NCBI RefSeq assembly: GCF_003336875.1
Contig: NZ_QGNJ01000006.1
Location: 1 to 64,000, forward strand
Length of the DNA: 64,000 bases
Reading direction: 5' to 3'
DNA from: Oleisolibacter albus
GTDB lineage: Bacteria > Pseudomonadota > Alphaproteobacteria > Azospirillales > Azospirillaceae
Made by a program: the position numbers and the translations under genes. Positions within the stretch are counted from its first letter, which is position 1. Every line of letters begins with the position of its first letter. This document shows, piece after piece, positions 1 to 64,000 of the stretch. The notes under the pieces are model-generated. The model worked only from the letters and a program-made list of their open reading frames with translations. It was not told where the DNA came from and ran no database searches.

Positions 1-350
1 CAGCTACAGCATCGTCGGCAGCGCGGCCACGGGCTCGGGCCTGTCGAACTACAGCATCACCTATGTGGACGGCACGCTGACGGTCAATCCGGCGGCGCTG
101 ACCATCAGCGTGGGCAATGCCAGCAAGACCTACGGCGCCAGCGCCAGCCTCAGCGGCTACAGCGCCAGCGGTCTGGTCAATGGCGACAGCATCAGCGGCC
201 TGTCGCTGGTCAGCAGCGGGTCGGGCACGGCGGCCGGCGTCGGCAGCTACAGCATCGTCGGCAGCGCGGCCACGGGCTCGGGCCTGTCGAACTACAGCAT
301 CACCTATGTCGACGGCACGCTGACGGTCAATCCGGCGGCGCTGACCATCA
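1..350 (+). repeat. Tandem 243-bp coding repeat
   Basis: Bases 1-107 recur at 244-350 with one difference (gtg versus gtc in the YVDG codons). The offset is 243 bp, i.e. 81 codons, one MBG repeat unit. Near-identity at DNA level points to recent duplication or gene conversion, and more copies probably lie upstream of the window. Confidence 0.85.
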
Positions 351-925
351 CGGCCGGTGATCTCAGCAAGATGGCGGGCACCAACGTGGTGCTGACGGCT
401 TACAGCGCCTTCGGCCTGGTCAATGGCGATACCGTGTCCGGCGTGGTGCTGAGCAGCTTGGGGGTGACGGCCGGCGCCGCGCCAGGGACTTATGCCATCG
501 TGGCACGCGATGCCACGGGCACGGGGCTCGGCAATTACATCATCCGCTATCAGGATGGCACGCTGACGGTAACCGCGGCTCCGACCCTGACCACGGCCGC
601 CGTGCAGCGGATCGTGGTGACGGCTGCCGTTCCGCCCGTGACCGCCGCGCCTCCGGCCGCCCCGACGGGGGGCGGCACGGCACCGGTCGGGACCGGTGCC
701 ACTTCGTCTGGCGGCGGCACGGCGTCCGGAGGAGCCCCGGCCGATGCCGGCGGTGGGGGGACGACGACCGTCGACACCGCATCGGCCGCGACCGGCGAGG
801 GGAAAGGGGTCAGCGGTGATGCGCTTCCCATTCTTGTCAGCGGTACCGATAATACGGTCTACAGCCAGATCCAGATGACCACCGATCCTATCAAGGGCAC
901 GCAGAACGATGAGCGTCAGCAATAA
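2..925 (+). CDS. MBG-repeat adhesin/haemagglutinin-like protein, C-terminal part (5' end outside window)
   Basis: The reading frame is open at the window edge, so only the last ~307 residues are seen. It holds tandem MBG/YDG-type beta repeats, with the marker ITYVDGTLTVNPAAL occurring twice and a diverged third unit ending YQDGTLTV. The first two visible units are 81 residues apart and nearly identical in DNA, while the last has drifted. After residue ~185 the protein becomes a low-complexity Pro/Ala/Gly/Thr tail and ends in a short polar segment. Such repeats are usual in large secreted filamentous-haemagglutinin-type adhesins of Gram-negative bacteria, so a surface adhesin is likely. The secretion domain would be in the missing N-terminal part. 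The stop overlaps the next gene by 17 bases, suggesting co-transcription and translational coupling. Confidence 0.75.
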   Translation, partial: SYSIVGSAATGSGLSNYSITYVDGTLTVNPAALTISVGNASKTYGASASLSGYSASGLVNGDSISGLSLVSSGSGTAAGVGSYSIVGSAATGSGLSNYSITYVDGTLTVNPAALTITAGDLSKMAGTNVVLTAYSAFGLVNGDTVSGVVLSSLGVTAGAAPGTYAIVARDATGTGLGNYIIRYQDGTLTVTAAPTLTTAAVQRIVVTAAVPPVTAAPPAAPTGGGTAPVGTGATSSGGGTASGGAPADAGGGGTTTVDTASAATGEGKGVSGDALPILVSGTDNTVYSQIQMTTDPIKGTQNDERQQ

Positions 926-2648
926 CACCGATCTGTCCATCCCCATCGTCGAGCGGAGCGGGGCGGTGCTGATGGAGATCGGCCGCCGCGTTCCCGCCTT
1001 TGCCCAGGGTCTGCACCTGCAATCGACCGGTCAGCTGGATCAGGCGCGTCAGGTCTTCCTGCAACTGGCGGAACGGCCGGAGCTGACGGCGCCGGCCCTG
1101 CACCAGCTGGGCGTGATCGCCGCCTTTCAGGGCGATAATGGCCGGGCTGCCGGTCTGTTCGACCATGCCGTGAAGCTGGAGCCGGCGGAGCCGCTCTATT
1201 ACTGCTCGCTGGGCACGGTGTTCGAGCGCATGGGCGACCTGCCGCGCGCCGTCGCCGCCATGATCAATCTGGCGGTGATGCTGCAGACCCAGGGCAAGCA
1301 TGAGGACGCGATCCCGCTCTACCGCCGTATCCTGCATCTGTCGCCACTGTGCTATTCAGCCTGGGTCAATATGGGCACGGGTCTGGCGTGGATTGGCCGC
1401 GCACGCGAAGCGGTGGTGCCCCTGATGATCGGGGTGATCCTGTTCGGACGCCTGCTGCCGGAAGCGCGGGAGCTGTCTGGCCGCCTGTTGAGCGATATCG
1501 GCGACCGGCTGCCGGAGCTGACGGCGGCCCTCGCCGTGCTGCCCGAGGGCACGCCCGAGGGGCGGCTTGAACGGCTGGAAGAGGTGCTGCAGACCTTGGA
1601 CAAGGCACTGCGCACGGCGGGCTTCATCGATGCCACCGCCGCGTCGCTGACCGTGGCGCTGAAGCTGGCGCCCGGCAATGCGCTGGCCCGCTGGAACCAT
1701 TCTCTGGCCTGTCTGGCCCGGGGCGATTATGCGCAGGGTTGGGCCGATTACGAATGGCGCTGGGTCTGGGACCAGTTCCCCGAGCCGCGCCGCATGCTGG
1801 GCGCCCCGCAATGGCGCGGCGAGGATCTGGTCGGCAAGCGCATCTATGTCTGGGGGGAGCAGGGCTTCGGCGACATCCTGCAATTCACGCCGCTGGCGCA
1901 GATCCTGGCCGACCGCCATGGCCCGGCGGAGGTGGTGCTGGAGGTGTCCGTGCCGCTGGTGCGCATGCTCTCCGCGGTGCTGGACCGGCCGGGCCTGCGC
2001 GTGATCGCCCGGCCCGACAATCCGCACCGGTTCGGTGTCGAGGAGAGCTTCGATTACCATATCCCGCTGTTGAGCCTGCCGCACTTCCTGTCGCTGCGTG
2101 TGCCCGACCTGCCGCTGCTGCCGGGCTGGCTGAAGCTGCCGGAGGCGGAAGTGGCGCGGGGCGCCACGCTGTTGCCGCCGGCCCTGCCGGGCAAGCGGCG
2201 CATCGGCGTGGTCTGGGCCGGGCGGCCGCAGCATTCCGAGGATGCGCGCCGCTCGCTGCCGCTGGCCCTGTTGGGCTCGGTGCTGGATGCCATCCCCGAT
2301 GCCCAGTGGATTTCACTGCAGGTGGGCAACCGGGCCGGTGATGCCTTGGCGTTCCGGGGCCGCTTGCACGATATGAGCGCGGCCCTGCAGGATTTCATCG
2401 ATACCGCCGCCGTGATCGCCAACCTGGATCATGTGGTGGCGGTGGACACCGGTGTGGCGCATCTGGCTGGTTCCATGGGCAAGCCGGTTTCGCTGCTGCT
2501 GGCCCATTCCGTTGATTGGCGCTGGGAGATCGGCACCACCACCTCTCCCTGGTATCCCAACCACCGTATCCATCGCCAGCCGGCGCTGGGGGACTGGGCC
2601 AGCGTCATCAACGCCTTGCGTGATGAGCATGCCGGGCTGACGGCCTAG
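909..2648 (+). CDS. TPR-containing glycosyltransferase family 9-like protein
   Basis: A 579-aa cytoplasmic protein. The N-terminal ~200 residues are TPR-like helical pairs (LHQLGVIAAFQGDNGRAAGLFDHAVKLEP region, then LPRAVAAMINLAVML and HEDAIPLYRRILHLSP). The C-terminal half has the ADP-heptosyltransferase-like GT9 fold seen in many alphaproteobacterial TPR-GT proteins: GWADYEWRW and GEQGFGDILQF near 285-325, then a second Rossmann half with RIGVVWAGRPQH, LDHVVAVDTGVAHLAGSMG and WRW near the end. The start codon lies inside the end of the upstream adhesin gene. The coupling suggests, as inference only, that it may glycosylate the adhesin or a related surface structure. The donor and acceptor cannot be told from sequence. 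Confidence 0.75.
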   Translation: MSVSNNTDLSIPIVERSGAVLMEIGRRVPAFAQGLHLQSTGQLDQARQVFLQLAERPELTAPALHQLGVIAAFQGDNGRAAGLFDHAVKLEPAEPLYYCSLGTVFERMGDLPRAVAAMINLAVMLQTQGKHEDAIPLYRRILHLSPLCYSAWVNMGTGLAWIGRAREAVVPLMIGVILFGRLLPEARELSGRLLSDIGDRLPELTAALAVLPEGTPEGRLERLEEVLQTLDKALRTAGFIDATAASLTVALKLAPGNALARWNHSLACLARGDYAQGWADYEWRWVWDQFPEPRRMLGAPQWRGEDLVGKRIYVWGEQGFGDILQFTPLAQILADRHGPAEVVLEVSVPLVRMLSAVLDRPGLRVIARPDNPHRFGVEESFDYHIPLLSLPHFLSLRVPDLPLLPGWLKLPEAEVARGATLLPPALPGKRRIGVVWAGRPQHSEDARRSLPLALLGSVLDAIPDAQWISLQVGNRAGDALAFRGRLHDMSAALQDFIDTAAVIANLDHVVAVDTGVAHLAGSMGKPVSLLLAHSVDWRWEIGTTTSPWYPNHRIHRQPALGDWASVINALRDEHAGLTA

Positions 2649-2866
2649 GCGCCGCGGTCGGCTGTCCCGCATACCCGTCCCCACGGTCGGGCCGGCCATG
2701 GCGCTGCCTGCTTCGAAACGCGCAGGGGCAGATTCGACCCGGCAGGATTTGCCGGGTCTGGTCCATGGCGCCCACCCCCATGCGGGAAAGCCAGGTGCTG
2801 TCCTGGCCGATCCTCTGGCCCCGTTCTTGCTGGTCATGGGTGGAACACAGCCAGTGGGGGTGGGCC

Positions 2867-3310
2867 ATGATTACTGTTCACGGAATGCCGCTGACCAGCG
2901 GCAGCTTCAGCCGGCCGCTGACGGCCGAGCGCACCACCGCCGAACGCACCACGGCAGACGCCGCCGGGACCGAGGCGGCGGATACCAACCGCCGCTGGTC
3001 GTCTTCGGCCAGCACGGCCGCGGATCTGGCGGCGCCGGCGTGGAGCGGTGGGACGGAGGAGACCGGCAAGGGCGCGACCACCTCCAGCAAGGCGGTCGAC
3101 GACTTTCTGAAATACATGAAGATGACACCCGAGGAGCGGGTGCATGAGGCCATGCTGAAGAAGCTGGGCCTGAGCGAGGAGGAGTTCCAGGCCCTGTCAC
3201 CGGAGAAGCGTGCGGCCCTGGAAGAGAGCTTCGCCAAGACCATGCAGCAGGAAATGGAACAGCAGGCCAGGAAAGGCAAACCCGGCCAGATCGCCGATTT
3301 TTCCGTCTGA
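2867..3310 (+). CDS. Hypothetical protein, 147 aa
   Basis: Not recognised. I chose the ATG preceded by a purine-rich GTGGGGGTGGG stretch; the frame stays open further upstream but that part reads like non-coding sequence. The N-terminal half is Thr/Ala/Ser-rich and probably disordered. The C-terminal half is charged and helical (TPEERVHEAMLKKLGLSEEE, then LSPEKRAALEESF), with a Met/Gln-rich coil. No signal peptide or membrane segment is visible. It is followed by another small unknown gene on the same strand. Confidence 0.6.
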   Translation: MITVHGMPLTSGSFSRPLTAERTTAERTTADAAGTEAADTNRRWSSSASTAADLAAPAWSGGTEETGKGATTSSKAVDDFLKYMKMTPEERVHEAMLKKLGLSEEEFQALSPEKRAALEESFAKTMQQEMEQQARKGKPGQIADFSV

Positions 3311-3342
3311 TCCTGTCGCGCGCCCATCGGAGGGTCACACCC

Positions 3343-3579
3343 ATGCCCCAGATTCCGGCCGATGACGTCGCCGCCCGGCGGTACCGCTATTACCGGGTCG
3401 GACGACGGCTGCTGCGGGTGGCGTCTGATGCCGAGGGACAGGTGCGGTCGGCGGAAATTTGGAGCCGCGCCGATCGCGGCTTCACCATCGACAACCGTTA
3501 TCTTACCCGCATTGAGCGCGGCGAGGCGGTGGAGGAGCTGACCTTCGCCGACTTTCTGCGCGCCATCAACGAGGACTGA
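3343..3579 (+). CDS. Hypothetical protein, 78 aa
   Basis: A small basic protein without a family I recognise. It is rich in Arg, Tyr and Asp (RRYRYYRVGRRLLRV near residue 15) and ends in an acidic segment (FADFLRAINED). A GGAGGGT sequence sits 8 bases before the ATG. It follows the 147-aa gene by 32 bases, so the two may be co-transcribed. No membrane segment is seen. Confidence 0.6.
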   Translation: MPQIPADDVAARRYRYYRVGRRLLRVASDAEGQVRSAEIWSRADRGFTIDNRYLTRIERGEAVEELTFADFLRAINED

Positions 3580-3686
3580 GCCGCCGGGACGCCCCGCCGA
3601 TCCGGGAACGCTGACCGGCGTTTGCCGCGGGTTGGCGTGGGGCAGGCAGGCTTTTATGGTCCCCCGGCCGGATGGGTGGGGCGGAC

Positions 3687-4439
3687 ATGATGCTGGAGCA
3701 GCAAACATCCTTGGGACCCGCGGGCACCGGGCGGGCATCTCCCTGGCGTCAGGCCGGGCTGTTGAGCCTGCCGATCCTGGCGGGCTATGTGCCGATCGGT
3801 GTCGGATTCGGGCTGTTGTGGGTGCAGCAGGGATTGCCGGGCTGGGCCGCCCCCTTGCTGGCGCTGCTGGTCTATGCGGGTGCCGCCCAGTTCCTGGCGG
3901 CCGGCATGATCGCGGCTGGGCAGGGGCCGATGGAGGTTGCCCTGGCCGCGCTGGTGCTGAACGCCCGCCATCTCGTCTATGGGCTGGCCTTCCTGGACCG
4001 TTTCCACGGCTGGAGCGCGGCCAAGGCCTATTTCGCCTTCGCCCTGACCGATGAGACCTATGCCGTGCTGTCCGCCCATCGTCCGGTGCGTGGCGGGGAG
4101 GATGCGGAGGACGGGCTGTTGTGGCGGGTGGCCCTGCTGAACCATGGCTATTGGGTGCTGGGGTGTACGCTGGGTGCGGCGGCGGGGCATGTGCTGCCCC
4201 CCGGTCTGAAGGGATTGGATTTCGCCCTGACCGCCCTGTTCCTGGTGCTGCTGCTGGAGCAGGTGCGCAGCCGGCGCAAGGCCGTGGCCGCGGCGCTGGC
4301 CGGCAGCATCGCCGCCATCGGGGTGCTGCTGCTCGGCAGCGGCAACACGCTGCTGCCGATCCTGGCCGTGGCGCTGGCGGCCGTGGCCGCTTTCGGGCGC
4401 GGCATGGGGACGGGTCCGATGCGGGAGGTGGGGCCGTGA
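3687..4439 (+). CDS. azlC: AzlC-family branched-chain amino acid exporter, large subunit
   Basis: A 250-aa integral membrane protein, the large subunit of the AzlCD (YgaZH-type) exporter for branched-chain amino acids and analogues. Family marks include the GYVPIGVGFGLL segment, VYAGAAQFLAAGM around residue 65, and LNARHLVYGL around 93, followed by several more hydrophobic helices. I prefer the ATG at 3687, preceded by GGGTGGGGCGG, over the ATG at 3672. The stop overlaps the azlD GTG start by 3 bases, the usual coupled arrangement. A role in amino-acid export is known for the family; the exact substrate here is inferred. Confidence 0.9.
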   Translation: MMLEQQTSLGPAGTGRASPWRQAGLLSLPILAGYVPIGVGFGLLWVQQGLPGWAAPLLALLVYAGAAQFLAAGMIAAGQGPMEVALAALVLNARHLVYGLAFLDRFHGWSAAKAYFAFALTDETYAVLSAHRPVRGGEDAEDGLLWRVALLNHGYWVLGCTLGAAAGHVLPPGLKGLDFALTALFLVLLLEQVRSRRKAVAAALAGSIAAIGVLLLGSGNTLLPILAVALAAVAAFGRGMGTGPMREVGP

Positions 4440-4762
4440 CGACCGGCATGCTGTTGCTGACCACGGCACTGATGCTGCTTGGCACCGTGATCTGCCGCTT
4501 TCTGCCCTTCCTGCTGGGCGGGCGTCTGGGCAGTCCGGCCTGGCGACAGGTCTTTGTCGAGCTGTTCCCGCCGGCGGTGATGGCCGTGCTGATCGTCTAT
4601 CTGGGCGGTGGCAGCGTCGATGCCGCCCGACCGGTGCAACTGGCCCAGGCGGCCGGGGCCTTGACCACCGTGGCCGCACATCTGCTGTTCCGCAGCCTGC
4701 TGGTGTCTGTCGGCAGCGGCACGCTGGTCTGCATGGGGGTGCAGGCCTTCTGGCCCGGCTGA
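4436..4762 (+). CDS. azlD: AzlD-family branched-chain amino acid exporter, small subunit
   Basis: A 108-aa protein with three or four membrane helices, typical in length for AzlD. The GTG start at 4436 shares GTGA with the azlC stop, giving translational coupling. It carries the family-typical CRFLPFLLGG segment near residue 20 and an aliphatic C-terminal helix. It should act only as a complex with AzlC in the inner membrane. The longer open frame upstream of this start is antiparallel noise inside azlC. Confidence 0.88.
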   Translation: MTTGMLLLTTALMLLGTVICRFLPFLLGGRLGSPAWRQVFVELFPPAVMAVLIVYLGGGSVDAARPVQLAQAAGALTTVAAHLLFRSLLVSVGSGTLVCMGVQAFWPG

Positions 4763-4904
4763 GGCTTGGCCGGGAGCGGACCACGGGGATTGAGGGGGCA
4801 AGGCCGGGCCGCGACAGCGCGCCCCGCCAGGCCTCTTCAACCGCGGGCCGCGCCTCTGTATGGTGGCGGTGCTTTCCATCCGCTGTTCCTGCGAAGATCC
4901 CGCC

Positions 4905-6200
4905 ATGAGCTATTTCCCGCGCTGGAGCCCGACCACGTCGGGTGAGGTGGCGCCCGACCAGCGCCTGCCCTGGTGGCAGACCCTGGTGATGGGCATTCAG
5001 CATGTGGTCGCCATGTTCGGCGCCACGGCCCTGGCCCCGATCCTGATGGGCTTCGATCCCAACACCGCCATCTTCTTTTCCGGCATCGGCACGCTGATCT
5101 TCTTCGTGCTGACCGGGGGCCGGCTGCCCAGCTATCTCGGCTCCAGCTTCGTCTTCATCGCCGTAGTCATCGGCGCCACCGGCTATGGCGGCAGCGGGCC
5201 GAATCCGTCCATTCCCGTGGCCCTGGGCGGCATCATCGCCGCCGGTGCCCTGTACACCATCATCGGGCTGGTGGTGCATGCCGCCGGGACCGGCTGGGTG
5301 GAGCGGCTGATGCCGCCGGTGGTGACCGGCGCCATCGTGGCGGCCATCGGGCTGAACCTGGCGCCCATCGCCGTCAAGGATGTGTCGGGCGGCGGCTTCG
5401 ACAGCATCGTCGGGCTGGTCACCATCGCCGCCGTGGCCCTGGTGGCGGTGCGCGGCCGCGGCTGGCCGCGGCGTCTGCCGATCCTCATCGGCGCCGTGGT
5501 CGGCTATGGGCTGTATCTGGCGGGGGCCAACGGCTTCGGCCTGTCCAAGGCCATCGACTTTTCCGGTGTGGCCGCGGCGCCCTGGTTCGGCCTGCCGACC
5601 TTCGTGGCACCGGTGTTCCAGCCGGCGGCCATCGGCCTGATCGCACCGGTCGCCATCATCCTGGTGGCGGAGAATCTGGGACATGTGAAGGCGCTGGCGG
5701 CCATGACCGGCCGCAATTTCGACCCGCTGATCGGCCGCGCCTTCATCGCCGACGGGCTGGCCACCATGCTGTCGGCCAGCGGCGGCGGTACCGGCGTCAC
5801 CACCTATGCCGAGAATATGGGCGTGATGGCGGTGACGCGCATCTATTCCACCCTGGTGTTCGTGGTGGCGGCGCTGGTGGCGCTGCTGCTGGGCTTCTCG
5901 CCGAAGTTCGGGGCACTGATCCTGACGCTGCCGGCCCCGGTCATCGGCGGGCTGGCGCTGGTGGTGTTCGGGCTGATCGCCGCCACCGGCGGCCGCATCT
6001 GGGTGCTGAACAAGGTGGATTTCGCCAAGGCCCGCAACCTGATCACCGTGGCCGTGGCGTTGACGGCGGGGGCGGGGGACCTGACCCTGCATCTGGGCGG
6101 CTTCACCCTGGGCGGCATCGGCACCGCCACCTTCGGTGCCATCCTGCTCTATCACCTGCTGGGCGGCGCCCCGGCGGAGGCGGAAGACCCGCCGATCTGA
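4905..6200 (+). CDS. rutG: RutG-like pyrimidine permease (NCS2, uracil/xanthine permease family)
   Basis: A 431-aa polytopic NCS2 transporter. The start at 4905 (MSYFPRW) puts the conserved VAPDQRLPWWQT segment near residue 16, as in E. coli RutG. Close matches to RutG-type signatures run through the protein: GIQHVVAMFGATALAPILMG, GGRLPSYLGSSF, RLMPPVVTGAIV, LVAENLGHVKA, GGGTGVTTYAENMGVMAV and GGFTLGGIGTATFGAILL. It should be a proton-coupled uracil or pyrimidine importer. No rutABCDEF genes are next to it, so it may serve salvage rather than the Rut degradation pathway. The gene symbol rests on similarity only. Confidence 0.85.
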   Translation: MSYFPRWSPTTSGEVAPDQRLPWWQTLVMGIQHVVAMFGATALAPILMGFDPNTAIFFSGIGTLIFFVLTGGRLPSYLGSSFVFIAVVIGATGYGGSGPNPSIPVALGGIIAAGALYTIIGLVVHAAGTGWVERLMPPVVTGAIVAAIGLNLAPIAVKDVSGGGFDSIVGLVTIAAVALVAVRGRGWPRRLPILIGAVVGYGLYLAGANGFGLSKAIDFSGVAAAPWFGLPTFVAPVFQPAAIGLIAPVAIILVAENLGHVKALAAMTGRNFDPLIGRAFIADGLATMLSASGGGTGVTTYAENMGVMAVTRIYSTLVFVVAALVALLLGFSPKFGALILTLPAPVIGGLALVVFGLIAATGGRIWVLNKVDFAKARNLITVAVALTAGAGDLTLHLGGFTLGGIGTATFGAILLYHLLGGAPAEAEDPPI

Positions 6201-6224
6201 ACCCGTGCCCCGATCGTCTGCCGA

Positions 6225-7172
6225 TCAGGGCGCGACAGCCGCCTCCAGGGCCGGACGCAGCGAGGCGGTCAGGGCCGGCCCATGGTCCAGGCCGGGGAAT
6301 TCCTGATAGCGGGCGGACAGGCCGGGCAGGCGGCCCAGCCGTTCCGCCAGCAGGCGCGGGCCATCGGCCGGCGCTTCGGCGCGGCCGGCCGGCGCCGGCC
6401 GGCCGGGGGTGGTCCGGTCGCCGCGGCCCTTGCCCTCGCTGTCGCCGCGGGTGACCAACAGCCGGACCTTGGTTCCGGCGGGAAGGCCGGCGAACCGGGC
6501 CTCCTCCGCCAGCAGGGCGCCATCATGCCACCACAGCGACGGGCTGGCGGCGATGTAGGTCTGGAAGCTGCCCGGCCGGGTGAACAGGGTGTGCAGCACC
6601 AACACGCCGCCGAAGGAATGGCCCCACAGGGCCTGGCGCCGCGGGTCGATGACGGCCTGCTGCGCCACCCAGGGCTTCACCTGCATCTCGATCAGGTCGA
6701 GGAACTGGTCGGCGCCGCCGCCTTTGCGGCCCCGGGCCGCATCGGCCATGGTCGGCTGCTCGCCCGGCACCGGCGGGGTGTAGTCGTAGCTGCGGGCCAC
6801 CACGTCGAACCGCAGCGGCGTCTCATAGCCGAGCGCCACCAGCACCGGCGGGCCGGCCCGGTCCATGGCCTGCAGATCGGTCTCGGTGATGCCGCCCAGG
6901 GCGGCGTTGCCATCCAGCAGGTAGAGCACGGGATAGCCGGCGGCCGGGGCCGGCCGGTTCGGCACCCCGATCTGGATGCGGTAATGCCGCTCGCCGTCCG
7001 CCGAGTCCAGGCGCAGGGTCTTGAAGCTGTAGAAGGCGGAGCCGGTGTCGGCGATGGTGGGCGGGGCCGGGCTGCTGAGATCGGGTTGGGCCAGGGCCGG
7101 GGCGGACAGCAGCAGCCCCGACAGGGCCAGGAGGTGCAAGGCCGCACGGCGGCTGCTGGCGAAACGGAACAT
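6225..7172 (-). CDS. Periplasmic alpha/beta-hydrolase esterase (IroE/Fes-like)
   Basis: A 315-aa secreted esterase. Residues 1-29 form a signal peptide (Arg-rich start, long Leu/Ala core, APALAQ cleavage region). The fold begins with YPVLYLLDGNAAL near 80, and the nucleophile elbow is GHSFGG with Ser186. A probable catalytic His sits in the LDHGPA segment near the end. This is the putative-esterase (PF00756-like) family, whose periplasmic members of IroE type hydrolyse enterobactin- or salmochelin-type trilactones. No siderophore receptor adjoins it, so siderophore hydrolysis is only one possibility. It is divergent from the dehydrogenase pair. Confidence 0.75.
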   Translation of the reverse strand: MFRFASSRRAALHLLALSGLLLSAPALAQPDLSSPAPPTIADTGSAFYSFKTLRLDSADGERHYRIQIGVPNRPAPAAGYPVLYLLDGNAALGGITETDLQAMDRAGPPVLVALGYETPLRFDVVARSYDYTPPVPGEQPTMADAARGRKGGGADQFLDLIEMQVKPWVAQQAVIDPRRQALWGHSFGGVLVLHTLFTRPGSFQTYIAASPSLWWHDGALLAEEARFAGLPAGTKVRLLVTRGDSEGKGRGDRTTPGRPAPAGRAEAPADGPRLLAERLGRLPGLSARYQEFPGLDHGPALTASLRPALEAAVAP

Positions 7173-7436
7173 GAGTCATCTCTCCCCGATCAGGCCGCGG
7201 CGGCCACCACTGCCTACCTGCCGCAAGTGCGAGTGATTTGCAATCCTGTCGGGCCGAGAGGGGCGTCCTGTCGCAACTGCCCCGAAAGCCGAGCCGGCGG
7301 GCGCCCGGTGGCGTTACCGATCCCGGGCGCGTGAACAAGCGGGCATGCCGGACCGTCTTCAAGAACGTATGTCGGCAGGTGTGGAGCGTTCAGCGTGGAT
7401 CGGGACAGAGAACAGGAGGGCAATGCGGCGGAGACC

Positions 7437-8390
7437 ATGCGGGCGGCCGTGGTCACGGGGCCGGGGCGGATCGAGGTCCGGGCGGTGCCGCTGCCCCGGC
7501 CGGGGCCGGGGCAGGTGCGGGTGAAGCTGGAAGGCTGCGGCGTCTGCGCTTCCAACCTCACCCCCTGGGAGGGGCCGGACTGGATGACGTTTCCGACCGA
7601 GCCGGGGGCCCTGGGCCATGAGGGCTGGGGCGTGATCGACGCGCTGGGCGAGGGGGTCGGCGGCCTGTCCGTGGGGGACCGGGTGGCGGCGCTGTCCTAC
7701 AGGGCCTATGCCGAGTATGACCTGGCCGAGGCCGACGCGGTGGTGCCGCTGCCGCCGGCCCTGGCGGACCAGCCCTTCCCCGGCGAGCCGCTGGGCTGCG
7801 CCATGAACATCTTCCAGCGCAGCGACATCCAGGCCGGCCAGACCGTGGCCATCATCGGCATCGGCTTCCTGGGCGCCCTTCTGACCAGGCTGGCCAGCGA
7901 CGCCGGGGCACGGGTCATCGCCATTTCCCGCCGGGCCTGTTCCCTGGATGTGGCCCGGTCCATGGGGGCGGCCGAGACCATCGTCCTGGACGACCATCAC
8001 GGCATCATCGCCCGGGTCAAGGATCTGACCGGCGGGGCCTTCTGCGACCGGGTGATCGAGGCGGTGGGCAAGCAATGGCCGCTGGATCTGGCGGCGGAAC
8101 TGACGCGGGAACGCGGCCGGCTGATCGTGGCCGGCTATCATCAGGACGGGCCGCGCCAGGTGAACATGTGGCTGTGGAACTGGCGCGGCATCGACGTCAT
8201 CAATGCCCATGAGCGCGACCCCAAAGCCTATATCCACGGCATCCGCGTCGCCGTGGCCGCCGTGGCCGCCGGCCGGCTGGACCCCGGGGCGCTTTACACC
8301 CACCGCTATCCGCTGGATCGGCTTGACGAGGCACTGAACGATACGCGCGACCGGCCGGACGGCTTCCTCAAGGCGCTGGTGACCCTGTGA
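7437..8390 (+). CDS. Zinc-type medium-chain dehydrogenase/reductase
   Basis: A 317-aa MDR-family oxidoreductase. The start at 7437 gives the usual MRAAVVTGPGRIEV opening, with GGAG four bases upstream. An N-terminal GroES-like domain has the catalytic-zinc region (GCGVCASN, Cys37, and GHEGWG near 58), followed by a Rossmann domain with GIGFLGALL near 140. The four-Cys structural zinc loop found in classic alcohol dehydrogenases is absent, making the protein shorter than usual. The substrate is unknown. It is immediately followed by a Gfo/Idh/MocA oxidoreductase, a pairing common in sugar or cyclitol modification, so a polyol or sugar is likely. Confidence 0.8.
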   Translation: MRAAVVTGPGRIEVRAVPLPRPGPGQVRVKLEGCGVCASNLTPWEGPDWMTFPTEPGALGHEGWGVIDALGEGVGGLSVGDRVAALSYRAYAEYDLAEADAVVPLPPALADQPFPGEPLGCAMNIFQRSDIQAGQTVAIIGIGFLGALLTRLASDAGARVIAISRRACSLDVARSMGAAETIVLDDHHGIIARVKDLTGGAFCDRVIEAVGKQWPLDLAAELTRERGRLIVAGYHQDGPRQVNMWLWNWRGIDVINAHERDPKAYIHGIRVAVAAVAAGRLDPGALYTHRYPLDRLDEALNDTRDRPDGFLKALVTL

Positions 8391-8404
8391 GCCGGGAGAT
8401 TGCG

Positions 8405-9430
8405 ATGGAGACGCTGCCGAAGGGCCGATCCGCCCGCGCGGCCGGCACCCGCCCGCGCCTTGGGTTCCTGGGGGTGGGCTGGATCGGCCGCCACCGCATG
8501 CGGGCCATCCTGGAGGCCGGGGCGGTGGAGGTGGTGGCCATCGCCGACCCCTCGGACGAGATGGCGGCGGAAGCCGGCCAACTGGCTCCGGAAGCGGCCC
8601 TGGTCAGCGGCCTGGACGCCATGCTGGACAGGGGCCTGGACGGGGTGGTGATCGCCACACCCAGCGCGCTCCATGCCGAACAGTCGATCCGTGCCCTGGA
8701 GCGGGGCGTGGCCGTCTTCTGCCAGAAGCCGCTGGGCCGCACGGCGGCGGAGGTGCGGTCGGTGGTGGAGGCGGCCCGGACCAGCGACCGGCTGCTGGCC
8801 GTGGATCTGTCCTACCGGTTCACCACCGGCATGCGCCGCATCGCCGAGCTGATCCGCACCGGTGAGCTGGGGCGGATCTATGCCGTGAATCTGGTCTTCC
8901 ACAACGCCTATGGTCCGGACAAGGACTGGTTCTACGACCCGGCCCGCTCGGGTGGCGGCTGTGTCATGGATCTGGGCGTGCATCTGGTGGATCTGGCCCT
9001 GTGGGCGCTGGACTTCCCGGCGGTGCCGGAGGTGCAGGCGCGCCTGTTCGCCGGCGGTGAACCGCTGGGCGGCCGTCCCGACCGGGTGGAGGAGTACGCC
9101 ACGGCCACGTTGGGTCTGGAGACGGGGGCGGCGGTCAACCTCGCCTGTTCCTGGCGCCTGCAGGCCGGCTGCGACGCCGTCATCACCGCCGCCTTCTATG
9201 GCACCGAGGGCGGGGCGGCGCTGCGCAACGTCAACGGTTCCTTCTACGATTTCGTGGCCGAGCGTTTCCGCGGCACGGCGCGGGAGGCGCTGGCCCAGCC
9301 GCCCGACGATTGGGGTGGGCGTGCCGCTGCCGACTGGGCCCGGCGCCTCGCCGAAGGCCAGCGCTTCGACCCGGCCACGGAACGGCTGGTGGACGTGGCC
9401 GCCGTGCTCGACCGTCTGTACGGACGGTGA
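8405..9430 (+). CDS. Gfo/Idh/MocA-family oxidoreductase
   Basis: A 341-aa NAD(P)-dependent sugar or inositol dehydrogenase. The nucleotide-binding motif GFLGVGWIGRHR is near the start. The usual EKP motif reads QKP here (CQKPLG), keeping the catalytic Lys but changing the Glu. GGGCVMDLGVHLVDLALW supplies the family's conserved Asp and His. I chose the ATG at 8405, with GGGAG seven bases upstream; a GTG at 8387 overlapping the previous stop is an alternative. It is coupled to the MDR gene. Substrate unknown. Confidence 0.82.
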   Translation: METLPKGRSARAAGTRPRLGFLGVGWIGRHRMRAILEAGAVEVVAIADPSDEMAAEAGQLAPEAALVSGLDAMLDRGLDGVVIATPSALHAEQSIRALERGVAVFCQKPLGRTAAEVRSVVEAARTSDRLLAVDLSYRFTTGMRRIAELIRTGELGRIYAVNLVFHNAYGPDKDWFYDPARSGGGCVMDLGVHLVDLALWALDFPAVPEVQARLFAGGEPLGGRPDRVEEYATATLGLETGAAVNLACSWRLQAGCDAVITAAFYGTEGGAALRNVNGSFYDFVAERFRGTAREALAQPPDDWGGRAAADWARRLAEGQRFDPATERLVDVAAVLDRLYGR

Positions 9431-9444
9431 GGTAACTTGAAGAA

Positions 9445-9470
9445 GGGCGGCGGGAATCATCCCGCCGCCC
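9445..9470 (-). terminator. Hairpin terminator between convergent genes
   Basis: A perfect 11-bp stem (gggcggcggga / tcccgccgccc) with an ATCA loop. On the minus strand it is followed by TTCTTCAAGTT, so it fits best as the terminator of the TonB-receptor gene. It may also stop the plus-strand oxidoreductase operon. Confidence 0.75.
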
Positions 9471-9501
9471 CGATTGAGCCCCCCCGTCTGTACGGAGGGT
9501 C

Positions 9502-12500
9502 TTAGTCGAAGGACTTCCGCAGGGTCATGAACACCGTGCGGCCCTGGGCATCGATCTGGCTGACGAAGCCGGCGCTGCCGATACGGCTCGCATCCCAGCT
9601 TGCCGCATCCGGATCTTCGTTGAAGATGTTGGACACACCGGCCGTCACGCTCCAGGTGTCCTGCTCATACTGAACGGAGAAGCGGTGATAGAACCGTTCC
9701 TCGATCTTCAGATCCAGCAGGCTCGTCTTCGGGTTGGTGTTGCGACCGGTCTGGAAGCGATAGTTTTTCTGCATGGAATAGAAATTCGTCCGCCAGAAGA
9801 AGCTCCAATCATCCTTCTTGAACTGGAGATCCATCTCTGAAACCCAGCGTGGATCACTCCAGGTCCCATTGAAGTTATCAGTCTCACCTCCGAACAGATT
9901 GATATAGTCGTCCGTCGTCACCGTCGTCCGATTGTCGACTGTGACGGTGCCGAAATCGAACTCGTGACTATACCGCACGGTGATGTCGAAGCCCTGCGTG
10001 AACTGGTTGTTGATGTTGAAATAGCTATCGTTGATCTGCTCGATGGCGCCGCCCTGACCCGTCGACGGATTGTAGGCGGTGCGGGGCGTGATGAAATCGC
10101 AATACCCGCCGGGCTTGCGGAAATCGGCGCTGCCATAGCAGAGGTTGAGAAGGCTCTGCGCGCCGATACGGCCGACTTCACCCTTGACCTTGATCCGGAA
10201 GAAGTCGACCGCGATGTTGAGGTCGGCGAATTCCGGAGTCAGAACCACACCCATGGAGAAATTGTTGGAAGTCTCCGCCGTCAGGCGTCCGTCATTGTTG
10301 CCATAGGTGATGACTTGCGGCGTCGAGGGGAAGTTCTGCCAGTCGGTGGGAAGCCCGTCAGCGGCGCAGTTCTTGTAGATATTGCTTTCCGGGTCCTTCT
10401 CGCCGTAGCTGCGGCAGGGGTCGGCGGCGCTGGTGAAACCGGTCTGGCCGCCCAGGAAAAGTTCGTACAGGGCCGGCGCCCGGAACGAGGTGCCATAGGA
10501 GGAGCGGACGCGCAGCCAAGGGCTGACCGTCCAGTTGGCGCCGGCCTTGTAGGTGGTATCGTCGTATCCCGTCTTTTTATACGAGGTGTAGCGGGCGGAC
10601 CCGTTCAGCGTCAGCTCCTCGATCAGCGGCAGCTTGGCCAGGACCGGCACTTCCAGCTCGCCGAAGACTTCCCGGACGCTTTCCGATCCCTTGGTCGCGT
10701 CGGAGGTGGAAAAGCCATACACATTGCGGGCACGGCTGTTGGCACCCGGCTTGTCGTCGATCTCGTCCCAGCGCAGCTCAAATCCCGCCGCTGCGGCGAC
10801 CGGGCCGGCCGGCAGCTGGAACAGATCGCCATTGATCGAGCCGTTGACGAGGTGCGAGGTGTAGGTTGTCTTCCCTTTCTCCTCAGTCCACACATAGGCA
10901 CTCTGCTCCGGCGTGAAGATGCCGTTGATCAGCAGCTTCGGATCGAAGACATTCAACGCCACGCAGCCCGCCGCCCGTGCCGCGGCGTCGGCGCAGATGG
11001 GCTTGCCGGCACCGTCAAGCGTGATATCGAGCGCATTTGCCACGCGGTCGGCCAGGAGCCGGTTGCCCTTGTAGGTCGCATCCGAGCGGCCGAACTGATA
11101 GAAGACATCCCAGTTCCAGCCGGCCAGGAACGTTTCCTTGAAGTCACCACGCAGGCCGCCGACGGCGCGATAATAGTTGACCTCCTGCTTGTCATGGTAG
11201 AGCAGGGGGGCGATGGGAACGGCATAGGCGTCCTCATCGGCCAGGATGTCATCCGGCAAGGCCAGCAGCGGGTTCAGAGGATTGTCTGGGCCGATGGTCG
11301 GGAAGAACTGGCCCGCGAATTTCTGATCCGACTCGCGCCGGTTGAACAGGAATTCACCATAGGCTTCTATCCCGCCCAGCAGATCAAGGTCACGATTGCC
11401 GAAGGCGGTGAAAGTATAGGTGCGGTTCGGAGACTGGATGTAGCTGTCCAATTCCTGCTGCGGCAGGTAGGGACGGTAATCCGGCCCATTGGGCCGCAGC
11501 ACACTTCCCGACACCGGCAGGGACGGATTGCTGGCATAGGGCAGGCTCTTGTAGCCGGGGATCAGTCCACCGGTGGCCGTCGCGTCCGGCTGGATGTAGA
11601 CATACCCGTTCAGCGCATAGGGCAGGTCGGGACGGGTCGTGCGGTCCGGTATCGCGATGGGAGTCTGCACCACGCCATAGATGGTCCCGCCACCATAGCA
11701 TTTGAAATTGCCGGTGGCCGGGTCGATGCGGTCGACGCGGGCGCCGGTGTTGGGATCGGTATAGAATTGCGGTCCGCACTTGGCCCAGTCGCGGTCCTTG
11801 ATCCGGATGGCCTGCTGGTCCTGGATCTGGCCGGCCAGCATGAAACTGCCCTTGTCGTCGGTCTGACCATAGGCGAAATCCGCCGAGTAAGTCTCCCCAT
11901 GGCCTTCCGTGGGCATCTCCACGGTGGCGCCGGTCTCCAGGCCATTGAGATCGGTGCGGATGATGGCGTTCACCACGCCGGCCACGGCATCGGACCCGTA
12001 CACCGACGAGGCGCCGTCCTTCAGGATCTCATACCGCTGCACAATGTTGTCCGGCAGGACGTTGAGATCCACGCCCGCGCCGACGGTGCCGCCCGCCCCC
12101 GCGGGCGCCAGACGGCGCCCGTTCAGCAGCACCAGGGTGCGGTTTGCCCCCAGGCCGCGCAGCGACACGGACTTGATGCCGGGGCCGCCATCGGTGACGA
12201 AGCCCGAGAACAGGCCATTGATCTGCTGCGAGCCGCCGGCGATTGTTGAGCTCTGCAGGATATCCGCCGCAGAAACCAGACCCGCCTGCGTCGAGGTCTC
12301 TTTGGTGATGACCTGAATCGGAGAGGTTGTGTTGAAGTCGGTTCTCTTCAGCCTCGACCCGGTTACCACGACCTCCTGGAGCTCATTCTTCTGAGTCTCC
12401 TCTGTCTGTTCACCCTGATCTTGCGTCGGCTGCTGCGCCAATGCTGAAAGGGAGACCGTGGAAGATATAAGGGCAAAAGTTGCAAGAATAGTAGATCCTT

Positions 12501-12537
12501 TCAGCCGTCCCCGGCCGATCCTATGTGCCATCGTCAA
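9502..12537 (-). CDS. TonB-dependent receptor, probably for peptides
   Basis: A 1011-aa outer-membrane receptor. A signal peptide ends near residue 35 (SLSALAQQ). A TonB-box-like segment (ELQEVVVTGSRL) follows, then the plug domain with VSLRGLGANRTLVLLNGRR and DGASSVYGSDAVAGVVN, then a long beta-barrel. It ends in SFD rather than the usual terminal aromatic residue. This receptor type is abundant in Caulobacterales, sphingomonads and Azospirillaceae-like bacteria and imports oligopeptides, glycans or iron complexes. The divergent partner is a secreted S9 peptidase, so uptake of peptides is inferred. Pairs of Cys in the barrel (for example near CGPQF and KCYGG) may form surface disulfides. Confidence 0.88.
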   Translation of the reverse strand: MTMAHRIGRGRLKGSTILATFALISSTVSLSALAQQPTQDQGEQTEETQKNELQEVVVTGSRLKRTDFNTTSPIQVITKETSTQAGLVSAADILQSSTIAGGSQQINGLFSGFVTDGGPGIKSVSLRGLGANRTLVLLNGRRLAPAGAGGTVGAGVDLNVLPDNIVQRYEILKDGASSVYGSDAVAGVVNAIIRTDLNGLETGATVEMPTEGHGETYSADFAYGQTDDKGSFMLAGQIQDQQAIRIKDRDWAKCGPQFYTDPNTGARVDRIDPATGNFKCYGGGTIYGVVQTPIAIPDRTTRPDLPYALNGYVYIQPDATATGGLIPGYKSLPYASNPSLPVSGSVLRPNGPDYRPYLPQQELDSYIQSPNRTYTFTAFGNRDLDLLGGIEAYGEFLFNRRESDQKFAGQFFPTIGPDNPLNPLLALPDDILADEDAYAVPIAPLLYHDKQEVNYYRAVGGLRGDFKETFLAGWNWDVFYQFGRSDATYKGNRLLADRVANALDITLDGAGKPICADAAARAAGCVALNVFDPKLLINGIFTPEQSAYVWTEEKGKTTYTSHLVNGSINGDLFQLPAGPVAAAAGFELRWDEIDDKPGANSRARNVYGFSTSDATKGSESVREVFGELEVPVLAKLPLIEELTLNGSARYTSYKKTGYDDTTYKAGANWTVSPWLRVRSSYGTSFRAPALYELFLGGQTGFTSAADPCRSYGEKDPESNIYKNCAADGLPTDWQNFPSTPQVITYGNNDGRLTAETSNNFSMGVVLTPEFADLNIAVDFFRIKVKGEVGRIGAQSLLNLCYGSADFRKPGGYCDFITPRTAYNPSTGQGGAIEQINDSYFNINNQFTQGFDITVRYSHEFDFGTVTVDNRTTVTTDDYINLFGGETDNFNGTWSDPRWVSEMDLQFKKDDWSFFWRTNFYSMQKNYRFQTGRNTNPKTSLLDLKIEERFYHRFSVQYEQDTWSVTAGVSNIFNEDPDAASWDASRIGSAGFVSQIDAQGRTVFMTLRKSFD

Positions 12538-12743
12538 CCCCGTTCCATAATTTTTTCGTTCTTACCCGAATGGGTGTTGCGATGAGATCCTAAAGTGGCA
12601 ATCATTGTAAACAATGTTGCGCGCATGAGGGTGGAAAACACCAAAAAACTGTTGCGTCCGTGCATCACCTCATCGGCGGGAAGCATGAGGCTCATGTGTC
12701 CCAGGATTGTTGCCAGGGAAAGTCGGGGGAGAGCGAATTGAAT
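12538..12743. promoter_or_regulatory. Divergent promoter region with CATTGT-AA-ACAATG palindrome
   Basis: This 206-bp AT-richer gap separates the receptor and the peptidase. At 12603-12616 there is a perfect 6-2-6 inverted repeat (CATTGTAAACAATG), a good candidate operator for both genes. I cannot name the regulator. The peptidase start is preceded by GGGGGAGAG at 12725-12733. Confidence 0.45.
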
Positions 12744-14762
12744 ATGAATATCTCCATATCGGGCATATGCCGCACTCTTTTGGTGTCAGCTGTCCTGTTC
12801 AGTACTGGTGTTCCTATAAATGCAATTGCTGGGCAAATACCAGTGTCCATCTTATCTAAAGAGCCGCTTATTCAGTCTCCATCCGTGTCTCCAGATGGAA
12901 AGCATGTGGCGGCTATTACGTCATCGTCTGACGGCGCGCTGTCAATATCAGTATGGTCGACTGACAATCTTGATAAGGCGCCTGTTGTCTTTGGTATGGA
13001 TGCGACGGCACAGCGCGCCAATGTCCGCTTCATTTCCGTAAGTTGGGTTGCCAATGATCGTCTTCTTGTCGTGGCCAATCAGCCTTTGACGACAGGATCC
13101 GGCATGGAGGGGAGGAGCTTCACGTATTTGGCCCGCTTCGTCGGGTTGGACGGCAAGGACTGGATCGAGCCCATGCGCCGCCAGGGGACAAAGGGCGTGC
13201 TGGAGCAGTTTGCCGGCAAGTTCCTGCGGGTCGAGGTCATGGACCCGCTCCCGGCCGAGCCTGATCATGTGCTGTTGCGCTATTCTGATCCACTGCGCGG
13301 GACAGCCGATGTCTACAAGGTCAATGTCCGCACGGGCGCCGGTGAGCGTTTCGCCCGCGCCGGCGAGGATGAGAGCTATATCGGGATCACGGATCGGGAA
13401 GGGCGCCTTCGTGCCAAGTCTTCAGCCCGCTTCGAGGGGGGCGATTGGGTCGTCCATTATGAGATCTTCGATCCCGCTTCCGGCAATTGGGAGGACCAGC
13501 CGGCGCTGTCCTATCCCGTGAAGTCGCGCAGAAATGTCGATATTATCGGCTTCGATCCTGAGCTGCCGGATATCCTGCTGATCAAGGACAATAGCGGCAG
13601 CGATCTGGCAGCCATCAAGGGCTATGACGTCAAAAAGAAGGCATTTGTCGAGGTTCTGTTCCAGCATCCGAAATTCGAAGCCACGGGCGTTCGTCTTGCT
13701 CGCGAGGGCGGCAAGGGGATACCGAAATCCATTGCAGGCTTCACCTATGACGGGGCCAGCGAAGAAGTCTACTGGATCGATCCATATTGGAAATCCATTC
13801 AGGATGGGCTGAAATCCCAATTTCCCAACGACAATATCAACATCCTCAATCTGCGGCGTGATCTGTCGTTCAAGCTGATCGAGGTTTCCTCTTCACGGCA
13901 TCCGCCTTCATATTATCTCCTGAAGAACGATCAGGAATTGATCAAGCTCGGCGACAGCAGGCCGGAGATCAATCCGGCGGATCTGGAACCGACAAAGCTG
14001 GTTTATTACAAGGCCCGCGACGGGCTGGAGATTCCCGCCCTGCTGACTCTGCCGAAAGGGTTCAGGCCTGGGACATCAACACCGGTACCGGCTGTGATCA
14101 TGCCCCATGGCGGCCCCTGGGCGCGGGATAATGCGGACTGGGACCCGGCGGGTTGGACTCAGTTCCTGGCGAGCCGCGGTTATGCCGTCCTGCAACCCCA
14201 GTACCGCGGATCGCAGGGCTGGGGCGACAAGCTTTGGAAGGCCGGTGACGAGCAATGGGGCCTGAAGATGCAGGACGACAAGGATGATGGTGCCCAGTGG
14301 CTGGTCGCGCAGGGGATCGCCGATTCAAAACGGATGGCCATCTTCGGCTATTCCTATGGCGGGTTCGCAGCCATGACGGCGGCCACCCGTCCCAACAGCC
14401 CCTATCGCTGCGCCATCGCCGGTGCCGGTGTCTCCAACCTGTCGCGCATCCAGAATTCCTGGGGTGAGAACCGCATCCAGCGCCAGTTGCAGGGATGGAC
14501 GGTGAAGGGGACGGACGCCATGTCGAATGTGGACAAGGCCAATATCCCGATCCTGATCTATCACGGGGATCGCGACCAGACCGTGCCGATCGTCCATGCG
14601 CGGGAACTGGTCGCCGCCCTGCGTTCCCGCGGGAAGGCTGTCACCTATTTCGAAGTCGAAGACATGCCTCATAGCCTGCCCTGGTGGCCGGCTTGGCAGG
14701 AGAAGACCCTCACCGCCATCGAAGCCTTCTTGGCCAAGGATTGCGGGTTCGCAAAATCCTGA
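12744..14762 (+). CDS. Secreted S9-family (prolyl oligopeptidase) peptidase
   Basis: A 672-aa serine peptidase. I placed the start at the ATG at 12744 because it gives a clean signal peptide (hydrophobic core ICRTLLVSAVLFSTG, ending AIAG); a TTG at 12738 is close to the same ribosome site. The N-terminal ~400 residues are the beta-propeller domain. The C-terminal alpha/beta-hydrolase domain carries PHGGPWARD (oxyanion region), the elbow GYSYGG with Ser537, Asp611 in GDRDQTVP and His643 in MPHS. The product should be periplasmic and cleave short peptides, fitting the divergent TonB receptor. AT content in the first ~300 bp is higher than in neighbouring genes. Confidence 0.88.
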   Translation: MNISISGICRTLLVSAVLFSTGVPINAIAGQIPVSILSKEPLIQSPSVSPDGKHVAAITSSSDGALSISVWSTDNLDKAPVVFGMDATAQRANVRFISVSWVANDRLLVVANQPLTTGSGMEGRSFTYLARFVGLDGKDWIEPMRRQGTKGVLEQFAGKFLRVEVMDPLPAEPDHVLLRYSDPLRGTADVYKVNVRTGAGERFARAGEDESYIGITDREGRLRAKSSARFEGGDWVVHYEIFDPASGNWEDQPALSYPVKSRRNVDIIGFDPELPDILLIKDNSGSDLAAIKGYDVKKKAFVEVLFQHPKFEATGVRLAREGGKGIPKSIAGFTYDGASEEVYWIDPYWKSIQDGLKSQFPNDNINILNLRRDLSFKLIEVSSSRHPPSYYLLKNDQELIKLGDSRPEINPADLEPTKLVYYKARDGLEIPALLTLPKGFRPGTSTPVPAVIMPHGGPWARDNADWDPAGWTQFLASRGYAVLQPQYRGSQGWGDKLWKAGDEQWGLKMQDDKDDGAQWLVAQGIADSKRMAIFGYSYGGFAAMTAATRPNSPYRCAIAGAGVSNLSRIQNSWGENRIQRQLQGWTVKGTDAMSNVDKANIPILIYHGDRDQTVPIVHARELVAALRSRGKAVTYFEVEDMPHSLPWWPAWQEKTLTAIEAFLAKDCGFAKS

Positions 14763-14767
14763 TCCGG

Positions 14768-14797
14768 CAAGGCGGCTCCCGCCGTTGAGCCGCCTTG
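14768..14797. terminator. Hairpin terminator between convergent genes
   Basis: An 11-bp perfect stem, CAAGGCGGCTC with GAGCCGCCTTG, and an 8-base loop, just after the S9 peptidase stop and beyond the stop of the opposing gnd gene. TTCCCGTT follows on the plus strand. It probably works in both directions. Confidence 0.7.
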
Positions 14798-14804
14798 TTC
14801 CCGT

Positions 14805-15803
14805 TCATGCCCCGGGCTTCGCCGGCTCCTTATGGCCGCCGAAGCCCTCGCGCATGGCCGACAGCACCTTGTCGGCAAAGCCATGGTCCTGGCGCGAGCG
14901 GAAGCGGGCGTAGAGGGCGGCGGTGAGGACGGGTGCGGGAACGGCGGCGTCCACGGCGGCATTGACGGTCCAGCGGCCCTCGCCGGAATCCTGGACATAG
15001 CCGCTGTGGCCGGACAGGTCGCCGTCGCGGGCCAGCGCGGCGGCGGTCAGATCCAGCAGCCAGGAGGAGATGACGCTGCCGCGGCGCCAGACCTCGGCCA
15101 GGTCGGCCACGTCAAAAGCGAAGGGCGGACTCTCGCCGCCGGCGCCTGCCTGCAGCAGCGGGCCTCCCTGGCGCAACAGTTCGAAGCCCTCGGCATAGGC
15201 CTGCATCAGCCCGTATTCGATGCCGTTATGCACCATCTTGGCGAAATGGCCGGCACCGACCGGGCCGGCATGGATGTAGCCCTGCTCCACCCTGGGGTCG
15301 CGTCCCTCCCGCTCCGCTGTGCGGGGGATGTCGCCCAGGCCGGGGGCCAGGGCGGCGAAGATGGGGTCGAGGCGGTCCACGATGGCGCGGTCGCCGCCGA
15401 TCATCAGGCAATAGCCCCGCTCCAGGCCCCAGACGCCGCCGGAGGTGCCGACATCGACGAGGTGCAGGCCCTGGGCCGCCAGCAGTGCGGCGCGGCGCAG
15501 ATCGTCCTTATAGAGGGTGTTGCCGCCATCGATGATGGTATCGCCCGGGCTCAGCAGCCCGGCCAGGGTCAGCATGGCCTGTTCCGTCACCGCGCCGGCG
15601 GGCAGCATCAGCCACACGGTGCGCGGCGGCGCCAGCCGCGCCGCCAGATCCTCCAGGTCGGATGCGCCGACGGCCCCTTCGGCCGCCAGGGCGGCCACGG
15701 TCTGCGGGGTGCGGTCGAACACGACACAGTCATGGCCTGCCCGCAGCAGGCGGCGGGCGATGTTGCCCCCCATGCGGCCCAGCCCGACGATTCCGATCTG
15801 CAT
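14805..15803 (-). CDS. gnd: 6-phosphogluconate dehydrogenase, decarboxylating (short NAD-type)
   Basis: A 332-aa enzyme converting 6-phosphogluconate to ribulose 5-phosphate and CO2. It opens with the Rossmann motif [17 protein letters not shown], has [10 protein letters not shown] near 92, [20 protein letters not shown] near 116 and the catalytic stretch [19 protein letters not shown] near 195. The length and GTSGG sequence match the shorter YqeC/GntZ class rather than the ~470-aa Gnd. The gene stands alone on its strand, 145 bases from the ABC permease gene. It could feed the pentose phosphate route from gluconate. Confidence 0.9.
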
Positions 15804-15947
15804 GCCGGCTTCTCCCTACGGCGTTCGGACAGGGCGGCGGGACAGACCCCGCCGCCACAGATCCCGGCAGGCTAGCACGGGCATCGCCGTCGCCCCAGCG
15901 GCGCCAAGGGTCACACCCCCGGATCGGTCGCCAGATCAGGCGCCGGA

Positions 15948-17210
15948 TCAGACCTGGACCGACAGACCGTCGGCCACGGCCACCCGGTAGGCCCGCCAGG
16001 CCGGCACGGCGCCGATCAGGGCGGCAGCCAGGGTCACGCCGCCGATCACGGCCAGATCGAACAGGCCGGGGCCGGGTGTCAGCAGGGCCAGACCCGCCAG
16101 CGCTTCCAGCGCCGAACCGCCGGCCAACAGGCCCAGATGCAGGGCTGTCACGCCCAGGGTGCTGCCGACCAGGGCCAGCAGGGTGGATTCGCTGACCAGC
16201 AGGGCGAACACATGCCAGGGTCGGGCGCCGATGGCGCGCAGCACCGCCATTTCCCGCCGCCGCTCGTTGAGGCTGGTCAACATGCTGATGAGGATGCCCA
16301 GCAGCCCGACCCCGACCACGAACACGGCCACCGCTGTCAGCGCCTGTTCGGCCACGCCCAGCACCGACCAGAGCTGGCTCAGCGCCACCCCCGGGATGAT
16401 GGCCAGCAACGGCTCCTCGGCATAGGTGTTGACGGCGCGCTGCACCCGCAGGGCCGCTGCCCGCGTCTTCAGCCCCACCAGGAAGGCGGTGATCTGCTTG
16501 GGTTGCAGCTCCATATGCCGCAGATCGTCCACGGACGGGCTGGTGCTGGTGGACAGCCGGGTGCCCGTCTCCCAGCCCACATGGATGGCTTCGATGGCGG
16601 GCAGGCTGACATGCACCGTGCGGTCCACCGGCGTGCCGGTGGGGGCCAGGATGCCGGACACACGGAATGGGCGGTCGGAATGCTCGGCGAAGCTGACACT
16701 GCCGATGCCGTGGGACAGAACGATCTCCTGTCCCACCGTATAGCCCAGGGTGCGGGCGACCTCTGCGCCGATGACGGCGTCGAACAGGTCGGCGAAGGGC
16801 TTGCCTTCGGCCAGGGTCAGGGACTTGCCGTCGCCATAGCGGTAATGGGTGAAATAGTCGGTGGTGGTGCCCAGCACGCGGAAGCCGCGATGGCTGTCGC
16901 CCAGCGACAGCGGCACGGTCCAGGCCACGTCGGGCCGGCCGGCCACAGCCTGGTAGCTGGGCCAGGTGATGTTGTTGGTGGCGTCGCCCACCCGGAACAC
17001 GGCATAGAGCAGCAGGTTCAGCTGGCCGCTGCGGGCACCGACGATGAGGTCGGTGCCGGTGATGGTGCGCTCGAAGCTGGCCCGCGCCCCCTGGCGCAGG
17101 CTTTCCACCCCCACCAGCAGGGCAACGCTGAGCCCCACCGACAGCAGGGTCAGCAGGGCGGTGGCGCGGCGGTTCCACAGGCTGCGCAGGGCAAGGGGCA
17201 ACAGGGTCAT
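15948..17210 (-). CDS. ABC transporter permease, FtsX/MacB-like (zinc-cassette ZrgC-like)
   Basis: A 420-aa inner-membrane protein with one N-terminal helix (ALLTLLSVGLSVALLVGV), a large periplasmic domain and three C-terminal helices, the standard FtsX/MacB/LolC architecture. The cytoplasmic loop ERRREMAVLRAIGARPWHVF near 315-335 is the family signature. The start overlaps the stop of the ATPase gene by four bases. It closes a cassette with DUF2796 and DUF3299 genes, an arrangement known from the zinc-regulated zrg operon of Vibrio cholerae. A function in zinc handling is inferred from this context. Confidence 0.85.
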   Translation of the reverse strand: MTLLPLALRSLWNRRATALLTLLSVGLSVALLVGVESLRQGARASFERTITGTDLIVGARSGQLNLLLYAVFRVGDATNNITWPSYQAVAGRPDVAWTVPLSLGDSHRGFRVLGTTTDYFTHYRYGDGKSLTLAEGKPFADLFDAVIGAEVARTLGYTVGQEIVLSHGIGSVSFAEHSDRPFRVSGILAPTGTPVDRTVHVSLPAIEAIHVGWETGTRLSTSTSPSVDDLRHMELQPKQITAFLVGLKTRAAALRVQRAVNTYAEEPLLAIIPGVALSQLWSVLGVAEQALTAVAVFVVGVGLLGILISMLTSLNERRREMAVLRAIGARPWHVFALLVSESTLLALVGSTLGVTALHLGLLAGGSALEALAGLALLTPGPGLFDLAVIGGVTLAAALIGAVPAWRAYRVAVADGLSVQV

Positions 17211-17953
17211 GGTGTCTCTCCCGCCACCGGCATGCCGGCTGGTAGCCCCGTGGCCGGGGCGGCGGCACGGTTCAGCGCCCGGATATCGGCGCTGCGGTCA
17301 AAATGCCCGGCCAGCCCCAGATCATGGCTGACGAACAGCAGGCTGGCGCCGCTGCGCCCGACCTCGCCCAGCAGCAGATCGAGAAAGGCATCGCGGGCGT
17401 CGCTGTCCAGGGCCGAGGTGGGTTCGTCAGCGACGATCAGGGCCGGATCGCCGATCAGGGCGCGGGCCATGGCCACACGTTGCTGCTGGCCGACGCTCAA
17501 GGCCCGCACCGGCGCTTCGGCCAGCCTTGGATCGTGCAGGCCCAGCCGCTGCAGCAGCCGCCGCGCCTCCGCCTCCGGGCTGCCGCCGGCCGCCACCGCC
17601 CGGCGCCGGCGCTCGGCGGAGAAACGGCAGGGCAGGGTGACATTGGCCAAGACCGACAGATAGGGCAGCAGATTGAACATCTGGAACACCACGCCCATCT
17701 CGGCCGCGCGCAGGGCATCGCGCCCGGCGCCGGACAGCGTGGCCAGGTCCCGGCCCAGCACGGTGATGCGCCCGGCCTGGGGCGGCAGCACGCCGCAGAC
17801 CAGCCCGAGCAGGGTGCTTTTGCCGCTGCCGCTGGGACCGCGCAGGAACAGGCGCTCCCCGCGGTCGAGGCTAAGGGCCGGGATATCGAGCAGCACGGGG
17901 CCGCCCTTCCAGGCGAAGCGCAGCTCCGCCAGATCCAGGACGCGATCGGTCAT
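17207..17953 (-). CDS. ABC transporter ATP-binding protein (ZrgB/LolD-like)
   Basis: A 248-aa ATPase. Walker A is GPSGSGKST at ~39-47, the Q-loop region is VVFQMFNLLPYL near 88, the signature is LSVGQQQR and Walker B is ALIVADEPTSALDSD. The His switch is in FVSHDLGLA. This is the LolD/MacB subgroup that energises FtsX-type permeases. It lies 6 bases after the DUF3299 gene and overlaps the permease gene, so the three are translated together. Confidence 0.9.
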   Translation of the reverse strand: MTDRVLDLAELRFAWKGGPVLLDIPALSLDRGERLFLRGPSGSGKSTLLGLVCGVLPPQAGRITVLGRDLATLSGAGRDALRAAEMGVVFQMFNLLPYLSVLANVTLPCRFSAERRRRAVAAGGSPEAEARRLLQRLGLHDPRLAEAPVRALSVGQQQRVAMARALIGDPALIVADEPTSALDSDARDAFLDLLLGEVGRSGASLLFVSHDLGLAGHFDRSADIRALNRAAAPATGLPAGMPVAGETP

Positions 17954-17959
17954 GATCCG

Positions 17960-18523
17960 TCACTTCTTCCGGTAATAGGGCTCCAGCCCCTCAAGGGCCA
18001 GGGTATAGGCGGCCGAGCCGATGTCGCTGTCCATGCGCTGGGTCGTCAGTTTGCCCTGGACCCAGACCGGGTCCATGTTGGTCGGCAGCGACACCGGCTT
18101 GTCCGAACGGATGTACAGCACCTGGTTTGGTGGCGGCGGCGGGGAATGGATGCAGGCGCCGAAATAGGGCACCAGCAGGAACTCCTTGGTGGTGCCGCCG
18201 CCCCCCATGTCCAGCGGCACGGGGAAGCCGGGAATACGGATCTGCTTGCCATCCAGATCCTGCACCACGTTGAAGGTGCCAATCTGTTCCATGCTGTCGC
18301 CGGGGCTGCCCTCCATCACCATGCCCTTGCCGCCCAGACTGGCCATGTAATTGTCGTAGGCCTGCTGCAGCCGCTCCTCCTCGCCGGGGGGCATCAGATC
18401 CTCCCAGGCCAGGGTACGGACCGCGCTGTCCGCTGCCTGGGCCGCCTGTTGCAGCGGCGGCAGTTGCAGGGCCGACACGGCCAGGACGGCCAGAAGCCCG
18501 GTCCGGGCCAGAAATTGCGTCAT
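17960..18523 (-). CDS. DUF3299 periplasmic protein
   Basis: A 187-aa protein with a signal peptide (cleavage near AAQAADS, residue ~31). The DUF3299 core is clear: LAWEDLMPPGEE near 40, IRIPGFPVPLD and VPYFGACIHSPPPPPNQ. The Cys-Ile-His-Ser-Pro run is invariant in the family and may bind metal. Members occur beside FtsX-like ABC transporters and DUF2796 proteins and are controlled by zinc in several Gammaproteobacteria. The molecular role is unknown; a lipoprotein or zinc chaperone partner is possible. Confidence 0.85.
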   Translation of the reverse strand: MTQFLARTGLLAVLAVSALQLPPLQQAAQAADSAVRTLAWEDLMPPGEEERLQQAYDNYMASLGGKGMVMEGSPGDSMEQIGTFNVVQDLDGKQIRIPGFPVPLDMGGGGTTKEFLLVPYFGACIHSPPPPPNQVLYIRSDKPVSLPTNMDPVWVQGKLTTQRMDSDIGSAAYTLALEGLEPYYRKK

Positions 18524-18577
18524 CTCTCTTACGCTCCGTCTTCCGCATCCGTGGTCCGCAAGGGCGGCGCGGCCGGC

Positions 18578-19192
18578 TCAACGCCAGCTGAGGGTCGGCC
18601 GCTCGGGCGTCAGACTATCGGCTTTCTGTGTTCGGTCGGAGAGGAAAGCGACCTTCACCGTGCGCAGCCGCGTGAAGGTGCGGAAAGCAGTGACGGTGAC
18701 ATCGGTAAGAGCCGCCGGCTCCTTGCAGGTCAGGCTGTGGCTGAGATGGATATTGGCGTGGTCATGATGATGCTCATGATCGCCGTCATCATGATCATGG
18801 GCTTCGTCATGGTCGGGGGCTGCGGCGGTCTTGTCCGGCGGTCCGGTGAAGCCCGGCGGCAGATCGATGTCCGGTGTCGTCGTGACAGTGCAACCGGCTT
18901 TGGCCGGGATCTGGATCAGTGCGCCGGGATCGCGCAACTGGGCCAGGGCGGCCTCAAGCTGCTCCGTCTGGACTTTGGTTTCCGGCGGGTGCTCGAAGCC
19001 GAGGATGCTGTCCAGCGGGCTTTCAAACTCCACGGTCAGGGTCTGGCCATCCAGGGCTAGGGCCAGATCGGCGACGCCATGGACATGGGCGCCGGCCTGG
19101 CGATGCTCTCCCTCATGGGCGGCGGCGGGAAGCGCCAGCAGGCCGGAAACGACCAGGGGGGCGGACAGGGCGGCAAACAGGGATGGCCGCAT
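18578..19192 (-). CDS. DUF2796 His-rich zinc-binding protein (ZrgA-like)
   Basis: A 204-aa periplasmic protein. I moved the start to the ATG at 19192, which has GAGGTGAG just upstream and gives a clean signal peptide ending ALPAAAHEGEH. The mature N-terminus HEGEHRQAGAHVHG is the DUF2796 mark. A His/Asp-rich stretch around residues 128-150 (DHDEAHDHDDGDHEHHHD) is a likely zinc reservoir. It is the first gene of the cassette, 27 bases below a Zur-like box. In V. cholerae the equivalent protein takes part in zinc uptake. Confidence 0.85.
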   Translation of the reverse strand: MRPSLFAALSAPLVVSGLLALPAAAHEGEHRQAGAHVHGVADLALALDGQTLTVEFESPLDSILGFEHPPETKVQTEQLEAALAQLRDPGALIQIPAKAGCTVTTTPDIDLPPGFTGPPDKTAAAPDHDEAHDHDDGDHEHHHDHANIHLSHSLTCKEPAALTDVTVTAFRTFTRLRTVKVAFLSDRTQKADSLTPERPTLSWR

Positions 19193-19218
19193 CGGCTCAC
19201 CTCGCAATGACAGAATTA

Positions 19219-19233
19219 CGTTATAAAGTAACA
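19219..19233 (-). promoter_or_regulatory. Candidate Zur operator before the zinc cassette
   Basis: The sequence GTTATAAAGTAAC at 19220-19232 is a near-palindrome with perfect GTTA/TAAC arms. It overlaps a TATAAC -10-like hexamer on the minus strand and is 27 bases from the DUF2796 start codon. Its form resembles alphaproteobacterial Zur boxes (GTTAT-N3-ATAAC type). Zinc repression is therefore likely but inferred. Confidence 0.5.
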
Positions 19234-19315
19234 TTCATCTGCGTGCCTGTCATGGCAAAAGTCGGCCCTGCCCAGCCCCGGCGGTGCTGTGTCGGGTGAA
19301 TGGTTCCGCTGTCGG

Positions 19316-19331
19316 ATGATATCGCTATCAT
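19316..19331. promoter_or_regulatory. GntR/LacI-type operator A
   Basis: ATGATATCGCTATCAT: the arms ATGATA and TATCAT are perfect. It is 124 bases upstream of the zinc cassette start codon and about 353 bases (centre to centre) from the operator in the gudP promoter, so it could serve looping or a separate promoter. Confidence 0.5.
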
Positions 19332-19658
19332 TTATCGGAGATGGCCACGCCGCGGACATCATACGTCTCCGCCTGCGGTGCTGTGCCCTCCCGCGTCCCT
19401 CTGGTACAGAGTCGCGAGAGCAGATGTGGGCATTTTCAAGCATAATCAATTATATGCGCATGCGCTGAAGCGTAGGGCAGCGGATGGGGCAGATGATGGG
19501 TGATACGGAAGGGCTATCCTTCCCCCTCATCCGCCGCCATGCGTCCTTCCGCCACACTTCTTCTCTAACCGCATAAAAATAAACAGGAATCGATCATTTT
19601 CAGCGCGGGGATCCATTCTGTGCCTCGCGGGGCGGCTGTGCGCTGACAGAAATCCCCT

Positions 19659-19687
19659 TTGACAGGACATGATAGCGCTATCAGTAT
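19659..19687 (+). promoter_or_regulatory. Predicted sigma-70 promoter of the aldarate operon
   Basis: TTGACA at 19659-19664 and CAGTAT at 19682-19687, with a 17-bp spacer. The -35 box is perfect, the -10 weak. An operator palindrome fills the spacer, as expected for a LacI-family repressor that blocks polymerase. Confidence 0.5.
19669..19684. promoter_or_regulatory. GntR/LacI-type operator B (gudP promoter)
   Basis: ATGATAGCGCTATCAG, containing the perfect 14-bp palindrome TGATAGCGCTATCA at 19670-19683. It sits between the -35 and -10 boxes of the gudP promoter. Confidence 0.7.
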
Positions 19688-19689
19688 TC

Positions 19690-19705
19690 GTGACAGCGCT
19701 AGCAT
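19690..19705. promoter_or_regulatory. GntR/LacI-type operator C (imperfect)
   Basis: GTGACAGCGCTAGCAT, a degenerate copy of the same palindrome. Its centre is 21 bp, two helical turns, from the centre of operator B, so both can be bound on one DNA face. Confidence 0.45.
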
Positions 19706-19814
19706 GGCGGGGCCCCAAGACCCGCCGGCCAGTGCATAAAACGATGAAAATCACCATGCCCACCGGAAACGGCTTGCCTTCGGCGGGGCTGGTGTCATCA
19801 AGGGAGCAGTCACC

Positions 19815-21173
19815 ATGTCCCTCGCAACGCGTGCCCCCGAGACAGCAAGTATGGCGCCAGCGGCCAAGCCGACTCACGTCCGCTACTTGATTGTGTTGAT
19901 GCTGTTCATTCTCACGGCCGTGAACTATGCGGACCGTGCCACCCTGTCGATCGCCGGTCCGGCCGCATCGAAGGAACTGGGCCTGGATGCCGTGTCCATG
20001 GGATACGTCTTCTCGGCTTTCGGCTGGGCCTATGTGCTGGCCCAGATCCCCGGGGGGTGGCTGCTCGACCGCTTCGGGTCGAAGAAGATCTACTTCTTCA
20101 GCCTCATCACCTGGTCGTTCTTCACCATGTGCCAGGGCTTCGTCGGTTTCCTCGGCGCCGGGACGGCCATCATGGCCCTGTTCCTGCTGCGCTTCCTGGT
20201 CGGTCTGACCGAGGCGCCGTCCTTCCCCGCCAATTCCCGCGTCGTCGCCTCCTGGTTCCCGACGGCGGAGCGTGGGACGGCTGCGGCGATCTTCAACTCG
20301 GCCCAGTATTTCGCCACGGTGATCTTCTCGCCGCTGATGGCCTGGATCACGCACACCTATGGCTGGGAATACATGTTCGTGGTCATGGGTGTGCTCGGCA
20401 TCGCCCTGGCCTTCGTGTGGATGCGGGTGCTGTACAGCCCGAAGGAACATCCGCTGATCAACAAGGCCGAGTTCGACCATATCGAGCAGGGCGGTGGTCT
20501 TGTCGACATGGATCAGGCCAAAAAGGGCGCCAAAGCCAGTGAAGGCCCGAAGCTGGGCTACCTGAAGCAGCTTCTCTCCAACCGCATGCTGCTGGGCGTC
20601 TATATCGGCCAGTACTGCATCACCACCCTGACCTACTTCTTCCTGACCTGGTTCCCGGTCTATCTGGTGCAGGGTCGCGGCATGTCGATCCTGAAGGCCG
20701 GCATCATCGCCTCCATCCCCGCCATCTGCGGTTTTGTCGGCGGCGTGCTGGGTGGTGTCATCTCCGACTGGCTGATCCGCAAGGGCTACAGCCTGAGCGT
20801 GGCCCGCAAGACCCCGATCGTGCTGGGCATGCTGATGTCGACCAGCATGATCGCCTGCAACTACGTTGATATCGAATGGCTGGTGGTGGCGGTCATGGCC
20901 CTGGCCTTCTTCGGCAAGGGCGTCGGTGCCCTGGGCTGGGCCGTGGTGGCCGATACGTCGCCGAAGGAGATCGGTGGCCTCAGCGGTGCCCTGTTCAACA
21001 CCTTCGGCAACACCGCCGGCATCACCACCCCGATCATCATCGGTTACCTGGTCCAGGGGTCCGGTTCCTTCAACGGTGCCCTGATCTTCGTCGCCGCCAA
21101 CGCCCTGGTCGCCATCCTCAGCTATCTGCTGATCGTCGGTGAGATCAAGCGCGTCGAGCTGAAGAAGATCTGA
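19815..21173 (+). CDS. gudP: MFS transporter for glucarate/galactarate (GudP-like)
   Basis: A 452-aa major-facilitator protein of the anion:cation symporter family with 12 predicted helices. The first helix carries the family mark [38 protein letters not shown] and [15 protein letters not shown] follow, the latter typical of GudP/GarP-like symporters. It should import D-glucarate and D-galactarate with protons. It is first in the aldarate operon and directly behind the operator-controlled promoter. The substrate is inferred from strong family likeness and from the enzymes that follow. Confidence 0.9.
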
Positions 21174-21208
21174 CCTCCGACCCTCCCTTCTTTCCCATGT
21201 CCTAACCC

Positions 21209-21231
21209 GCAGGGTCGCCCGGCGACCCTGC
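21209..21231 (+). other. Intra-operon hairpin between gudP and gudD
   Basis: GCAGGGTCGC pairs with GCGACCCTGC (10 bp, 3-base loop), ending four bases before the GGGAGA ribosome site of gudD. No T-run follows, so it is more likely an mRNA-stabilising or differential-expression hairpin than a terminator. Confidence 0.6.
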
Positions 21232-21246
21232 GACGGGAGACAGACC

Positions 21247-22584
21247 ATGAGCATCCAGACCTCCGCCCCGAAGATCACCGAGATGCGTGTCGTGCCGGTG
21301 GCCGGCCGCGACAGCATGCTGCTGAACCTCAGCGGCGCCCATGCCCCCTTCTTCACCCGCAACGTGGTGGTGATGAAGGACAGCGCCGGCCATGTGGGTG
21401 TCGGCGAGGTCCCCGGCGGCGAGAAGATCCGCCAGACCCTGGAGGACGCCCGCCCGCTGGTGGTCGGCCAGAGCATCGGCGCCTACAACAACATCCTGAA
21501 CACGGCGCGCAAGGCCTTCGCCGACCGTGACTCCGGTGGCCGCGGCCTCCAGACCTTCGATCTGCGCATCGCCATCCATGCCGTGACCGCCCTGGAAGCC
21601 GCCCTGCTGGACCTGCTGGGTCAGTTCCTGGAGGTGCCGGTGGCGGCCCTGCTGGGCGAGGGCCAGCAGCGTGATGCCGTGGAGATGCTGGGCTATCTGT
21701 TCTACATCGGCGACCGCACCAGGACCGATCTGCCGTACCGCAGCGAGGCCGGTGCCAAGGACGAGTGGTTCCGCCTGCGGAACGAGGTCGCCCTGACGCC
21801 GGAGTCCGTCGTTCGTCTGGCCGAAGCCGCCCATGATCGCTATGGCTTCAACGATTTCAAGCTGAAGGGCGGCGTGCTGCCCGGCGAGCAGGAGATCGAG
21901 GCGGTGACGGCGCTGGCCAAGCGCTTCCCGCAGGCCCGCATCACCCTGGACCCCAATGGCGCCTGGTCGCTGGAGGAAGCCATCCGCCTGTGCAAGGGCA
22001 AGCAGGATGTCCTGGCCTATGCCGAGGATCCCTGCGGTGCCGAGCGCGGTTATTCCGGCCGCGAAGTGATGGCGGAATTCCGCCGCGCCACCGGCCTGCC
22101 AACCGCGACCAACATGATCGCCACCGACTGGCGCCAGATGGGCCACGCCATCCAGCTGCAGTCCGTCAGCATCCCGCTGGCCGATCCGCACTTCTGGACC
22201 ATGCAGGGGTCGGTCCGGGTGGCGCAGATGTGCCATGAGTGGGGCCTGACCTGGGGGTCGCACTCCAACAACCACTTCGACATCTCGCTGGCCATGTTCA
22301 CCCATGTGGCGGCCGCCGCCCCGGGCAAGATCACGGCCATCGACACCCACTGGATCTGGCAGGACGGCCAGCGCCTGACCAAGGAACCGCTGCAGATCAA
22401 GGGCGGCCTGGTCGCCGTGCCGGAGAAGCCCGGCCTGGGCATCGAGATCGACATGGCCGAGCTGGAGAAGGCCCATGCGCTCTACAAGGAGCACGGCCTG
22501 GGCGCCCGCGATGACGGCATCGCCATGCAGTTCCTGGTTCCCGGCTGGACGTTCGACAACAAGCGCCCCTGCCTGGTGCGCTGA
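21247..22584 (+). CDS. gudD: Glucarate dehydratase
   Basis: A 445-aa enolase-superfamily enzyme that dehydrates D-glucarate (and idarate) to 5-keto-4-deoxy-D-glucarate. Active-site elements of the family can be read: FKLKGG (KxK lysine) near 205, LDPNGAW near 237 (metal Asp and Asn), AEDPCG near 260, NMIATDW near 289, HSNNHFD near 339 (catalytic His) and ITAIDTHW near 366. Length and motifs fit GudD itself rather than the GudX paralogue. The ribosome site is GGGAGA. Confidence 0.95.
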
Positions 22585-22592
22585 TCCTTAAG

Positions 22593-22628
22593 GACCGCGC
22601 GGGGGGCACTCCCGCCCCCGGCGCGGTC
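22593..22628 (+). other. Hairpin between gudD and garR
   Basis: GACCGCGC pairs with GCGCGGTC, with an inner G-run/C-run pairing (ggggg / ccccc). No T-tract follows. It lies inside the operon and may tune relative expression. Confidence 0.5.
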
Positions 22629-22686
22629 ACGCCGGTCCCTTCGGTCCGGTCTCCATTTCCCGCTTATCCCTGGAAAGGAAACATCA

Positions 22687-23577
22687 ATGAGCAAGGTTGG
22701 ATTTATCGGACTGGGCATCATGGGGTCGCCGATGGCCCAGCATCTGCAGGCCGGTGGACATACCCTGTTCGTGAACACGGTCGGCCCGGTGCCGGAGGCC
22801 CTGGTGGCCGGCGGTGCCACCGTGTGCGCCACGGGCAAGGAGGTGGCCGAGAAGGCCGAGATCATCTTCATCATGGTGCCGGACACCCCGGACGTGGAGA
22901 AGGTGCTGTTCACCAAGGGCGGCGTGGCCGAGGGCCTGTCCGCGGGCAAGATCGTCGTCGATATGAGCTCGATCTCGCCGGTGGCGACCAAGGGCTTTGC
23001 CAAGCGCGTCAACGAACTGGGCTGCGAGTATCTGGACGCTCCGGTGTCGGGCGGCGAGGTGGGGGCCAAGGCGGCGTCGCTGACCATCATGGTCGGCGGG
23101 TCCGAGGCAGCCTTCGCCACGGTGAAGCCGCTGTTCGAGCTGATGGGCAAGAACATCACCCTGGTCGGCGGCAACGGCGACGGCCAGACCACCAAGGTGG
23201 CCAACCAGATCATCGTCGCCCTGACCATCGAGGCGGTGGGCGAAGCCCTGCTGCTGGCCGCCAAGGCCGGTGCCGATCCGGCCAAGGTCCGTCAGGCCCT
23301 GATGGGCGGCTTCGCCAACTCCCGCATCCTGGAGGTGCATGGCGAGCGCATGGTGAAGCGCACCTTCGATCCGGGCTTCCGCATCGAGCTGCACCAGAAG
23401 GATCTGAACCTGGCCCTGTCCACGGCCCGGCTGCTGGGTCTCAGCCTGCCGAACACCGCCACCTGCCAGGAGCTGTTCAACGCCTGTGCGGCCCATGGCG
23501 GCAAGCAGTGGGACCATTCCGGCATGGTGCGCGCGCTGGAAATCATGGCCAATTTCGAGATCGGCCAGAAGGCGTGA
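22687..23577 (+). CDS. garR: 2-hydroxy-3-oxopropionate (tartronate semialdehyde) reductase
   Basis: A 296-aa beta-hydroxyacid dehydrogenase reducing tartronate semialdehyde to D-glycerate with NAD(P)H. The Rossmann motif is GFIGLGIMGSPMAQHL. The substrate loop reads LDAPVSGGEVGAKAAS near 118-132, and the catalytic Lys lies in GDGQTTKVANQIIVA near 170. These match GarR/GlxR closely. It acts after the GarL aldolase in the same operon. Confidence 0.93.
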   Translation: MSKVGFIGLGIMGSPMAQHLQAGGHTLFVNTVGPVPEALVAGGATVCATGKEVAEKAEIIFIMVPDTPDVEKVLFTKGGVAEGLSAGKIVVDMSSISPVATKGFAKRVNELGCEYLDAPVSGGEVGAKAASLTIMVGGSEAAFATVKPLFELMGKNITLVGGNGDGQTTKVANQIIVALTIEAVGEALLLAAKAGADPAKVRQALMGGFANSRILEVHGERMVKRTFDPGFRIELHQKDLNLALSTARLLGLSLPNTATCQELFNACAAHGGKQWDHSGMVRALEIMANFEIGQKA

Positions 23578-23603
23578 GCCGGCGTCGCTGAAGGAGACCT
23601 GTC

Positions 23604-24872
23604 ATGACCATCGCTCCCCGGGACCTGCTGCGGCGCATGTTCGACGCCGCCGTCGCGGCGGCCCAGCCCGCCCGCTGCGTGCCCGTCAATCTGCCGCCAC
23701 CGCCCAAGGGCCGGCTGGTGGTGATCGGGGCCGGCAAGGCGTCGGGGGCGATGGCCAAGGCGGTCGAGGACCATTGGCCGGGCGCCCTGTCCGGCCGGGT
23801 GGTGACCCGCTACGGCTACCGCGTTCCGTGCGAGCGGATCGAGGTGGTCGAGGCGGCCCACCCGGTGCCCGATGCCGCCGGGCTGGAAGCGGCCCGGCGC
23901 ATCCAGGCGCTGGTGCAGGGGCTGACTGCCGATGATCTGGTGCTGTGCCTGATCTCCGGCGGCGGTTCCTCCCTGCTGCCGCTGCCGCTGGACGGCATCA
24001 GCCTGGAGGACAAGCAGGCGGTCAACCGCGCCCTGCTGAAGTCCGGCGCCACCATTTCCGAGATGAATTGCGTGCGGCGGCACCTGTCGGCCATCAAGGG
24101 CGGGCGGCTGGCCGCCGCCTGCCACCCGGCCCGGGTGCTGACGCTGCTGATTTCCGACGTGCCCGGCGACAACCCCATGGACATCGCCTCCGGCCCTACG
24201 GTCGGCGATCCCACGACCTGCGAGGACGCGCTGGCCATCATCCGCCGCTATGGCATCGAGGTGCCGGCGGTGGTGCGCGCGGTGCTGGAGAGCGGCCGCG
24301 GCGAGAGCGTGAAGCCCGACGATCCCCGCCTGGCCGGCTGCGAGACCCGGCTGATCGCCACGCCGCAGATGGCCCTGGAAGCTGCGGCCGCCGTGGCCGC
24401 CGCCGAAGGCGTGACGCCCTACATCCTGGGTGATGCCATCGAGGGCGAGGCGCGGGAGGTCGGCAAGGTCATGGCCGGCCTGACGCTGCAGGTGGCGCGC
24501 CGCGGCCAGCCCGTGGCCGCCCCGTGCGTGCTGCTGTCCGGCGGCGAGACCACGGTGACCGTGCGCGGCCAGGGCCGCGGCGGCCGCAATGTGGAATTCC
24601 TGCTGTCTCTGGCCGTGGCCCTGAACGGGGAGCCCGGTGTCCATGCCGTGGCCGGTGACACCGACGGTGTCGACGGTCTGGAGGAGATCGCCGGTGCCTT
24701 CCTGGCGCCCGATACGCTGGAGCGGGCCTGGACCGCGGGCATGCGGCCCAAGGACCGGCTGGCCGACAATGACGGGCACGGTTTCTTCGAGGCGTTGGGA
24801 GACAGTCTGGTCACGGGTCCGACCCTGACCAACGTCAACGACTTCCGCGCCATCCTGGTCACCGGGTCCTGA
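23604..24872 (+). CDS. Glycerate 2-kinase (type II, MOFRL/DUF4147 family)
   Basis: A 422-aa kinase making 2-phosphoglycerate from D-glycerate. N-terminal DUF4147 features include VVIGAGKASGAMAKA near 36 and LISGGGSSLLPLP near 116. The C-terminal MOFRL domain contains LLSGGETTVTVRGQGRGGRN near 310. This is the GckA/TtuD type, unrelated in fold to E. coli GarK, which occupies the same step in enteric bacteria. It begins 26 bases after garR with AAGGAGA upstream. The product enters glycolysis and is drained by the nearby pyruvate kinase via enolase. Confidence 0.9.
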   Translation: MTIAPRDLLRRMFDAAVAAAQPARCVPVNLPPPPKGRLVVIGAGKASGAMAKAVEDHWPGALSGRVVTRYGYRVPCERIEVVEAAHPVPDAAGLEAARRIQALVQGLTADDLVLCLISGGGSSLLPLPLDGISLEDKQAVNRALLKSGATISEMNCVRRHLSAIKGGRLAAACHPARVLTLLISDVPGDNPMDIASGPTVGDPTTCEDALAIIRRYGIEVPAVVRAVLESGRGESVKPDDPRLAGCETRLIATPQMALEAAAAVAAAEGVTPYILGDAIEGEAREVGKVMAGLTLQVARRGQPVAAPCVLLSGGETTVTVRGQGRGGRNVEFLLSLAVALNGEPGVHAVAGDTDGVDGLEEIAGAFLAPDTLERAWTAGMRPKDRLADNDGHGFFEALGDSLVTGPTLTNVNDFRAILVTGS

Positions 24873-24932
24873 ACGGGCCGGTGCCTTCCCATCCCGGCCC
24901 CTGAGCGGCCGATACTTCCGTGCGAGGATGCC

Positions 24933-25706
24933 ATGGACCTTCCCAAGAACCACTTCAAAGCCGCCATCAGCGCCGGTCAGGTGCAGATCGGTCTGTGGTC
25001 GATCCTGTCCAGCCATGTGACCGTCGAGATCCTGGCCGGGGCCGGATTCGACTGGCTGGTGCTCGACACCGAGCACGCCCCCAACGAGCTGCCCATGGTC
25101 TACAGCCAGCTGCAGGCCGCCGCCGCCGGCGGCGATGTCAGCCCGGTGGTGCGCGTTCCCTGGAACGACATGGTCACGCTGAAGCGCTATCTGGATATCG
25201 GCGTGCAGTCCTTCCTGATCCCCTATGTGGAGACGGCGGAAGAGGCGGCGGCGGCCGTGTCCTACACCCGCTACCCGCCGCATGGCGTGCGCGGCTATTC
25301 CGCCGCCCCGCGCGCCTCGGGCTTCGGGCGTATCAAGAACTACCCGCTGCGCTGCGCGGAGGAGATTGCGGTGCTGGTCCAGGTCGAGACCCGCAAGGGC
25401 CTGGACAACATCGAGGCCATCGCCGCGGTCGAGGGTGTCACCGGCATCTTCATCGGCCCGGGCGACCTATCGGCGGCCCTGGGCCATGTGGGCAATCCCA
25501 AGCATCCCGCGGTACTGACGGCCATCGATGACGCCATCTGCCGCATCACCGCGGCCGGCAAGCCGGCGGGCATTCTGACGCCGGATGAGACCCTGGCCCG
25601 CCATTATATCGAGCTGGGCTGCAAGTTCGTGGCCGTCGGCTCCGACCTGGGCATCCTCGCCCGCACGGCCGAGCAGCTGGCCGCCAAGTTCAAGACCAGG
25701 GGCTGA
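24933..25706 (+). CDS. garL: 5-keto-4-deoxy-D-glucarate aldolase
   Basis: A 257-aa class II HpcH/HpaI-family aldolase that cleaves 5-keto-4-deoxyglucarate to pyruvate and tartronate semialdehyde. Family marks: [20 protein letters not shown] near 18, [13 protein letters not shown] near 43, [20 protein letters not shown] near 150 (metal Glu) and [14 protein letters not shown] near 173 (metal Asp). The operon context settles the choice among sibling aldolases such as HpaI and RhmA. Confidence 0.9.
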
Positions 25707-25711
25707 AAAAG

Positions 25712-25735
25712 CGGGCGGCGGGGTGCCGCCGCCCG
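25712..25735 (+). terminator. Hairpin between garL and garD
   Basis: CGGGCGGCGG pairs with CCGCCGCCCG (10 bp, GGTG loop), followed by TTTCCCC and preceded by AAAAA. It may partly terminate transcription so that garD is expressed less or from read-through; T-tracts on both sides are short. Confidence 0.55.
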
Positions 25736-25783
25736 TTTCCCCGTACACCCACAGCCGACAAATCCCGTCGTGGAGGCAGGACC

Positions 25784-27307
25784 ATGTCCGAGATGCCGCT
25801 CTATATCCGCGTCCATGAGGACGACAACGTCGCCATCGTCGTCAATGCGCTGGGGCTTCCGCCGGGGACGACCTTCGCCTGCGGCCTGACGCTGCGGGAG
25901 TTCGTGCCCCAGGGCCACAAGGTGGCACTGTGCGATCTCGCCGAAGGTGCGGCGATCATCCGTTACGGCCAGGTCATCGGCTATGCCGTGCGCGACATTT
26001 CCCAGGGCAGCTGGATCGAGGAATCGCTGGTGCGCCTGCCCACGGCCCCGGATCTGGACAGCCTGCCGCTGGCGACCGCCGTGCCGCCGCCCCTGCCGCC
26101 GCTGGAGGGCTACACCTTCGAGGGCTTCCGCAACCGTGACGGCAGCGTCGGCACCAAGAATCTGCTGGGCATCAGCATGAGCGTGCAATGCGTGGCCGGC
26201 GTGCTGGAGCATGCCGTGGACCGCATCCGCAAGGAACTGCTGCCGCGCTTCCCCAATGTGGACGACGTCATTGCGCTGGAGCATGTCTATGGCTGCGGCG
26301 TCGCCATCAACGCTCCGGCCGCCGTGGTGCCCATCCGCACTGTGCAGAACCTGGCGCGCAATCCGAACCTGGGCGGCGAGGTCATGGTGGTCGGCCTGGG
26401 CTGCGAGAAGCTGCAGCCCGAGCGACTGCTGCCGCCGGGGGCCGAGTCCGCCATCGTCACCCTGCAGGATGAGCGTCACCACGGGTTCGGCGACATGGTG
26501 TCCGCCATCCTGGAGATGGCGGAGAAGCGTCTGGTCGAACTGAACAAGCGCCAGCGCGAGACCTGCCCGGCTTCCGACCTGGTCGTGGGGTTGCAGTGCG
26601 GTGGCAGCGACGCCTTCTCCGGCGTGACCGCCAATCCGGCCCTGGGCTTTGCCGCCGACCTGCTGGTGCGGGCCGGGGCCACGGTGATGTTCTCGGAAGT
26701 CACCGAGGTGCGCGACGCCATCCATCTGCTGACCCCCCGCGCCGTCGACGAGGAGGTGGGGCGCGCCCTGGTGCGCGAGATGGACTGGTACGACCGCTAT
26801 CTGGCCGGCGGCCAGACCGACCGCGCCGCCAACCCGTCGCCCGGCAACAAGAAGGGCGGTCTGGCCAATGTGGTGGAAAAGGCGTTGGGCTCCATCGCCA
26901 AGTCCGGCACCAGCCCCATCGTCGGCGTGCTGTCCCCGGGCGAGCGGGCCACGCAGAAAGGGCTGCTGTTCGCCGCCACCCCGGCCAGCGACTTCGTCTG
27001 CGGCACGCTGCAACTGGCCTCCGGCATCAATCTGGAGATCTTCACCACCGGCCGCGGCACGCCCTATGGCCTGTCCATGGTGCCGGTGATCAAGGTCGCC
27101 ACCCGCACGGCCCTGGCCGAGCGCTGGCATGACCTGATCGATGTGGATGCCGGCCGTATCGCCACCGGCCAGGCCACCATCGAGCAGATCGGCTGGGAGC
27201 TGTTCCACCTGATGCTGGACGTGGCCAGCGGCCGCAAGAAGACCTGGGCTGATCATTGGGGCCTGCACAATGCGCTGGCCCTGTTCAATCCGGCGCCGGT
27301 GACGTGA
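25784..27307 (+). CDS. garD: Galactarate dehydratase
   Basis: A 507-aa UxaA-family enzyme that dehydrates D-galactarate to 5-keto-4-deoxyglucarate. The N-terminal ~90 residues are the SAF domain ([20 protein letters not shown]). The C-terminal catalytic part has [13 protein letters not shown] near 112, [10 protein letters not shown] near 166, [10 protein letters not shown] near 205 and [19 protein letters not shown] near 268, with conserved Cys residues that bind iron in this family. Its presence next to gudD lets both aldarates join the same pathway. Confidence 0.93.
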
Positions 27308-27312
27308 TCCGG

Positions 27313-27346
27313 CCGGGCGGCGGGCACAGATCGGTCCGCCGCCCGG
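27313..27346 (+). terminator. Terminator of the aldarate operon
   Basis: CCGGGCGGCGG pairs with CCGCCGCCCGG (11 bp, 12-base loop), then TCTTCCC. It begins 6 bases after the garD stop codon. Confidence 0.65.
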
Positions 27347-27419
27347 TCTTCCCAAGGGCCGGGTCACCGCCCCGCACCCTTGGGTGTATGTCTGCGTTTC
27401 CACCGACGCAGGCGCAGGC

Positions 27420-27445
27420 AAGGGGCCGGCCGCCGCCGGCCCCTT
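27420..27445. other. Strong 11-bp hairpin
   Basis: AAGGGGCCGGC / GCCGGCCCCTT with a CGCC loop. It may be a second, bidirectional terminator insulating the operon from the gene behind operator D. Confidence 0.5.
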
Positions 27446-27560
27446 GCTTATGTCCGGAGCTATGCCGAGGACGATCCGGATCCTGTGGCCGGGACAGGCA
27501 TCGCAAGACCGCTGGCGCGACATAATGCACCAGCCGTCGATGGTCCATTCCGATTTGATG

Positions 27561-27576
27561 ATGTTAGCGCTAACAT
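27561..27576. promoter_or_regulatory. GntR/LacI-type operator D (perfect palindrome)
   Basis: ATGTTAGCGCTAACAT, a perfect 16-bp palindrome 120 bases before the 126-aa gene. TTGATG at 27555-27560 could be a -35 box. The arm sequence ATGTTA is the same as in the known E. coli GntR site type. Confidence 0.65.
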
Positions 27577-27696
27577 AAATTCCGAAACAGCCTGGGGCCG
27601 GACCCCGTTTCCGGCGGGCTTGGCCATCCGACCGCAGCGGGATTTCCCGACCGAGTCGGATTGTCCGGCATGATGGCTTTGGAAAGGGATCGCGCC

Positions 27697-28077
27697 ATGG
27701 ATATGTCGTCCGTCACCCCGGCCCCGTTGGCTTATGCCGCATCCGTCCGCCCGGCGGACATCGTGGTCGACACGCTGGATGCCCGCCTGTCCCGTCTGGA
27801 GATGGCGGCCGATTGCCTGCGCGCCGATATCCTGCTGGGGGCGCTGGTCAATCCCGACGGGTTGAAGACCTGCATCGACATGCAGAGCTTCGGGCATGAG
27901 GCCGTAGGCCTGTTCAAAGAGGTGGTGCAGCAGACCAAGGCCGCCGCCAGCCGGAGCGAGGCAGAGATCGACGCCCAGCTCCGTCGCATTGAAACCGCCT
28001 ACGAGGCCGTGCATGCGGCCTTGAAGATCGTTGCCGGCCTGGTGCTGGACGACCGCGACGTTGCCGGCCATTCCTGA
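27697..28077 (+). CDS. Hypothetical protein, 126 aa, in the aldarate regulon
   Basis: Not recognised. Residues ~20-45 are amphipathic (VVDTLDARLSRLEMAADCLR) and the second half is helical, suggesting a small soluble coiled-coil protein. No signal peptide or membrane helix. The ATG at 27697 has GGAAAGGGA at the right distance; upstream in-frame codons are possible but less well placed. A perfect operator palindrome precedes it, so it is probably induced together with aldarate use. A small hairpin at 28112-28132 follows. Confidence 0.6.
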   Translation: MDMSSVTPAPLAYAASVRPADIVVDTLDARLSRLEMAADCLRADILLGALVNPDGLKTCIDMQSFGHEAVGLFKEVVQQTKAAASRSEAEIDAQLRRIETAYEAVHAALKIVAGLVLDDRDVAGHS

Positions 28078-28111
28078 GGGCGCCTGGGGCTCCGCCGCCC
28101 CGCCGGGCATG

Positions 28112-28132
28112 GCCCGAGGCAGACACTCGGGC
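28112..28132 (+). terminator. Small hairpin terminator
   Basis: GCCCGAG pairs with CTCGGGC (7 bp, 7-base loop), followed by TGTTTGAT, between the convergent 126-aa gene and the lacI-type gene. Confidence 0.5.
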
Positions 28133-28139
28133 TGTTTGA

Positions 28140-29300
28140 TCAGGTGCTTTCGCGCTCGACGATCTCGAAGCCCACATCCACGACCTGTTGCACCGGCTCG
28201 CCATTGAAGCGGGCCAGCATGGCCTCGGCGGCGCGCTGGCCGATGCCGCGGCGGTCGATGCGCACGGTGGACAGGGCCGGGATGGTGTAGGGCGCATATT
28301 CCAGATCGCCGAAGCCCATGACCGCCATGTCCCGCGGGACGGACAGGCCGCGGGCGCGGGCCTCCGTCAGCACGCCGTGGGCCAGAACGTCGGAACTGCA
28401 GACGATCGCGTCCGGCCGCTCGGTCATCGACAGCAGTTCGATCAGCCCGTCGCGGCCACGTTTCAGCGATGTCGGGGTGCCGGCGATGGCCGTCGGCACA
28501 TCGGTGATGCCGTAGGGGGCCAGCGCTTCGATAAAGGTGCGGCGGCGCAGCAGGGCGCGGGTGTCGTCGGCACAGACCATGCCGAAACGGCGATAGCCCT
28601 TGGCCCAGAGATACTCGGCCACGGTGCGGCCCACCTTTTCATGGGAGAAGCCCACGACCATGTCGATGGGAGTCGGCGTCAGGTCCCAGGTCTCGACCAC
28701 GGGGATCTTGGCGGCCAGCAGGCGCTGGCGCGTCTGGGTGGAGTGGGTGATACCGGTCAGGAACACGGCATCCGGGCGCCGGCTCAGTACGGCGCCGATC
28801 AATTGCTCCTCACTGGCCGTCGGAAAACCCGACAGGCCCAGCAGCACCTGGTACCCCGCTGCCCTTAACCGCTCCGTCAGCGTTTCGATGCCTTCGGCGA
28901 ACATGGAGTTGGCAATGGTGGGCACGATGGCGGCCACAAGCCGGCTCTTGCGCGAGGCCAGACCGCCGGCCAGCAGGTTCGGCACATAGCCTGTGCGGGC
29001 GATGACCGAGCGGACATAGTCCAGTGTCTCCTGAGTCACCAGCTCCGGCCGGTTCAGCACGCGCGACACCGTGATGGGTGACACGCCGGCCAGCTTGGCC
29101 ACATCCTCCAGCGTGACGCTGCCGGACGAACGCCGGGACGTCCGGCCGCCTTCAGGTCCCTTGGTGCTCTGGCCGTCGGCCGCGGATTTCTGCTTGGCAG
29201 GGGGGGACTTGGTTCTGGACAAGACGAACGGCCTACATGCAGGGGGACAGAAAGCGCCAACTATAGCCTGTTCCAACAGACTACGGTCCGGCTTTACCAT
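28140..29300 (-). CDS. LacI-family repressor, GntR-like (aldarate regulator candidate)
   Basis: A 386-aa regulator. The helix-turn-helix VTLEDVAKLAGVSPITVSRVLNRP starts only near residue 62, after a Lys/Ser/Pro-rich extension; the true start could be a little downstream (for example a TTG at 29222). The periplasmic-binding-like domain follows (AAIVPTIANSMFAEGIETL, GVSSD-like VCSSDVLAHG and VMGFGDLEYA), closest in style to GntR and IdnR regulators of sugar acids. An operator copy (E) lies 53 bases above its start codon, so it probably represses itself. In enteric bacteria the activator CdaR controls the same pathway, so this is a different control scheme. The effector is unknown; an aldarate or a pathway intermediate is likely. 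Confidence 0.85.
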   Translation of the reverse strand: MVKPDRSLLEQAIVGAFCPPACRPFVLSRTKSPPAKQKSAADGQSTKGPEGGRTSRRSSGSVTLEDVAKLAGVSPITVSRVLNRPELVTQETLDYVRSVIARTGYVPNLLAGGLASRKSRLVAAIVPTIANSMFAEGIETLTERLRAAGYQVLLGLSGFPTASEEQLIGAVLSRRPDAVFLTGITHSTQTRQRLLAAKIPVVETWDLTPTPIDMVVGFSHEKVGRTVAEYLWAKGYRRFGMVCADDTRALLRRRTFIEALAPYGITDVPTAIAGTPTSLKRGRDGLIELLSMTERPDAIVCSSDVLAHGVLTEARARGLSVPRDMAVMGFGDLEYAPYTIPALSTVRIDRRGIGQRAAEAMLARFNGEPVQQVVDVGFEIVEREST

Positions 29301-29352
29301 TCAAGCCCTATCTCGCCCCCGTCCGCGGCAAATTGGCGCCTTGTTCCGATCG

Positions 29353-29368
29353 ATGATAGCGTTATCAT
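29353..29368. promoter_or_regulatory. GntR/LacI-type operator E
   Basis: ATGATAGCGTTATCAT: perfect six-base arms with one central mismatch, in the divergent gap between the lacI-type gene and pyk. It could control both. Confidence 0.65.
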
Positions 29369-29549
29369 TCGACCCATTCAAGGCACCCCTCCGGTGCTGC
29401 ACGATCATCCGGTCGCGCCTGACCGATCACCGGCCGTTCTGCCCCGCCTGTGGAAGATCGGGGCTGCCGGGACGGGACGGGCCGATCCGCCCCCGGCCGA
29501 GAGCCTTCTCCTGGCCACACCTCATCCCCGCCTTCTGGAGTAGCCGGCC

Positions 29550-31037
29550 ATGGCCATCACTGTGAAGTTCCCCCCGCGGCGACGCAAAACCAAGATCATC
29601 GGCACGCTGGGCCCGTCCAGCTCGTCCCTGGAGCAGATCCGTGCCTTGGTCAACGCCGGCCTGGATGTGGTCCGCCTCAACTTCAGCCATGGCAGCCACG
29701 AGGATCACGGTGCCCGTGTGCGCGCCGTGCGGCAGGTGGAGAAGGAGACCGGCCGCCCCATCGCCATCCTGGCCGATCTCCAGGGGCCGAAGCTGCGGCT
29801 GGGGACCTTCGCCGCCGGCCCGGTCGATCTGACCGCCGGCCAGCGTTTCCGTCTGGACCTGTCGAGCGAGCCCGGCGACGCCACGCGTGTCGGCATGCCC
29901 CATCCGGAGATCTTTGCCGCCCTGACCCCTGGGGCCGAACTGCTGCTGGATGACGGCAAGGTGCGGCTGCGGGTGGAACACTGTGGCGCCGACCATGCCG
30001 AGACCGTGGTGGTCAGCGGCACCCGCCTGTCGGACCGCAAGGGCGTCAATGTGCCCACCGTGGTGCTGCCGCTGTCGCCGCTGACGGAGAAGGACCGCCG
30101 CGATCTGACCTTTGCGCTCAGCCAGGGCGTGGACTGGGTGGCCCTGTCCTTCGTCCAGCGGCCCGAGGACGTGGCCGAGGCAAGGCGGCTGATCGCCGGC
30201 CGGGCGGTGCTGCTGTCGAAGCTGGAAAAGCCGCAGGCTATCGAGCATCTCCATGAGATCATCGAGCTGTCCGACGGCGTCATGGTGGCCCGCGGTGACC
30301 TCGGCGTGGAGATGCCGCCGGAGGATGTGCCCTCCATCCAGAAGCGCATCGTGCGCGAGGCGCGGCTGGCGGGAAAGCCCGTGATCGTCGCCACGCAGAT
30401 GCTGGAGAGCATGATCACCGCCCCGGCGCCCACCCGGGCCGAGGCGTCCGACGTGGCCACCGCCGTGTTCGACGGGGCCGATGCCGTGATGCTGTCCGCG
30501 GAATCCGCCTCCGGCGCCTATCCGGTGGAGGCGGTGTCGATGATGGATCGCATCGCCTGCCGCGTGGAGCAGGACCCGATGTACCGCACCATCATGGATG
30601 CCCAGCATCCCGGTCCGCAGGAAACCACCTCCGACGCCATCACCGCCGCCGCCAGCCAGGTGGCGCGCACCATCCGGGCCGCAGCCATCGTCACCTACAC
30701 CACCTCGGGCCTGACCACCCTGCGTGCCGCCCGCGAACGGCCGGATGTGCCCATCCTCTGCCTGACCTCGCGCATCGAGACGGCCCGCTGGCTGCAACTG
30801 GCCTATGGCGTCCATGCCGTGCATACCGAGGATGTGGAGACCTTCGCCGAGATGGTGCAGAAGGCCGTGACCCTGGCCTATACCCAGGGACTGGCGGATG
30901 AGGGGCAACGGGTGGTGATCACCGCCGGCGTTCCTTTCGGCATCGCCGGCAACACCAACATCCTGCGCATCGGCTGGGTCGAGCGTCCCGCCGTTGGCAA
31001 CCGCAGCTGTCCCCCGGCAGAGGAGCGTTGCGTGTGA
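29550..31037 (+). CDS. pyk: Pyruvate kinase
   Basis: A 495-aa glycolytic enzyme making ATP and pyruvate from phosphoenolpyruvate. Readable landmarks: RRTKIIGTLGPSS-like start, VRLNFSHGSHEDH near 41, LADLQGPKLRLG near 71, the catalytic Lys in LSKLEKPQAIEHL near 225, VMVARGDLGVEMP near 248 and VATQMLESM near 283. The C-terminal allosteric domain is complete. Its place beside the aldarate genes and behind operator E suggests an isoenzyme induced to drain 2-phosphoglycerate; a housekeeping copy may exist elsewhere. Confidence 0.93.
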   Translation: MAITVKFPPRRRKTKIIGTLGPSSSSLEQIRALVNAGLDVVRLNFSHGSHEDHGARVRAVRQVEKETGRPIAILADLQGPKLRLGTFAAGPVDLTAGQRFRLDLSSEPGDATRVGMPHPEIFAALTPGAELLLDDGKVRLRVEHCGADHAETVVVSGTRLSDRKGVNVPTVVLPLSPLTEKDRRDLTFALSQGVDWVALSFVQRPEDVAEARRLIAGRAVLLSKLEKPQAIEHLHEIIELSDGVMVARGDLGVEMPPEDVPSIQKRIVREARLAGKPVIVATQMLESMITAPAPTRAEASDVATAVFDGADAVMLSAESASGAYPVEAVSMMDRIACRVEQDPMYRTIMDAQHPGPQETTSDAITAAASQVARTIRAAAIVTYTTSGLTTLRAARERPDVPILCLTSRIETARWLQLAYGVHAVHTEDVETFAEMVQKAVTLAYTQGLADEGQRVVITAGVPFGIAGNTNILRIGWVERPAVGNRSCPPAEERCV

Positions 31038-31044
31038 CGATCCG

Positions 31045-31068
31045 GGGGAAGGGGGCTGCCCCTTCCCC
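31045..31068 (+). terminator. Hairpin after pyk
   Basis: GGGGAAGGGG pairs with CCCCTTCCCC (10 bp, GCTG loop), starting 7 bases after the pyk stop. No T-tract follows. Confidence 0.6.
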
Positions 31069-31072
31069 AAGG

Positions 31073-31126
31073 CCCTGCGCATCCCGGATGCGCAGCCCCG
31101 ATGCGCAGGGCGCGCCTACCCTGCGC
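31073..31126. repeat. Four-copy inverted-repeat array with alternative hairpins
   Basis: The octamer CTGCGCAT or its complement occurs at 31075-31082, 31088-31095 and 31101-31108, with a CCCTGCGC half-copy at 31119-31126. CCCTGCGCAT (31073-31082) is a perfect inverted repeat of ATGCGCAGGG (31101-31110). Several mutually exclusive hairpins can form between pyk and the second lacI-type gene. Confidence 0.7.
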
Positions 31127-31191
31127 CTTTGCATACAATTGCGGTAACAGGATTTCATGCTATGTGAGGCGCATGACGAACGAGGACGGGC

Positions 31192-32274
31192 ATGAGCGCT
31201 TCTGATGTGAAGGATCTGGCGCCGCGGAAGCGGGCGCGCCGGGCAACCCAGCGGTTGACCATGGCCGATGTGGCCAAGGCAGCCGGCGTTTCGGCCAGCA
31301 CCGTGTCGCTTTATTTCCGGCGGCCCGAGGCCGTGTCGCCGCATCTGGCCGAGCGGGTCAAGACCGTCATCGATGAGATGGGCTACGTTCCCAACCTTAT
31401 GGCCGGCAGTCTGGCCGCCGCCAAGAGCCGCACGGTGGCCGTGATCCTGCCGTCGATTGTCAATTCCTTCTATGCCGAGACCTACAACACGCTGCAGCGG
31501 CTGTTCTCCGCCTCCAACTACCAGACGCTGCTGGGTGTCAGTGAATTCAGCCCGGACTCCGAGGAAAAGCTGATCCGGGCCTTCCTGGCATGGTCGCCGG
31601 CGGCCATGGTGGTGACCGGCCTGCAACATACGCCGCAGGCCAAAGCCATGCTGGCTTCCTCGGGCATTCCCATCATCGAGATGTGGGACATGCCCACGCC
31701 GGAGAACGAGGCGGTGGACACCAGCGTCGGCTTCTCCCATTTCGAGGTCGGGCGGCAACAGGCCAGCCATCTCTATGACCAGGGCTGCCGCAAGATCGCC
31801 TATATCGGCGCCGCCGTGCATCTCGACATGCGGGTGCGTAGCCGGGCCGACGGCTATGAGGACGAGGTGGAGCGGCGCGGGCTGCATCAGCCGGTGGCGC
31901 TGACGGCGCCGGACGCGGCCTCCACCCCGGTGGGCTGCTGGCTGTTCGACGAGGTGCTGACGGCGCATCCGGACATCGACGGCATCGTCTGCTCCAACGA
32001 TACGCTGGCGCTGGGCGTGCTGTTCGAGGCCAAACGGCGCAACATCCGTGTGCCCGAGGATCTTACCGTCATCGGCTTCGGCGATCTGACCTTCAGCAAT
32101 TCCTGCCTGCCGCCCCTGACCACGGTGCGGCCACCGCAACAGGAGATCGGCCGGCTGGCCGCCACCCATATCCTGGCCCGTCTGGCCGGCGCCAGCCTCC
32201 AGCCCAGCCATTACAACCTGGACTGCCAGGTGATCGTGCGGGACAGCACCCAGGGGCCGCGTCACCCGGCGTGA
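31192..32274 (+). CDS. LacI-family regulator, GntR-like, second copy
   Basis: A 360-aa repressor-type protein. The helix-turn-helix LTMADVAKAAGVSASTVSLYFRRP lies at ~22-46. The ligand domain (AVILPSIVNSFYAETYNTL, GIVCSNDTLALGVLF, VIGFGDLTFSN) is of the same subgroup as the regulator at 28140-29300, but the recognition helices differ (SASTVSLYF versus SPITVSRVL), so the two may read different sites. The ATG follows GAGGACGGGC. It may control the 59-aa gene, the operator cluster F-H, or a gluconate-type route outside the window. Confidence 0.85.
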   Translation: MSASDVKDLAPRKRARRATQRLTMADVAKAAGVSASTVSLYFRRPEAVSPHLAERVKTVIDEMGYVPNLMAGSLAAAKSRTVAVILPSIVNSFYAETYNTLQRLFSASNYQTLLGVSEFSPDSEEKLIRAFLAWSPAAMVVTGLQHTPQAKAMLASSGIPIIEMWDMPTPENEAVDTSVGFSHFEVGRQQASHLYDQGCRKIAYIGAAVHLDMRVRSRADGYEDEVERRGLHQPVALTAPDAASTPVGCWLFDEVLTAHPDIDGIVCSNDTLALGVLFEAKRRNIRVPEDLTVIGFGDLTFSNSCLPPLTTVRPPQQEIGRLAATHILARLAGASLQPSHYNLDCQVIVRDSTQGPRHPA

Positions 32275-32300
32275 CCCCGCCCGACCGGTGCAGACACGCG

Positions 32301-32331
32301 AAACCCGCCGGGCGGCTGCCACGGCGGGTTT
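32301..32331 (+). terminator. Hairpin terminator after the second lacI-type gene
   Basis: AAACCCGCCG pairs with CGGCGGGTTT (10 bp, 11-base loop), 26 bases after the stop. The terminal T bases belong to the stem. Confidence 0.65.
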
Positions 32332-32420
32332 GGCGATGGGCGGTCGGGACGATGGGTTCTCGGCGTGGGCGGGCCGGTGTCTGTGACCGTGCCCGCAGGA
32401 CCCCGCCGACCGGATATCGT

Positions 32421-32600
32421 TTACTGGAACGAGAAGTTGGTGCCGGCCACCGGGATGTTGCGCACCCACTCCTGGCGCGCGGAATCATCGAAACGGCTGG
32501 TGCCGGTGCTGAGGGCGGCGATGGTGGCCAGCCCCAGAGCCGTGGCCGCGACCAGGAATTTCAGGGCGAAGGCATGGAATGACGAGGTTGCCTGCCGCAT
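32421..32600 (-). CDS. Small single-pass membrane protein, 59 aa
   Basis: A short gene with a good ribosome site (ACGGAG, 8 bases before the ATG at 32600); the longer open frame upstream reads as leader DNA. The N-terminal 13 residues are polar, followed by a hydrophobic helix (ALKFLVAATALGLATIAALS) and a polar C-terminal tail of ~27 residues ending FSFQ. It could be a membrane peptide or a secreted protein with an uncleaved signal. Family unknown. Three GntR-type palindromes lie 102-226 bases upstream, so expression is likely tied to sugar-acid regulation. Confidence 0.6.
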   Translation of the reverse strand: MRQATSSFHAFALKFLVAATALGLATIAALSTGTSRFDDSARQEWVRNIPVAGTNFSFQ

Positions 32601-32701
32601 GATGTGATCTCCGTTGCAAGGGGGGCGGTGCGCCCCCGATATGGCATTGTCCTTGCCCCGAGGATCGTCGATTTCCGGGTGGAAACAACGGGAGGGATCG
32701 C

Positions 32702-32717
32702 ATGACGGCGCTGTCAA
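32702..32717. promoter_or_regulatory. Operator-like palindrome H
   Basis: ATGACGGCGCTGTCAA, with the core TGACnGCGCnGTCA. It is a degenerate relative of the GntR-type sites, nearest to the 59-aa gene. Confidence 0.35.
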
Positions 32718-32726
32718 TGCTGCAAA

Positions 32727-32746
32727 GCAGTATAGCGCTATTCTGC
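32727..32746. promoter_or_regulatory. Operator-like palindrome F
   Basis: GCAGTATAGCGCTATTCTGC, a 20-bp near-perfect palindrome (one symmetric mismatch) around the core ATAGCGCTAT. Confidence 0.5.
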
Positions 32747-32810
32747 GTGCGTTATCCGGGGAGTCCTGAATATAATACTGAAATTACAAGGTGTTCGTAG
32801 CGCTGCGGAA

Positions 32811-32826
32811 ATGATTGCGCTATCAT
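32811..32826. promoter_or_regulatory. GntR/LacI-type operator G
   Basis: ATGATTGCGCTATCAT, one mismatch from the consensus, in the gap between the B2-like gene and the 59-aa gene. Confidence 0.55.
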
Positions 32827-32881
32827 AAATGGTGCTGGTCCTGACTGTTTAAGCTGCACTGCGGAGGCGGCTTCGATCCGG

Positions 32882-33334
32882 TCAGGCGGAACGGGGATGC
32901 TGGAGGTCGGCCAGTGGAACGAAGCCCGTGGCCTCTTCGCCGCCGATCAGCACGGCACCATCGAGCAGCAGCCAGGCATGGGCCTCCAGCGCGCCATCGG
33001 CAGTCTTGCGCACGCCCAGGCGAATGGCACCGCCATGGATGCCGCGGCGCAGCAGCAGCAGCTGGCAGGCCACCGCCCGCACCAGACAGGTGCTGTGCCA
33101 GGGCAGGCGGCCAGCCACGAAGGCGGTCCGACGCCCGACGGCTTCGGCCCGCGCCAATCGGGCGGAAAGGGCGGCCGATGCCGCGGTGGTCGCAGCGTCG
33201 GCCTGCACCGCCTCAGCCTGCACAGCGGCGCACCCCAACAGGCGGCAGGTCCGGCGGATCGGGATGAGGAAGACCATGATCCAGCCGAGGATCAGGGCCA
33301 GCGCGGTTTCCACACGCAGCAGGATCCGGATCAT
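32882..33334 (-). CDS. Lasso-peptide B2-type leader peptidase (transglutaminase-like cysteine protease)
   Basis: A 150-aa protein. Residues 10-27 are hydrophobic (ALALILGWIMVFLIPI), then an Ala-rich linker, then the Transglut_core3/B2 domain: STCLVRAVACQLLLLRRGI holds the likely catalytic Cys83, and EAHAWLLLDG holds His119 with Asp125 nearby. In lasso-peptide pathways the B2 protein cuts the leader with help from the RRE protein B1, and a cyclase C closes the ring. No B1 (PqqD-like) or asparagine-synthetase-like cyclase is seen in this window. The ATG at 33334 has GGGGCAGG upstream; a GTG at 33364 is possible. A strong terminator separates it from the TonB receptor upstream. Confidence 0.75.
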   Translation of the reverse strand: MIRILLRVETALALILGWIMVFLIPIRRTCRLLGCAAVQAEAVQADAATTAASAALSARLARAEAVGRRTAFVAGRLPWHSTCLVRAVACQLLLLRRGIHGGAIRLGVRKTADGALEAHAWLLLDGAVLIGGEEATGFVPLADLQHPRSA

Positions 33335-33445
33335 CGGCCTGCCCCGCGCCACATGCCCCGCCACCGATCCTGCATCCGTCCCGTCCCGTTCACTGTCCGC
33401 CTCGTCCGCTTCTGCGCCCGAACTCTATAGCAGTTTGGCAGATGC

Positions 33446-33482
33446 CATCACAGTGCGCAGGAGTTGCGCTGTGATGATGGCG
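33446..33482. repeat. Imperfect inverted repeat before the B2-like gene
   Basis: CCATCACAGTGCGC and GCGCTGTGATGATGG face each other across seven bases. It is about 110-150 bases upstream of the B2-like start codon and just after the TonB-receptor terminator. It may be an operator or a minor hairpin. Confidence 0.4.
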
Positions 33483-33493
33483 CCGCCGGCAGG

Positions 33494-33528
33494 AAAAAAG
33501 CGGGCGGTGGTGTCGCCACCACCGCCCG
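33494..33528 (-). terminator. Rho-independent terminator of the second TonB-receptor gene
   Basis: A perfect 12-bp stem (CGGGCGGTGGTG / CACCACCGCCCG) with a 4-base loop, followed on the minus strand by CTTTTTTCC. This is the clearest intrinsic terminator in the window. Confidence 0.9.
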
Positions 33529-33562
33529 TCAGTCATGGGGAAGAAGCTTTGATCGGAAGCGA

Positions 33563-36508
33563 TCAGAACTTCACGGTCGCGCCCATGAAGAAGCGGCGAC
33601 CGACCACGTCGTACACCGACGGGTCCGTGTTGGCCTGGACCGACGGCGTGTACAGCCGCGGTTCCTGGTCGAAGAGGTTGTTGATGCCGCCGCGCAGGGT
33701 CAGGTTCTCCGACAGCACGTAGCTGGCGCTGAGGTCGAAGTACCAGGTGGCCGGGACATTGGTGTAATCGACACCTTCCACCAGCGTGCCGGCGGTGTCC
33801 TCGCGGACAACGTTGTTTTCCATCGGGCCGATGTAGCGGGCCCGCAATGACGTCGTCACCGGACCATACATGTAGGTCGTGGTGATGGTGCCCTTCCATT
33901 CCGGAATGGCATCGCCGATGGACCCGCCGATGGAGCCGGCATAGTCGATGTAGGCATCGCCGGGAAGGGCCTGGACCTTGTAATGGTCGACCCAGGTGCC
34001 GGCGAGGTTGATGTTCAGGCGGCCGGCGTCGCTGGGCAGGTCATAGCCCCAGTCGAGCTGGACGTCGATGCCCGAGGTCTTGATCTTCGACAGGTTCTGG
34101 TAGAGCTCCAGCGCATCATCGATGGACCCGTCCACCGACTGCCGCTTGAACAGCTGGCAATAGTAGTTGTCGTTGGAGAAGGTCGGGTTGTCGCCGTTGG
34201 CGTTGAAGCAGCGCGCCACGGCCAGACCGGCCGAGATGGTGGAGATCGCATCCTTCAGGGTGATGTCGTAGTAGTCCACCGACAGGGTGATGTCGCTGAC
34301 CAGCGGATGCTGGAAGGGTGAAGTGGCGACGAAGCCCAGCGTGTAGGTATCGGCAGTCTCCTCCTGGAGCTCGGTGTTGCCGCCGACAAGGGCGCCAATC
34401 TGGCTGTTCGACTGCTCGTAGCTGTCGATCATGGTCGGCGAGATGCCTTGGGACAGGCAGAGCGCCCGGACCGCGTCGGCGTTGGCGCCGGTGCGATAGG
34501 TCGAACCCGCATTGCAGGGGTCCGCCACTTCCGGATTGTCCTCGTTCTGCGGCGAGTAGAGTTCGCCGATGCTGGGCGCGCGGACGGCACGCTGGTAGGA
34601 GCCGCGCAGGCGGAACAGGTCGTTGACCGCCCAACTGCCTTCGCCCTTGTAGCTGCCGAAGGTGCCGGCGGCGGAATGGTCGGAGAAGCGGTAGCCGGCC
34701 GTGACGCTGACCGCCTTGGCGAAGGGCAGATCCGCCAGCAGCGGCACATACAACTCGCCGTACAGATCCTTGTTCTCGATCTCGCCATAGAGCGAGTCCT
34801 GGGCATTGAAGCCGGAGACATCGCCCGAGGCCAGCACCGAGTCCGCCTTGAAGTCGTAGCTTTCCGAGCGGTACTGGGCGCCCAGGGCCAGCCCGACCGT
34901 GCCGGCCGGAAGGTCGAACAGGCCGCCGGTGACATTCATCTCCACCACATCCTGTTCGATGGTGGTGGTGTTCTTGGCCGTGACCGAGACGTAATCCTTG
35001 CAGGCCTGGGAAAGCTCGTTCTGGCCGAACGGGTTATAGCCACCCTCGCAGAGGCTGGCGCCGCCATCGGCGGCCGTCAGCAGTTCCTGGACCTTGCTGT
35101 AGGAGACGTTGCCGGACTGGGTCTCGGTGGTGCTGACACGGCCGTTGGCGGCATAGATGTCGTATTTCCAGCCGCTGACGCCGGGAATGTCGCCGCGGAA
35201 GCCGCCCAGAACCTGGAAGACGTTGTTTTCATACTCGGAAACACGGGGGCCGACCGCATTGAAGCGGGTCAGCAACGGGATATCGGCCGTCGGGTCGGAC
35301 CGGCTGGCCGCCAAAGCGGCCAGATCGGCCGGAATGAAGGGATTGGTCACGGGAACATAGAAATATCCCTGGCTGCCGGTCGGGGCCGGGCTGGGTGCCA
35401 GCTGCGTGGTGGAGTTATAATTGGTGAAGAAGCCGGAGGCGTAAGCCTCCACATGGTCGTTGATCTGGTAACGGGTGGTGCCGGCGATGTTGACCCGTTC
35501 CATGGGCAGGATCAGGGCATTGTCGGGCTCGAAATTATAGCTGACGCGCTGATCGCCATTGTTGCAGCTGCCATCATAGATGCAGGTGGCCAGCTGGCTT
35601 TCGTCGACCTTCACGTTGAAGGGAGCCGGGGCGCTGCTGCTGTGGCTGATGCTGAACAGGGTTCCGTCCGGATTGAAGCTGTAGCGGTCGGTGCGTGATA
35701 CGGCACCGGTGGAATAGCCGCTGTACTGGCCGAAGACGGAATCCACCGCCGCCTGCGTCGGGGCATTGGACCCGAACACCACCGAACCCCAGGGCAGGTA
35801 GGAGGTGGTGGAGGTGGCCTGGGCGGTGAAGTCGCGCTCGCCCTTGCCCAGCTCCTTGCGCTTCAGATAGCCGACGCTGAGGGTGGCGTTGCCACGTCCC
35901 TGGGCGAAATTGCCGCCGATGGTGATGTCACCGGATTTCTCCTCGGCGTCGCCCTGGTCGGAAATGCCGTACTGGACATTGGCTTCCAGCCCCTCGAAAT
36001 CCTCCTTGAGGATGAAGTTCACCACGCCGGCCACGGCATCGGCGCCGTAGACGGCAGAAGCTCCCCCGGAAATGACTTCCACCCGGTCGACCAGCGCCGA
36101 AGGGATGGTGTTGACGTCCACCGACATGGTGGAGTCCGAGCCGATCATGCGCCGGCCATTGACCAGCACGAGGTTGCGGTTGCTGCCCAGGCCGCGGAGA
36201 TTGATGTTGGCCCGACCGCCGGCCGAGGGATTGTTGGAGGTGGAGGTGGCGTCCGGAACCACCTGCGGCAGCTGGTTCAGCAGGTTCTCCGCTGTCAGCG
36301 CACCGGTCTGCTGGAAGCTTTCCGCACTGACTGTGGAAAGCGGGCTGTCGGAGACATAATCCTTGCGGGCGATGCGTGTGCCGGTGACGACGATTTCCTC
36401 CAGCTGGCCGCTGTCCTGCGCCTGGGCGGGCAGCAGGGGCAGGCCGAGGGCGACGCCGGCCAGCAGGCCGGCACGGAGGGTACGACCGGTATGCATAGGA
36501 ATGTTCAT
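33563..36508 (-). CDS. TonB-dependent receptor, second
   Basis: A 981-aa outer-membrane receptor. Signal peptide to about residue 30 (LLPAQAQ), TonB-box-like LEEIVVTGTRIARKD, then the plug with INLRGLGSNRNLVLVNGRRM and SGGASAVYGADAVAGVVNFI, then the barrel ending in an aromatic residue (GATVKF), the usual BAM signal. AAGGGAA precedes the ATG. The ligand is not evident. The neighbours, a B2-type peptidase and an unknown 323-aa protein, would fit a peptide or modified-peptide ligand, but this is inference. It shares the plug style of the receptor at 9502-12537 while differing in most of the barrel. Confidence 0.9.
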   Translation of the reverse strand: MNIPMHTGRTLRAGLLAGVALGLPLLPAQAQDSGQLEEIVVTGTRIARKDYVSDSPLSTVSAESFQQTGALTAENLLNQLPQVVPDATSTSNNPSAGGRANINLRGLGSNRNLVLVNGRRMIGSDSTMSVDVNTIPSALVDRVEVISGGASAVYGADAVAGVVNFILKEDFEGLEANVQYGISDQGDAEEKSGDITIGGNFAQGRGNATLSVGYLKRKELGKGERDFTAQATSTTSYLPWGSVVFGSNAPTQAAVDSVFGQYSGYSTGAVSRTDRYSFNPDGTLFSISHSSSAPAPFNVKVDESQLATCIYDGSCNNGDQRVSYNFEPDNALILPMERVNIAGTTRYQINDHVEAYASGFFTNYNSTTQLAPSPAPTGSQGYFYVPVTNPFIPADLAALAASRSDPTADIPLLTRFNAVGPRVSEYENNVFQVLGGFRGDIPGVSGWKYDIYAANGRVSTTETQSGNVSYSKVQELLTAADGGASLCEGGYNPFGQNELSQACKDYVSVTAKNTTTIEQDVVEMNVTGGLFDLPAGTVGLALGAQYRSESYDFKADSVLASGDVSGFNAQDSLYGEIENKDLYGELYVPLLADLPFAKAVSVTAGYRFSDHSAAGTFGSYKGEGSWAVNDLFRLRGSYQRAVRAPSIGELYSPQNEDNPEVADPCNAGSTYRTGANADAVRALCLSQGISPTMIDSYEQSNSQIGALVGGNTELQEETADTYTLGFVATSPFQHPLVSDITLSVDYYDITLKDAISTISAGLAVARCFNANGDNPTFSNDNYYCQLFKRQSVDGSIDDALELYQNLSKIKTSGIDVQLDWGYDLPSDAGRLNINLAGTWVDHYKVQALPGDAYIDYAGSIGGSIGDAIPEWKGTITTTYMYGPVTTSLRARYIGPMENNVVREDTAGTLVEGVDYTNVPATWYFDLSASYVLSENLTLRGGINNLFDQEPRLYTPSVQANTDPSVYDVVGRRFFMGATVKF

Positions 36509-36765
36509 TCAAATTCCCTTCAGCGAAGAGGTCCCTGTTTTCCAGGTGATCAGCGCGTCTCTGTGAGATTCGTGCCGTCCCTCCCGCTCTCACGGTCGTA
36601 TCGGCAAGGTCTGGCGCATTATTATTGCAGTATTATGTCTCATTCCTGCTGTGTTTCTAAAATGCAACAGTCTTGAATTTGGGCGTGAATCTCCTTTTCG
36701 ACCAAAGTCGATCCAGCACTTTTGGTGTATTGCTGATTTTTTATTCTACAGGATCATCGTCCTGA

Positions 36766-37737
36766 TCATCCTGTTCCTTCCAGGATGACGGTTCTTGGCC
36801 GCGCTGCCCCTCTGGTGGCTGACCCGCGGAGGTGGCCATGCCGCCAGAAGACGTTGTCGTTGCGCCGGACCAGATGACCGCGGACGAAATGCAGCCGCGG
36901 CGTGCTTCGGGCGCTGCCGATGCCGGCAGGGCGGGAGGCCGTGGCCGGCAGCAGCGGCAGATGCACCTCCACATGCTCCAGCAGGGGCGGGCGGCCTGCG
37001 GCGATGCGGCGGCGGTTGAGGCGGTCGAGATCACTGGGCTTCAGCACCGGTCCATGCCGGGCCTGCAACATCAGCGACAGCGACAGGACCAGCAGGAAGT
37101 CGCCGGCCACCATCGACAGCATGCGGCTGATGACGGTGGCCCGGTCCCCGGCCGCCACATGTCGGGCGTAGTAATGCTGCCAGCCCGGACTCATGCAAAA
37201 GCGGGCCTGGGCGAACAACGGACTGAGGTCGGGCCGGTCGGGCATACGGACCAGGATGGAGCCGTCCGTTGGCGGATGGCCGGCCGGTGCCTCGTCGAGA
37301 TCGAAATGGATGTCGAACGGAGACACATCGGCACCCTGCTCGGGCCGGCGCCGATCGGCCCAGATGCTGTGGATGGTGCCGCGCCGGCCGCTCTCGTCGC
37401 TGCGGATCAGCAGGCCGCTGATATCGGCGCCGCCATCCCCGGCCATCCAGCCATGGCGGGCGAACACGGCCTTGCGTTCCGGTTCGCCCCACTCGACCCA
37501 CAGGGTCGTCGCCGGCACGCGGATCAGATCCAGGCAGCGATGCAGCAGGTCGCCATCGCCGATGGCCGTGTTCCAGCAGGCGTCGGTGGCGGCCGGCGAC
37601 AGCACGTAGCGCAGGGGGCACTGCTTCAACGCATCCGCGATCCGGGTGGCATTCGGCAGGATGAAGTCCGGTTGTCCGCCGGTGGAGGCGATGGCCAGGG
37701 CGGCGGGGGACTGGGCAACAAGATCGAACAGGCGCAC
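36766..37737 (-). CDS. Hypothetical protein, 323 aa
   Basis: Family not recognised. I chose the GTG at 37737 because AGGAGA lies 8 bases upstream; the frame continues upstream without such a signal. The protein is soluble apart from one hydrophobic helix near residue 225 (FLLVLSLSLML). A segment DRLNRRRIAAGRPPLLEH and the C-terminal LHFVRGHLVRRNDNVFWRHG resemble conserved parts of uncharacterised alphaproteobacterial proteins, some phage-linked. It precedes the TonB-receptor gene on the same strand by 257 bases. Confidence 0.6.
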   Translation of the reverse strand: MRLFDLVAQSPAALAIASTGGQPDFILPNATRIADALKQCPLRYVLSPAATDACWNTAIGDGDLLHRCLDLIRVPATTLWVEWGEPERKAVFARHGWMAGDGGADISGLLIRSDESGRRGTIHSIWADRRRPEQGADVSPFDIHFDLDEAPAGHPPTDGSILVRMPDRPDLSPLFAQARFCMSPGWQHYYARHVAAGDRATVISRMLSMVAGDFLLVLSLSLMLQARHGPVLKPSDLDRLNRRRIAAGRPPLLEHVEVHLPLLPATASRPAGIGSARSTPRLHFVRGHLVRRNDNVFWRHGHLRGSATRGAARPRTVILEGTG

Positions 37738-38179
37738 GGAGCCATCTCCTGTGGCATGACAGTCCGGTGACGGATCTGGCACCGCCGGGGAAATGGCACC
37801 CTGTCGCGTGGGGGGAGACAGACCTGCCATGCCGGTCCATCCGTCCACCGCCGCGACGGCTGTGGGCGTCCAGCGCGTGAAAAATGCCCTCTACGCCATT
37901 GCCCCGGTTCGGTTGGGCCTGCCCGCAAGGATTCGGGGGCGGTCGCTTCCGGGTTGGGCAATTTTTGCCGCATGGGCGGTGAAAGAGGAAAAAATTGCAC
38001 GGCAAATAATGCCGATGGGCAAAAACAGTATACGCAAGTCAAGAAATTGAGAAAATCAAGAAATAACCAAAAAAGACCGCCCGACTTTCCAGAGCGGCCC
38101 GTTGAACCGTGGTGAAGGCGGCTTTCGGCCAGGGTCATCACTCCTGTCGGCCTGCTGCCGCACGCCAGGGAGACGGGTC
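37738..38179. other. 442-bp divergent region before the flagellar genes
   Basis: No gene is convincing here. An AT-rich block runs from about 37955 to 38090 and contains a short palindrome GGCAATTTTTGCC at 37957-37969. A flagellar promoter is expected; GG and GC elements exist but with 9 rather than 10 bases between them, so I do not call a sigma-54 site. Confidence 0.5.
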
Positions 38180-38842
38180 ATGTCCATATCCAGCATCACC
38201 AGCACCAGTTCCAGCCTGTCCACGACCAGCAGCACCAGTTCCACCAGCTCCACGGTGCTGGGGACCTTCGACACCATGATGACGCTGCTGCTGAAGCAGC
38301 TGGAGACCCAGGACCCGTCCGATCCCATGGATACCAGCTCGTTCACCAGCCAGCTGGTCAGTCTGTCGAGCCTGGAGCAGCAGACGCAGACCAACAGCCT
38401 GCTGACCGATCTGAATTCCTCCCTGTCCGGCTTCCTCAGCGGCAATGCCGCCTACAATTATCTCGGCCGGACGGTAGAGGTGGAAAGCGATACGGCGCCG
38501 CTGCAGAACGGCAGCGCCAGCTGGGCCTATGACCTGCCCGCCGATGCTGACAGCGTCAGCGTCACCATCACCGACAGTTCCGGCGCCGTCGTCTACAGCG
38601 GTTCGGCGTCGACCGATGCCGGCAGCAACAGCTTCAGCTGGGACGGAAGCCGCACGGATGGCAGCACGGCCACCAGCGGCAGCTTCACCCTGTCCGTCAC
38701 CGCCACCACCGACGGGGTGAGCAAGAGCATCGACCCGCGGGCGATCGGCAAGGTCACCGGTGTCGACAGCTCCAGCGGGACCGCGCTGCTGAGCCTGGGC
38801 GGCGTGGACGTCGCCATGGACGACGTCGTCTCCCTGATCTGA
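38180..38842 (+). CDS. flgD: Flagellar hook assembly protein (hook cap)
   Basis: A 220-aa scaffold that caps the growing hook. The N-terminal 25 residues are almost only Ser and Thr, then the FlgD mark LLLKQLETQDPSDPMDTSSF. The C-terminal half has the FlgD Tudor/Ig-like part (VSVTITDSSGAVVYSGS, FSWDGSRTDG). The ATG at 38180 has GGGAG upstream; the open frame before it is not supported. First gene of the hook-filament cluster. Confidence 0.9.
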   Translation: MSISSITSTSSSLSTTSSTSSTSSTVLGTFDTMMTLLLKQLETQDPSDPMDTSSFTSQLVSLSSLEQQTQTNSLLTDLNSSLSGFLSGNAAYNYLGRTVEVESDTAPLQNGSASWAYDLPADADSVSVTITDSSGAVVYSGSASTDAGSNSFSWDGSRTDGSTATSGSFTLSVTATTDGVSKSIDPRAIGKVTGVDSSSGTALLSLGGVDVAMDDVVSLI

Positions 38843-38869
38843 TCCCCGGCAGCCCTGCAGGAGCCAGCC

Positions 38870-40147
38870 ATGAGCATCACCAGCGCGCTCAGCATTGCCA
38901 CCTCCGGACTGGCCGCCCAGTCCAAGGCCTTCACCTCGATCTCCAGCAATCTCGCCAATGTCAGCACCATTGGCTACAAGGCCAGCTCGACCAGCTTCAC
39001 GGCCCTGGTGTCGGGCACCAGCAATTCCTCCTCGGCCGGCATCGGCGGCGTCGTCGCCTCCACCAGCCAGGGCATCAGCGCCCTGGGCGATATCGAGGAT
39101 ACGGGCGTCAACACCGAGCTGGCCATTGACGGCAACGGTTTTTTCGCCGTCAGCGCTGCCGTTGACAGCAGCCAGATCGCCTACACCCGCAACGGCACCT
39201 TCAGCGTCAACGAGTCCGGCTATCTGGTCAATGAGGACGGCTACTACCTCAATGGCTGGGCCCTGGACGAGAATGGCGATGTTTCGGCCCGGAACCGCAG
39301 CAGCACCCAGAGCCTGGACCCGATCAACCTCGCCGATATCTCCGGCATGCCCCAGGCCACGACCAGCCTGGGTCTTACGGCCACCCTGCCGGCCGATGCG
39401 GCCATCGGTGACAGCTTCGTCACCGATGCCGAGATCTATGACAGCCTGGGGGCCAGCCATACGGTGGTGCTGAACTGGACCAAGACCGGCGAGAACGCCT
39501 GGTCCGTGACAGCGGATGACCCGGTATCGGCCTCCGATACCAGCATCACCACCGGGGACAGCGATGACGCCAGCATCGATCTGACCTTCAATACCGACGG
39601 CACCCTTGCCTCGGTTTCGCCCAGCCCGGCCACGCTGAACTTCACCGACTGGACCACCGGGGCGGCGGACAGCACCATCACGCTGGATCTGGGAACCATC
39701 GGCAAGACCGACGGGCTGAAACAGGCCAGCACGGTCAGTGGCGAGCCCCGCATCACCGTCAGCAACAAGACCCAGGATGGATGGTCGGCCGGCACGCTGG
39801 AGAGCGTCAGCATCGAGGCCGACGGCACCGTCATGGCCAGCTTCGACAATGGCCAGTCGCGGGCCGTCTACAAGATCCCGGTGGTCACCTTCAACAACCC
39901 GGACGGGCTGCAGCTGATCAACGGCACCGTCTACAGCGCCACCGTCAATTCCGGCCAGTACCAGCTGAAGGAGGCGGGCAGCAACGGCGCCGGCGGCATC
40001 CGCTCCGAAGCGCTGGAAAGCTCCACCGCCGACACCTCCACCGAACTGACGCGGATGATCTATGCGCAGCAGGCCTATTCGGCCGCGGCCAAGGTGGTCA
40101 CGGCGGCCCAGGAAATGATGGACACCCTGATCCAGGCGAAGAGGTAA
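38870..40147 (+). CDS. flgE: Flagellar hook protein
   Basis: A 425-aa hook subunit. N-terminal signature ALSIATSGLAAQSKAFTSIS and SNLANVSTIGYKAS; middle domains D1/D2 include FFAVSAAVDSSQIAYTRNGTF. The C-terminal helix ends with SAAAKVVTAAQEMMDTLIQAKR, the family pattern. It follows flgD by 27 bases, with CAGGAG upstream. Confidence 0.93.
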   Translation: MSITSALSIATSGLAAQSKAFTSISSNLANVSTIGYKASSTSFTALVSGTSNSSSAGIGGVVASTSQGISALGDIEDTGVNTELAIDGNGFFAVSAAVDSSQIAYTRNGTFSVNESGYLVNEDGYYLNGWALDENGDVSARNRSSTQSLDPINLADISGMPQATTSLGLTATLPADAAIGDSFVTDAEIYDSLGASHTVVLNWTKTGENAWSVTADDPVSASDTSITTGDSDDASIDLTFNTDGTLASVSPSPATLNFTDWTTGAADSTITLDLGTIGKTDGLKQASTVSGEPRITVSNKTQDGWSAGTLESVSIEADGTVMASFDNGQSRAVYKIPVVTFNNPDGLQLINGTVYSATVNSGQYQLKEAGSNGAGGIRSEALESSTADTSTELTRMIYAQQAYSAAAKVVTAAQEMMDTLIQAKR

Positions 40148-40153
40148 GCAGCC

Positions 40154-40435
40154 ATGGCCTCCTCCTTCTCTCTCGAAAAGACGCGGCGCGAGGACCGGCT
40201 GGACCGGGAAGACCGGCGGCTGCGTCAGCGCACCCTGGCGCTGTTGTCCGGTCCGGGCCGCCATGACAGCGATGCCCTGCTGGCGCTGCGCGACGACTGG
40301 GAACGCCATATCGCCGACCTGGAGGCCGAAATGGCGGCGGTGCGGACTGATATGGCCGGCGACCGCCAACGGCGCCAAGCCCTGACCATCTACCAGATGA
40401 CCAGCCGTTTCGGCGGCTCCCGGCACAGGGGATGA
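40154..40435 (+). CDS. Small hypothetical flagellar-cluster protein, 93 aa
   Basis: A short, highly charged helical protein (RREDRLDREDRRLRQRTLALL near residue 10 and WERHIADLEAEMAAVRTDMAG near 50), likely coiled coil. No family is clear; its form resembles export chaperones or FliJ-like rods. It begins 6 bases after flgE and shares ATGA with the next gene, so it is part of the operon and probably assists hook or filament assembly. Confidence 0.65.
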   Translation: MASSFSLEKTRREDRLDREDRRLRQRTLALLSGPGRHDSDALLALRDDWERHIADLEAEMAAVRTDMAGDRQRRQALTIYQMTSRFGGSRHRG

Positions 40436-40872
40436 CGGCCATGCTTCCCATGGATACGGGCGGCATCGCCGCCGAAATGGCTGCACTCCAGACCCTGATG
40501 GCCGGGCTGCTGCCCCTGGTCGATGGCAGCGATGCCGGGCCGGCGCGGCTGAAGCGCATGGATGCCGCCCTGCGAGAGTTGCGCACGGGGGTCATGCGCC
40601 TGACCGTGCAGCTTCAGCAGGCCAAGGCGGCCGGCCGTGGGGCGGACCTCGCGGCCGTGTTGACGCCTTCCGTGGCGACGGCCCTGGCGGAACTGGGCGC
40701 CGCCTTGCCCCGTCTGGCGGCGGAGATGAAGGCCCGGCGGACCCGGCTGGCGGCGCTGATGCAGGTGACACGGCAGCGGGCGCAGGAGCCGCAGGGCTAC
40801 CGTCCCTTGCGCGGCGGACGTATGGCGCTGGTGCAGCGTCAGGTCCGCCACTGCGTCCAGATCTCAGCCTGA
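40432..40872 (+). CDS. Hypothetical flagellar-cluster protein, 146 aa (possible FlgN-type chaperone)
   Basis: A helical protein of the size and composition of type III export chaperones (LQTLMAGLLPLVDG, then LKRMDAALRELRTGVMRL). It lies directly before flgK, where FlgN, the chaperone for FlgK and FlgL, would be expected in some bacteria. Sequence similarity to FlgN cannot be confirmed by eye. Its start overlaps the previous stop (ATGA). Confidence 0.6.
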   Translation: MTAMLPMDTGGIAAEMAALQTLMAGLLPLVDGSDAGPARLKRMDAALRELRTGVMRLTVQLQQAKAAGRGADLAAVLTPSVATALAELGAALPRLAAEMKARRTRLAALMQVTRQRAQEPQGYRPLRGGRMALVQRQVRHCVQISA

Positions 40873-40889
40873 CCGGGGGGAGGCGCATC

Positions 40890-42632
40890 ATGTCGCTGCG
40901 AACGGCAAGCCTGATCACCCAGTCGGCGCTGCGCGCCAACCAGACGGCGCTGGGTGTCACCGCCGCCAACATCGCCAATGCGGATACTGCGGGCTACACC
41001 GCCAAGAGCGCGACGCAGGCGGCGGTCAGTGCCGGTCAGGGCAGCGCCGGTTCGGCCGTGGACGTCACCGGCATCAGCCGCGACGTCGACCAGTTCGTCA
41101 CCCGCCAGATCGTGGCGGCCAGCAGCAGCGCCGGTGCCGCCGGGACGTTGAGCGACTATCTGGCAAAGATCGAGACCGTCTATGGCAGCGTCAGCACCGG
41201 GGGCGGCGACAGCATCGCCGGCGTCATCAATGAGGTGACGGCCAGCCTGGAGTCCCTGGCCAGCGGCGGCAGTGCCGACGAGGACAAGGCGGCCACTGTG
41301 ACCGCCCTGGTGGACATGGCGGCAAGTCTTACGGACGCATCGGCCAGTCTGCAGGGCTACCGGGCCCAGGCCGATCAGCAGATCGCGGACACGGTGGCCC
41401 AGGCCAACGCAGCGATCCAGTCGATCGCCGATCTGAACGACAGCATCGTCCAGGCTGCGGCGGCAGGGCGCCCGACCGCCGACCTGGAGGACCAGCGCGA
41501 GGTGCAGCTGAAGTCCCTGGCCGGTCTGATCGACGTCAATTACAGCGTCGATTCCAGCGGACGCATGCAGGTCTACACCACTGGCGGCAGCGCGCTGGTG
41601 ACGGCGAATGCCCATACGCTTGGGTTCACCGCCGCGGCCAGCATGGATGCGGACACGGTCTACAGTGCCACGCCGCCCAGCGATCTCAGCGGCATCACCC
41701 TCAACGGCCAGGATATCAGCCGCAGCATCAGCTCCGGCTCGCTGCGGTCGCTGCTGGACCTGCGTGATGACATCCTGGTTGACGAGCAGACCCGGCTCGA
41801 CAGCCTGGCCTCGACCATCATCGACCAGGTCAATGCCGTTCACAACAGCGGCACCAGCTATCCCCCGGCGGACAGTCTGACGGGCACGCGGGCGGTGACC
41901 GGCGGTGACACGCTGGCCGGCAGCGGCAGCTTCACCCTGGTGGCGACCAGCGGCGACACGGTGGCCGCCAGTCTCAGCATCGATCTTGCGACCGTCTCCA
42001 CGGTGCAGGACTTGGTGGATGCCATCAATGCCGATGGTCATTTCAGCGCCGGCATCACGGCCGGCGGCAAGCTCAGCATCGCTTCCGCCACCAATGGCCA
42101 GGGAATCGCCATCGATCAGGGCAGCAGCGCGGCGGGGGGGGAGGGGGTCTCCGCCTATTTCGGTCTAAACGACCTTCTGACCGGCAGCGATGCCAGCGAC
42201 ATCGCCGTGCGCCGCGATATCGTCGACGATCCGGCCCGGCTGGCCACGGCCACCCTGGCCGGCACCACGGCTGGTCAGCGCGCCGTCAGTTCCGGCGATG
42301 TCGGCACGGCCACCGCGCTGGCCGATCTGTTCAGCGGGACCAGCAGTTTCGCCAGCGCCGGCGGCCTGGGCGCCCGCAGCACCAGCTTCTCCGGCTATGC
42401 CGGAGACATCATCAGCGCCGCGTCCCGCAGCGCCAGCACGGCGTCCAGCCGTGCCGACACGGCCAGCAGCAGCCTCAGCGATCTCACCAGCGCCTTCGCC
42501 AGCCAATCCGGCGTCAGCCTGGATGAGGAGACGGCGGCGACCCAGGCCCTGGAAACCGCCTATCAGGCCGCGGCGCGGGTCATGGCCGCGCTGCAGAGCA
42601 TGTACGACGAACTCATCGAGATGGTCAGCTAG
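40890..42632 (+). CDS. flgK: Flagellar hook-associated protein 1
   Basis: A 580-aa hook-filament junction protein. The N-terminus is typical (ALRANQTALGVTAANIANAD), the middle holds IVQAAAAGRPTADLEDQREV (the DLxDQRD motif of FlgK), and the C-terminus ends in the helical motif ETAYQAAARVMAALQSMYDE. It overlaps nothing and has GGGGGGAGG upstream. Confidence 0.93.
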   Translation: MSLRTASLITQSALRANQTALGVTAANIANADTAGYTAKSATQAAVSAGQGSAGSAVDVTGISRDVDQFVTRQIVAASSSAGAAGTLSDYLAKIETVYGSVSTGGGDSIAGVINEVTASLESLASGGSADEDKAATVTALVDMAASLTDASASLQGYRAQADQQIADTVAQANAAIQSIADLNDSIVQAAAAGRPTADLEDQREVQLKSLAGLIDVNYSVDSSGRMQVYTTGGSALVTANAHTLGFTAAASMDADTVYSATPPSDLSGITLNGQDISRSISSGSLRSLLDLRDDILVDEQTRLDSLASTIIDQVNAVHNSGTSYPPADSLTGTRAVTGGDTLAGSGSFTLVATSGDTVAASLSIDLATVSTVQDLVDAINADGHFSAGITAGGKLSIASATNGQGIAIDQGSSAAGGEGVSAYFGLNDLLTGSDASDIAVRRDIVDDPARLATATLAGTTAGQRAVSSGDVGTATALADLFSGTSSFASAGGLGARSTSFSGYAGDIISAASRSASTASSRADTASSSLSDLTSAFASQSGVSLDEETAATQALETAYQAAARVMAALQSMYDELIEMVS

Positions 42633-42642
42633 GAGAACCATC

Positions 42643-43542
42643 ATGCGCGTATCGACCTTCGGCCAATACACCACGCTGGTCCAGCACATGACGCGGCTGG
42701 AGGGAACCGTGGCCGAGGCCCAGATCCAGCAGGCCTCCCAACTGAAATCCAGCCGCTTCTCCGGTCTCGACGGTCAGGCCGCCACGCTGCTGGATCTGGA
42801 AGGGGACCTGAGCCGCAGCGCCACCTATATCGCCAATGGCGAGGCGGCGGTGTCGCGCATCAACGCCACCTATTCGGCCCTGCAGAGCGTCAGCGATCTC
42901 GCCACCTCCTTCCGCACCAGCCTGACCGCGTTCAACACGGTTACCGGCGATGCCGGCACGCTGCAGCAGACGGCCCAGGGCATGCTGGAGGATCTGGCGG
43001 CCACCCTGAACCAGCGCTCCGCCGGCCAGTACCTGTTCGCCGGCAGCGCCACCAACACGGCGCCGGTCAGGATCGACAGTGCCAGCTATCCCGCGCTGTC
43101 CAGCCCCAGCAGCGCCACCACCAGCTATTACCAGGGCGATGCGACCCGGCCCTCGGTGCGCGTCTCCGATACGCTGACCGTGTCCTACGGCATCACCGCC
43201 GCCGACCCCTCGCTTGAGGCGCTGATGCGGGCCCTCAATCTGGTGGCCAGCGCGTCCCCCCTGGATGAATCCACGCTGACGGAGGCGGGCGGTCTGGTGG
43301 AAAGCGCCGGCACGGGGATCGCGACCGGTCTGGAGACCTTGTCCGCGGCCGCCAGCCAGATCCAGGACACGCTGGATCGGCAGACCGATCTGCAGCTCTA
43401 CGCCGAGAGCTGGATCGAGGACATCAAGGGGGTCGATGTGGCCGAGGTGCAGACGCGCCTGTCGACGCTGGAAACCTCGCTGGAAGCCACGATGCAGGCC
43501 ATCGCCACTTTCCAGAAGCTCAGCCTGGGCGACTACCTCTGA
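42643..43542 (+). CDS. flgL: Flagellar hook-associated protein 3
   Basis: A 299-aa junction protein. The ATG at 42643 has AGGAG five bases upstream, directly after flgK. N-terminal MRVSTFGQYTTLVQHMTRLE, QYLFAGSATNTAPV near 125 and the C-terminal helical part (VAEVQTRLSTLETSLEATM) fit FlgL. A longer in-frame extension to 42190 would overlap flgK and is not real. Confidence 0.9.
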   Translation: MRVSTFGQYTTLVQHMTRLEGTVAEAQIQQASQLKSSRFSGLDGQAATLLDLEGDLSRSATYIANGEAAVSRINATYSALQSVSDLATSFRTSLTAFNTVTGDAGTLQQTAQGMLEDLAATLNQRSAGQYLFAGSATNTAPVRIDSASYPALSSPSSATTSYYQGDATRPSVRVSDTLTVSYGITAADPSLEALMRALNLVASASPLDESTLTEAGGLVESAGTGIATGLETLSAAASQIQDTLDRQTDLQLYAESWIEDIKGVDVAEVQTRLSTLETSLEATMQAIATFQKLSLGDYL

Positions 43543-43695
43543 GGTCAATTCCCGGCGCGCCGCCCTTTGCAAAAAAGTGCGCCCGAAAAAGGAGACACCG
43601 CCGTTGAACCTGTCGAGGGGAGGTAGCTCTCCGGGCCGGCATCGATCCCTTTCCCACGGCTCCATCCCTCATGGCTCTCTGAATGGAGAAAGAAC

Positions 43696-44535
43696 ATGCC
43701 TTCGATCGTTACCAACACCGCTGCCAATTCGGCCCTGCGCTACCTGAACGTCAATTCCCAGGCGCAGACGGACTCCGTCTCGAAGATCGCCTCCGGCTCG
43801 CGCATCACCAAGGCCTCGGACGACGCCTCGGGTCTGGCCATCGGCACCAAGATCCAGTCCGATGTCACGGCCCTGCAGCAGGCCTCCACCAACGCCTCCA
43901 ACGGCTCCTCCATCCTGCAGGCGGCCGATGGCGGCATGGCCCGCATCTCCGACATCCTGCAGCGCATGAAGTCGCTGGCCACCCAGTCGCTGTCGGGCAC
44001 CGTCGGCGACAATGAGCGGGCCTATATCGACGCGGAGTACCAGCAGCTGATCGAGGAAATCGACAGCATCGCCACCGGCACCCGCTTCAACGACGACAGC
44101 CTGCTGACGGCCAATACCACGGGCACCGATTGGACGGCCGCGGCCGGTGTCGACTTTGTCGTCGGCTCCAGCACCACCGATAAGATCAACGTCAAGATCA
44201 CGGCGGTGGATGCCACCAGCCTGGCGGTCGATACCGGTGATGTGACCACCGCGGCCACTGCGACGACAGCCGTGGCCGCTCTGGACACGGCGATTTCCAC
44301 CCTGTCCAAGGCCCGGGCCGATGTGGGCGCGCTGATCTCGCGCTTCGATTATCACGGGGAGATGATCGACACCTCGATCGAAAACCAGTCGGCCATCAAA
44401 TCCGACATCATGGATGTGGATGTGGCCGAGGAACAGACCAAGCTGTCCAACGAGGATGTCCTGGTCCAGGCCGCCATCGCCGCGCTCAGCAAGGCAAACG
44501 AGATGCCGACCAACCTGCTGCAGCTGCTGCGCTGA
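43696..44535 (+). CDS. fliC: Flagellin
   Basis: A 279-aa filament subunit, short for the family: only the conserved N- and C-terminal D0/D1 regions and a very small variable middle. Signatures are NTAANSALRYLNVNSQ, KIASGSRITKASDDASGLAI near 30, and the C-terminal LVQAAIAALSKANEMPTNLLQLLR. The ribosome site is AATGGAGAAAG. The 153-bp gap before it has no clear sigma-28 or sigma-54 promoter. Such short flagellins are common in alphaproteobacteria, including lateral-flagella systems. Confidence 0.93.
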   Translation: MPSIVTNTAANSALRYLNVNSQAQTDSVSKIASGSRITKASDDASGLAIGTKIQSDVTALQQASTNASNGSSILQAADGGMARISDILQRMKSLATQSLSGTVGDNERAYIDAEYQQLIEEIDSIATGTRFNDDSLLTANTTGTDWTAAAGVDFVVGSSTTDKINVKITAVDATSLAVDTGDVTTAATATTAVAALDTAISTLSKARADVGALISRFDYHGEMIDTSIENQSAIKSDIMDVDVAEEQTKLSNEDVLVQAAIAALSKANEMPTNLLQLLR

Positions 44536-44548
44536 TCACGGCGCGCAG

Positions 44549-44578
44549 GGACGGGGTGGCGCCTGCGCCGCCCCGTCC
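44549..44578 (+). terminator. Terminator after flagellin
   Basis: GGACGGGGTGGCG pairs with CGCCGCCCCGTCC (13 pairs, one G-T), loop CCTG, followed by ATCCTCTTCT. Partial read-through to fliD is likely. Confidence 0.7.
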
Positions 44579-44608
44579 ATCCTCTTCTGACCCGCCGCGG
44601 GGGGAGCC

Positions 44609-46270
44609 ATGGCCGTTTCAGCCACATCCAGCAGCACGACGACCACATCCAGCGTCTCCAGCGTCACCGGCCTGGATTATGACGCGCTGGTGGCAAGCGT
44701 GGTTGCCGCCAAGGAAGCGCCGGCCGACAGCATCGATGTGCAGATCGACGAGAACACGGCCAAGATCGGGGCCTATCAGGAATTGCAGTCGCTGCTGGAC
44801 ACGCTGACGGACGCCGCCAATGTGCTCCGGGTGCCAGAAGGCTACAGCAGCGGCAGCGAGGATCTGTTCGAGGGACGCACGGCCTATCTCAGCGGCGCAT
44901 CTTCCCCCGGCGACTATCTGGGTGTCACGGTCGATGACGGGACCGATGTGGGCGCGCATACGGTGGAGATCGAGCAGATCGCCACGGCCCACAAGGTCAT
45001 GAGCAGCGCGCAGACGGACCGGACCTCCGCGCTCGGCCTGTCCGGCAGCTTTTCCATCGGTCTGGCCGACGGCACTCAGCAGAGCATCAGCGTCAGCAGC
45101 ACCAGCACCCTGAACGACATCGCCAGCGCCATCAATGCCAGCAGTGCCGCCAGCGGCGTCAGCGCCAACGTCCTTAAAGTCTCGGGCAGCGATTACCGCC
45201 TGGTCCTGACGGCCACGGCGACGGGCCGGGATATCACCATCGGCAATGACGACAGCGGCATCCTGCAAGCGCTGGGCGTCATCGGCAGTGACGGCACCAT
45301 GGCCAACACGCTTGCCGAAGCCCGCGATGCCGTCATCATTGTCGACGGGCTGGAAATCACGCGTGCCTCCAACACCATCGACGATGTGCTGGATGGCGTC
45401 ACCCTGGAACTCTATGCCGCGCAGCCGGGAACGACCCTGACGCTGGAGGTGGATGAGGATCTGGCCGGGATCAAGGACGGCATCACCGCCCTGGTCGATG
45501 CCTACAACGGCGTCCGCGACTTCATCCTGACGCAGCAGGCAACCACCAGTAGCAGCACAGCCTCGTCGGATGCCGTGCTGTTCGCCGACAGTCTGGTCCG
45601 TCAGATCTCCACCGCCCTGTCCACGGCCCTGAACCAGCGGGACGGCACCGTCTCTCTCAGCACGTTCGGGATCACCTTCGACAGCGACAACACCCTGCTG
45701 CTGGACGAGGATACGCTGAACGCCGCGCTCAGTACCGATCTGGATTCCGTCAAATCGCTGTTTGGGTTCGACTTCAGCTCCAGCAGCACCCACCTGCAAC
45801 TGCTCCGCCGCCCGGCGTCGCTCCAGATCACCAGCTTCACCATGGATATCGCCGTGGATGGGACGGGCGCCGTCACCGCCGTGTCGGTCGGTGGCGACAG
45901 CAGCAAATTCACCGTCAGCGGAACCCGGATCATCGGCGCCACTGGCACGGAATTTGAAGGGCTTACCTTCGTCTATACCGGCAGCGGTGGCGCCGTCAGC
46001 GTCGAGATGAGCAGCGGAATCGCCGAATTGCTGTACCAGACCGCCTATCGGGCGTCGAACACGTCGGACGGGTCGCTGCAAAAGCAGATCGCCAGCTTGA
46101 CGTCCTACAACACGACCCTGGAAAGCCGGGCGTCGGACATCCGCACCAAGGCGGAGGAATACGGGGAAAATCTCCGGTCCTATTACGCGCGGCTGGAAGC
46201 ATCGGCCCAGGCAGCGAAACTGCTGCTGAAGCAATTGCAGGCCGCGTCTGGCAGTTCCGACGATGATTGA
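44609..46270 (+). CDS. fliD: Flagellar filament cap protein
   Basis: A 553-aa hook-associated protein 2. It opens with a Ser/Thr-rich segment then VTGLDYDALVASVVAAKEAP, the FliD N-terminal domain. The middle has DGLEITRASNTIDDVLDGVTLELYAA; the C-terminal domain ends in a coiled coil (LESRASDIRTKAEEYGENLR, then ARLEASAQAAKLLLKQLQAA). GGGGGGAG precedes the ATG. Confidence 0.9.
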   Translation: MAVSATSSSTTTTSSVSSVTGLDYDALVASVVAAKEAPADSIDVQIDENTAKIGAYQELQSLLDTLTDAANVLRVPEGYSSGSEDLFEGRTAYLSGASSPGDYLGVTVDDGTDVGAHTVEIEQIATAHKVMSSAQTDRTSALGLSGSFSIGLADGTQQSISVSSTSTLNDIASAINASSAASGVSANVLKVSGSDYRLVLTATATGRDITIGNDDSGILQALGVIGSDGTMANTLAEARDAVIIVDGLEITRASNTIDDVLDGVTLELYAAQPGTTLTLEVDEDLAGIKDGITALVDAYNGVRDFILTQQATTSSSTASSDAVLFADSLVRQISTALSTALNQRDGTVSLSTFGITFDSDNTLLLDEDTLNAALSTDLDSVKSLFGFDFSSSSTHLQLLRRPASLQITSFTMDIAVDGTGAVTAVSVGGDSSKFTVSGTRIIGATGTEFEGLTFVYTGSGGAVSVEMSSGIAELLYQTAYRASNTSDGSLQKQIASLTSYNTTLESRASDIRTKAEEYGENLRSYYARLEASAQAAKLLLKQLQAASGSSDDD

Positions 46271-46321
46271 CCGTGTCTTCTTCACCGAAAAACGAGACAA
46301 GAACTCCGACAGGAGGATGGG

Positions 46322-46777
46322 ATGTCGAGCAATCCCTATGCGCGTGCGGCGAGCGCCTATCGCAGTGCCATTCAGACCCTGCCGCCGGTGAAGGGCGTGG
46401 CCGCCCTGCTGGACCGTGCCCTTCAACATTGTGCGGCGGCCGAGCCGCTGCTGAAAGCCGGCCGCTACGACCGTTTCCATGACGAGATCCGGGCGGCCAT
46501 CACCATTCTCAGTGGTCTGTCGCAGTTCGTCGCCGGCCAGATGCCCGCCGACGCTGCCGTGGGCTGGGGGCGGCAATGCGGCGGACTGGTTGTGGCCCTG
46601 GGGCGGATCGCCGGTGGTCCGGACCCGCGGGAACGGCTGCACCGCTGCCATGACCGGCTGGCCCGGTTGCGGCAGAGCTGGGGCCGGGCGGCCGGGCTCG
46701 ATACCCGGGCCGAACCTCTTTATGCCGGGGCGAGACCGGCATCCCCGCCCCCTGCGGTGGATGCGGCCCATGGCTGA
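46322..46777 (+). CDS. fliS: FliS-like flagellin export chaperone
   Basis: A 151-aa helical protein. The start SSNPYARAASAYR matches the conserved NPYxxAAxAYR of FliS, which wraps around the flagellin C-terminus. The helical bundle continues to about residue 130, and the C-terminus adds a Pro-rich tail. Position after fliD is standard. The ribosome site is AGGAGG. Confidence 0.85.
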   Translation: MSSNPYARAASAYRSAIQTLPPVKGVAALLDRALQHCAAAEPLLKAGRYDRFHDEIRAAITILSGLSQFVAGQMPADAAVGWGRQCGGLVVALGRIAGGPDPRERLHRCHDRLARLRQSWGRAAGLDTRAEPLYAGARPASPPPAVDAAHG

Positions 46778-46844
46778 GTTGTCGGCCCTGTGTGGCCCGC
46801 CATCCTCCTCCCGGATCGCGGGCCTGCGCGTCCATGAGGAGACC

Positions 46845-47417
46845 ATGCTGGAGGCGGAGAGTGACGAAGCGCTGATGCTGGCGGTGCAGGATGGCAATGT
46901 CCAGGCCTACCGCCTGATCGTCCGCCGTTACCTCAAGCGCATCTATGCCGTGGCCCGCCGGATCCTGCCGCATGACGCCGATGCCGAGGATGTGGTGCAG
47001 GACACGTTCCTGCGGGTGTGGAGCCACCGGCACAACTGGTCGCCGGGGGCCGCCCGCTTCACCACCTGGCTGCACCGAATCGCCATCAACCGCTGCATCG
47101 ACTATCGGCGCCGTCCGCTGGAGGACCGGCTGGACGATGCGGCGGAGCCGGTGGACGAGCGTCCGCAGACCGACCAGTCCATTCATGACCGGCAGTTGCA
47201 CGCCGCCCTGGCCAAAGCGCGGCGGCGGCTGCCTACTAGCCAGCAGATAGCCCTTGCCCTATATTACAACGAGGGAATGACCGGTGTCGAAGTGGCTGCG
47301 GTCATGGGGCTGTCGCAGAGTGCGGCGGAAGCGCTGTTGAAGCGCGCCCGCCAGCAGCTTCGTGTCGTTTTCGCCCGATCGGCCATTCGAGCCCAGGATG
47401 CGTTTGATGATCGATGA
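46845..47417 (+). CDS. ECF-type RNA polymerase sigma factor
   Basis: A 190-aa sigma-70-family regulator. Region 2 is EALMLAVQDGNVQAYRLIVR through DAEDVVQDTFLRVWSHRHNW; region 4 is LPTSQQIALALYYNEGMTGV through LSQSAAEALLKRARQQLR. I favour the ATG at 46845 with AGGAG just upstream; another ATG at 46770 overlaps the fliS stop and is possible. It directly follows fliS, so it may tie envelope stress or surface signals to flagellar expression, though that is only inference. Confidence 0.85.
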   Translation: MLEAESDEALMLAVQDGNVQAYRLIVRRYLKRIYAVARRILPHDADAEDVVQDTFLRVWSHRHNWSPGAARFTTWLHRIAINRCIDYRRRPLEDRLDDAAEPVDERPQTDQSIHDRQLHAALAKARRRLPTSQQIALALYYNEGMTGVEVAAVMGLSQSAAEALLKRARQQLRVVFARSAIRAQDAFDDR

Positions 47418-47742
47418 TGGTCTGCACGTGGCATTCGAGGATCTCCTCTGCCAGTACGGGGCAGATCTGCGCGCATGGCCGAAGGACCGGCTGACGCCGG
47501 TCCTGGCCCTTCTCCGCAGCTCCCATGCCGCCCGCCAGCGGTTGCGCCTGATGCGCCGTATGGAGGCGATGCTGGAAACCGACATGGACGGGATCGAGCC
47601 GCCAGCCGGGCTGGAGGAACGGATCCTGTCCGGCATGCTGCGCCTGCGGGAACGGGAAACCGATCCGACCGGTCCTCCCGACCCTGATGGGGCTTTGGCC
47701 GGCCGCATGGGCGGCCATACCGCCGTCCGCTCCCGCATCTGA
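47407..47742 (+). CDS. Small partner of the ECF sigma factor (anti-sigma candidate)
   Basis: A 111-aa protein overlapping the sigma gene by 11 bases, which suggests coupled translation. It carries the motif LCQYGADLRAWPKDRLTPVL near residue 12, similar to the YGADxxxWP segment of many alphaproteobacterial proteins encoded next to ECF sigma factors. It lacks a membrane helix and the zinc-binding HxxxCxxC of ZAS anti-sigma proteins. An alternative ATG at 47398 exists. Confidence 0.6.
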   Translation: MIDDGLHVAFEDLLCQYGADLRAWPKDRLTPVLALLRSSHAARQRLRLMRRMEAMLETDMDGIEPPAGLEERILSGMLRLRERETDPTGPPDPDGALAGRMGGHTAVRSRI

Positions 47743-48268
47743 ATTTCCCCAGCCGCGCCGCCATCGCCGGATGTGAACGCATCCGTTTGAGGGAAATGTA
47801 TCCAAAGCTCCGCCGGCCAGCCCCGCGATGTCGCCCGCTGGACTGGTCTTCTTTTGCTCCGCGCCGCCCCCGATCCCGTCAAGGGCCGGCAGCCCGTCGC
47901 CCCCCAACGGGATCAGGCGGGCTGGCTGTCTGGTCCTTATACGGACCGGATCTTCCGCTCCTGTCGCAGGAAAATGTCGAGAGCGGGGTATAATCTGTCG
48001 GCGCTGACGGCTTGCGTCGCTGTGCGTCGCACGGCGCAACCTTAAGCTGATCTTTATTTCGATCATGCAACATGAATAATGTGGGACTCTGCGCTGGATC
48101 TGGATTCCACGCGGCAATATCGGAGCTATTCCAAGGAAACGCCGTCGAATTCATCGACAAAATCATTCTCCGGCGATATCATTCATAATCTATCTATTCT
48201 ATCGATGTGAGTGTGCGGATCACACGGGGGCCACCTGTCGCTGCACCCGCGCAGGGGATGGGGTCGCC
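47743..48268. other. 526-bp intergenic region before the HWE kinase
   Basis: No coding sequence is convincing. The right half is AT-rich (around 48050-48215). TATAAT occurs at 47989-47994 without a good -35 box at normal spacing. A promoter for the kinase is probably in the AT-rich part. Confidence 0.5.
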
Positions 48269-51200
48269 ATGACGCTGTCGCGCCGTCTGATGCTCCTGGT
48301 CCTGGCATCGCTGCTGCCGGCAGCTGTGGTGGAACTGCATAATGCTGCCAGTCTGCGGGCCGGCGGGCGCAGCCAGTTGGAGCAGCGGGCGCAGGGCGGC
48401 CTGATGCAGGTGGAGCAGAACCAGGCGCGGCTGGTGGAGGGGGTGCGGAGCATCCTGGCCACGCTGCGCCAGGCCCGGGCCGTACTGGAACCGGACGATG
48501 CCGCCTGTCAGGCTTTGATGGATCGGCTGCGCGGCGAGTATCCGGCGCATCTCGAGGTCTATGTCAGCGATCAGGACGGGCGGATTCGTTGTGCCACGGA
48601 CAGGCGGGCCTTGGGTGTCGGTGTTGCCGACCGTGCCGTGGTGCGGGCCGTTCGGGACGGGGCAAGCTTCACCGTGGGCGCCGCCATCGTCTCCCGGGCC
48701 ACGGGGCGGCCGGTCCTGCCATTCTCCTCCGCCACCGGAGCAGACGGGGTAGGGGGCGCCATCATCGCCACGGTGGATGTGGGCTGGCTGGCCGGGACCT
48801 TGACCCAGGGGCTGCTGGCAGCGGACATCACCATCCTGGTGGCGGACCGCGATGGCGCCGTTCTGGCGCGGGCGGCATCGGGCGGCATGGGGGCGGAAGG
48901 CGCGCTTCCCAGCGCCTATGCCTCCCTGTTCACGGCGACCGAAAGGGGGGTGCGTCCGGTCCGGACGGCAGAGGGGCGGTCGCTGCTGACCGCGTTCGCG
49001 CCGCCGGGACCGGACAGCCTCTTCGTGGCCGTGGGTATCGACCGTGACATGGCGTTGGGGTCGATCGACCGCGCCCTGGCCGAATTCGGGGCCGCCCTCA
49101 GCCTGTCACTGCTGGCGGCGGTTCTTGGGTCGCTCTGGCTCAGCCGCCGCTATGTCCAGCAGCCGGTGCAGCGCCTGGCTGATATCGCCCAGCGCTGGAG
49201 CACCGGCGATCTCTCCGTGCGGGCCGCCGTCGATACTGTGGATCTGGCCCCTCTGGTTCATGATCTCAACGGCATGGCCGAGGCCCTGGCGCAACAGCGC
49301 CATGATCTGCGCAACGCCCAGAGCCGTTACCGCGCCATCTTCGAAACCGCGGTCGACGCCATGGTGGTCATCGACGAGGCCGTCACGGTCGTTTCCTGCA
49401 ACCCGGCGGCTGAGAAGACCTTCGGCTATACGGCGACGGAGATGCTGGGCCGCAACGTCTCCATGCTGATGCCGGAGCGGGAACGGGTCCGGCATAACGG
49501 CTACCTGACCAGTTATTACCGGACCGGCGTGCCGAAGATCATCGGCATCGGGCGCGGCGTCGAGGGGCGCCGCCGCGACGGTTCGGTGTTTCCGCTCGAC
49601 CTGTCCATTGCGGAGTGGCGGGACACGGCGGGACGCCGCTTCTTCACCGGGATCATGCGCGACACCACGGCGCGCCGGCAGGCCGAAGCCGATCTGGAGG
49701 CGCGGGCGGCGCGTCTGCGGCTGCTGGCGGAACTGGCTGGCGATCTGCTGGGGACGGGTGATCCGGACAAGGCGCTGCGGCAGCTGATCCTGTCGGCCCC
49801 GCCCGGTCTGGGCCTGGACGTGGTCATCGTGCATGAGTTGGCGGAGGGCCTGCTACGCCTGAGCCATGCCTATGGGCTGGAAGGGCAGGCGGAGGACCTG
49901 GACCGGCTCGCCATCGATACGCCGCCCTTCGGCCTTGTGGCCGCGGGGGGGCACCCGGTGATCCTCGCCGCGTCGGGCGATCCCGCCGCCGCCGGCCGTG
50001 CGGCCTGCCGCGTCCTGGGCTTCCGTGCCTTCGCCGGCTTTCCCCTGATGGCGGCCGACGGGACCCTGCTGGCCGTGCTGTCCTTCGCCTCGTTCAGCCG
50101 CGACGGCTTCGCCCCGGCCGACCTGGATCTTCTGGCCACAGTGGCCCATGACGTGGCCGCCGTCCGCGACCGGCTGCGCGTGGCCCGTATCCTGGCGGAA
50201 AGCGAGGCCTTCGCCGCCAGCGTCATCGAGAACAGCCCCGACCGGATCGAGGTCCTGGACCTCGACGGCCGGCTGGTGAGCGTCAACAGCCACAGCCGTC
50301 GGGCCCTGGGGCTGATGGATGCGGACAGGTTGAGCGGCGTCAATTGGATCGGGGCATGGCCTGCGGAGTCACGGCCGGATATCGAAGGGGCTCTGGCCGC
50401 CGCCCGCGCCGGGGCCACCGGCCGCTTCGCTGCCACCGGGTCCGGGCCGGCGGAAAACCCGGTCAGCTGGGATGTGGCGGTCGCCCCCATCCCCGGACCC
50501 GACGGCAGGCCCCGGCTGCTGCTGGCCACGGCCCGCGACGTGACCGTGCGCATGACGCAGGAGCGCGACCTGCGCGCCCGCGAGGCCACCTTGTCCGCCG
50601 TGCTGGATGCCCTGCCGGTGGGGGTCATCATCGCCGATGCCCAGGGACGCATCCTCCGCGACAATGCCGCCAACCGCGCTATCTGGGGGGTGCCGCCGGA
50701 AACCAGGGACTGGTCTGGCTATGCCGACTGGGAAGCCTACTGGCCGGGAACGGGCAAGCGCATCCAGGCCCATGAATGGGCCATGGCGCGTGCGCTGCTG
50801 CGGGGCGAGGTGGTCCAGGACGAGCTGGTGGAATACCAGCCTTTCAGCGGCGGCCCGCGCCGGCTCTATCTCAACAATGCGGCGCCGGTGCGTGACGAGA
50901 CCGGCGCCATCGTCGGCGGCGTGGTGGCGGAACTGGACGTGACCGAGCGCTATGCCACCGAACAGGCGCTGCGCGAAGCCTCCGAACGGCTGGACCTGGC
51001 GCTGGAGGCCGGGGCCATCCTGGGCACCTGGATCTGGGACCTGCGGGCCGACCGCTTCACGGCGGACGAACGCTTCGCCCGTGTCTTCGATCTGGATGCC
51101 CGCGCCTGTCATGACGGCGTCGCCATCGCCGATGTGCTGCCGTCGGTGCATCCGGAGGATCTGCCGGGGCTGGTCCGCGCCATCGATGCCGTGGTCCGCC

Positions 51201-51946
51201 GCGGCGGCGCCTATGCCCATCAGTACCGGGTGCGCCAGCAGGGTGACGGCTACCGCTGGATCGAGGCCAACGGCCGGGTGGAGATGGACGCCGACGGGGT
51301 TCCCCTGCGCTTTCCCGGCGTTCTGCTGGACATTGCCGAGCGCAAACGCGCCGAGGAGAAGCAGCGTCTGCTGGCGCGCGAGGTGGACCACCGGGCCAAG
51401 AACGCCCTGGCCGTGGTCGCCACCGTGGTGCGAGCGACCCGGGCCGAGGATCAGGCGGCCTTTGTCGAAGCGGTGGAGGGCCGCATCTCCGCCCTGGCGC
51501 GGGCGCACCGGCTGCTGGCCAATGCCGGCTGGACCGGCGCCGATCTGGCCTCCCTGGTTGCCGATGAGCTGGACCCGTTCACCGGCGCCGACCGGGAGCG
51601 GACCCGGATCGAGGGACCGCCGGTGATGCTGGCGCCCGATGCCGTCCAGCCCATGGCCATGATCCTGCACGAACTGGCCACCAACGCCGCCAAATATGGC
51701 GCCCTGTCGCGGCCGACGGGCTGGCTGGTCCTGTCCTGGCGCCGCGATGACCGCCAGGGGCTGGATATACGCTGGCATGAGGAAGGGGGGCCGCCGCTGG
51801 ACGGACCGCCGACACGGCGCGGCTTCGGGTCGGAGATGCTGGCCGCCGCCGCCGGCCAGCTGGGGGGGCCGGCCCACTTCGTCTGGGACCCTGCCGGCCT
51901 GCGTTGCCTGTTGACCGTGGCGCGGGAAAATCTGGTCCTGGCCTGA
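48269..51946 (+). CDS. Membrane-bound multi-PAS HWE-family histidine kinase with FixL-like haem PAS
   Basis: A 1225-aa sensor kinase. Order: TM helix near 5-22; extracytoplasmic Cache-like domain to ~270; TM helix near 274-292; HAMP to ~345; PAS1 at ~350-470; GAF-like region ~480-640; PAS at ~643-765, ~770-890 and ~900-1025; HWE kinase core from ~1032. The phosphoacceptor is His1041 in REVDHRAKN; the N-box is HELATNAAKYGALS; the WxE motif is RWHEEGG. PAS1 is FixL-like, with GRNVSMLMPERERVRHNGYL and IIGIGRGVEGRRRDGSVFP. His409 and Arg429 are spaced as the haem-ligand His and the O2-contacting Arg of FixL. No response regulator adjoins it. Confidence 0.88.
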   Translation: MTLSRRLMLLVLASLLPAAVVELHNAASLRAGGRSQLEQRAQGGLMQVEQNQARLVEGVRSILATLRQARAVLEPDDAACQALMDRLRGEYPAHLEVYVSDQDGRIRCATDRRALGVGVADRAVVRAVRDGASFTVGAAIVSRATGRPVLPFSSATGADGVGGAIIATVDVGWLAGTLTQGLLAADITILVADRDGAVLARAASGGMGAEGALPSAYASLFTATERGVRPVRTAEGRSLLTAFAPPGPDSLFVAVGIDRDMALGSIDRALAEFGAALSLSLLAAVLGSLWLSRRYVQQPVQRLADIAQRWSTGDLSVRAAVDTVDLAPLVHDLNGMAEALAQQRHDLRNAQSRYRAIFETAVDAMVVIDEAVTVVSCNPAAEKTFGYTATEMLGRNVSMLMPERERVRHNGYLTSYYRTGVPKIIGIGRGVEGRRRDGSVFPLDLSIAEWRDTAGRRFFTGIMRDTTARRQAEADLEARAARLRLLAELAGDLLGTGDPDKALRQLILSAPPGLGLDVVIVHELAEGLLRLSHAYGLEGQAEDLDRLAIDTPPFGLVAAGGHPVILAASGDPAAAGRAACRVLGFRAFAGFPLMAADGTLLAVLSFASFSRDGFAPADLDLLATVAHDVAAVRDRLRVARILAESEAFAASVIENSPDRIEVLDLDGRLVSVNSHSRRALGLMDADRLSGVNWIGAWPAESRPDIEGALAAARAGATGRFAATGSGPAENPVSWDVAVAPIPGPDGRPRLLLATARDVTVRMTQERDLRAREATLSAVLDALPVGVIIADAQGRILRDNAANRAIWGVPPETRDWSGYADWEAYWPGTGKRIQAHEWAMARALLRGEVVQDELVEYQPFSGGPRRLYLNNAAPVRDETGAIVGGVVAELDVTERYATEQALREASERLDLALEAGAILGTWIWDLRADRFTADERFARVFDLDARACHDGVAIADVLPSVHPEDLPGLVRAIDAVVRRGGAYAHQYRVRQQGDGYRWIEANGRVEMDADGVPLRFPGVLLDIAERKRAEEKQRLLAREVDHRAKNALAVVATVVRATRAEDQAAFVEAVEGRISALARAHRLLANAGWTGADLASLVADELDPFTGADRERTRIEGPPVMLAPDAVQPMAMILHELATNAAKYGALSRPTGWLVLSWRRDDRQGLDIRWHEEGGPPLDGPPTRRGFGSEMLAAAAGQLGGPAHFVWDPAGLRCLLTVARENLVLA

Positions 51947-52087
51947 GCGCGGCGGCTCAGGCCGATGGTGCGCACCATAGCATCGCGCCGGGTTTGGCGG
52001 TCCATGCCGGTCAGCCACGCCGCGCTGGGGCGGTTTACAGGTGCAAGGCGCAGCTGCGATGCTACCGCCGATCAGAGAACTGTCCGG

Positions 52088-52483
52088 TCACAGGGGATCA
52101 ACTCCCTGTGTCGCGACCCACCAGAGGTGGCCAGCCGGATCACGAAACCCACCTCTCAGATCATCGCCTGCGGCTTTTTGCACGGGTGGCTGGACCGACT
52201 CAGCGCCCGAAGCAAGGGCTCGATCATAGATCGCCTGGGCGTCGGCAACGTAAACATGAATATGAACTTCTGCAGACAGATACGCCGTCGCGCCACCTCC
52301 GATCATCACGATGCTGTCGTCGATACGAATCTCGGCATGCATCAGAGAGCCGTCCGGCCGATCGAAGCGACGAAGCAGCGACGCGTCGAATACAGCCATC
52401 ATGAAATCGATGACCCGTTCGGGCTCATGACATATGAGATACGGACTGATCGAGGGGTAAGCAGAAGGTTTCCAGTCGCTCAT
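52088..52483 (-). CDS. VOC-superfamily (glyoxalase/bleomycin-resistance-like) protein
   Basis: A 131-aa single-domain protein of the PhnB/YdhY-like VOC group. Paired beta-alpha-beta units are visible (SPYLICHEPERVIDFMMAVF, then HIHVYVADAQAIYDRALASG) and the end is FRDPAGHLWWVATQ, a standard VOC C-terminal strand. Function unknown; members range from resistance proteins to metal-dependent lyases. GC content is slightly lower than in neighbours. Confidence 0.8.
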   Translation of the reverse strand: MSDWKPSAYPSISPYLICHEPERVIDFMMAVFDASLLRRFDRPDGSLMHAEIRIDDSIVMIGGGATAYLSAEVHIHVYVADAQAIYDRALASGAESVQPPVQKAAGDDLRGGFRDPAGHLWWVATQGVDPL

Positions 52484-52867
52484 ACCCGCTCCATTCCAAG
52501 AGTGCAGGAAAAACCGCTGCCGGTCCGAGCAAAATCAATGGGTTGGGCCTATGGGGGTGCGGTTTTTGATCTGGACTCCCGGATCCTTTCCGATCTGTCC
52601 TCCGCCTCATGGCTCCTTCCATCTGCGATGACAATCTAGGCGAAAGTCTGTCGGGGACCTATTGCTCATTCCAAGTGACTGGCCGACTGCCTTCACGCTC
52701 AGCCGATGTGGCCGCAGCAGAGTCGTGAAGCGCCTGGTGTCATTTGTCGTTTTCCGCGCCCTCGACGACATTCCGCAGGTCGACCAGGCGGACGCTGCGA
52801 GAGATCGCCGGCGGTTGCCTTGAGGACATGGCTGGCAGGGCATCGTCTGGGTCACGCCCCCCGTTCG
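52484..52867. other. 384-bp intergenic region, no gene recognised
   Basis: Between the VOC and GST genes. Codon pattern is poor in all frames and the GC content is lower than average. A minus-strand open frame of 82 codons here has no recognisable family and no ribosome site. It may be a decayed gene. Confidence 0.45.
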
Positions 52868-53533
52868 TCACAGCGGGATCATCTCGCCGCCGCGGTCGCT
52901 GGCGCGGCGATAGGCGGGGCGGGCGCGCAGTGCCTGTATCAGGGCGGCGATGCGGGGATAGCGGCCGGCCATGCCGGAGCGGGCCAGGAAGACCTCCAGC
53001 GGAAAACTCATCTGGATGTCGGCTGCCGAGAAGGCGGCGCCGGCGAACCAGGGGGTCCGGTCCAGTTCCGCCTCCCAGAAATCCGCATGCAGGCACAGCT
53101 GCGGATCGACGAACTGGCGCAGGGTTGCCTGGGCTATGCCGCGGGCAATGGGGCGGATGGGGAAGGGCACCCGTGACGGCAATGTGGTGAAAAGCAGTTT
53201 CAGCAGCAGCGGCGGCATGGCCGACCCCTCGGCATAATGCAGCCAGTAGCGGTAGCGCAGCCGTTCCGCCGTGTCGGGCGCCGGGACCAGCCGGCCGTTG
53301 CCGTAGCGCTCGATCACATAGTCGATGATGGCCCCGGATTCGGCGACAACCCGCTCCCCGTCGGTCAGCACCGGGGCCTTGCCCAGCGGATGCACCTGCC
53401 GCAGCGCCGCCGGCGCCAACATGGTGTGCGGGTCCCGCTGATGCTGCACGAACTCGTAGGGCAGATCCAGCTCCTCCAGCAGCCAAAGGATGCGGTGCGA
53501 GCGGGAATTGTTGAGATGGTGGACGGTGATCAT
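52868..53533 (-). CDS. Glutathione S-transferase
   Basis: A 221-aa cytoplasmic transferase. The thioredoxin-like N-terminal domain has ITVHHLNNSRSHRILWLLEE with the catalytic Ser in the N-terminal loop, HPLGKAPVLTDGERVVAESG (the cis-Pro and Ser motif for glutathione binding) near 48-67, and a helical C-terminal domain with FSAADIQMSFPL near 167. It is divergent from a TetR regulator that likely controls it. Confidence 0.88.
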   Translation of the reverse strand: MITVHHLNNSRSHRILWLLEELDLPYEFVQHQRDPHTMLAPAALRQVHPLGKAPVLTDGERVVAESGAIIDYVIERYGNGRLVPAPDTAERLRYRYWLHYAEGSAMPPLLLKLLFTTLPSRVPFPIRPIARGIAQATLRQFVDPQLCLHADFWEAELDRTPWFAGAAFSAADIQMSFPLEVFLARSGMAGRYPRIAALIQALRARPAYRRASDRGGEMIPL

Positions 53534-53634
53534 GCCGGGAATCCGTGACGTGAGGGCTGCTGCACCCCTGCGGTCGACCCGCGCGGGACGATTTGCCGCT
53601 TTCCGCGCTGGGGGCTGATGTTTACACTGTCAGC

Positions 53635-54207
53635 ATGATCAGCGATGATAACAATGTCAACATCAATGCGCGCCTTCGCCAATCCTATCACCACGGCGAT
53701 CTGCGGACGGCTCTGATCGACGCGGGCCTGTCGCTGCTGGCGTCGGGACCTGCGGACGCATTGTCCCTGCGTGGGATGGCGCGTGCAGCCGGTGTCAGCG
53801 CCACGGCGGTTTACCGCCATTTCCCCGACAAGGCGGCGCTGCTGGCGGCCCTGGCCGCGGAAGGCCTTGTCCGGCTGGGCGAGGCGCAACGGCAGGCCGC
53901 TGAGGCGGCCGGTGGCGGCCTGGCCGGCTTCATTGCCACGGGTCGGGCCTATGTCCGCTTCGCCCTGGCCAATCCCGCCCTGTTCCGTCTGGCGGTTGCC
54001 GCGCCGGGCGATGCCGCGGCGCCGGACACCGAACCCGGCGCCCTGCTGCGGGCCAATGCGGCCGCCCATCTCGGCCTGCCGCCGGATCACCCCGATGTGT
54101 CGGTTCTGGCTCTGCGGGTGTGGTCGCGCGCCCATGGGCTGGCCATGCTGATGCTGGATGGTCAGATCCCGGCCAGCGATGCGATCATCGACCAGGTAAT
54201 CGGATGA
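53635..54207 (+). CDS. TetR/AcrR-family regulator
   Basis: A 190-aa regulator. The helix-turn-helix is LSLRGMARAAGVSATAVYRH, followed by FPDKAALLAALAAEG. The C-terminal ligand domain resembles the TetR_C_33/WHG type (RAYVRFALANPALFRLA). I start at the ATG at 53635; the short upstream frame lacks a ribosome site. TTTACACTGTCA at 53621-53632 is a partial inverted repeat in the gap to the GST gene and may be its operator. Confidence 0.85.
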   Translation: MISDDNNVNINARLRQSYHHGDLRTALIDAGLSLLASGPADALSLRGMARAAGVSATAVYRHFPDKAALLAALAAEGLVRLGEAQRQAAEAAGGGLAGFIATGRAYVRFALANPALFRLAVAAPGDAAAPDTEPGALLRANAAAHLGLPPDHPDVSVLALRVWSRAHGLAMLMLDGQIPASDAIIDQVIG

Positions 54208-54323
54208 CGTCGCATGGCCCGGTCTGTGAAGAAGGCGGTGTTCCCTGTCCGCGGGTTCCGGGTGCGGCGGGACAGGTCCCACGGGTGCCTCCGGCCAACC
54301 AGAGACAGGGAGTATGAGGCGCA

Positions 54324-55730
54324 ATGACCGGCACGATGACGAAGACGGACGCCCTGGCCCTGGGCCGGTTGGACGCCCACGCCCAGGCGGCGCTGCTGCG
54401 GACCGGGGCGCTGTCGCCGGCCGAACTGGTGGAGGCGGCCATCCTGCGCATCGAGGCGCTGGACCCACAGCTGAACGCCGTCAGCTGGCGGGCCTTCGAG
54501 ATGGCACGGGGCCAGGCCGTGGGGCCGCTGCCGGCGCGTCCGCTGGCCGGCGTGCCCTGTCTGCTGAAGGATTCCCTGGATTATCCCGGCATGCCCAGCC
54601 GCGGCGGGTCGGCCAGCCGGTCGCTGGCGCCGGTGCAGCGCGCCTTCCCCTATGTGCGGCGGCTGGAGGCGGAGGGGCTGATCCCCCTGGGCAAGAGCGC
54701 GATGCCGGAGTTCGGCCTGCTGGGCGTGACCGAGCCGGTCATCGCGGCCCCCACGCGCAATCCCTGGTCGCCCGCCCATTCCCCCGGCGGTTCCAGCGGC
54801 GGGGCAGGGGCGGCGCTGGCCGCCGGTCTGGTGCCACTGGCCCATGGCAGCGACGGCGCCGGCTCCATCCGCATTCCGGCGTCCTGCTGCGGTCTGGTTG
54901 GGCTGAAGCCGGGGCGGGGGGCCACGGTGCGGGTGCGCGCCCGCCATGTCATCGAGGATCTGCTGGTGGGCGACGGGCTGATGGCGCGCAGCGTGCGCGA
55001 CGTGGCCTGGGGCTTCGCCATCGCCCATCCCGACCGGCCGCCGCCGGTCACCGGCCCCGACCGCCGGCGCCTGCGTATCGCTCTGGTGCTGCCGACCCTG
55101 GCCGGCATCCCGCCCCATCCTGATCTGGTGGAGGCGGTGGAGCACACCGCCACGCTGTGCCGCGCCCTGGGACACAGCGTGGTGGAGCGGGACTGGCCCG
55201 TGGACGGACCGGCCGTGGATGCGGCGGAGCGCACCCTGTGGTGCCATATCGGGGCCGATTGCGTGGATGCGGTGCGGGCGGCGGGTGCCGACCCGGATCA
55301 GGTGCTGGAGCCCTGGACCAACGCCCTGGGCCGCTTTGCCGAGGCGCTGCCGCCAGCGGCGCTGGAGCGCGCCTATGACCAGATCGGCACACTGCCCCGG
55401 CAGCTGGCCGCCTTCTACCGCGACGTCGATGTGCTGCTGACGCCGACCCTGGCCGGCCCGCCGCCGGTGCTGGGCTTCATGGCACCGGATGTGCCGGGTG
55501 AACTGCTGATGGAGCGGATGTTCGGCTGGCTGGGCTATACCCCGCTGCAGAATGTCTCCGGCACGCCGGCCATCACCCTGCCGCTGCACTGGAATGCCGA
55601 CGGCCTGCCCATCGGAGTCATGCTGGCCGGCGACCGCGGGGCGGAGGAGACCCTGCTGCGGCTGGCCTTCGAGCTGGAGGCGGCCCAGCCCTGGGCCGGG
55701 CGCTGGCCGCCCGTCTCCGTCGCCGTCTGA
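54324..55730 (+). CDS. Amidase (amidase-signature family)
   Basis: A 468-aa hydrolase with the Ser-cisSer-Lys triad: Lys82 in CLLKDSLD, cis-Ser157 in SPGGSSGGAG and Ser181 in GSIRIPASCCGLVGLKP. The pattern is that of AmiE/GatA-like amidases that hydrolyse simple or aryl amides. Context (TetR, GST) suggests detoxification or xenobiotic use, but the substrate is unknown. A short gap with AGGGAG leads to the ATG. Confidence 0.88.
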   Translation: MTGTMTKTDALALGRLDAHAQAALLRTGALSPAELVEAAILRIEALDPQLNAVSWRAFEMARGQAVGPLPARPLAGVPCLLKDSLDYPGMPSRGGSASRSLAPVQRAFPYVRRLEAEGLIPLGKSAMPEFGLLGVTEPVIAAPTRNPWSPAHSPGGSSGGAGAALAAGLVPLAHGSDGAGSIRIPASCCGLVGLKPGRGATVRVRARHVIEDLLVGDGLMARSVRDVAWGFAIAHPDRPPPVTGPDRRRLRIALVLPTLAGIPPHPDLVEAVEHTATLCRALGHSVVERDWPVDGPAVDAAERTLWCHIGADCVDAVRAAGADPDQVLEPWTNALGRFAEALPPAALERAYDQIGTLPRQLAAFYRDVDVLLTPTLAGPPPVLGFMAPDVPGELLMERMFGWLGYTPLQNVSGTPAITLPLHWNADGLPIGVMLAGDRGAEETLLRLAFELEAAQPWAGRWPPVSVAV

Positions 55731-55763
55731 CGCCGGTTTCCGTCCCCGGACGGAAGGGCAGTG

Positions 55764-56600
55764 TCAGCCCGGCAGGCCCAGGATGGCGCGGCAGGCCGCG
55801 GGCGGGGGCGGCGGCTCCACCGGACGGGGCGGGGTCGCCGGCGGCTTCGGCGGCTCGAACCAGCTCATCAGCTCGGCATCGCAGCCTTCGCCCGCTGGCA
55901 CCGGGTCCTGGCGCACGCAGTCTGCCGCGTCGCGCGGGCAGTCCAGCCGCACATGGAAATGGGCGGCATGGCCGAACCAGGGGCGGATCTTGTGCAGCCA
56001 GCGCCGGTCGCCGTTCACCTGTTCGCACAGGGCCAGCTTGATGGCGGGATTGACGAAGATGCGGGCCACCCGCGTGTCGGTGGCGGCCAGTTTCAGCAGG
56101 GCGATCTGGGCCGGGCCGAAGCGGCGCGGATCGACCCGCCGTGTCGTGCTGTCGACCATGCTGGGAAAGTCGTCCCGTTCCCGCGCGGCGGCGGGCAGGC
56201 GCGGTTGCGACAGGTCGAACCACAGATCCACATCGAGGCCGGTCTGATGGCTGGCATGCATGCCGGGCAGGCGACCGCCGCGGGCGCCGGCCAGATCGCC
56301 CACCAGCAGCAGGCCCAGCCTTTCCGTCGCCACCTGGGCCGCCAGCACCTGGACATAGGCCACCAGCTCGGGATGGCCGAAGGTGCGGTGGCGCGACAGG
56401 TTCACCGCCTGATAGCCGGGGCCGTCGGGCGGCAGCGGGGCCGCGCCGCCGATGCAGCCATTGGCATAGCTGCCGATGGGATGCGGCGGCCCGCCCGAGG
56501 GCAGCAGATCCGCTGCCCCCGCGGCCGCGGCGCCCGTCGTCGTCAGCAGGGGCAGGCTTGCGGCCAGGACCAGGGCCGGAAACAGGTGGCGGACGGACAT
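55764..56600 (-). CDS. mepA: Penicillin-insensitive murein endopeptidase
   Basis: A 278-aa periplasmic zinc peptidase of the LAS group that cuts D-Ala-mDAP cross-links. I set the start at 56600, which gives a signal peptide (ALVLAASLPLLTTTGAAAAG). The core includes SYANGCIGGA, NLSRHRTFGHPELVAYVQ, the metal motif HASHQTGLDVDLWF and the second motif AAHFHVRLDCP. A Pro-rich C-terminal tail is present. It lies downstream of the exopolysaccharide genes on the same strand and may assist envelope passage, or be unrelated. Confidence 0.9.
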   Translation of the reverse strand: MSVRHLFPALVLAASLPLLTTTGAAAAGAADLLPSGGPPHPIGSYANGCIGGAAPLPPDGPGYQAVNLSRHRTFGHPELVAYVQVLAAQVATERLGLLLVGDLAGARGGRLPGMHASHQTGLDVDLWFDLSQPRLPAAARERDDFPSMVDSTTRRVDPRRFGPAQIALLKLAATDTRVARIFVNPAIKLALCEQVNGDRRWLHKIRPWFGHAAHFHVRLDCPRDAADCVRQDPVPAGEGCDAELMSWFEPPKPPATPPRPVEPPPPPAACRAILGLPG

Positions 56601-56712
56601 GCGGCTTTCCCTTCCGGCCCGATGCCGGGTGCCCGCAGTCTCCGTCGGACGGGCCGGGCGATCAAGCCCCGGCGATCCTGATCCTTGCTGGGGTGCCGCG
56701 GGCGGGCCGGGA

Positions 56713-57522
56713 TCAGAATCCGACCCAGAGGGCCAGCAGCCCGCCCAGCTCGTTGCCGTCGTTGCGGCCGCCGACGGCCTTGTTGGCGCCGATCTGCACT
56801 GAGACGGTGGGGGTGAGCTGCTGCACCGCCGAGAGCTGGAGCTTATAGCGGCGGGTCTGGTCATAGCCGTTGCCGGCATGGCCCAGGGTGACGGTGTTGA
56901 AGGATTGCAGCAGCAGCATGAGGTCGGCCTGCGGCCGGAGCCCGAGGGTCAGGTCGAGATTGGCCTCGTTGGCCGGTGCGCCGGTACGCTGGCGCCAGGC
57001 CAGCTGCCCGTCGAAGAAACCGGGAAGCCCGGCCAGAGTCAGGTTGCGGCCGTACAGGACCCGCATTTCGGCATCGGCATGGCCGGAGCCGAGCGCCGGA
57101 CTGTCATCGCTGTCATAGAACAGCGGCAGGCGCAGCATGGGCTGGAACGACAGCACCGAATCCGTGCCGCGCCAGACCGCCCGGGTGAAGCCCAGTTCCG
57201 TATCGGTCAGGCCAGTGGTGCGGTCGGTGCCGCCGCCGCTGCGATCGGCCGACAGACGTTGCAGCGTCGGCTTCAGGAACAGGCTGGTTTCGGCGTCCAG
57301 GCCCCAGGTCAGCAGGGGCGACAGCTCCCATTTGCGGAACTCCAGCCCGCGGCCGCTGTCCCGCCCGTCGAAGCCGGCGTCGGAGCGGGAGGCGCCGAGG
57401 GTCAGGATCATCTGCCCCGTGCCTTCGGCCAGGGGCCAGGCTCCGGCGCAGACCGGGCCGGCCGCCAGGGGGGACAGGGTCAGCAGCAGAGCCAGCAGCG
57501 GGGGGCGGAGGAACAGGTTCAT
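56713..57522 (-). CDS. Outer-membrane beta-barrel protein of the polysaccharide cluster
   Basis: A 269-aa secreted protein. The ATG at 57522 yields a clear signal peptide (LLALLLTLSPLAAGPVCAG). The rest has alternating strands rich in Tyr, Trp and Leu and ends in an aromatic residue (LALWVGF), the outer-membrane assembly signal. It resembles the PF13557-like transporter barrels. With the synthase and membrane genes upstream, it is a candidate outer-membrane exit channel, though it lacks the TPR part of BcsC or PgaA. Confidence 0.7.
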   Translation of the reverse strand: MNLFLRPPLLALLLTLSPLAAGPVCAGAWPLAEGTGQMILTLGASRSDAGFDGRDSGRGLEFRKWELSPLLTWGLDAETSLFLKPTLQRLSADRSGGGTDRTTGLTDTELGFTRAVWRGTDSVLSFQPMLRLPLFYDSDDSPALGSGHADAEMRVLYGRNLTLAGLPGFFDGQLAWRQRTGAPANEANLDLTLGLRPQADLMLLLQSFNTVTLGHAGNGYDQTRRYKLQLSAVQQLTPTVSVQIGANKAVGGRNDGNELGGLLALWVGF

Positions 57523-57583
57523 CATCTCACCAGCGGGGCCGGGCAAAGGAAGGGGCAGAGGAGGTGGCGACGGAAGGACGGGG

Positions 57584-59149
57584 TCATGGGCGGGATGGCC
57601 GGTCGGGCAGCCGCCACAGGCGCCAGGGACCGATGGCGGCCACCAGTGTGGCGCCCGGCGGACCATCCCGCCAGACGCCGGCCAGGGCGCGTCCGATGCG
57701 GTCGCGCAGGCCACGGGGCGTGTCGGGGTCCTGGACCGCGACATAGCGGCTGGACAGGGCGCCGGCCAGCAGGTCGGCCTTCAGCCGGTCGGTGCTGGTC
57801 AGCAGCAACCCCTCGGCCGTGCCGCGGGCCGGCACGACCAGTCCGGACACGGTGGCGTCGATGGCGACATCCTGGTAGCCGCGCAGCAGCTTGCCGAAGG
57901 CGTTGTCCTGGGCGGCGGCGCTCTCGGCCACCACCGACCCGCGCATGGCCGCCTGCCAGGCAGCACCGGCCGGGGCGGCGGCATAGTCCTGCGCCGTCCA
58001 GCCGCCGCGCAGTCCCAGGGTCAGCAGCAGCAGCAGCACCGAGGCCGGGAGGCGGGCCGGCCGTGCCGCGGCGGCGCCCATGGCCAGCACCGGCAGCAGA
58101 TAGGGCAGCATCTGGCCGGGATGGTCGAGATAGCGGCTGACGCTGGCGATAAGGATGGCGGCCAGCACCGAGGCGGCCAACAGCAGCACGGTCCAGCGGG
58201 CATGGCGGTCATGGATGCGGGCAACGGCCACCGGCAGCAGCGGGACGCTGCCCAGCAGCATCAGCCCCACCGCGGCCAGACCCGCCGGCCGGTCATGGCT
58301 CCATAGCATCAACCAGGGGTAGCGGCCCAGATCGGCCGCGGCTCCGCGGATGGCGGCATCGACGCTGGCGGCGAAGGCCAGGGCCGAGCCGCCGAAGATC
58401 CAGTTGGTGTAGAGATAGCCGCCCAGCGTGAACAAGACCGGGAACAGCAGCACCAGCAGCACGCCCAGCACCGAGCGCACCATCAGCGACGGCGGCGCCA
58501 GGGCCACCAGGGCGGGCAGCAGCGCCAGCACCAGATAGGCCCCGGACGGGGCGCTGAACAGCATCAGCGCCAGGGCGGACCCGACCAGGGCCATGGCGTT
58601 GACGTCGCCTGCCCGCCGCACCCGGATCAAAGCCGGGATCATCAGGGTCAGTGCCAGCAGCGCCAGCGGGGTGCCGTCGCCGGCGGCAATCGCCTGCTGC
58701 AGGGCGGGGTGGGCCAGCAGCAGCAGGGCGGCCAGGCCGGAGACGGCGCGGCCATAGCCGCCACTGGCGATCTGGCCGGCCCAGGCCGCGGCCAGCCCGG
58801 CCCCGGCCAGTACATTGACCAGGACCGGCAGCGGCACGCCGCCGGTCCCAGGCAGCAGGCCCAGCAGCAGATCGGCCATCAGCGGCAGCGGCGGGAAGGT
58901 GATGGCGAACAGGTCGCGGAAAGCACTGGCGTCGGAGGCGGCCAGCAATGCCGTGCGCCACCGGTCGGCGGCGGTGTCGGTGACATAGCCGGCCTGCAGC
59001 ACCCATTGCACCTGTCCGGCACAGAGCAGCAGTCCCAGGGCGAACCAGAGCCAGCCCAGCGGCAGCAGGTCGCGGCGATGACGGCCGGTCGTGGCGGGGG
59101 CAGCGGGAGGGACCGACGACGGGCGGCCGGCGAGATCCAGCGCCGTCAT
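57584..59149 (-). CDS. Polytopic membrane protein of the polysaccharide cluster
   Basis: A 521-aa protein with about ten hydrophobic helices (for example LPLGWLWFALGLLLCAGQVQ and ALVGSALALMLFSAPSGAYL) followed by a soluble C-terminal domain of ~150 residues. No known family is visible; a GT-C-like transferase, flippase or polymerase is possible. The start overlaps the GT2 stop by four bases (ATGA). The longer frame reaching 59905 runs antisense through the GT2 gene and is not real. Confidence 0.7.
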   Translation of the reverse strand: MTALDLAGRPSSVPPAAPATTGRHRRDLLPLGWLWFALGLLLCAGQVQWVLQAGYVTDTAADRWRTALLAASDASAFRDLFAITFPPLPLMADLLLGLLPGTGGVPLPVLVNVLAGAGLAAAWAGQIASGGYGRAVSGLAALLLLAHPALQQAIAAGDGTPLALLALTLMIPALIRVRRAGDVNAMALVGSALALMLFSAPSGAYLVLALLPALVALAPPSLMVRSVLGVLLVLLFPVLFTLGGYLYTNWIFGGSALAFAASVDAAIRGAAADLGRYPWLMLWSHDRPAGLAAVGLMLLGSVPLLPVAVARIHDRHARWTVLLLAASVLAAILIASVSRYLDHPGQMLPYLLPVLAMGAAAARPARLPASVLLLLLTLGLRGGWTAQDYAAAPAGAAWQAAMRGSVVAESAAAQDNAFGKLLRGYQDVAIDATVSGLVVPARGTAEGLLLTSTDRLKADLLAGALSSRYVAVQDPDTPRGLRDRIGRALAGVWRDGPPGATLVAAIGPWRLWRLPDRPSRP

Positions 59150-61155
59150 TGGTTCATGCTGGCCATCGCCTTGGCCACCTCCTGCTTGGTGACGGCGGAG
59201 AGGCCGTGCTGGGTCTTTTCCCAGTAGAAGGGATTGCGGACCAGCTGCCACAGGGCCTTGTAGGCGGCCACCGACATCAGGGCCCAGTAGCCCGCCACGG
59301 TCAGGCCCCAGGGGGCCAGGCTCATCCAGCCGCGCTTCACCGGCGCGATGATGGAGAGGTAGGTGAACAGCCCGTTGCCGGCCAGCAGGTTGAACAGCGA
59401 CAGATAAAGCAGGGCCGTGGGGAACAGCGGATCGAGGAAGGTCCCGCCCACCAGCAGCCAGAAGGCATAGAAGGACCAGAAGATCGGGTTCAACACGCCC
59501 GACAGCATGGTGCCGCCGACAAAGAACTGAAACCCCCAGAAGCCGCCGGGACCGACCGAGCGGTACAGGTTCAGCGGGTGGCGCATATGCACGAGATAGG
59601 TCTGCATATAGCCCTTGATCCAGCGCGAGCGCTGGCGGACCCAGTTGGGGATGGAGACATTGGCCTCCTCGAATGTGGTCGAGTTGCAGACGGCGACCCG
59701 GTAGCCCTTCTGGGTCATGCGCACGCCGAGATCGGCATCCTCCGTCACGTTGAACGGATCCCAGGACCGCAGCTTCTTCAGCACATCCATGCGGAAATGG
59801 TTCGAGGTGCCGCCCAGCGGAATGGGAATACGCAGCTGCTCCAGCCCTGGCAGCATGTAATCGAACCAGAGAGAGTAATCGAGGGTGAACATCCGCGTCA
59901 GCCAATTCTCATTGGCATTGAAGTAGTTCAGCCGGCACTGCACGCAGGCGACCTGGTCTCCGGCCTTCTCGAAGGCGATAACCACCTTTTTCAACTGATC
60001 CGGCTCGGGCTGATCCTCGGCATCGAAGATGACGAGATAATCGCCGCGGGCAAAGTTCAGGGCGTAGTTGCAGGCCTTGGGCTTGGTCTGCGGTTTTGAC
60101 GCCGGCACGCGGATGATCTCGAACGTGCCCTCCAGGCCCAGGGACTTGGCGGCGTCGATGGTCTCGCGGTCGCCGGCCTCCAGCACCAGCTTGATATCCA
60201 GCTTGGCCATGGGATAGTCGAGCCGGCGCAGCGCCGCCGCCAGGATCGGCAGCACCTCCGGTTCCTTGTACATGGGCACCAGCACGGTGAAGACTGGCAG
60301 ATCCTCGTCGCGCAGGGCCTTGACCTCGGCGTCCGTGACCTTGCGGTCCACCAGCCGGGCATTGGCGCCAAACCAGACCAGCACCGTCTTCAGCAGAAAA
60401 TTGCCGAGATAGAACACCGCCATGACCACGTTCAGCGTGACCAGCGTACCGATGGGCGCGAAGGCCAGGCCGCCCAGCAGCAGCGACAGACAGCAATAGA
60501 GGAACAGGCCCTGCTGCGGCGTCACCACCTGACGGGCCGAATTCTCGGGGTCCATCTCGGCCAAGCCGTAGACGGCCTCGTGGCTGTACTCCTTCTCGAA
60601 GGTGCGCTGGAGGCTCCAGAGGATGTCGAACTTCGAGGTGACAACCAGCTGTGCGTCGGGACCATAGGCGGTCTCCGCGAAGGCCAGGGCTGCCGGGCCG
60701 GGGTCGGCGGTGGCGACGACGATGCGCCCATCCTGCCGCCGCCAGGGCAGCAGCAGCAGGCGGGCATACTCCTCCCGATGTTCCACCCGGGCCAGGGTGG
60801 GGTCGGGCCGGTCCCGCATCAGATCGACGAAATCCAGACCGAAGCGGCCGGCCAGGGTGCGATAGAAGTCGAACGGCCGCACCATGCCCTGGGACAGCAC
60901 GATGTCACCGAAGCGCACCTGCCATTTGCGCTGCAATGCCAGGGCCTTGTCCAACTGGTCCGGACGCAGCAGGCCGCGGGCTACCAGCAGTTCGCCGATG
61001 GGCAGTTCGCCGATGGGCAGTTCGCCGATGGGCAGATCCTCGCCGGCCCGGGTGCCGCCGGACAGGCCGGCGGCAGGTTGGCTGTCCCCCAATGCGGGTG
61101 CCAATGCCGGGGCTGGCGGTGCAGGCGGGGCGGGAACCAGGGACATGTCGGTCAT
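59146..61155 (-). CDS. GT2 processive glycosyltransferase with N-terminal MshEN c-di-GMP-binding domain
   Basis: A 669-aa inner-membrane polysaccharide synthase. Residues ~52-200 form an MshEN-type domain with the paired motifs IGELLVARGLLRPDQLDKAL and FGDIVLSQGMVRPFDFYRTL separated by a five-residue spacer, the c-di-GMP-binding layout. Two helices follow near 210-260, then the GT2 domain (VLVPMYKEPEVLPILAAAL), DAED near 400, TED near 480 and QRSRW near 512, then C-terminal helices. The whole resembles NfrB-like synthases, with the MshEN domain placed N-terminally here. A tandem PIGEL repeat precedes MshEN. It is coupled to the membrane protein downstream and likely polymerises a secreted glycan under c-di-GMP control. 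Confidence 0.88.
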   Translation of the reverse strand: MTDMSLVPAPPAPPAPALAPALGDSQPAAGLSGGTRAGEDLPIGELPIGELPIGELLVARGLLRPDQLDKALALQRKWQVRFGDIVLSQGMVRPFDFYRTLAGRFGLDFVDLMRDRPDPTLARVEHREEYARLLLLPWRRQDGRIVVATADPGPAALAFAETAYGPDAQLVVTSKFDILWSLQRTFEKEYSHEAVYGLAEMDPENSARQVVTPQQGLFLYCCLSLLLGGLAFAPIGTLVTLNVVMAVFYLGNFLLKTVLVWFGANARLVDRKVTDAEVKALRDEDLPVFTVLVPMYKEPEVLPILAAALRRLDYPMAKLDIKLVLEAGDRETIDAAKSLGLEGTFEIIRVPASKPQTKPKACNYALNFARGDYLVIFDAEDQPEPDQLKKVVIAFEKAGDQVACVQCRLNYFNANENWLTRMFTLDYSLWFDYMLPGLEQLRIPIPLGGTSNHFRMDVLKKLRSWDPFNVTEDADLGVRMTQKGYRVAVCNSTTFEEANVSIPNWVRQRSRWIKGYMQTYLVHMRHPLNLYRSVGPGGFWGFQFFVGGTMLSGVLNPIFWSFYAFWLLVGGTFLDPLFPTALLYLSLFNLLAGNGLFTYLSIIAPVKRGWMSLAPWGLTVAGYWALMSVAAYKALWQLVRNPFYWEKTQHGLSAVTKQEVAKAMASMNQ
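60988..61035 (-). repeat. 15-bp tandem repeat in the GT2 gene
   Basis: Three perfect copies of cagttcgccgatggg (60988-61002, 61003-61017, 61018-61032) plus three further bases. On the coding strand they encode the pentapeptide repeat PIGEL directly before the MshEN domain. Copy number changes by slippage would stay in frame. Confidence 0.85.
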
Positions 61156-61168
61156 GGCGCGCGCCGGA

Positions 61169-63145
61169 TCAGGACTTGCCGCGGGCGCGGTACCAGCGGG
61201 CCAAGGCCCCGGCCGCCAGTGCCGTCAGCGCCAGCCAGACCACGGCAATGACCAGGACACGGAAGCGGTCCAGCCAGTCGGCCCATGGGCTGTTGTCGCC
61301 CACCTCCACCCGCACGGCACGTTCGCGCGCGGTGTCCACGGCCATCAGCAGACCGCCGGCATCGGCGAAGGCCACGGTGCCGCGGTCCAGCGCCAGCGGC
61401 TTCGATGGCAGCACCGGGGCGGATTGACCGCCGGCCGTCTGCAGCACCAGGCCGGCATGGCCGCCGGCCTGGGCCAGCTGTGCCACCAGCAGGCCGGGCG
61501 TACCGGACACGTCCAGCAGCAGGCGGCCCTGGCGGTCCACCACTTTGACGGCACCGGCGTCCAGCGCCACCGGCAGCGTCAGGCCGGCCGGGAGCCGGGC
61601 GCCGGGCAGCAGCAGGAAGGGACCGTCGGGCACCTTGCCCTCATCCACCGCCACCCGCAGCCGGTCGCCATCGGCCACCAGTCCGGGCAGGATGCGCTGG
61701 GCCAGGGTCAGCGAGGCGACCGGGTCGGCCAGCGCCGCCGGCGGCACCACCACCGTCACCCCGTCGGCGAAGGCGGACCCCAGGGCGAAGAAATCGGCCG
61801 GGGCCGCCCCGTCATCGGCCAGGACCACGCTGCTGCCGGGCAGCAGCTGTGCCGGGGAGGCCAGGGGCGCGTCCTTGCAATTGCCCGCCGTCGGCTGGCG
61901 TTGCAGCACCACCCGGATGGAGTTGCTGCGGCCCAGCAGCCCGTCGGGCAGCGGCACCGTCAGCTGCCGTGCCGCACTGCTGTCCAGCGTGACACTGCGC
62001 AGCAGCAGGTCGTTGACGAAGACATGGGCCAGCTGCGGCTGATCGGTCAGGGCGGCGCCCGGTGCCAGATCCAGCCGCAGGGCGGTGGGACGCTTGCCCC
62101 GCGGCAGCTGGGCATAGTCGAAGCGCAGCGCCCACTCGCCGCGGTCGACCACCTCCTGCACACCGGTGCCCAGCCCCAGGCGGGAGAAAGGGATCTCGTC
62201 GGGGGTGGCGGGGCCGGGGGGCAGACTGGCCCGCGCCGTCGCCGTCGGACCACCGGCCAGCGGCGACCAGGGGCCGGTGAGATAACGGGCGGTCATGATG
62301 TCGGCGGAGTCGGTCAGGGCGACGACCGGATCCGTGCCGATGCGCAGCAGCCGGGCGCTGCCGCTCGCCTCCGCCACGGCGAAGGTGGCCAGGGCGGATG
62401 CGGGCGCCACGACGATCTCGGCCGGTGCCGCCGCCATGCCGGGCGTAAGGTCGGCGAGGCGGGTGAAGGCCACCTGGTGCCCCTGCCGGGTCAGTCCGGC
62501 GGCCAGGGCCAGGGCGGCCTCATACTGGGCCCGGTTCAGCGGCGTGGTCGCAAGGCCGATGCGCACCCGCCGCGGCAGCACGGCCATGGCCGTCCGCAGG
62601 CTGCTGACGTCGGCGGGATCGTAGCTGTAGCGCAGCTGCGTGTCCGGACGCAGGGTGACGAAGCCGCCGGGCAGGCGCTGGTCGGCGCAGCGGTCGTCGG
62701 TCCAGGCGGCGCCATAATCCAGGCTGAGCTTGATGAAGTCGCCGCCATCGCTCCGCCGGGTCAGGTCGAAGGCCAGCGGGACCGCCCCGGCCCCGAGCAC
62801 ACCGCTCCAGCGCGGGACGTCATCGATGCCGATGCGGGCCGCGGCACGGATGGGCGCCGGAATCTGCGTCTCCAGTCCCCCCTCCAGCCGGAAGCGGCGG
62901 ATGCCGACACCGGCCGGGAGGGGGAAATAGATGTCGCGCCGGCCGGAAAAGCCGGTGAAGCTGAGACCGTCGGGAAAGCCGATCTCCGCCAGGGTGACCT
63001 GACGATCGACCAGATGCGGTGTCGCGGCTGCCACTGCCGTGGCCGCCGGCGGGGCCGGTTGGGCGGCAGCGGCAGGCCCGGCAGCGGCAGGCAGAGCGGC
63101 CGGGAGGGCGGCGGCCAGCAGGGCGGCCTGGAGCAGGGTCTTCAT
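61169..63145 (-). CDS. BcsB-like periplasmic cellulose-synthase-type subunit
   Basis: A 658-aa protein: signal peptide to ~residue 28, large periplasmic part and one C-terminal membrane helix (VLVIAVVWLALTALAAGAL) with a short basic tail, the BcsB topology. BcsB-family segments include FTGFSGRRDIYFPLP near 64, VFVNDLLLRSVTLD (jelly-roll strand) and NSIRVVLQRQPTAG. I chose the ATG at 63145 over a TTG at 63148. It lies 13 bases before the GT2 gene. It probably guides the nascent glycan through the periplasm with the MshEN-GT2 synthase. Confidence 0.85.
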   Translation of the reverse strand: MKTLLQAALLAAALPAALPAAAGPAAAAQPAPPAATAVAAATPHLVDRQVTLAEIGFPDGLSFTGFSGRRDIYFPLPAGVGIRRFRLEGGLETQIPAPIRAAARIGIDDVPRWSGVLGAGAVPLAFDLTRRSDGGDFIKLSLDYGAAWTDDRCADQRLPGGFVTLRPDTQLRYSYDPADVSSLRTAMAVLPRRVRIGLATTPLNRAQYEAALALAAGLTRQGHQVAFTRLADLTPGMAAAPAEIVVAPASALATFAVAEASGSARLLRIGTDPVVALTDSADIMTARYLTGPWSPLAGGPTATARASLPPGPATPDEIPFSRLGLGTGVQEVVDRGEWALRFDYAQLPRGKRPTALRLDLAPGAALTDQPQLAHVFVNDLLLRSVTLDSSAARQLTVPLPDGLLGRSNSIRVVLQRQPTAGNCKDAPLASPAQLLPGSSVVLADDGAAPADFFALGSAFADGVTVVVPPAALADPVASLTLAQRILPGLVADGDRLRVAVDEGKVPDGPFLLLPGARLPAGLTLPVALDAGAVKVVDRQGRLLLDVSGTPGLLVAQLAQAGGHAGLVLQTAGGQSAPVLPSKPLALDRGTVAFADAGGLLMAVDTARERAVRVEVGDNSPWADWLDRFRVLVIAVVWLALTALAAGALARWYRARGKS

Positions 63146-63228
63146 CAACGGAGTCCTGTTTGGCGGAGCGACGGCGTATAAGCGGGCAGACGCTGGCGGG
63201 GATGGCAGGAGAGCGACGGGGAGTGGTG

Positions 63229-64000
63229 ATGAGGGGAATCGGATGCCGGAGCATCGGACGCCGGGTGGTGCTGGGCCTGCCGCTGGGCCTGTGGCCAGCG
63301 CTGGTCCGTCCGGCGGCGGCAGGGCAGGAGGCGTCCGGACCCGGCGGCCCCGTCCCGGCGGTCCGGTCCGGCTGGCGCGGGGTCAACCTGGTCCGCACAC
63401 CGCAGGCGCCGCTGGGCGGTGAGGCCTGCGGCCGCTCGCTGGCCCGGCTGAAGGCGCTGGGGGCGGATAGCCTGGCGCTGGTCTATTTCTTCTGGCAGGA
63501 GCGGCCGGACAGCGCCGCCGTCGGTCTGGGCAGTGACTATACGCTGGAGGAATTGCGGGCCGGCATCCGTCAGGCCCGGGCTCTGGGCTTCCGGGTGCTG
63601 CTGAAGCCCCATGTCTGGGTGCCGGGCACCTGGGCCGGCGCCATCGCCCCGACGCGGGAGGCCGATTGGCAGTCCTGGTTCGCCGGCTATGGCGCCGGGC
63701 TGGAGATTCTGGCTGCCCTGGCCGCAGGGGAGGGCGCCGAGGCCTTCGCCCTGGGGACGGAACTGCGCGGCACCAGCGCACGGCCCGAATGGACGGACCT
63801 GATCCGCCGCGTCCGCGCCCGTTTCTCCGGGACGCTGACCTATGTCGCCCATTGGGACGGCGAGGTCGAGCGCGTGCCGTTCTGGCCGCTGCTGGATGTG
63901 GCGGCGGTCAGCCTTTATCCGCCCTTGGGGCAGACGGCGGACGAACTGCCCGTCGCGGTCGGCCGTTGGGCCGACCGGCTGGTGGACTGGCGCCGGGCCG
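63229..64000 (+). CDS. GH113-like glycoside hydrolase / TIM-barrel protein, partial at window end
   Basis: Reads from an ATG at 63229 to the end of the window with no stop (257 codons visible). A short Arg-rich then hydrophobic start (RRVVLGLPLGLWPALV) looks like a secretion signal. The barrel has GWRGVNLVRTPQAPL near 48, VLLKPHVWVPGTWAG near 120, FALGTELRGTS near 170 (probable acid Glu) and LTYVAHWDGEV near 195, as in the GTA-TIM/GH113 mannanase-like family. Divergent from the BcsB-like gene, it may trim the polysaccharide. The 3' part lies outside the window. Confidence 0.7.
   Translation, partial: MRGIGCRSIGRRVVLGLPLGLWPALVRPAAAGQEASGPGGPVPAVRSGWRGVNLVRTPQAPLGGEACGRSLARLKALGADSLALVYFFWQERPDSAAVGLGSDYTLEELRAGIRQARALGFRVLLKPHVWVPGTWAGAIAPTREADWQSWFAGYGAGLEILAALAAGEGAEAFALGTELRGTSARPEWTDLIRRVRARFSGTLTYVAHWDGEVERVPFWPLLDVAAVSLYPPLGQTADELPVAVGRWADRLVDWRRA

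Follow-up and report, generated by a model that had tools for sequence, protein, structure and literature searches.

Work on FixL-type haem sensing has centred on HisKA kinases and on DosP, whose output is a c-di-GMP phosphodiesterase. The FixL/DosP cluster of PAS domains is large: the excerpted survey PMC10468136 gives over 9700 members that carry the His, and names this His as the primary determinant of haem binding in cluster 3. The blue-light HWE kinases 5epv and 6ph4 have an HWE core with an adjoining upstream PAS_3 domain and take their input from a LOV domain. Among the matches listed, no natural haem-PAS HWE kinase appeared in the titles or abstract openings of the open-licence literature.

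Here, we describe a kinase encoded in the window (the whole 64,000-nucleotide stretch of DNA from the Azospirillaceae bacterium Oleisolibacter albus that was analysed, C41:1-64000). It has the PAS sequence, predicted fold, haem His, distal Arg and hydrophobic pocket in common with FixL, but an HWE rather than a HisKA core, and beyond FixL it has a double-Cache domain, a GAF domain and three more PAS domains. It has the same core and upstream PAS_3 as the blue-light HWE kinases, but with a FixL-type PAS as input. By fold and helix-F His its PAS is of the same kind as that of the DosP/cluster-3 haem PAS family (PMC10468136, as excerpted), although its output is a kinase. From sequence and structural models, we consider it fairly probable that this is a membrane-bound HWE sensor kinase in which the first cytoplasmic PAS carries b-type haem on His409, responds to gas and steers the HWE core together with the Cache, GAF and three other PAS domains.

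Domain architecture of the kinase

The open reading frame (48269..51946, plus strand, as are all features below) has an ATG start and encodes 1225 amino acids in the order transmembrane helix, double Cache, transmembrane helix, HAMP, FixL-type PAS, GAF, PAS, PAS, PAS and HWE kinase. The first transmembrane helix (residues 3-25, 48275..48343; Kyte-Doolittle 1.81) is an unbroken helix in the model, and the second (residues 269-291, 49073..49141) is the top Kyte-Doolittle window at 1.93. Peaks inside soluble domains reach 1.66 (residues 773-791) and 1.55 (residues 588-606). Between the two helices, at about residues 26-268 (48344..49072), lies a predicted extracytoplasmic double-Cache domain. The Pfam dCache_1 profile scores 22.7 bits here, below its cut-off of 45, and the structural model (pLDDT 85) has a two-module Cache fold whose structural matches include the dCache sensors 3lif (6.8e-11) and 6ioq (3.8e-10). 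Cys80 and Cys108 are invariant in all 11 aligned Cache rows. Relatives fall on both sides of the dCache_1 cut-off, with L011, L012, L016, L038, L040, L042 and L049 over it and L039, L041, L044, L053 and L055 below. The HAMP domain (residues 293-341, 49145..49291) is likewise sub-threshold for PF00672 (19.4 and 22.0 bits against a cut-off of 25), and the profile is over cut-off in relatives L011, L012, L016, L039, L040, L041 and L042.

The original prediction had placed the first PAS behind a Cache-like domain and a GAF. The Cache part of this arrangement holds, but the GAF_2 domain (PF13185, 38.1 bits against a cut-off of 28.6; residues 498-631, 49760..50161) lies downstream of the PAS at residues 353-465. 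The three further PAS domains and HWE core that had also been predicted were recovered by Pfam: PAS_4 at residues 654-761 (50228..50551), PAS_4 at 779-895 (50603..50953), PAS_3 at 931-1018 (51059..51322) and the HWE_HK phosphoacceptor/dimerisation region at 1038-1117 (51380..51619). PF07536 scores 80.9 bits against a cut-off of 22.8, and the phosphoacceptor motif HRxxN is present as HRAKN, with the His at 1041. The ATP-binding region (51620..51922) contains an N-box (ELATNAAKYG at 1135) and, as WHE at 1169, the W-x-E motif that is a feature of the catalytic region of HWE histidine kinases. Residues 898-1194 align with the HWE kinase structure 6ph4 (whole-protein E 3.8e-35). Judged by PF07536 and the motifs, this is a true HWE kinase. 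A reading of the protein as a true FixL was rejected on its kinase class and on the FixL equivalog NF041777, which scores 191.7 bits on the whole protein, below the cut-off of 850.

The first cytoplasmic PAS is FixL-like in sequence and predicted fold

The first cytoplasmic PAS (residues 353-465, 49325..49663) was identified by Pfam, phmmer and fold matches. Compared on its own against FixL haem domains using phmmer, it gave E-values of 1.7e-31 to 8js5 and 2.1e-29 to 1d06. As predicted from the letters alone, a His in RHNGYL (residues 408-413) and an Arg in IIGIGR (residues 424-429) are 20 residues apart, and the stretches GRNVSMLMP (residues 394-402) and GRRRDGSVFP (residues 433-442) were both located in the FixL-aligned domain. 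The alignment with Bradyrhizobium and Sinorhizobium FixL is gap-free across the His409-Arg429 stretch, which places His409 in the column of the haem-binding His of FixL and Arg429 in that of its O2-contacting Arg. His409 (codon 49493..49495), the predicted proximal haem ligand on helix F, aligns with FixL His200/His194 (His200 in Bradyrhizobium), and Arg429 (codon 49553..49555), at +20 as in FixL, is the predicted distal ligand-contact residue (Arg220 in Bradyrhizobium). Since the domain is homologous to the FixL PAS, the spacing of 20 is no independent coincidence.

Structure prediction agrees with the sequence comparison. The PAS model (pLDDT 87) has a FixL-like fold, and its best 20 PDB fold matches are all FixL haem structures. 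Over 116 columns the rmsd is 1.3-1.4 Å to seven BjFixL entries (ranks 8-14); it is 1.7-1.9 Å to 8js5/8js6 and 3.0 Å to 1d06. Ranks 21-29 are the haem PAS domains of DosP and FG214, and the first LOV structure comes only at rank 30, with 25% identity. We rejected a LOV/flavin reading on this ranking. Both sequence and predicted fold thus support assignment as a FixL-type haem PAS, and make haem binding likely.

Both the His and the Arg are retained in 40 of the 43 rows of a PAS alignment whose members were picked for similarity to the window PAS. In one of these rows (L076), pairwise alignment puts a Glu in the place of the His. In the rest of the genome the pair is absent: 11 PAS places match the profile (E <= 0.001), and the ten other than the window PAS lack one or both residues.

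These comparisons bear on whether the domain binds haem at all. It could instead be a FixL-fold PAS with no haem or with another ligand, serving only in dimerisation and relay while the Cache and/or the GAF carries the signal. The His is missing from 40% of the sequences of the published cluster (PMC10468136, as excerpted), the His and Arg pair is missing in 4 of the 30 PAS domains from a family search (the query included), and His1041 is some 570 residues away from the haem-type PAS with four other sensor domains between them. We regard a PAS of this kind as quite improbable here, where both residues are retained along with the hydrophobic pocket residues I424, I425, L445 and I447, unlike in the other ten profile-matching places of the genome.

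The nature of the signal is a separate matter. The position of the propionate-pairing Arg of FixL (Arg206/Arg200) is Ser415 in the window PAS. This substitution weighs against the preferred haem reading, but the Arg is a trait of FixL itself that does not define the cluster, and only 9 of the 43 alignment rows have an Arg in this column. SmFixL, whose Soret bands lie near 434 nm (deoxy), 418 nm (oxy) and 424 nm (CO), has R200 variants that autoxidise in air with normal haem spectra (PMC10765370, as excerpted), and FG214, in the partial account consulted, is a haem PAS that works by other coordination. Both are consistent with a haem-binding PAS that senses redox state, NO or CO and not O2. We consider such a sensor rather unlikely, given that Arg429, the residue for bound O2 in FixL, and the four pocket residues are retained.

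For the preferred reading, we suggest that His409 would hold a single b-type haem in the first cytoplasmic PAS and that Arg429 would face the gas. Binding of O2 (possibly NO or CO), or a change in haem redox state, would change the PAS as in FixL. This change would be combined with input from the extracytoplasmic double Cache above it and from the GAF and the three other PAS domains downstream, and the combined signal would change how far the HWE core autophosphorylates on His1041, in whichever direction the control may run. Of the gases, we infer O2 as the one controlling the kinase.

Sensor and kinase halves have different closest relatives

The prediction had implied that a FixL-type PAS on such a kinase is rare. 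This did not hold up: the His-bearing PAS belongs to the large cluster surveyed in PMC10468136 (as excerpted), and 11 other fetched proteins have a FixL-type PAS with the His and Arg joined to an HWE core. The sensor type is common, and its joining to an HWE kinase is the mildly new part. Skermanella-type Cache-HAMP-FixL-PAS-PAS-HWE hybrids (L039, L041, L011 and L012) resemble the window protein in sensor arrangement, HWE core and the His and Arg, but they carry a receiver-like domain at the C-terminus (two of the four pass the Pfam cut-off, the others narrowly miss it), lack a GAF match and have HWE cores in a clade separate from the window core. Roseomonad Cache-FixL-PAS-HWE kinases (L044, L049 and L053) also have a Cache, a PAS with both residues and an HWE core; however, the PAS stands immediately before the core and the sensor half is on a remote branch. 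The HisKA hybrid L038/L009 (Rhodospirillaceae MAG bin98) has the Cache, the FixL-PAS with His and Arg, and the GAF in common with the window protein, but its output is HisKA-HATPase-receiver in place of PAS-PAS-PAS-HWE.

The best blastp matches divide the protein in two. Residues 1-636 match the HisKA hybrid kinase L038 at 50% identity and residues 635-1213 match the HWE kinase L010 at 44% identity; in a second blastp comparison the half-matches end at 643 and 614. The apparent seam is therefore placed at residues 614-643 (50108..50197). In a tree of the sensor (residues 1-480), the window protein pairs with L038 (89/92, unstarred) within a starred 95/99 group that also holds four Skermanella-type HWE hybrids, and this fork is lost in a tree restricted to residues 1-295. 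In the HWE tree, the window core forms a group with L014 and L015 (98/85); the Skermanella-type clade (100/98, falling to 87/99 in a repeat tree) and the Roseomonad clade (100/99) are separate from it. This suggests that the window protein may be a domain-shuffled chimera, with a Cache-HAMP-haem-PAS-GAF half that is found elsewhere on a HisKA hybrid joined within residues 614-643 to a PAS-PAS-PAS-HWE half. The seam is blurred, because sliding alignments of both partners overrun it, L010 back to about residue 481 (25-47%) and L038 on to about residue 720 (32-38%).

The full architecture may also have been inherited within the genus, with relatives having lost or changed parts, so that the join would be old or there would be none. 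In G004, of the same genus, contig C310 stops partway through a Cache piece (48% over residues 45-272), and contig C269 has at its very edge the start of an HWE piece (60% over residues 1039-1222). Both pieces rank with the window protein's closest relatives and they may be one orthologue broken by assembly, in which case any join need not be recent. Sampling, too, was limited to a whole-protein search of 59 relatives and one pattern-based scan. No single protein fetched in this sampling gives an end-to-end match comparable to the two half-matches, and the sensor and kinase trees conflict; we therefore think inheritance of the whole architecture somewhat unlikely, if still a serious contender to a chimera. 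A broader proposal is that the sensor half, a Cache-HAMP-haem PAS unit that may or may not include the GAF, is a portable O2 cassette of Azospirillaceae and Acetobacteraceae, joined independently to HisKA hybrids, HWE hybrids and receiver-less HWE kinases. The window protein would then be one separate join, its HWE core reading a FixL-type gas signal through four other sensor domains. We offer this tentatively, as a doubtful generalisation.

Genomic context and possible output

A FixJ-type partner is not found near the gene, unlike for FixL. The prediction that no response regulator is adjacent was borne out: the nine neighbouring ORFs scanned contain none, and our own receiver profile, which recovered 3 of 3 control receivers, matched 0 of the 547 frames of the window. 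The upstream neighbours are flagellin, FliD, FliS, an ECF sigma factor and an unassigned ORF of 126 aa, and the downstream ones are a glyoxalase and a GST (both on the minus strand), TetR and an amidase. The genome has at least 91 receiver places at E <= 0.001 (at least 87 over cut-off); among the matches listed, none lies within C41:1-64000 and the closest on the same contig is at C41:87164. The receiver that accepts phosphate from His1041 would be encoded at another place in the genome. A promoter scan gave a single weak sigma-70-like site at 48154-48182, with 0.4 expected, and no use was made of it.

The genome encodes CcoN of a cbb3 oxidase (740 bits), so low-O2 respiration is likely. A nitrogen-fixation role was rejected, as no nifH in the genome is over cut-off (top score 35.6 against 394 bits). 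General-stress output via PhyR/NepR was also rejected, as neither is over cut-off in the genome (NepR, top 25.3 against 25.7 bits; PhyR sigma-like, top 25.4 against 27 bits). Judged from its translation, the NepR near-miss resembles an anti-sigma-type protein.

Implications

Signal relay may differ between the HisKA and HWE kinase classes (PMC11164954, as excerpted). In the compact Roseomonad forms the PAS adjoins the HWE core, which would make it simple to compare this input on the two classes. The window protein itself is a modest gain, being one more multi-sensor kinase, possibly assembled from separate sensor and kinase halves. Should HWE kinases be under the control of the same haem PAS, a single input would become comparable on two kinase classes.

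A FixL-type PAS domain in a large sensor kinase

The open reading frame at 48269-51946 (+) encodes 1225 residues from ATG to stop, and its best match in the PDB is FixL, both for the whole protein (8js5, 2.4e-35) and for the PAS domain alone (1.7e-31) using phmmer. His200 and Arg220 of Bradyrhizobium FixL have established roles. As the alignment with FixL is gapless from GRNVSMLMP through the FPLDLSI stretch, H409 and R429 occupy the columns of the haem histidine and distal arginine and correspond in sequence to this pair, and their spacing is explained by homology. Both residues and two flanking motifs are at the positions claimed in the original prediction. Among 43 aligned PAS rows, which were chosen for similarity to the window protein so that the counts apply to its subfamily only, the pair is present in 40, and the pocket residues I424 (33/43), I425 (37/43), L445 (38/43) and I447 (23/43) are kept. 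The column of the FixL propionate arginine is highly variable (Arg in 9/43) and contains Ser415 in the window protein.

A structural model of the PAS domain (43 sequences, pLDDT 87) bore out the expected resemblance to FixL at the level of predicted fold, the 20 best fold matches all being FixL haem structures (rmsd 1.3-1.4 Å over 116 columns for seven BjFixL entries, 1.7-1.9 Å for 8js5/8js6 and 3.0 Å for 1d06), followed by the DosP and FG214 haem PAS domains and then by LOV structures. The sequence suggests that the first PAS domain is likely a haem sensor.

Domains over the Pfam cut-off are PAS (residues 353-465), GAF_2 (498-631), PAS_4 (654-761), PAS_3 (931-1018) and HWE_HK (1038-1117), and a second domain scan added a further PAS_4 (779-895). 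A GAF and a FixL-type PAS do occur in one protein, as had been claimed, but the GAF follows the PAS rather than preceding it; apart from this error in domain order the original observation is correct. dCache_1 and HAMP are below Pfam thresholds. A model of the 345 N-terminal residues (11 sequences, pLDDT 85) matches dCache sensor structures, the two best of which, 9a65 and 9a69, come from integrative modelling rather than crystallography. Hydropathy is maximal at residues 273-291 and 3-21, with stretches 773-791 and 588-606, within soluble domains, scoring little below. Cys80 and Cys108 of the extracytoplasmic Cache domain, in the region encoded by 48269-49303, are invariant in 11/11 aligned rows and possibly form a disulfide or a metal/redox site.

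Genomic setting

At least 91 receiver domain matches were found in the genome (87 over the cut-off), none of those listed being in the window and the nearest listed being at C41:87164 on the same contig. A receiver profile built for this analysis matched 0 of 547 window frames and found 3/3 control receivers. Neither profile search found a receiver within the 64-kb window, in line with the claim that no response regulator is adjacent to the kinase gene. HWE_HK exceeds its cut-off at 13 places in the genome, which also has one CcoN and nothing over the cut-off for nifH, PhyR or NepR. Upstream of the kinase gene, 46836-47742 contains an ECF sigma factor and, overlapping it on its downstream side, a 126-aa ORF that matches no Pfam family and is possibly an anti-sigma factor.

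Distribution of the FixL-type PAS

FixL and DosP are placed in PAS cluster 3 by PMC10468136. That paper reports the histidine in more than 9700 sequences (60%) of the cluster, regards it as what chiefly determines whether haem is bound, and associates the cluster with histidine kinases and diguanylate cyclases. The PAS of locus L016, a Cys-bearing variant without the His and Arg, was the query for a search of the window's family, and 55 of 82 genomes had a match at E <= 1e-25. Both residues are present in 26 of 30 PAS domains fetched from this search, counting the query. Some PAS sequences from same-family genomes are identical to those of named Azospirillum loci (L013/L042 and L033/L048), which points to Azospirillaceae as the family. 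The FixL-type PAS sensor is a common type. Within the genome that carries the window, the PAS profile finds 11 places at E <= 0.001, and only the window PAS has both residues. In the next, L105 (G000:C23:53000-59500), a Cache-PAS-FixL-like PAS-HisKA-receiver-Hpt hybrid, the haem His is present and the Arg is replaced by Leu. A further receiver frame is located near it, at C23:57170.

L016 itself (1252-4464, G013:C18, the same place as L129) belongs to the same sensor family and is a Cache-HAMP-PAS HisKA hybrid; its PAS (L016:2581-2973) has lost both residues and has several Cys around both sites. At these sites L144 (G099) carries Phe and Cys, with further Cys nearby. As PMC10468136 mentions rare cluster-3 PAS domains whose Cys motif is assigned to a putative Fe-S cluster, these may represent a change from haem to Fe-S in the same sensor slot.

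HWE_HK was over the Pfam cut-off in 10/10 relatives in a first scanned set and in L064 among 8 in a second, and all 11 have both haem-site residues by pairwise alignment, in a sample that favours such proteins because the loci were fetched by similarity to the window protein. They come from Skermanella stibiiresistens (two), S. aerolata, Pseudoroseomonas rhizosphaerae, P. vastitatis, Siccirubricoccus soli, three MAGs and two other genomes. The second set also contains the HisKA kinases L038, L040, L042, L016, L046 and L055. L054 (Microvirga) was rejected as an HWE relative, as its HWE score of 36.8 bits, over the cut-off, is exceeded by HisKA_2 (78.1) and no W-x-E was found. The join of a FixL-type PAS to an HWE kinase is recurrent among the proteins fetched, and what is new is the mixed architecture of the window protein. 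L047 (3109-7386), from a Hyphomicrobiaceae MAG, is a CheB-CheR-PAS-FixL-type PAS-PAS-HWE fusion with both residues in its FixL-type PAS. In L045 (6001-8833, S. stibiiresistens) the Cache and FixL-PAS-HWE parts are in different reading frames, representing two genes or a frameshift.

A possible chimeric origin

By whole-protein blastp, residues 1-636 are matched at 50% by L038, a Cache-PAS-GAF-HisKA-HATPase-receiver protein (L009 is an identical copy), and residues 635-1213 at 44% by L010, a PAS-PAS-HWE protein with a sub-threshold receiver. It is possible that the window protein is a chimera of a sensor half and a kinase half. In the genome search the ends of these two matches lie at 643 (L038) and 614 (L010), and in a sliding alignment L010 aligns weakly back to ~481 (25-47%) and L038 weakly on to ~720 (32-38%). 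As the match ends differ and each half-match runs weakly past the other, the seam would be at ~614-643 and blurred.

In a 12-row tree of residues 1-480 the window protein pairs with L038 (89/92, not marked as supported) inside a group marked as supported (95/99) with four Skermanella-type HWE hybrids, and the Azospirillum HisKA forms fall outside this group. The HWE-core tree (41 rows) places it with L014 and L015 (98/85), which are absent from the FixL-type PAS matches, the L014 locus covering 975 of its 1092-residue frame; L010 does not group with it and is thus a half-match, not a parent. Separate clades are formed by the Skermanella-type hybrids (100/98) and by the Roseomonads (100/99). 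Unlabelled rows stand between these clades, suggesting from sequence that the FixL-PAS/HWE joins were separate, although it would also fit if the proteins in those rows had lost the PAS; a single change suffices for the labels in a count that compares labelled rows only.

Nine of ten same-genus genomes have kinase-half matches only, among the matches listed. In the tenth, G004, a Cache piece extends to one base short of the end of contig C310 (10464 bases), and base 23 of contig C269 is the start of an HWE piece. These may be one orthologue broken by assembly, its middle missing from the contigs; if so, the join, if any, would date back at least to the divergence of the two species. In a tree of residues 1-295 the pairing with L038 gives way to a three-way polytomy of the window protein, G004 and L038. 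In a repeat HWE tree the G004 core joins the window protein, L014 and L015 (98/90); support for the Skermanella-type clade drops to 87/99.

Proposed mechanism

PMC10765370 describes SmFixL with an altered propionate Arg as having normal haem spectra and autoxidising in air. On this basis the window protein, with Ser415 where FixL has this Arg, is predicted to be a haem protein that may oxidise easily, in which it would differ from FixL. The direction of control is not predictable because the kinase class differs and ~570 residues intervene. Judging by homology, residues, folds and domain order, it is most likely that O2 (or NO/CO) would bind a haem held by His409 and shift the PAS as in FixL; along the helical stack this shift would be integrated with input from the Cache, GAF and PAS domains, and the integrated signal would set phosphorylation of His1041.
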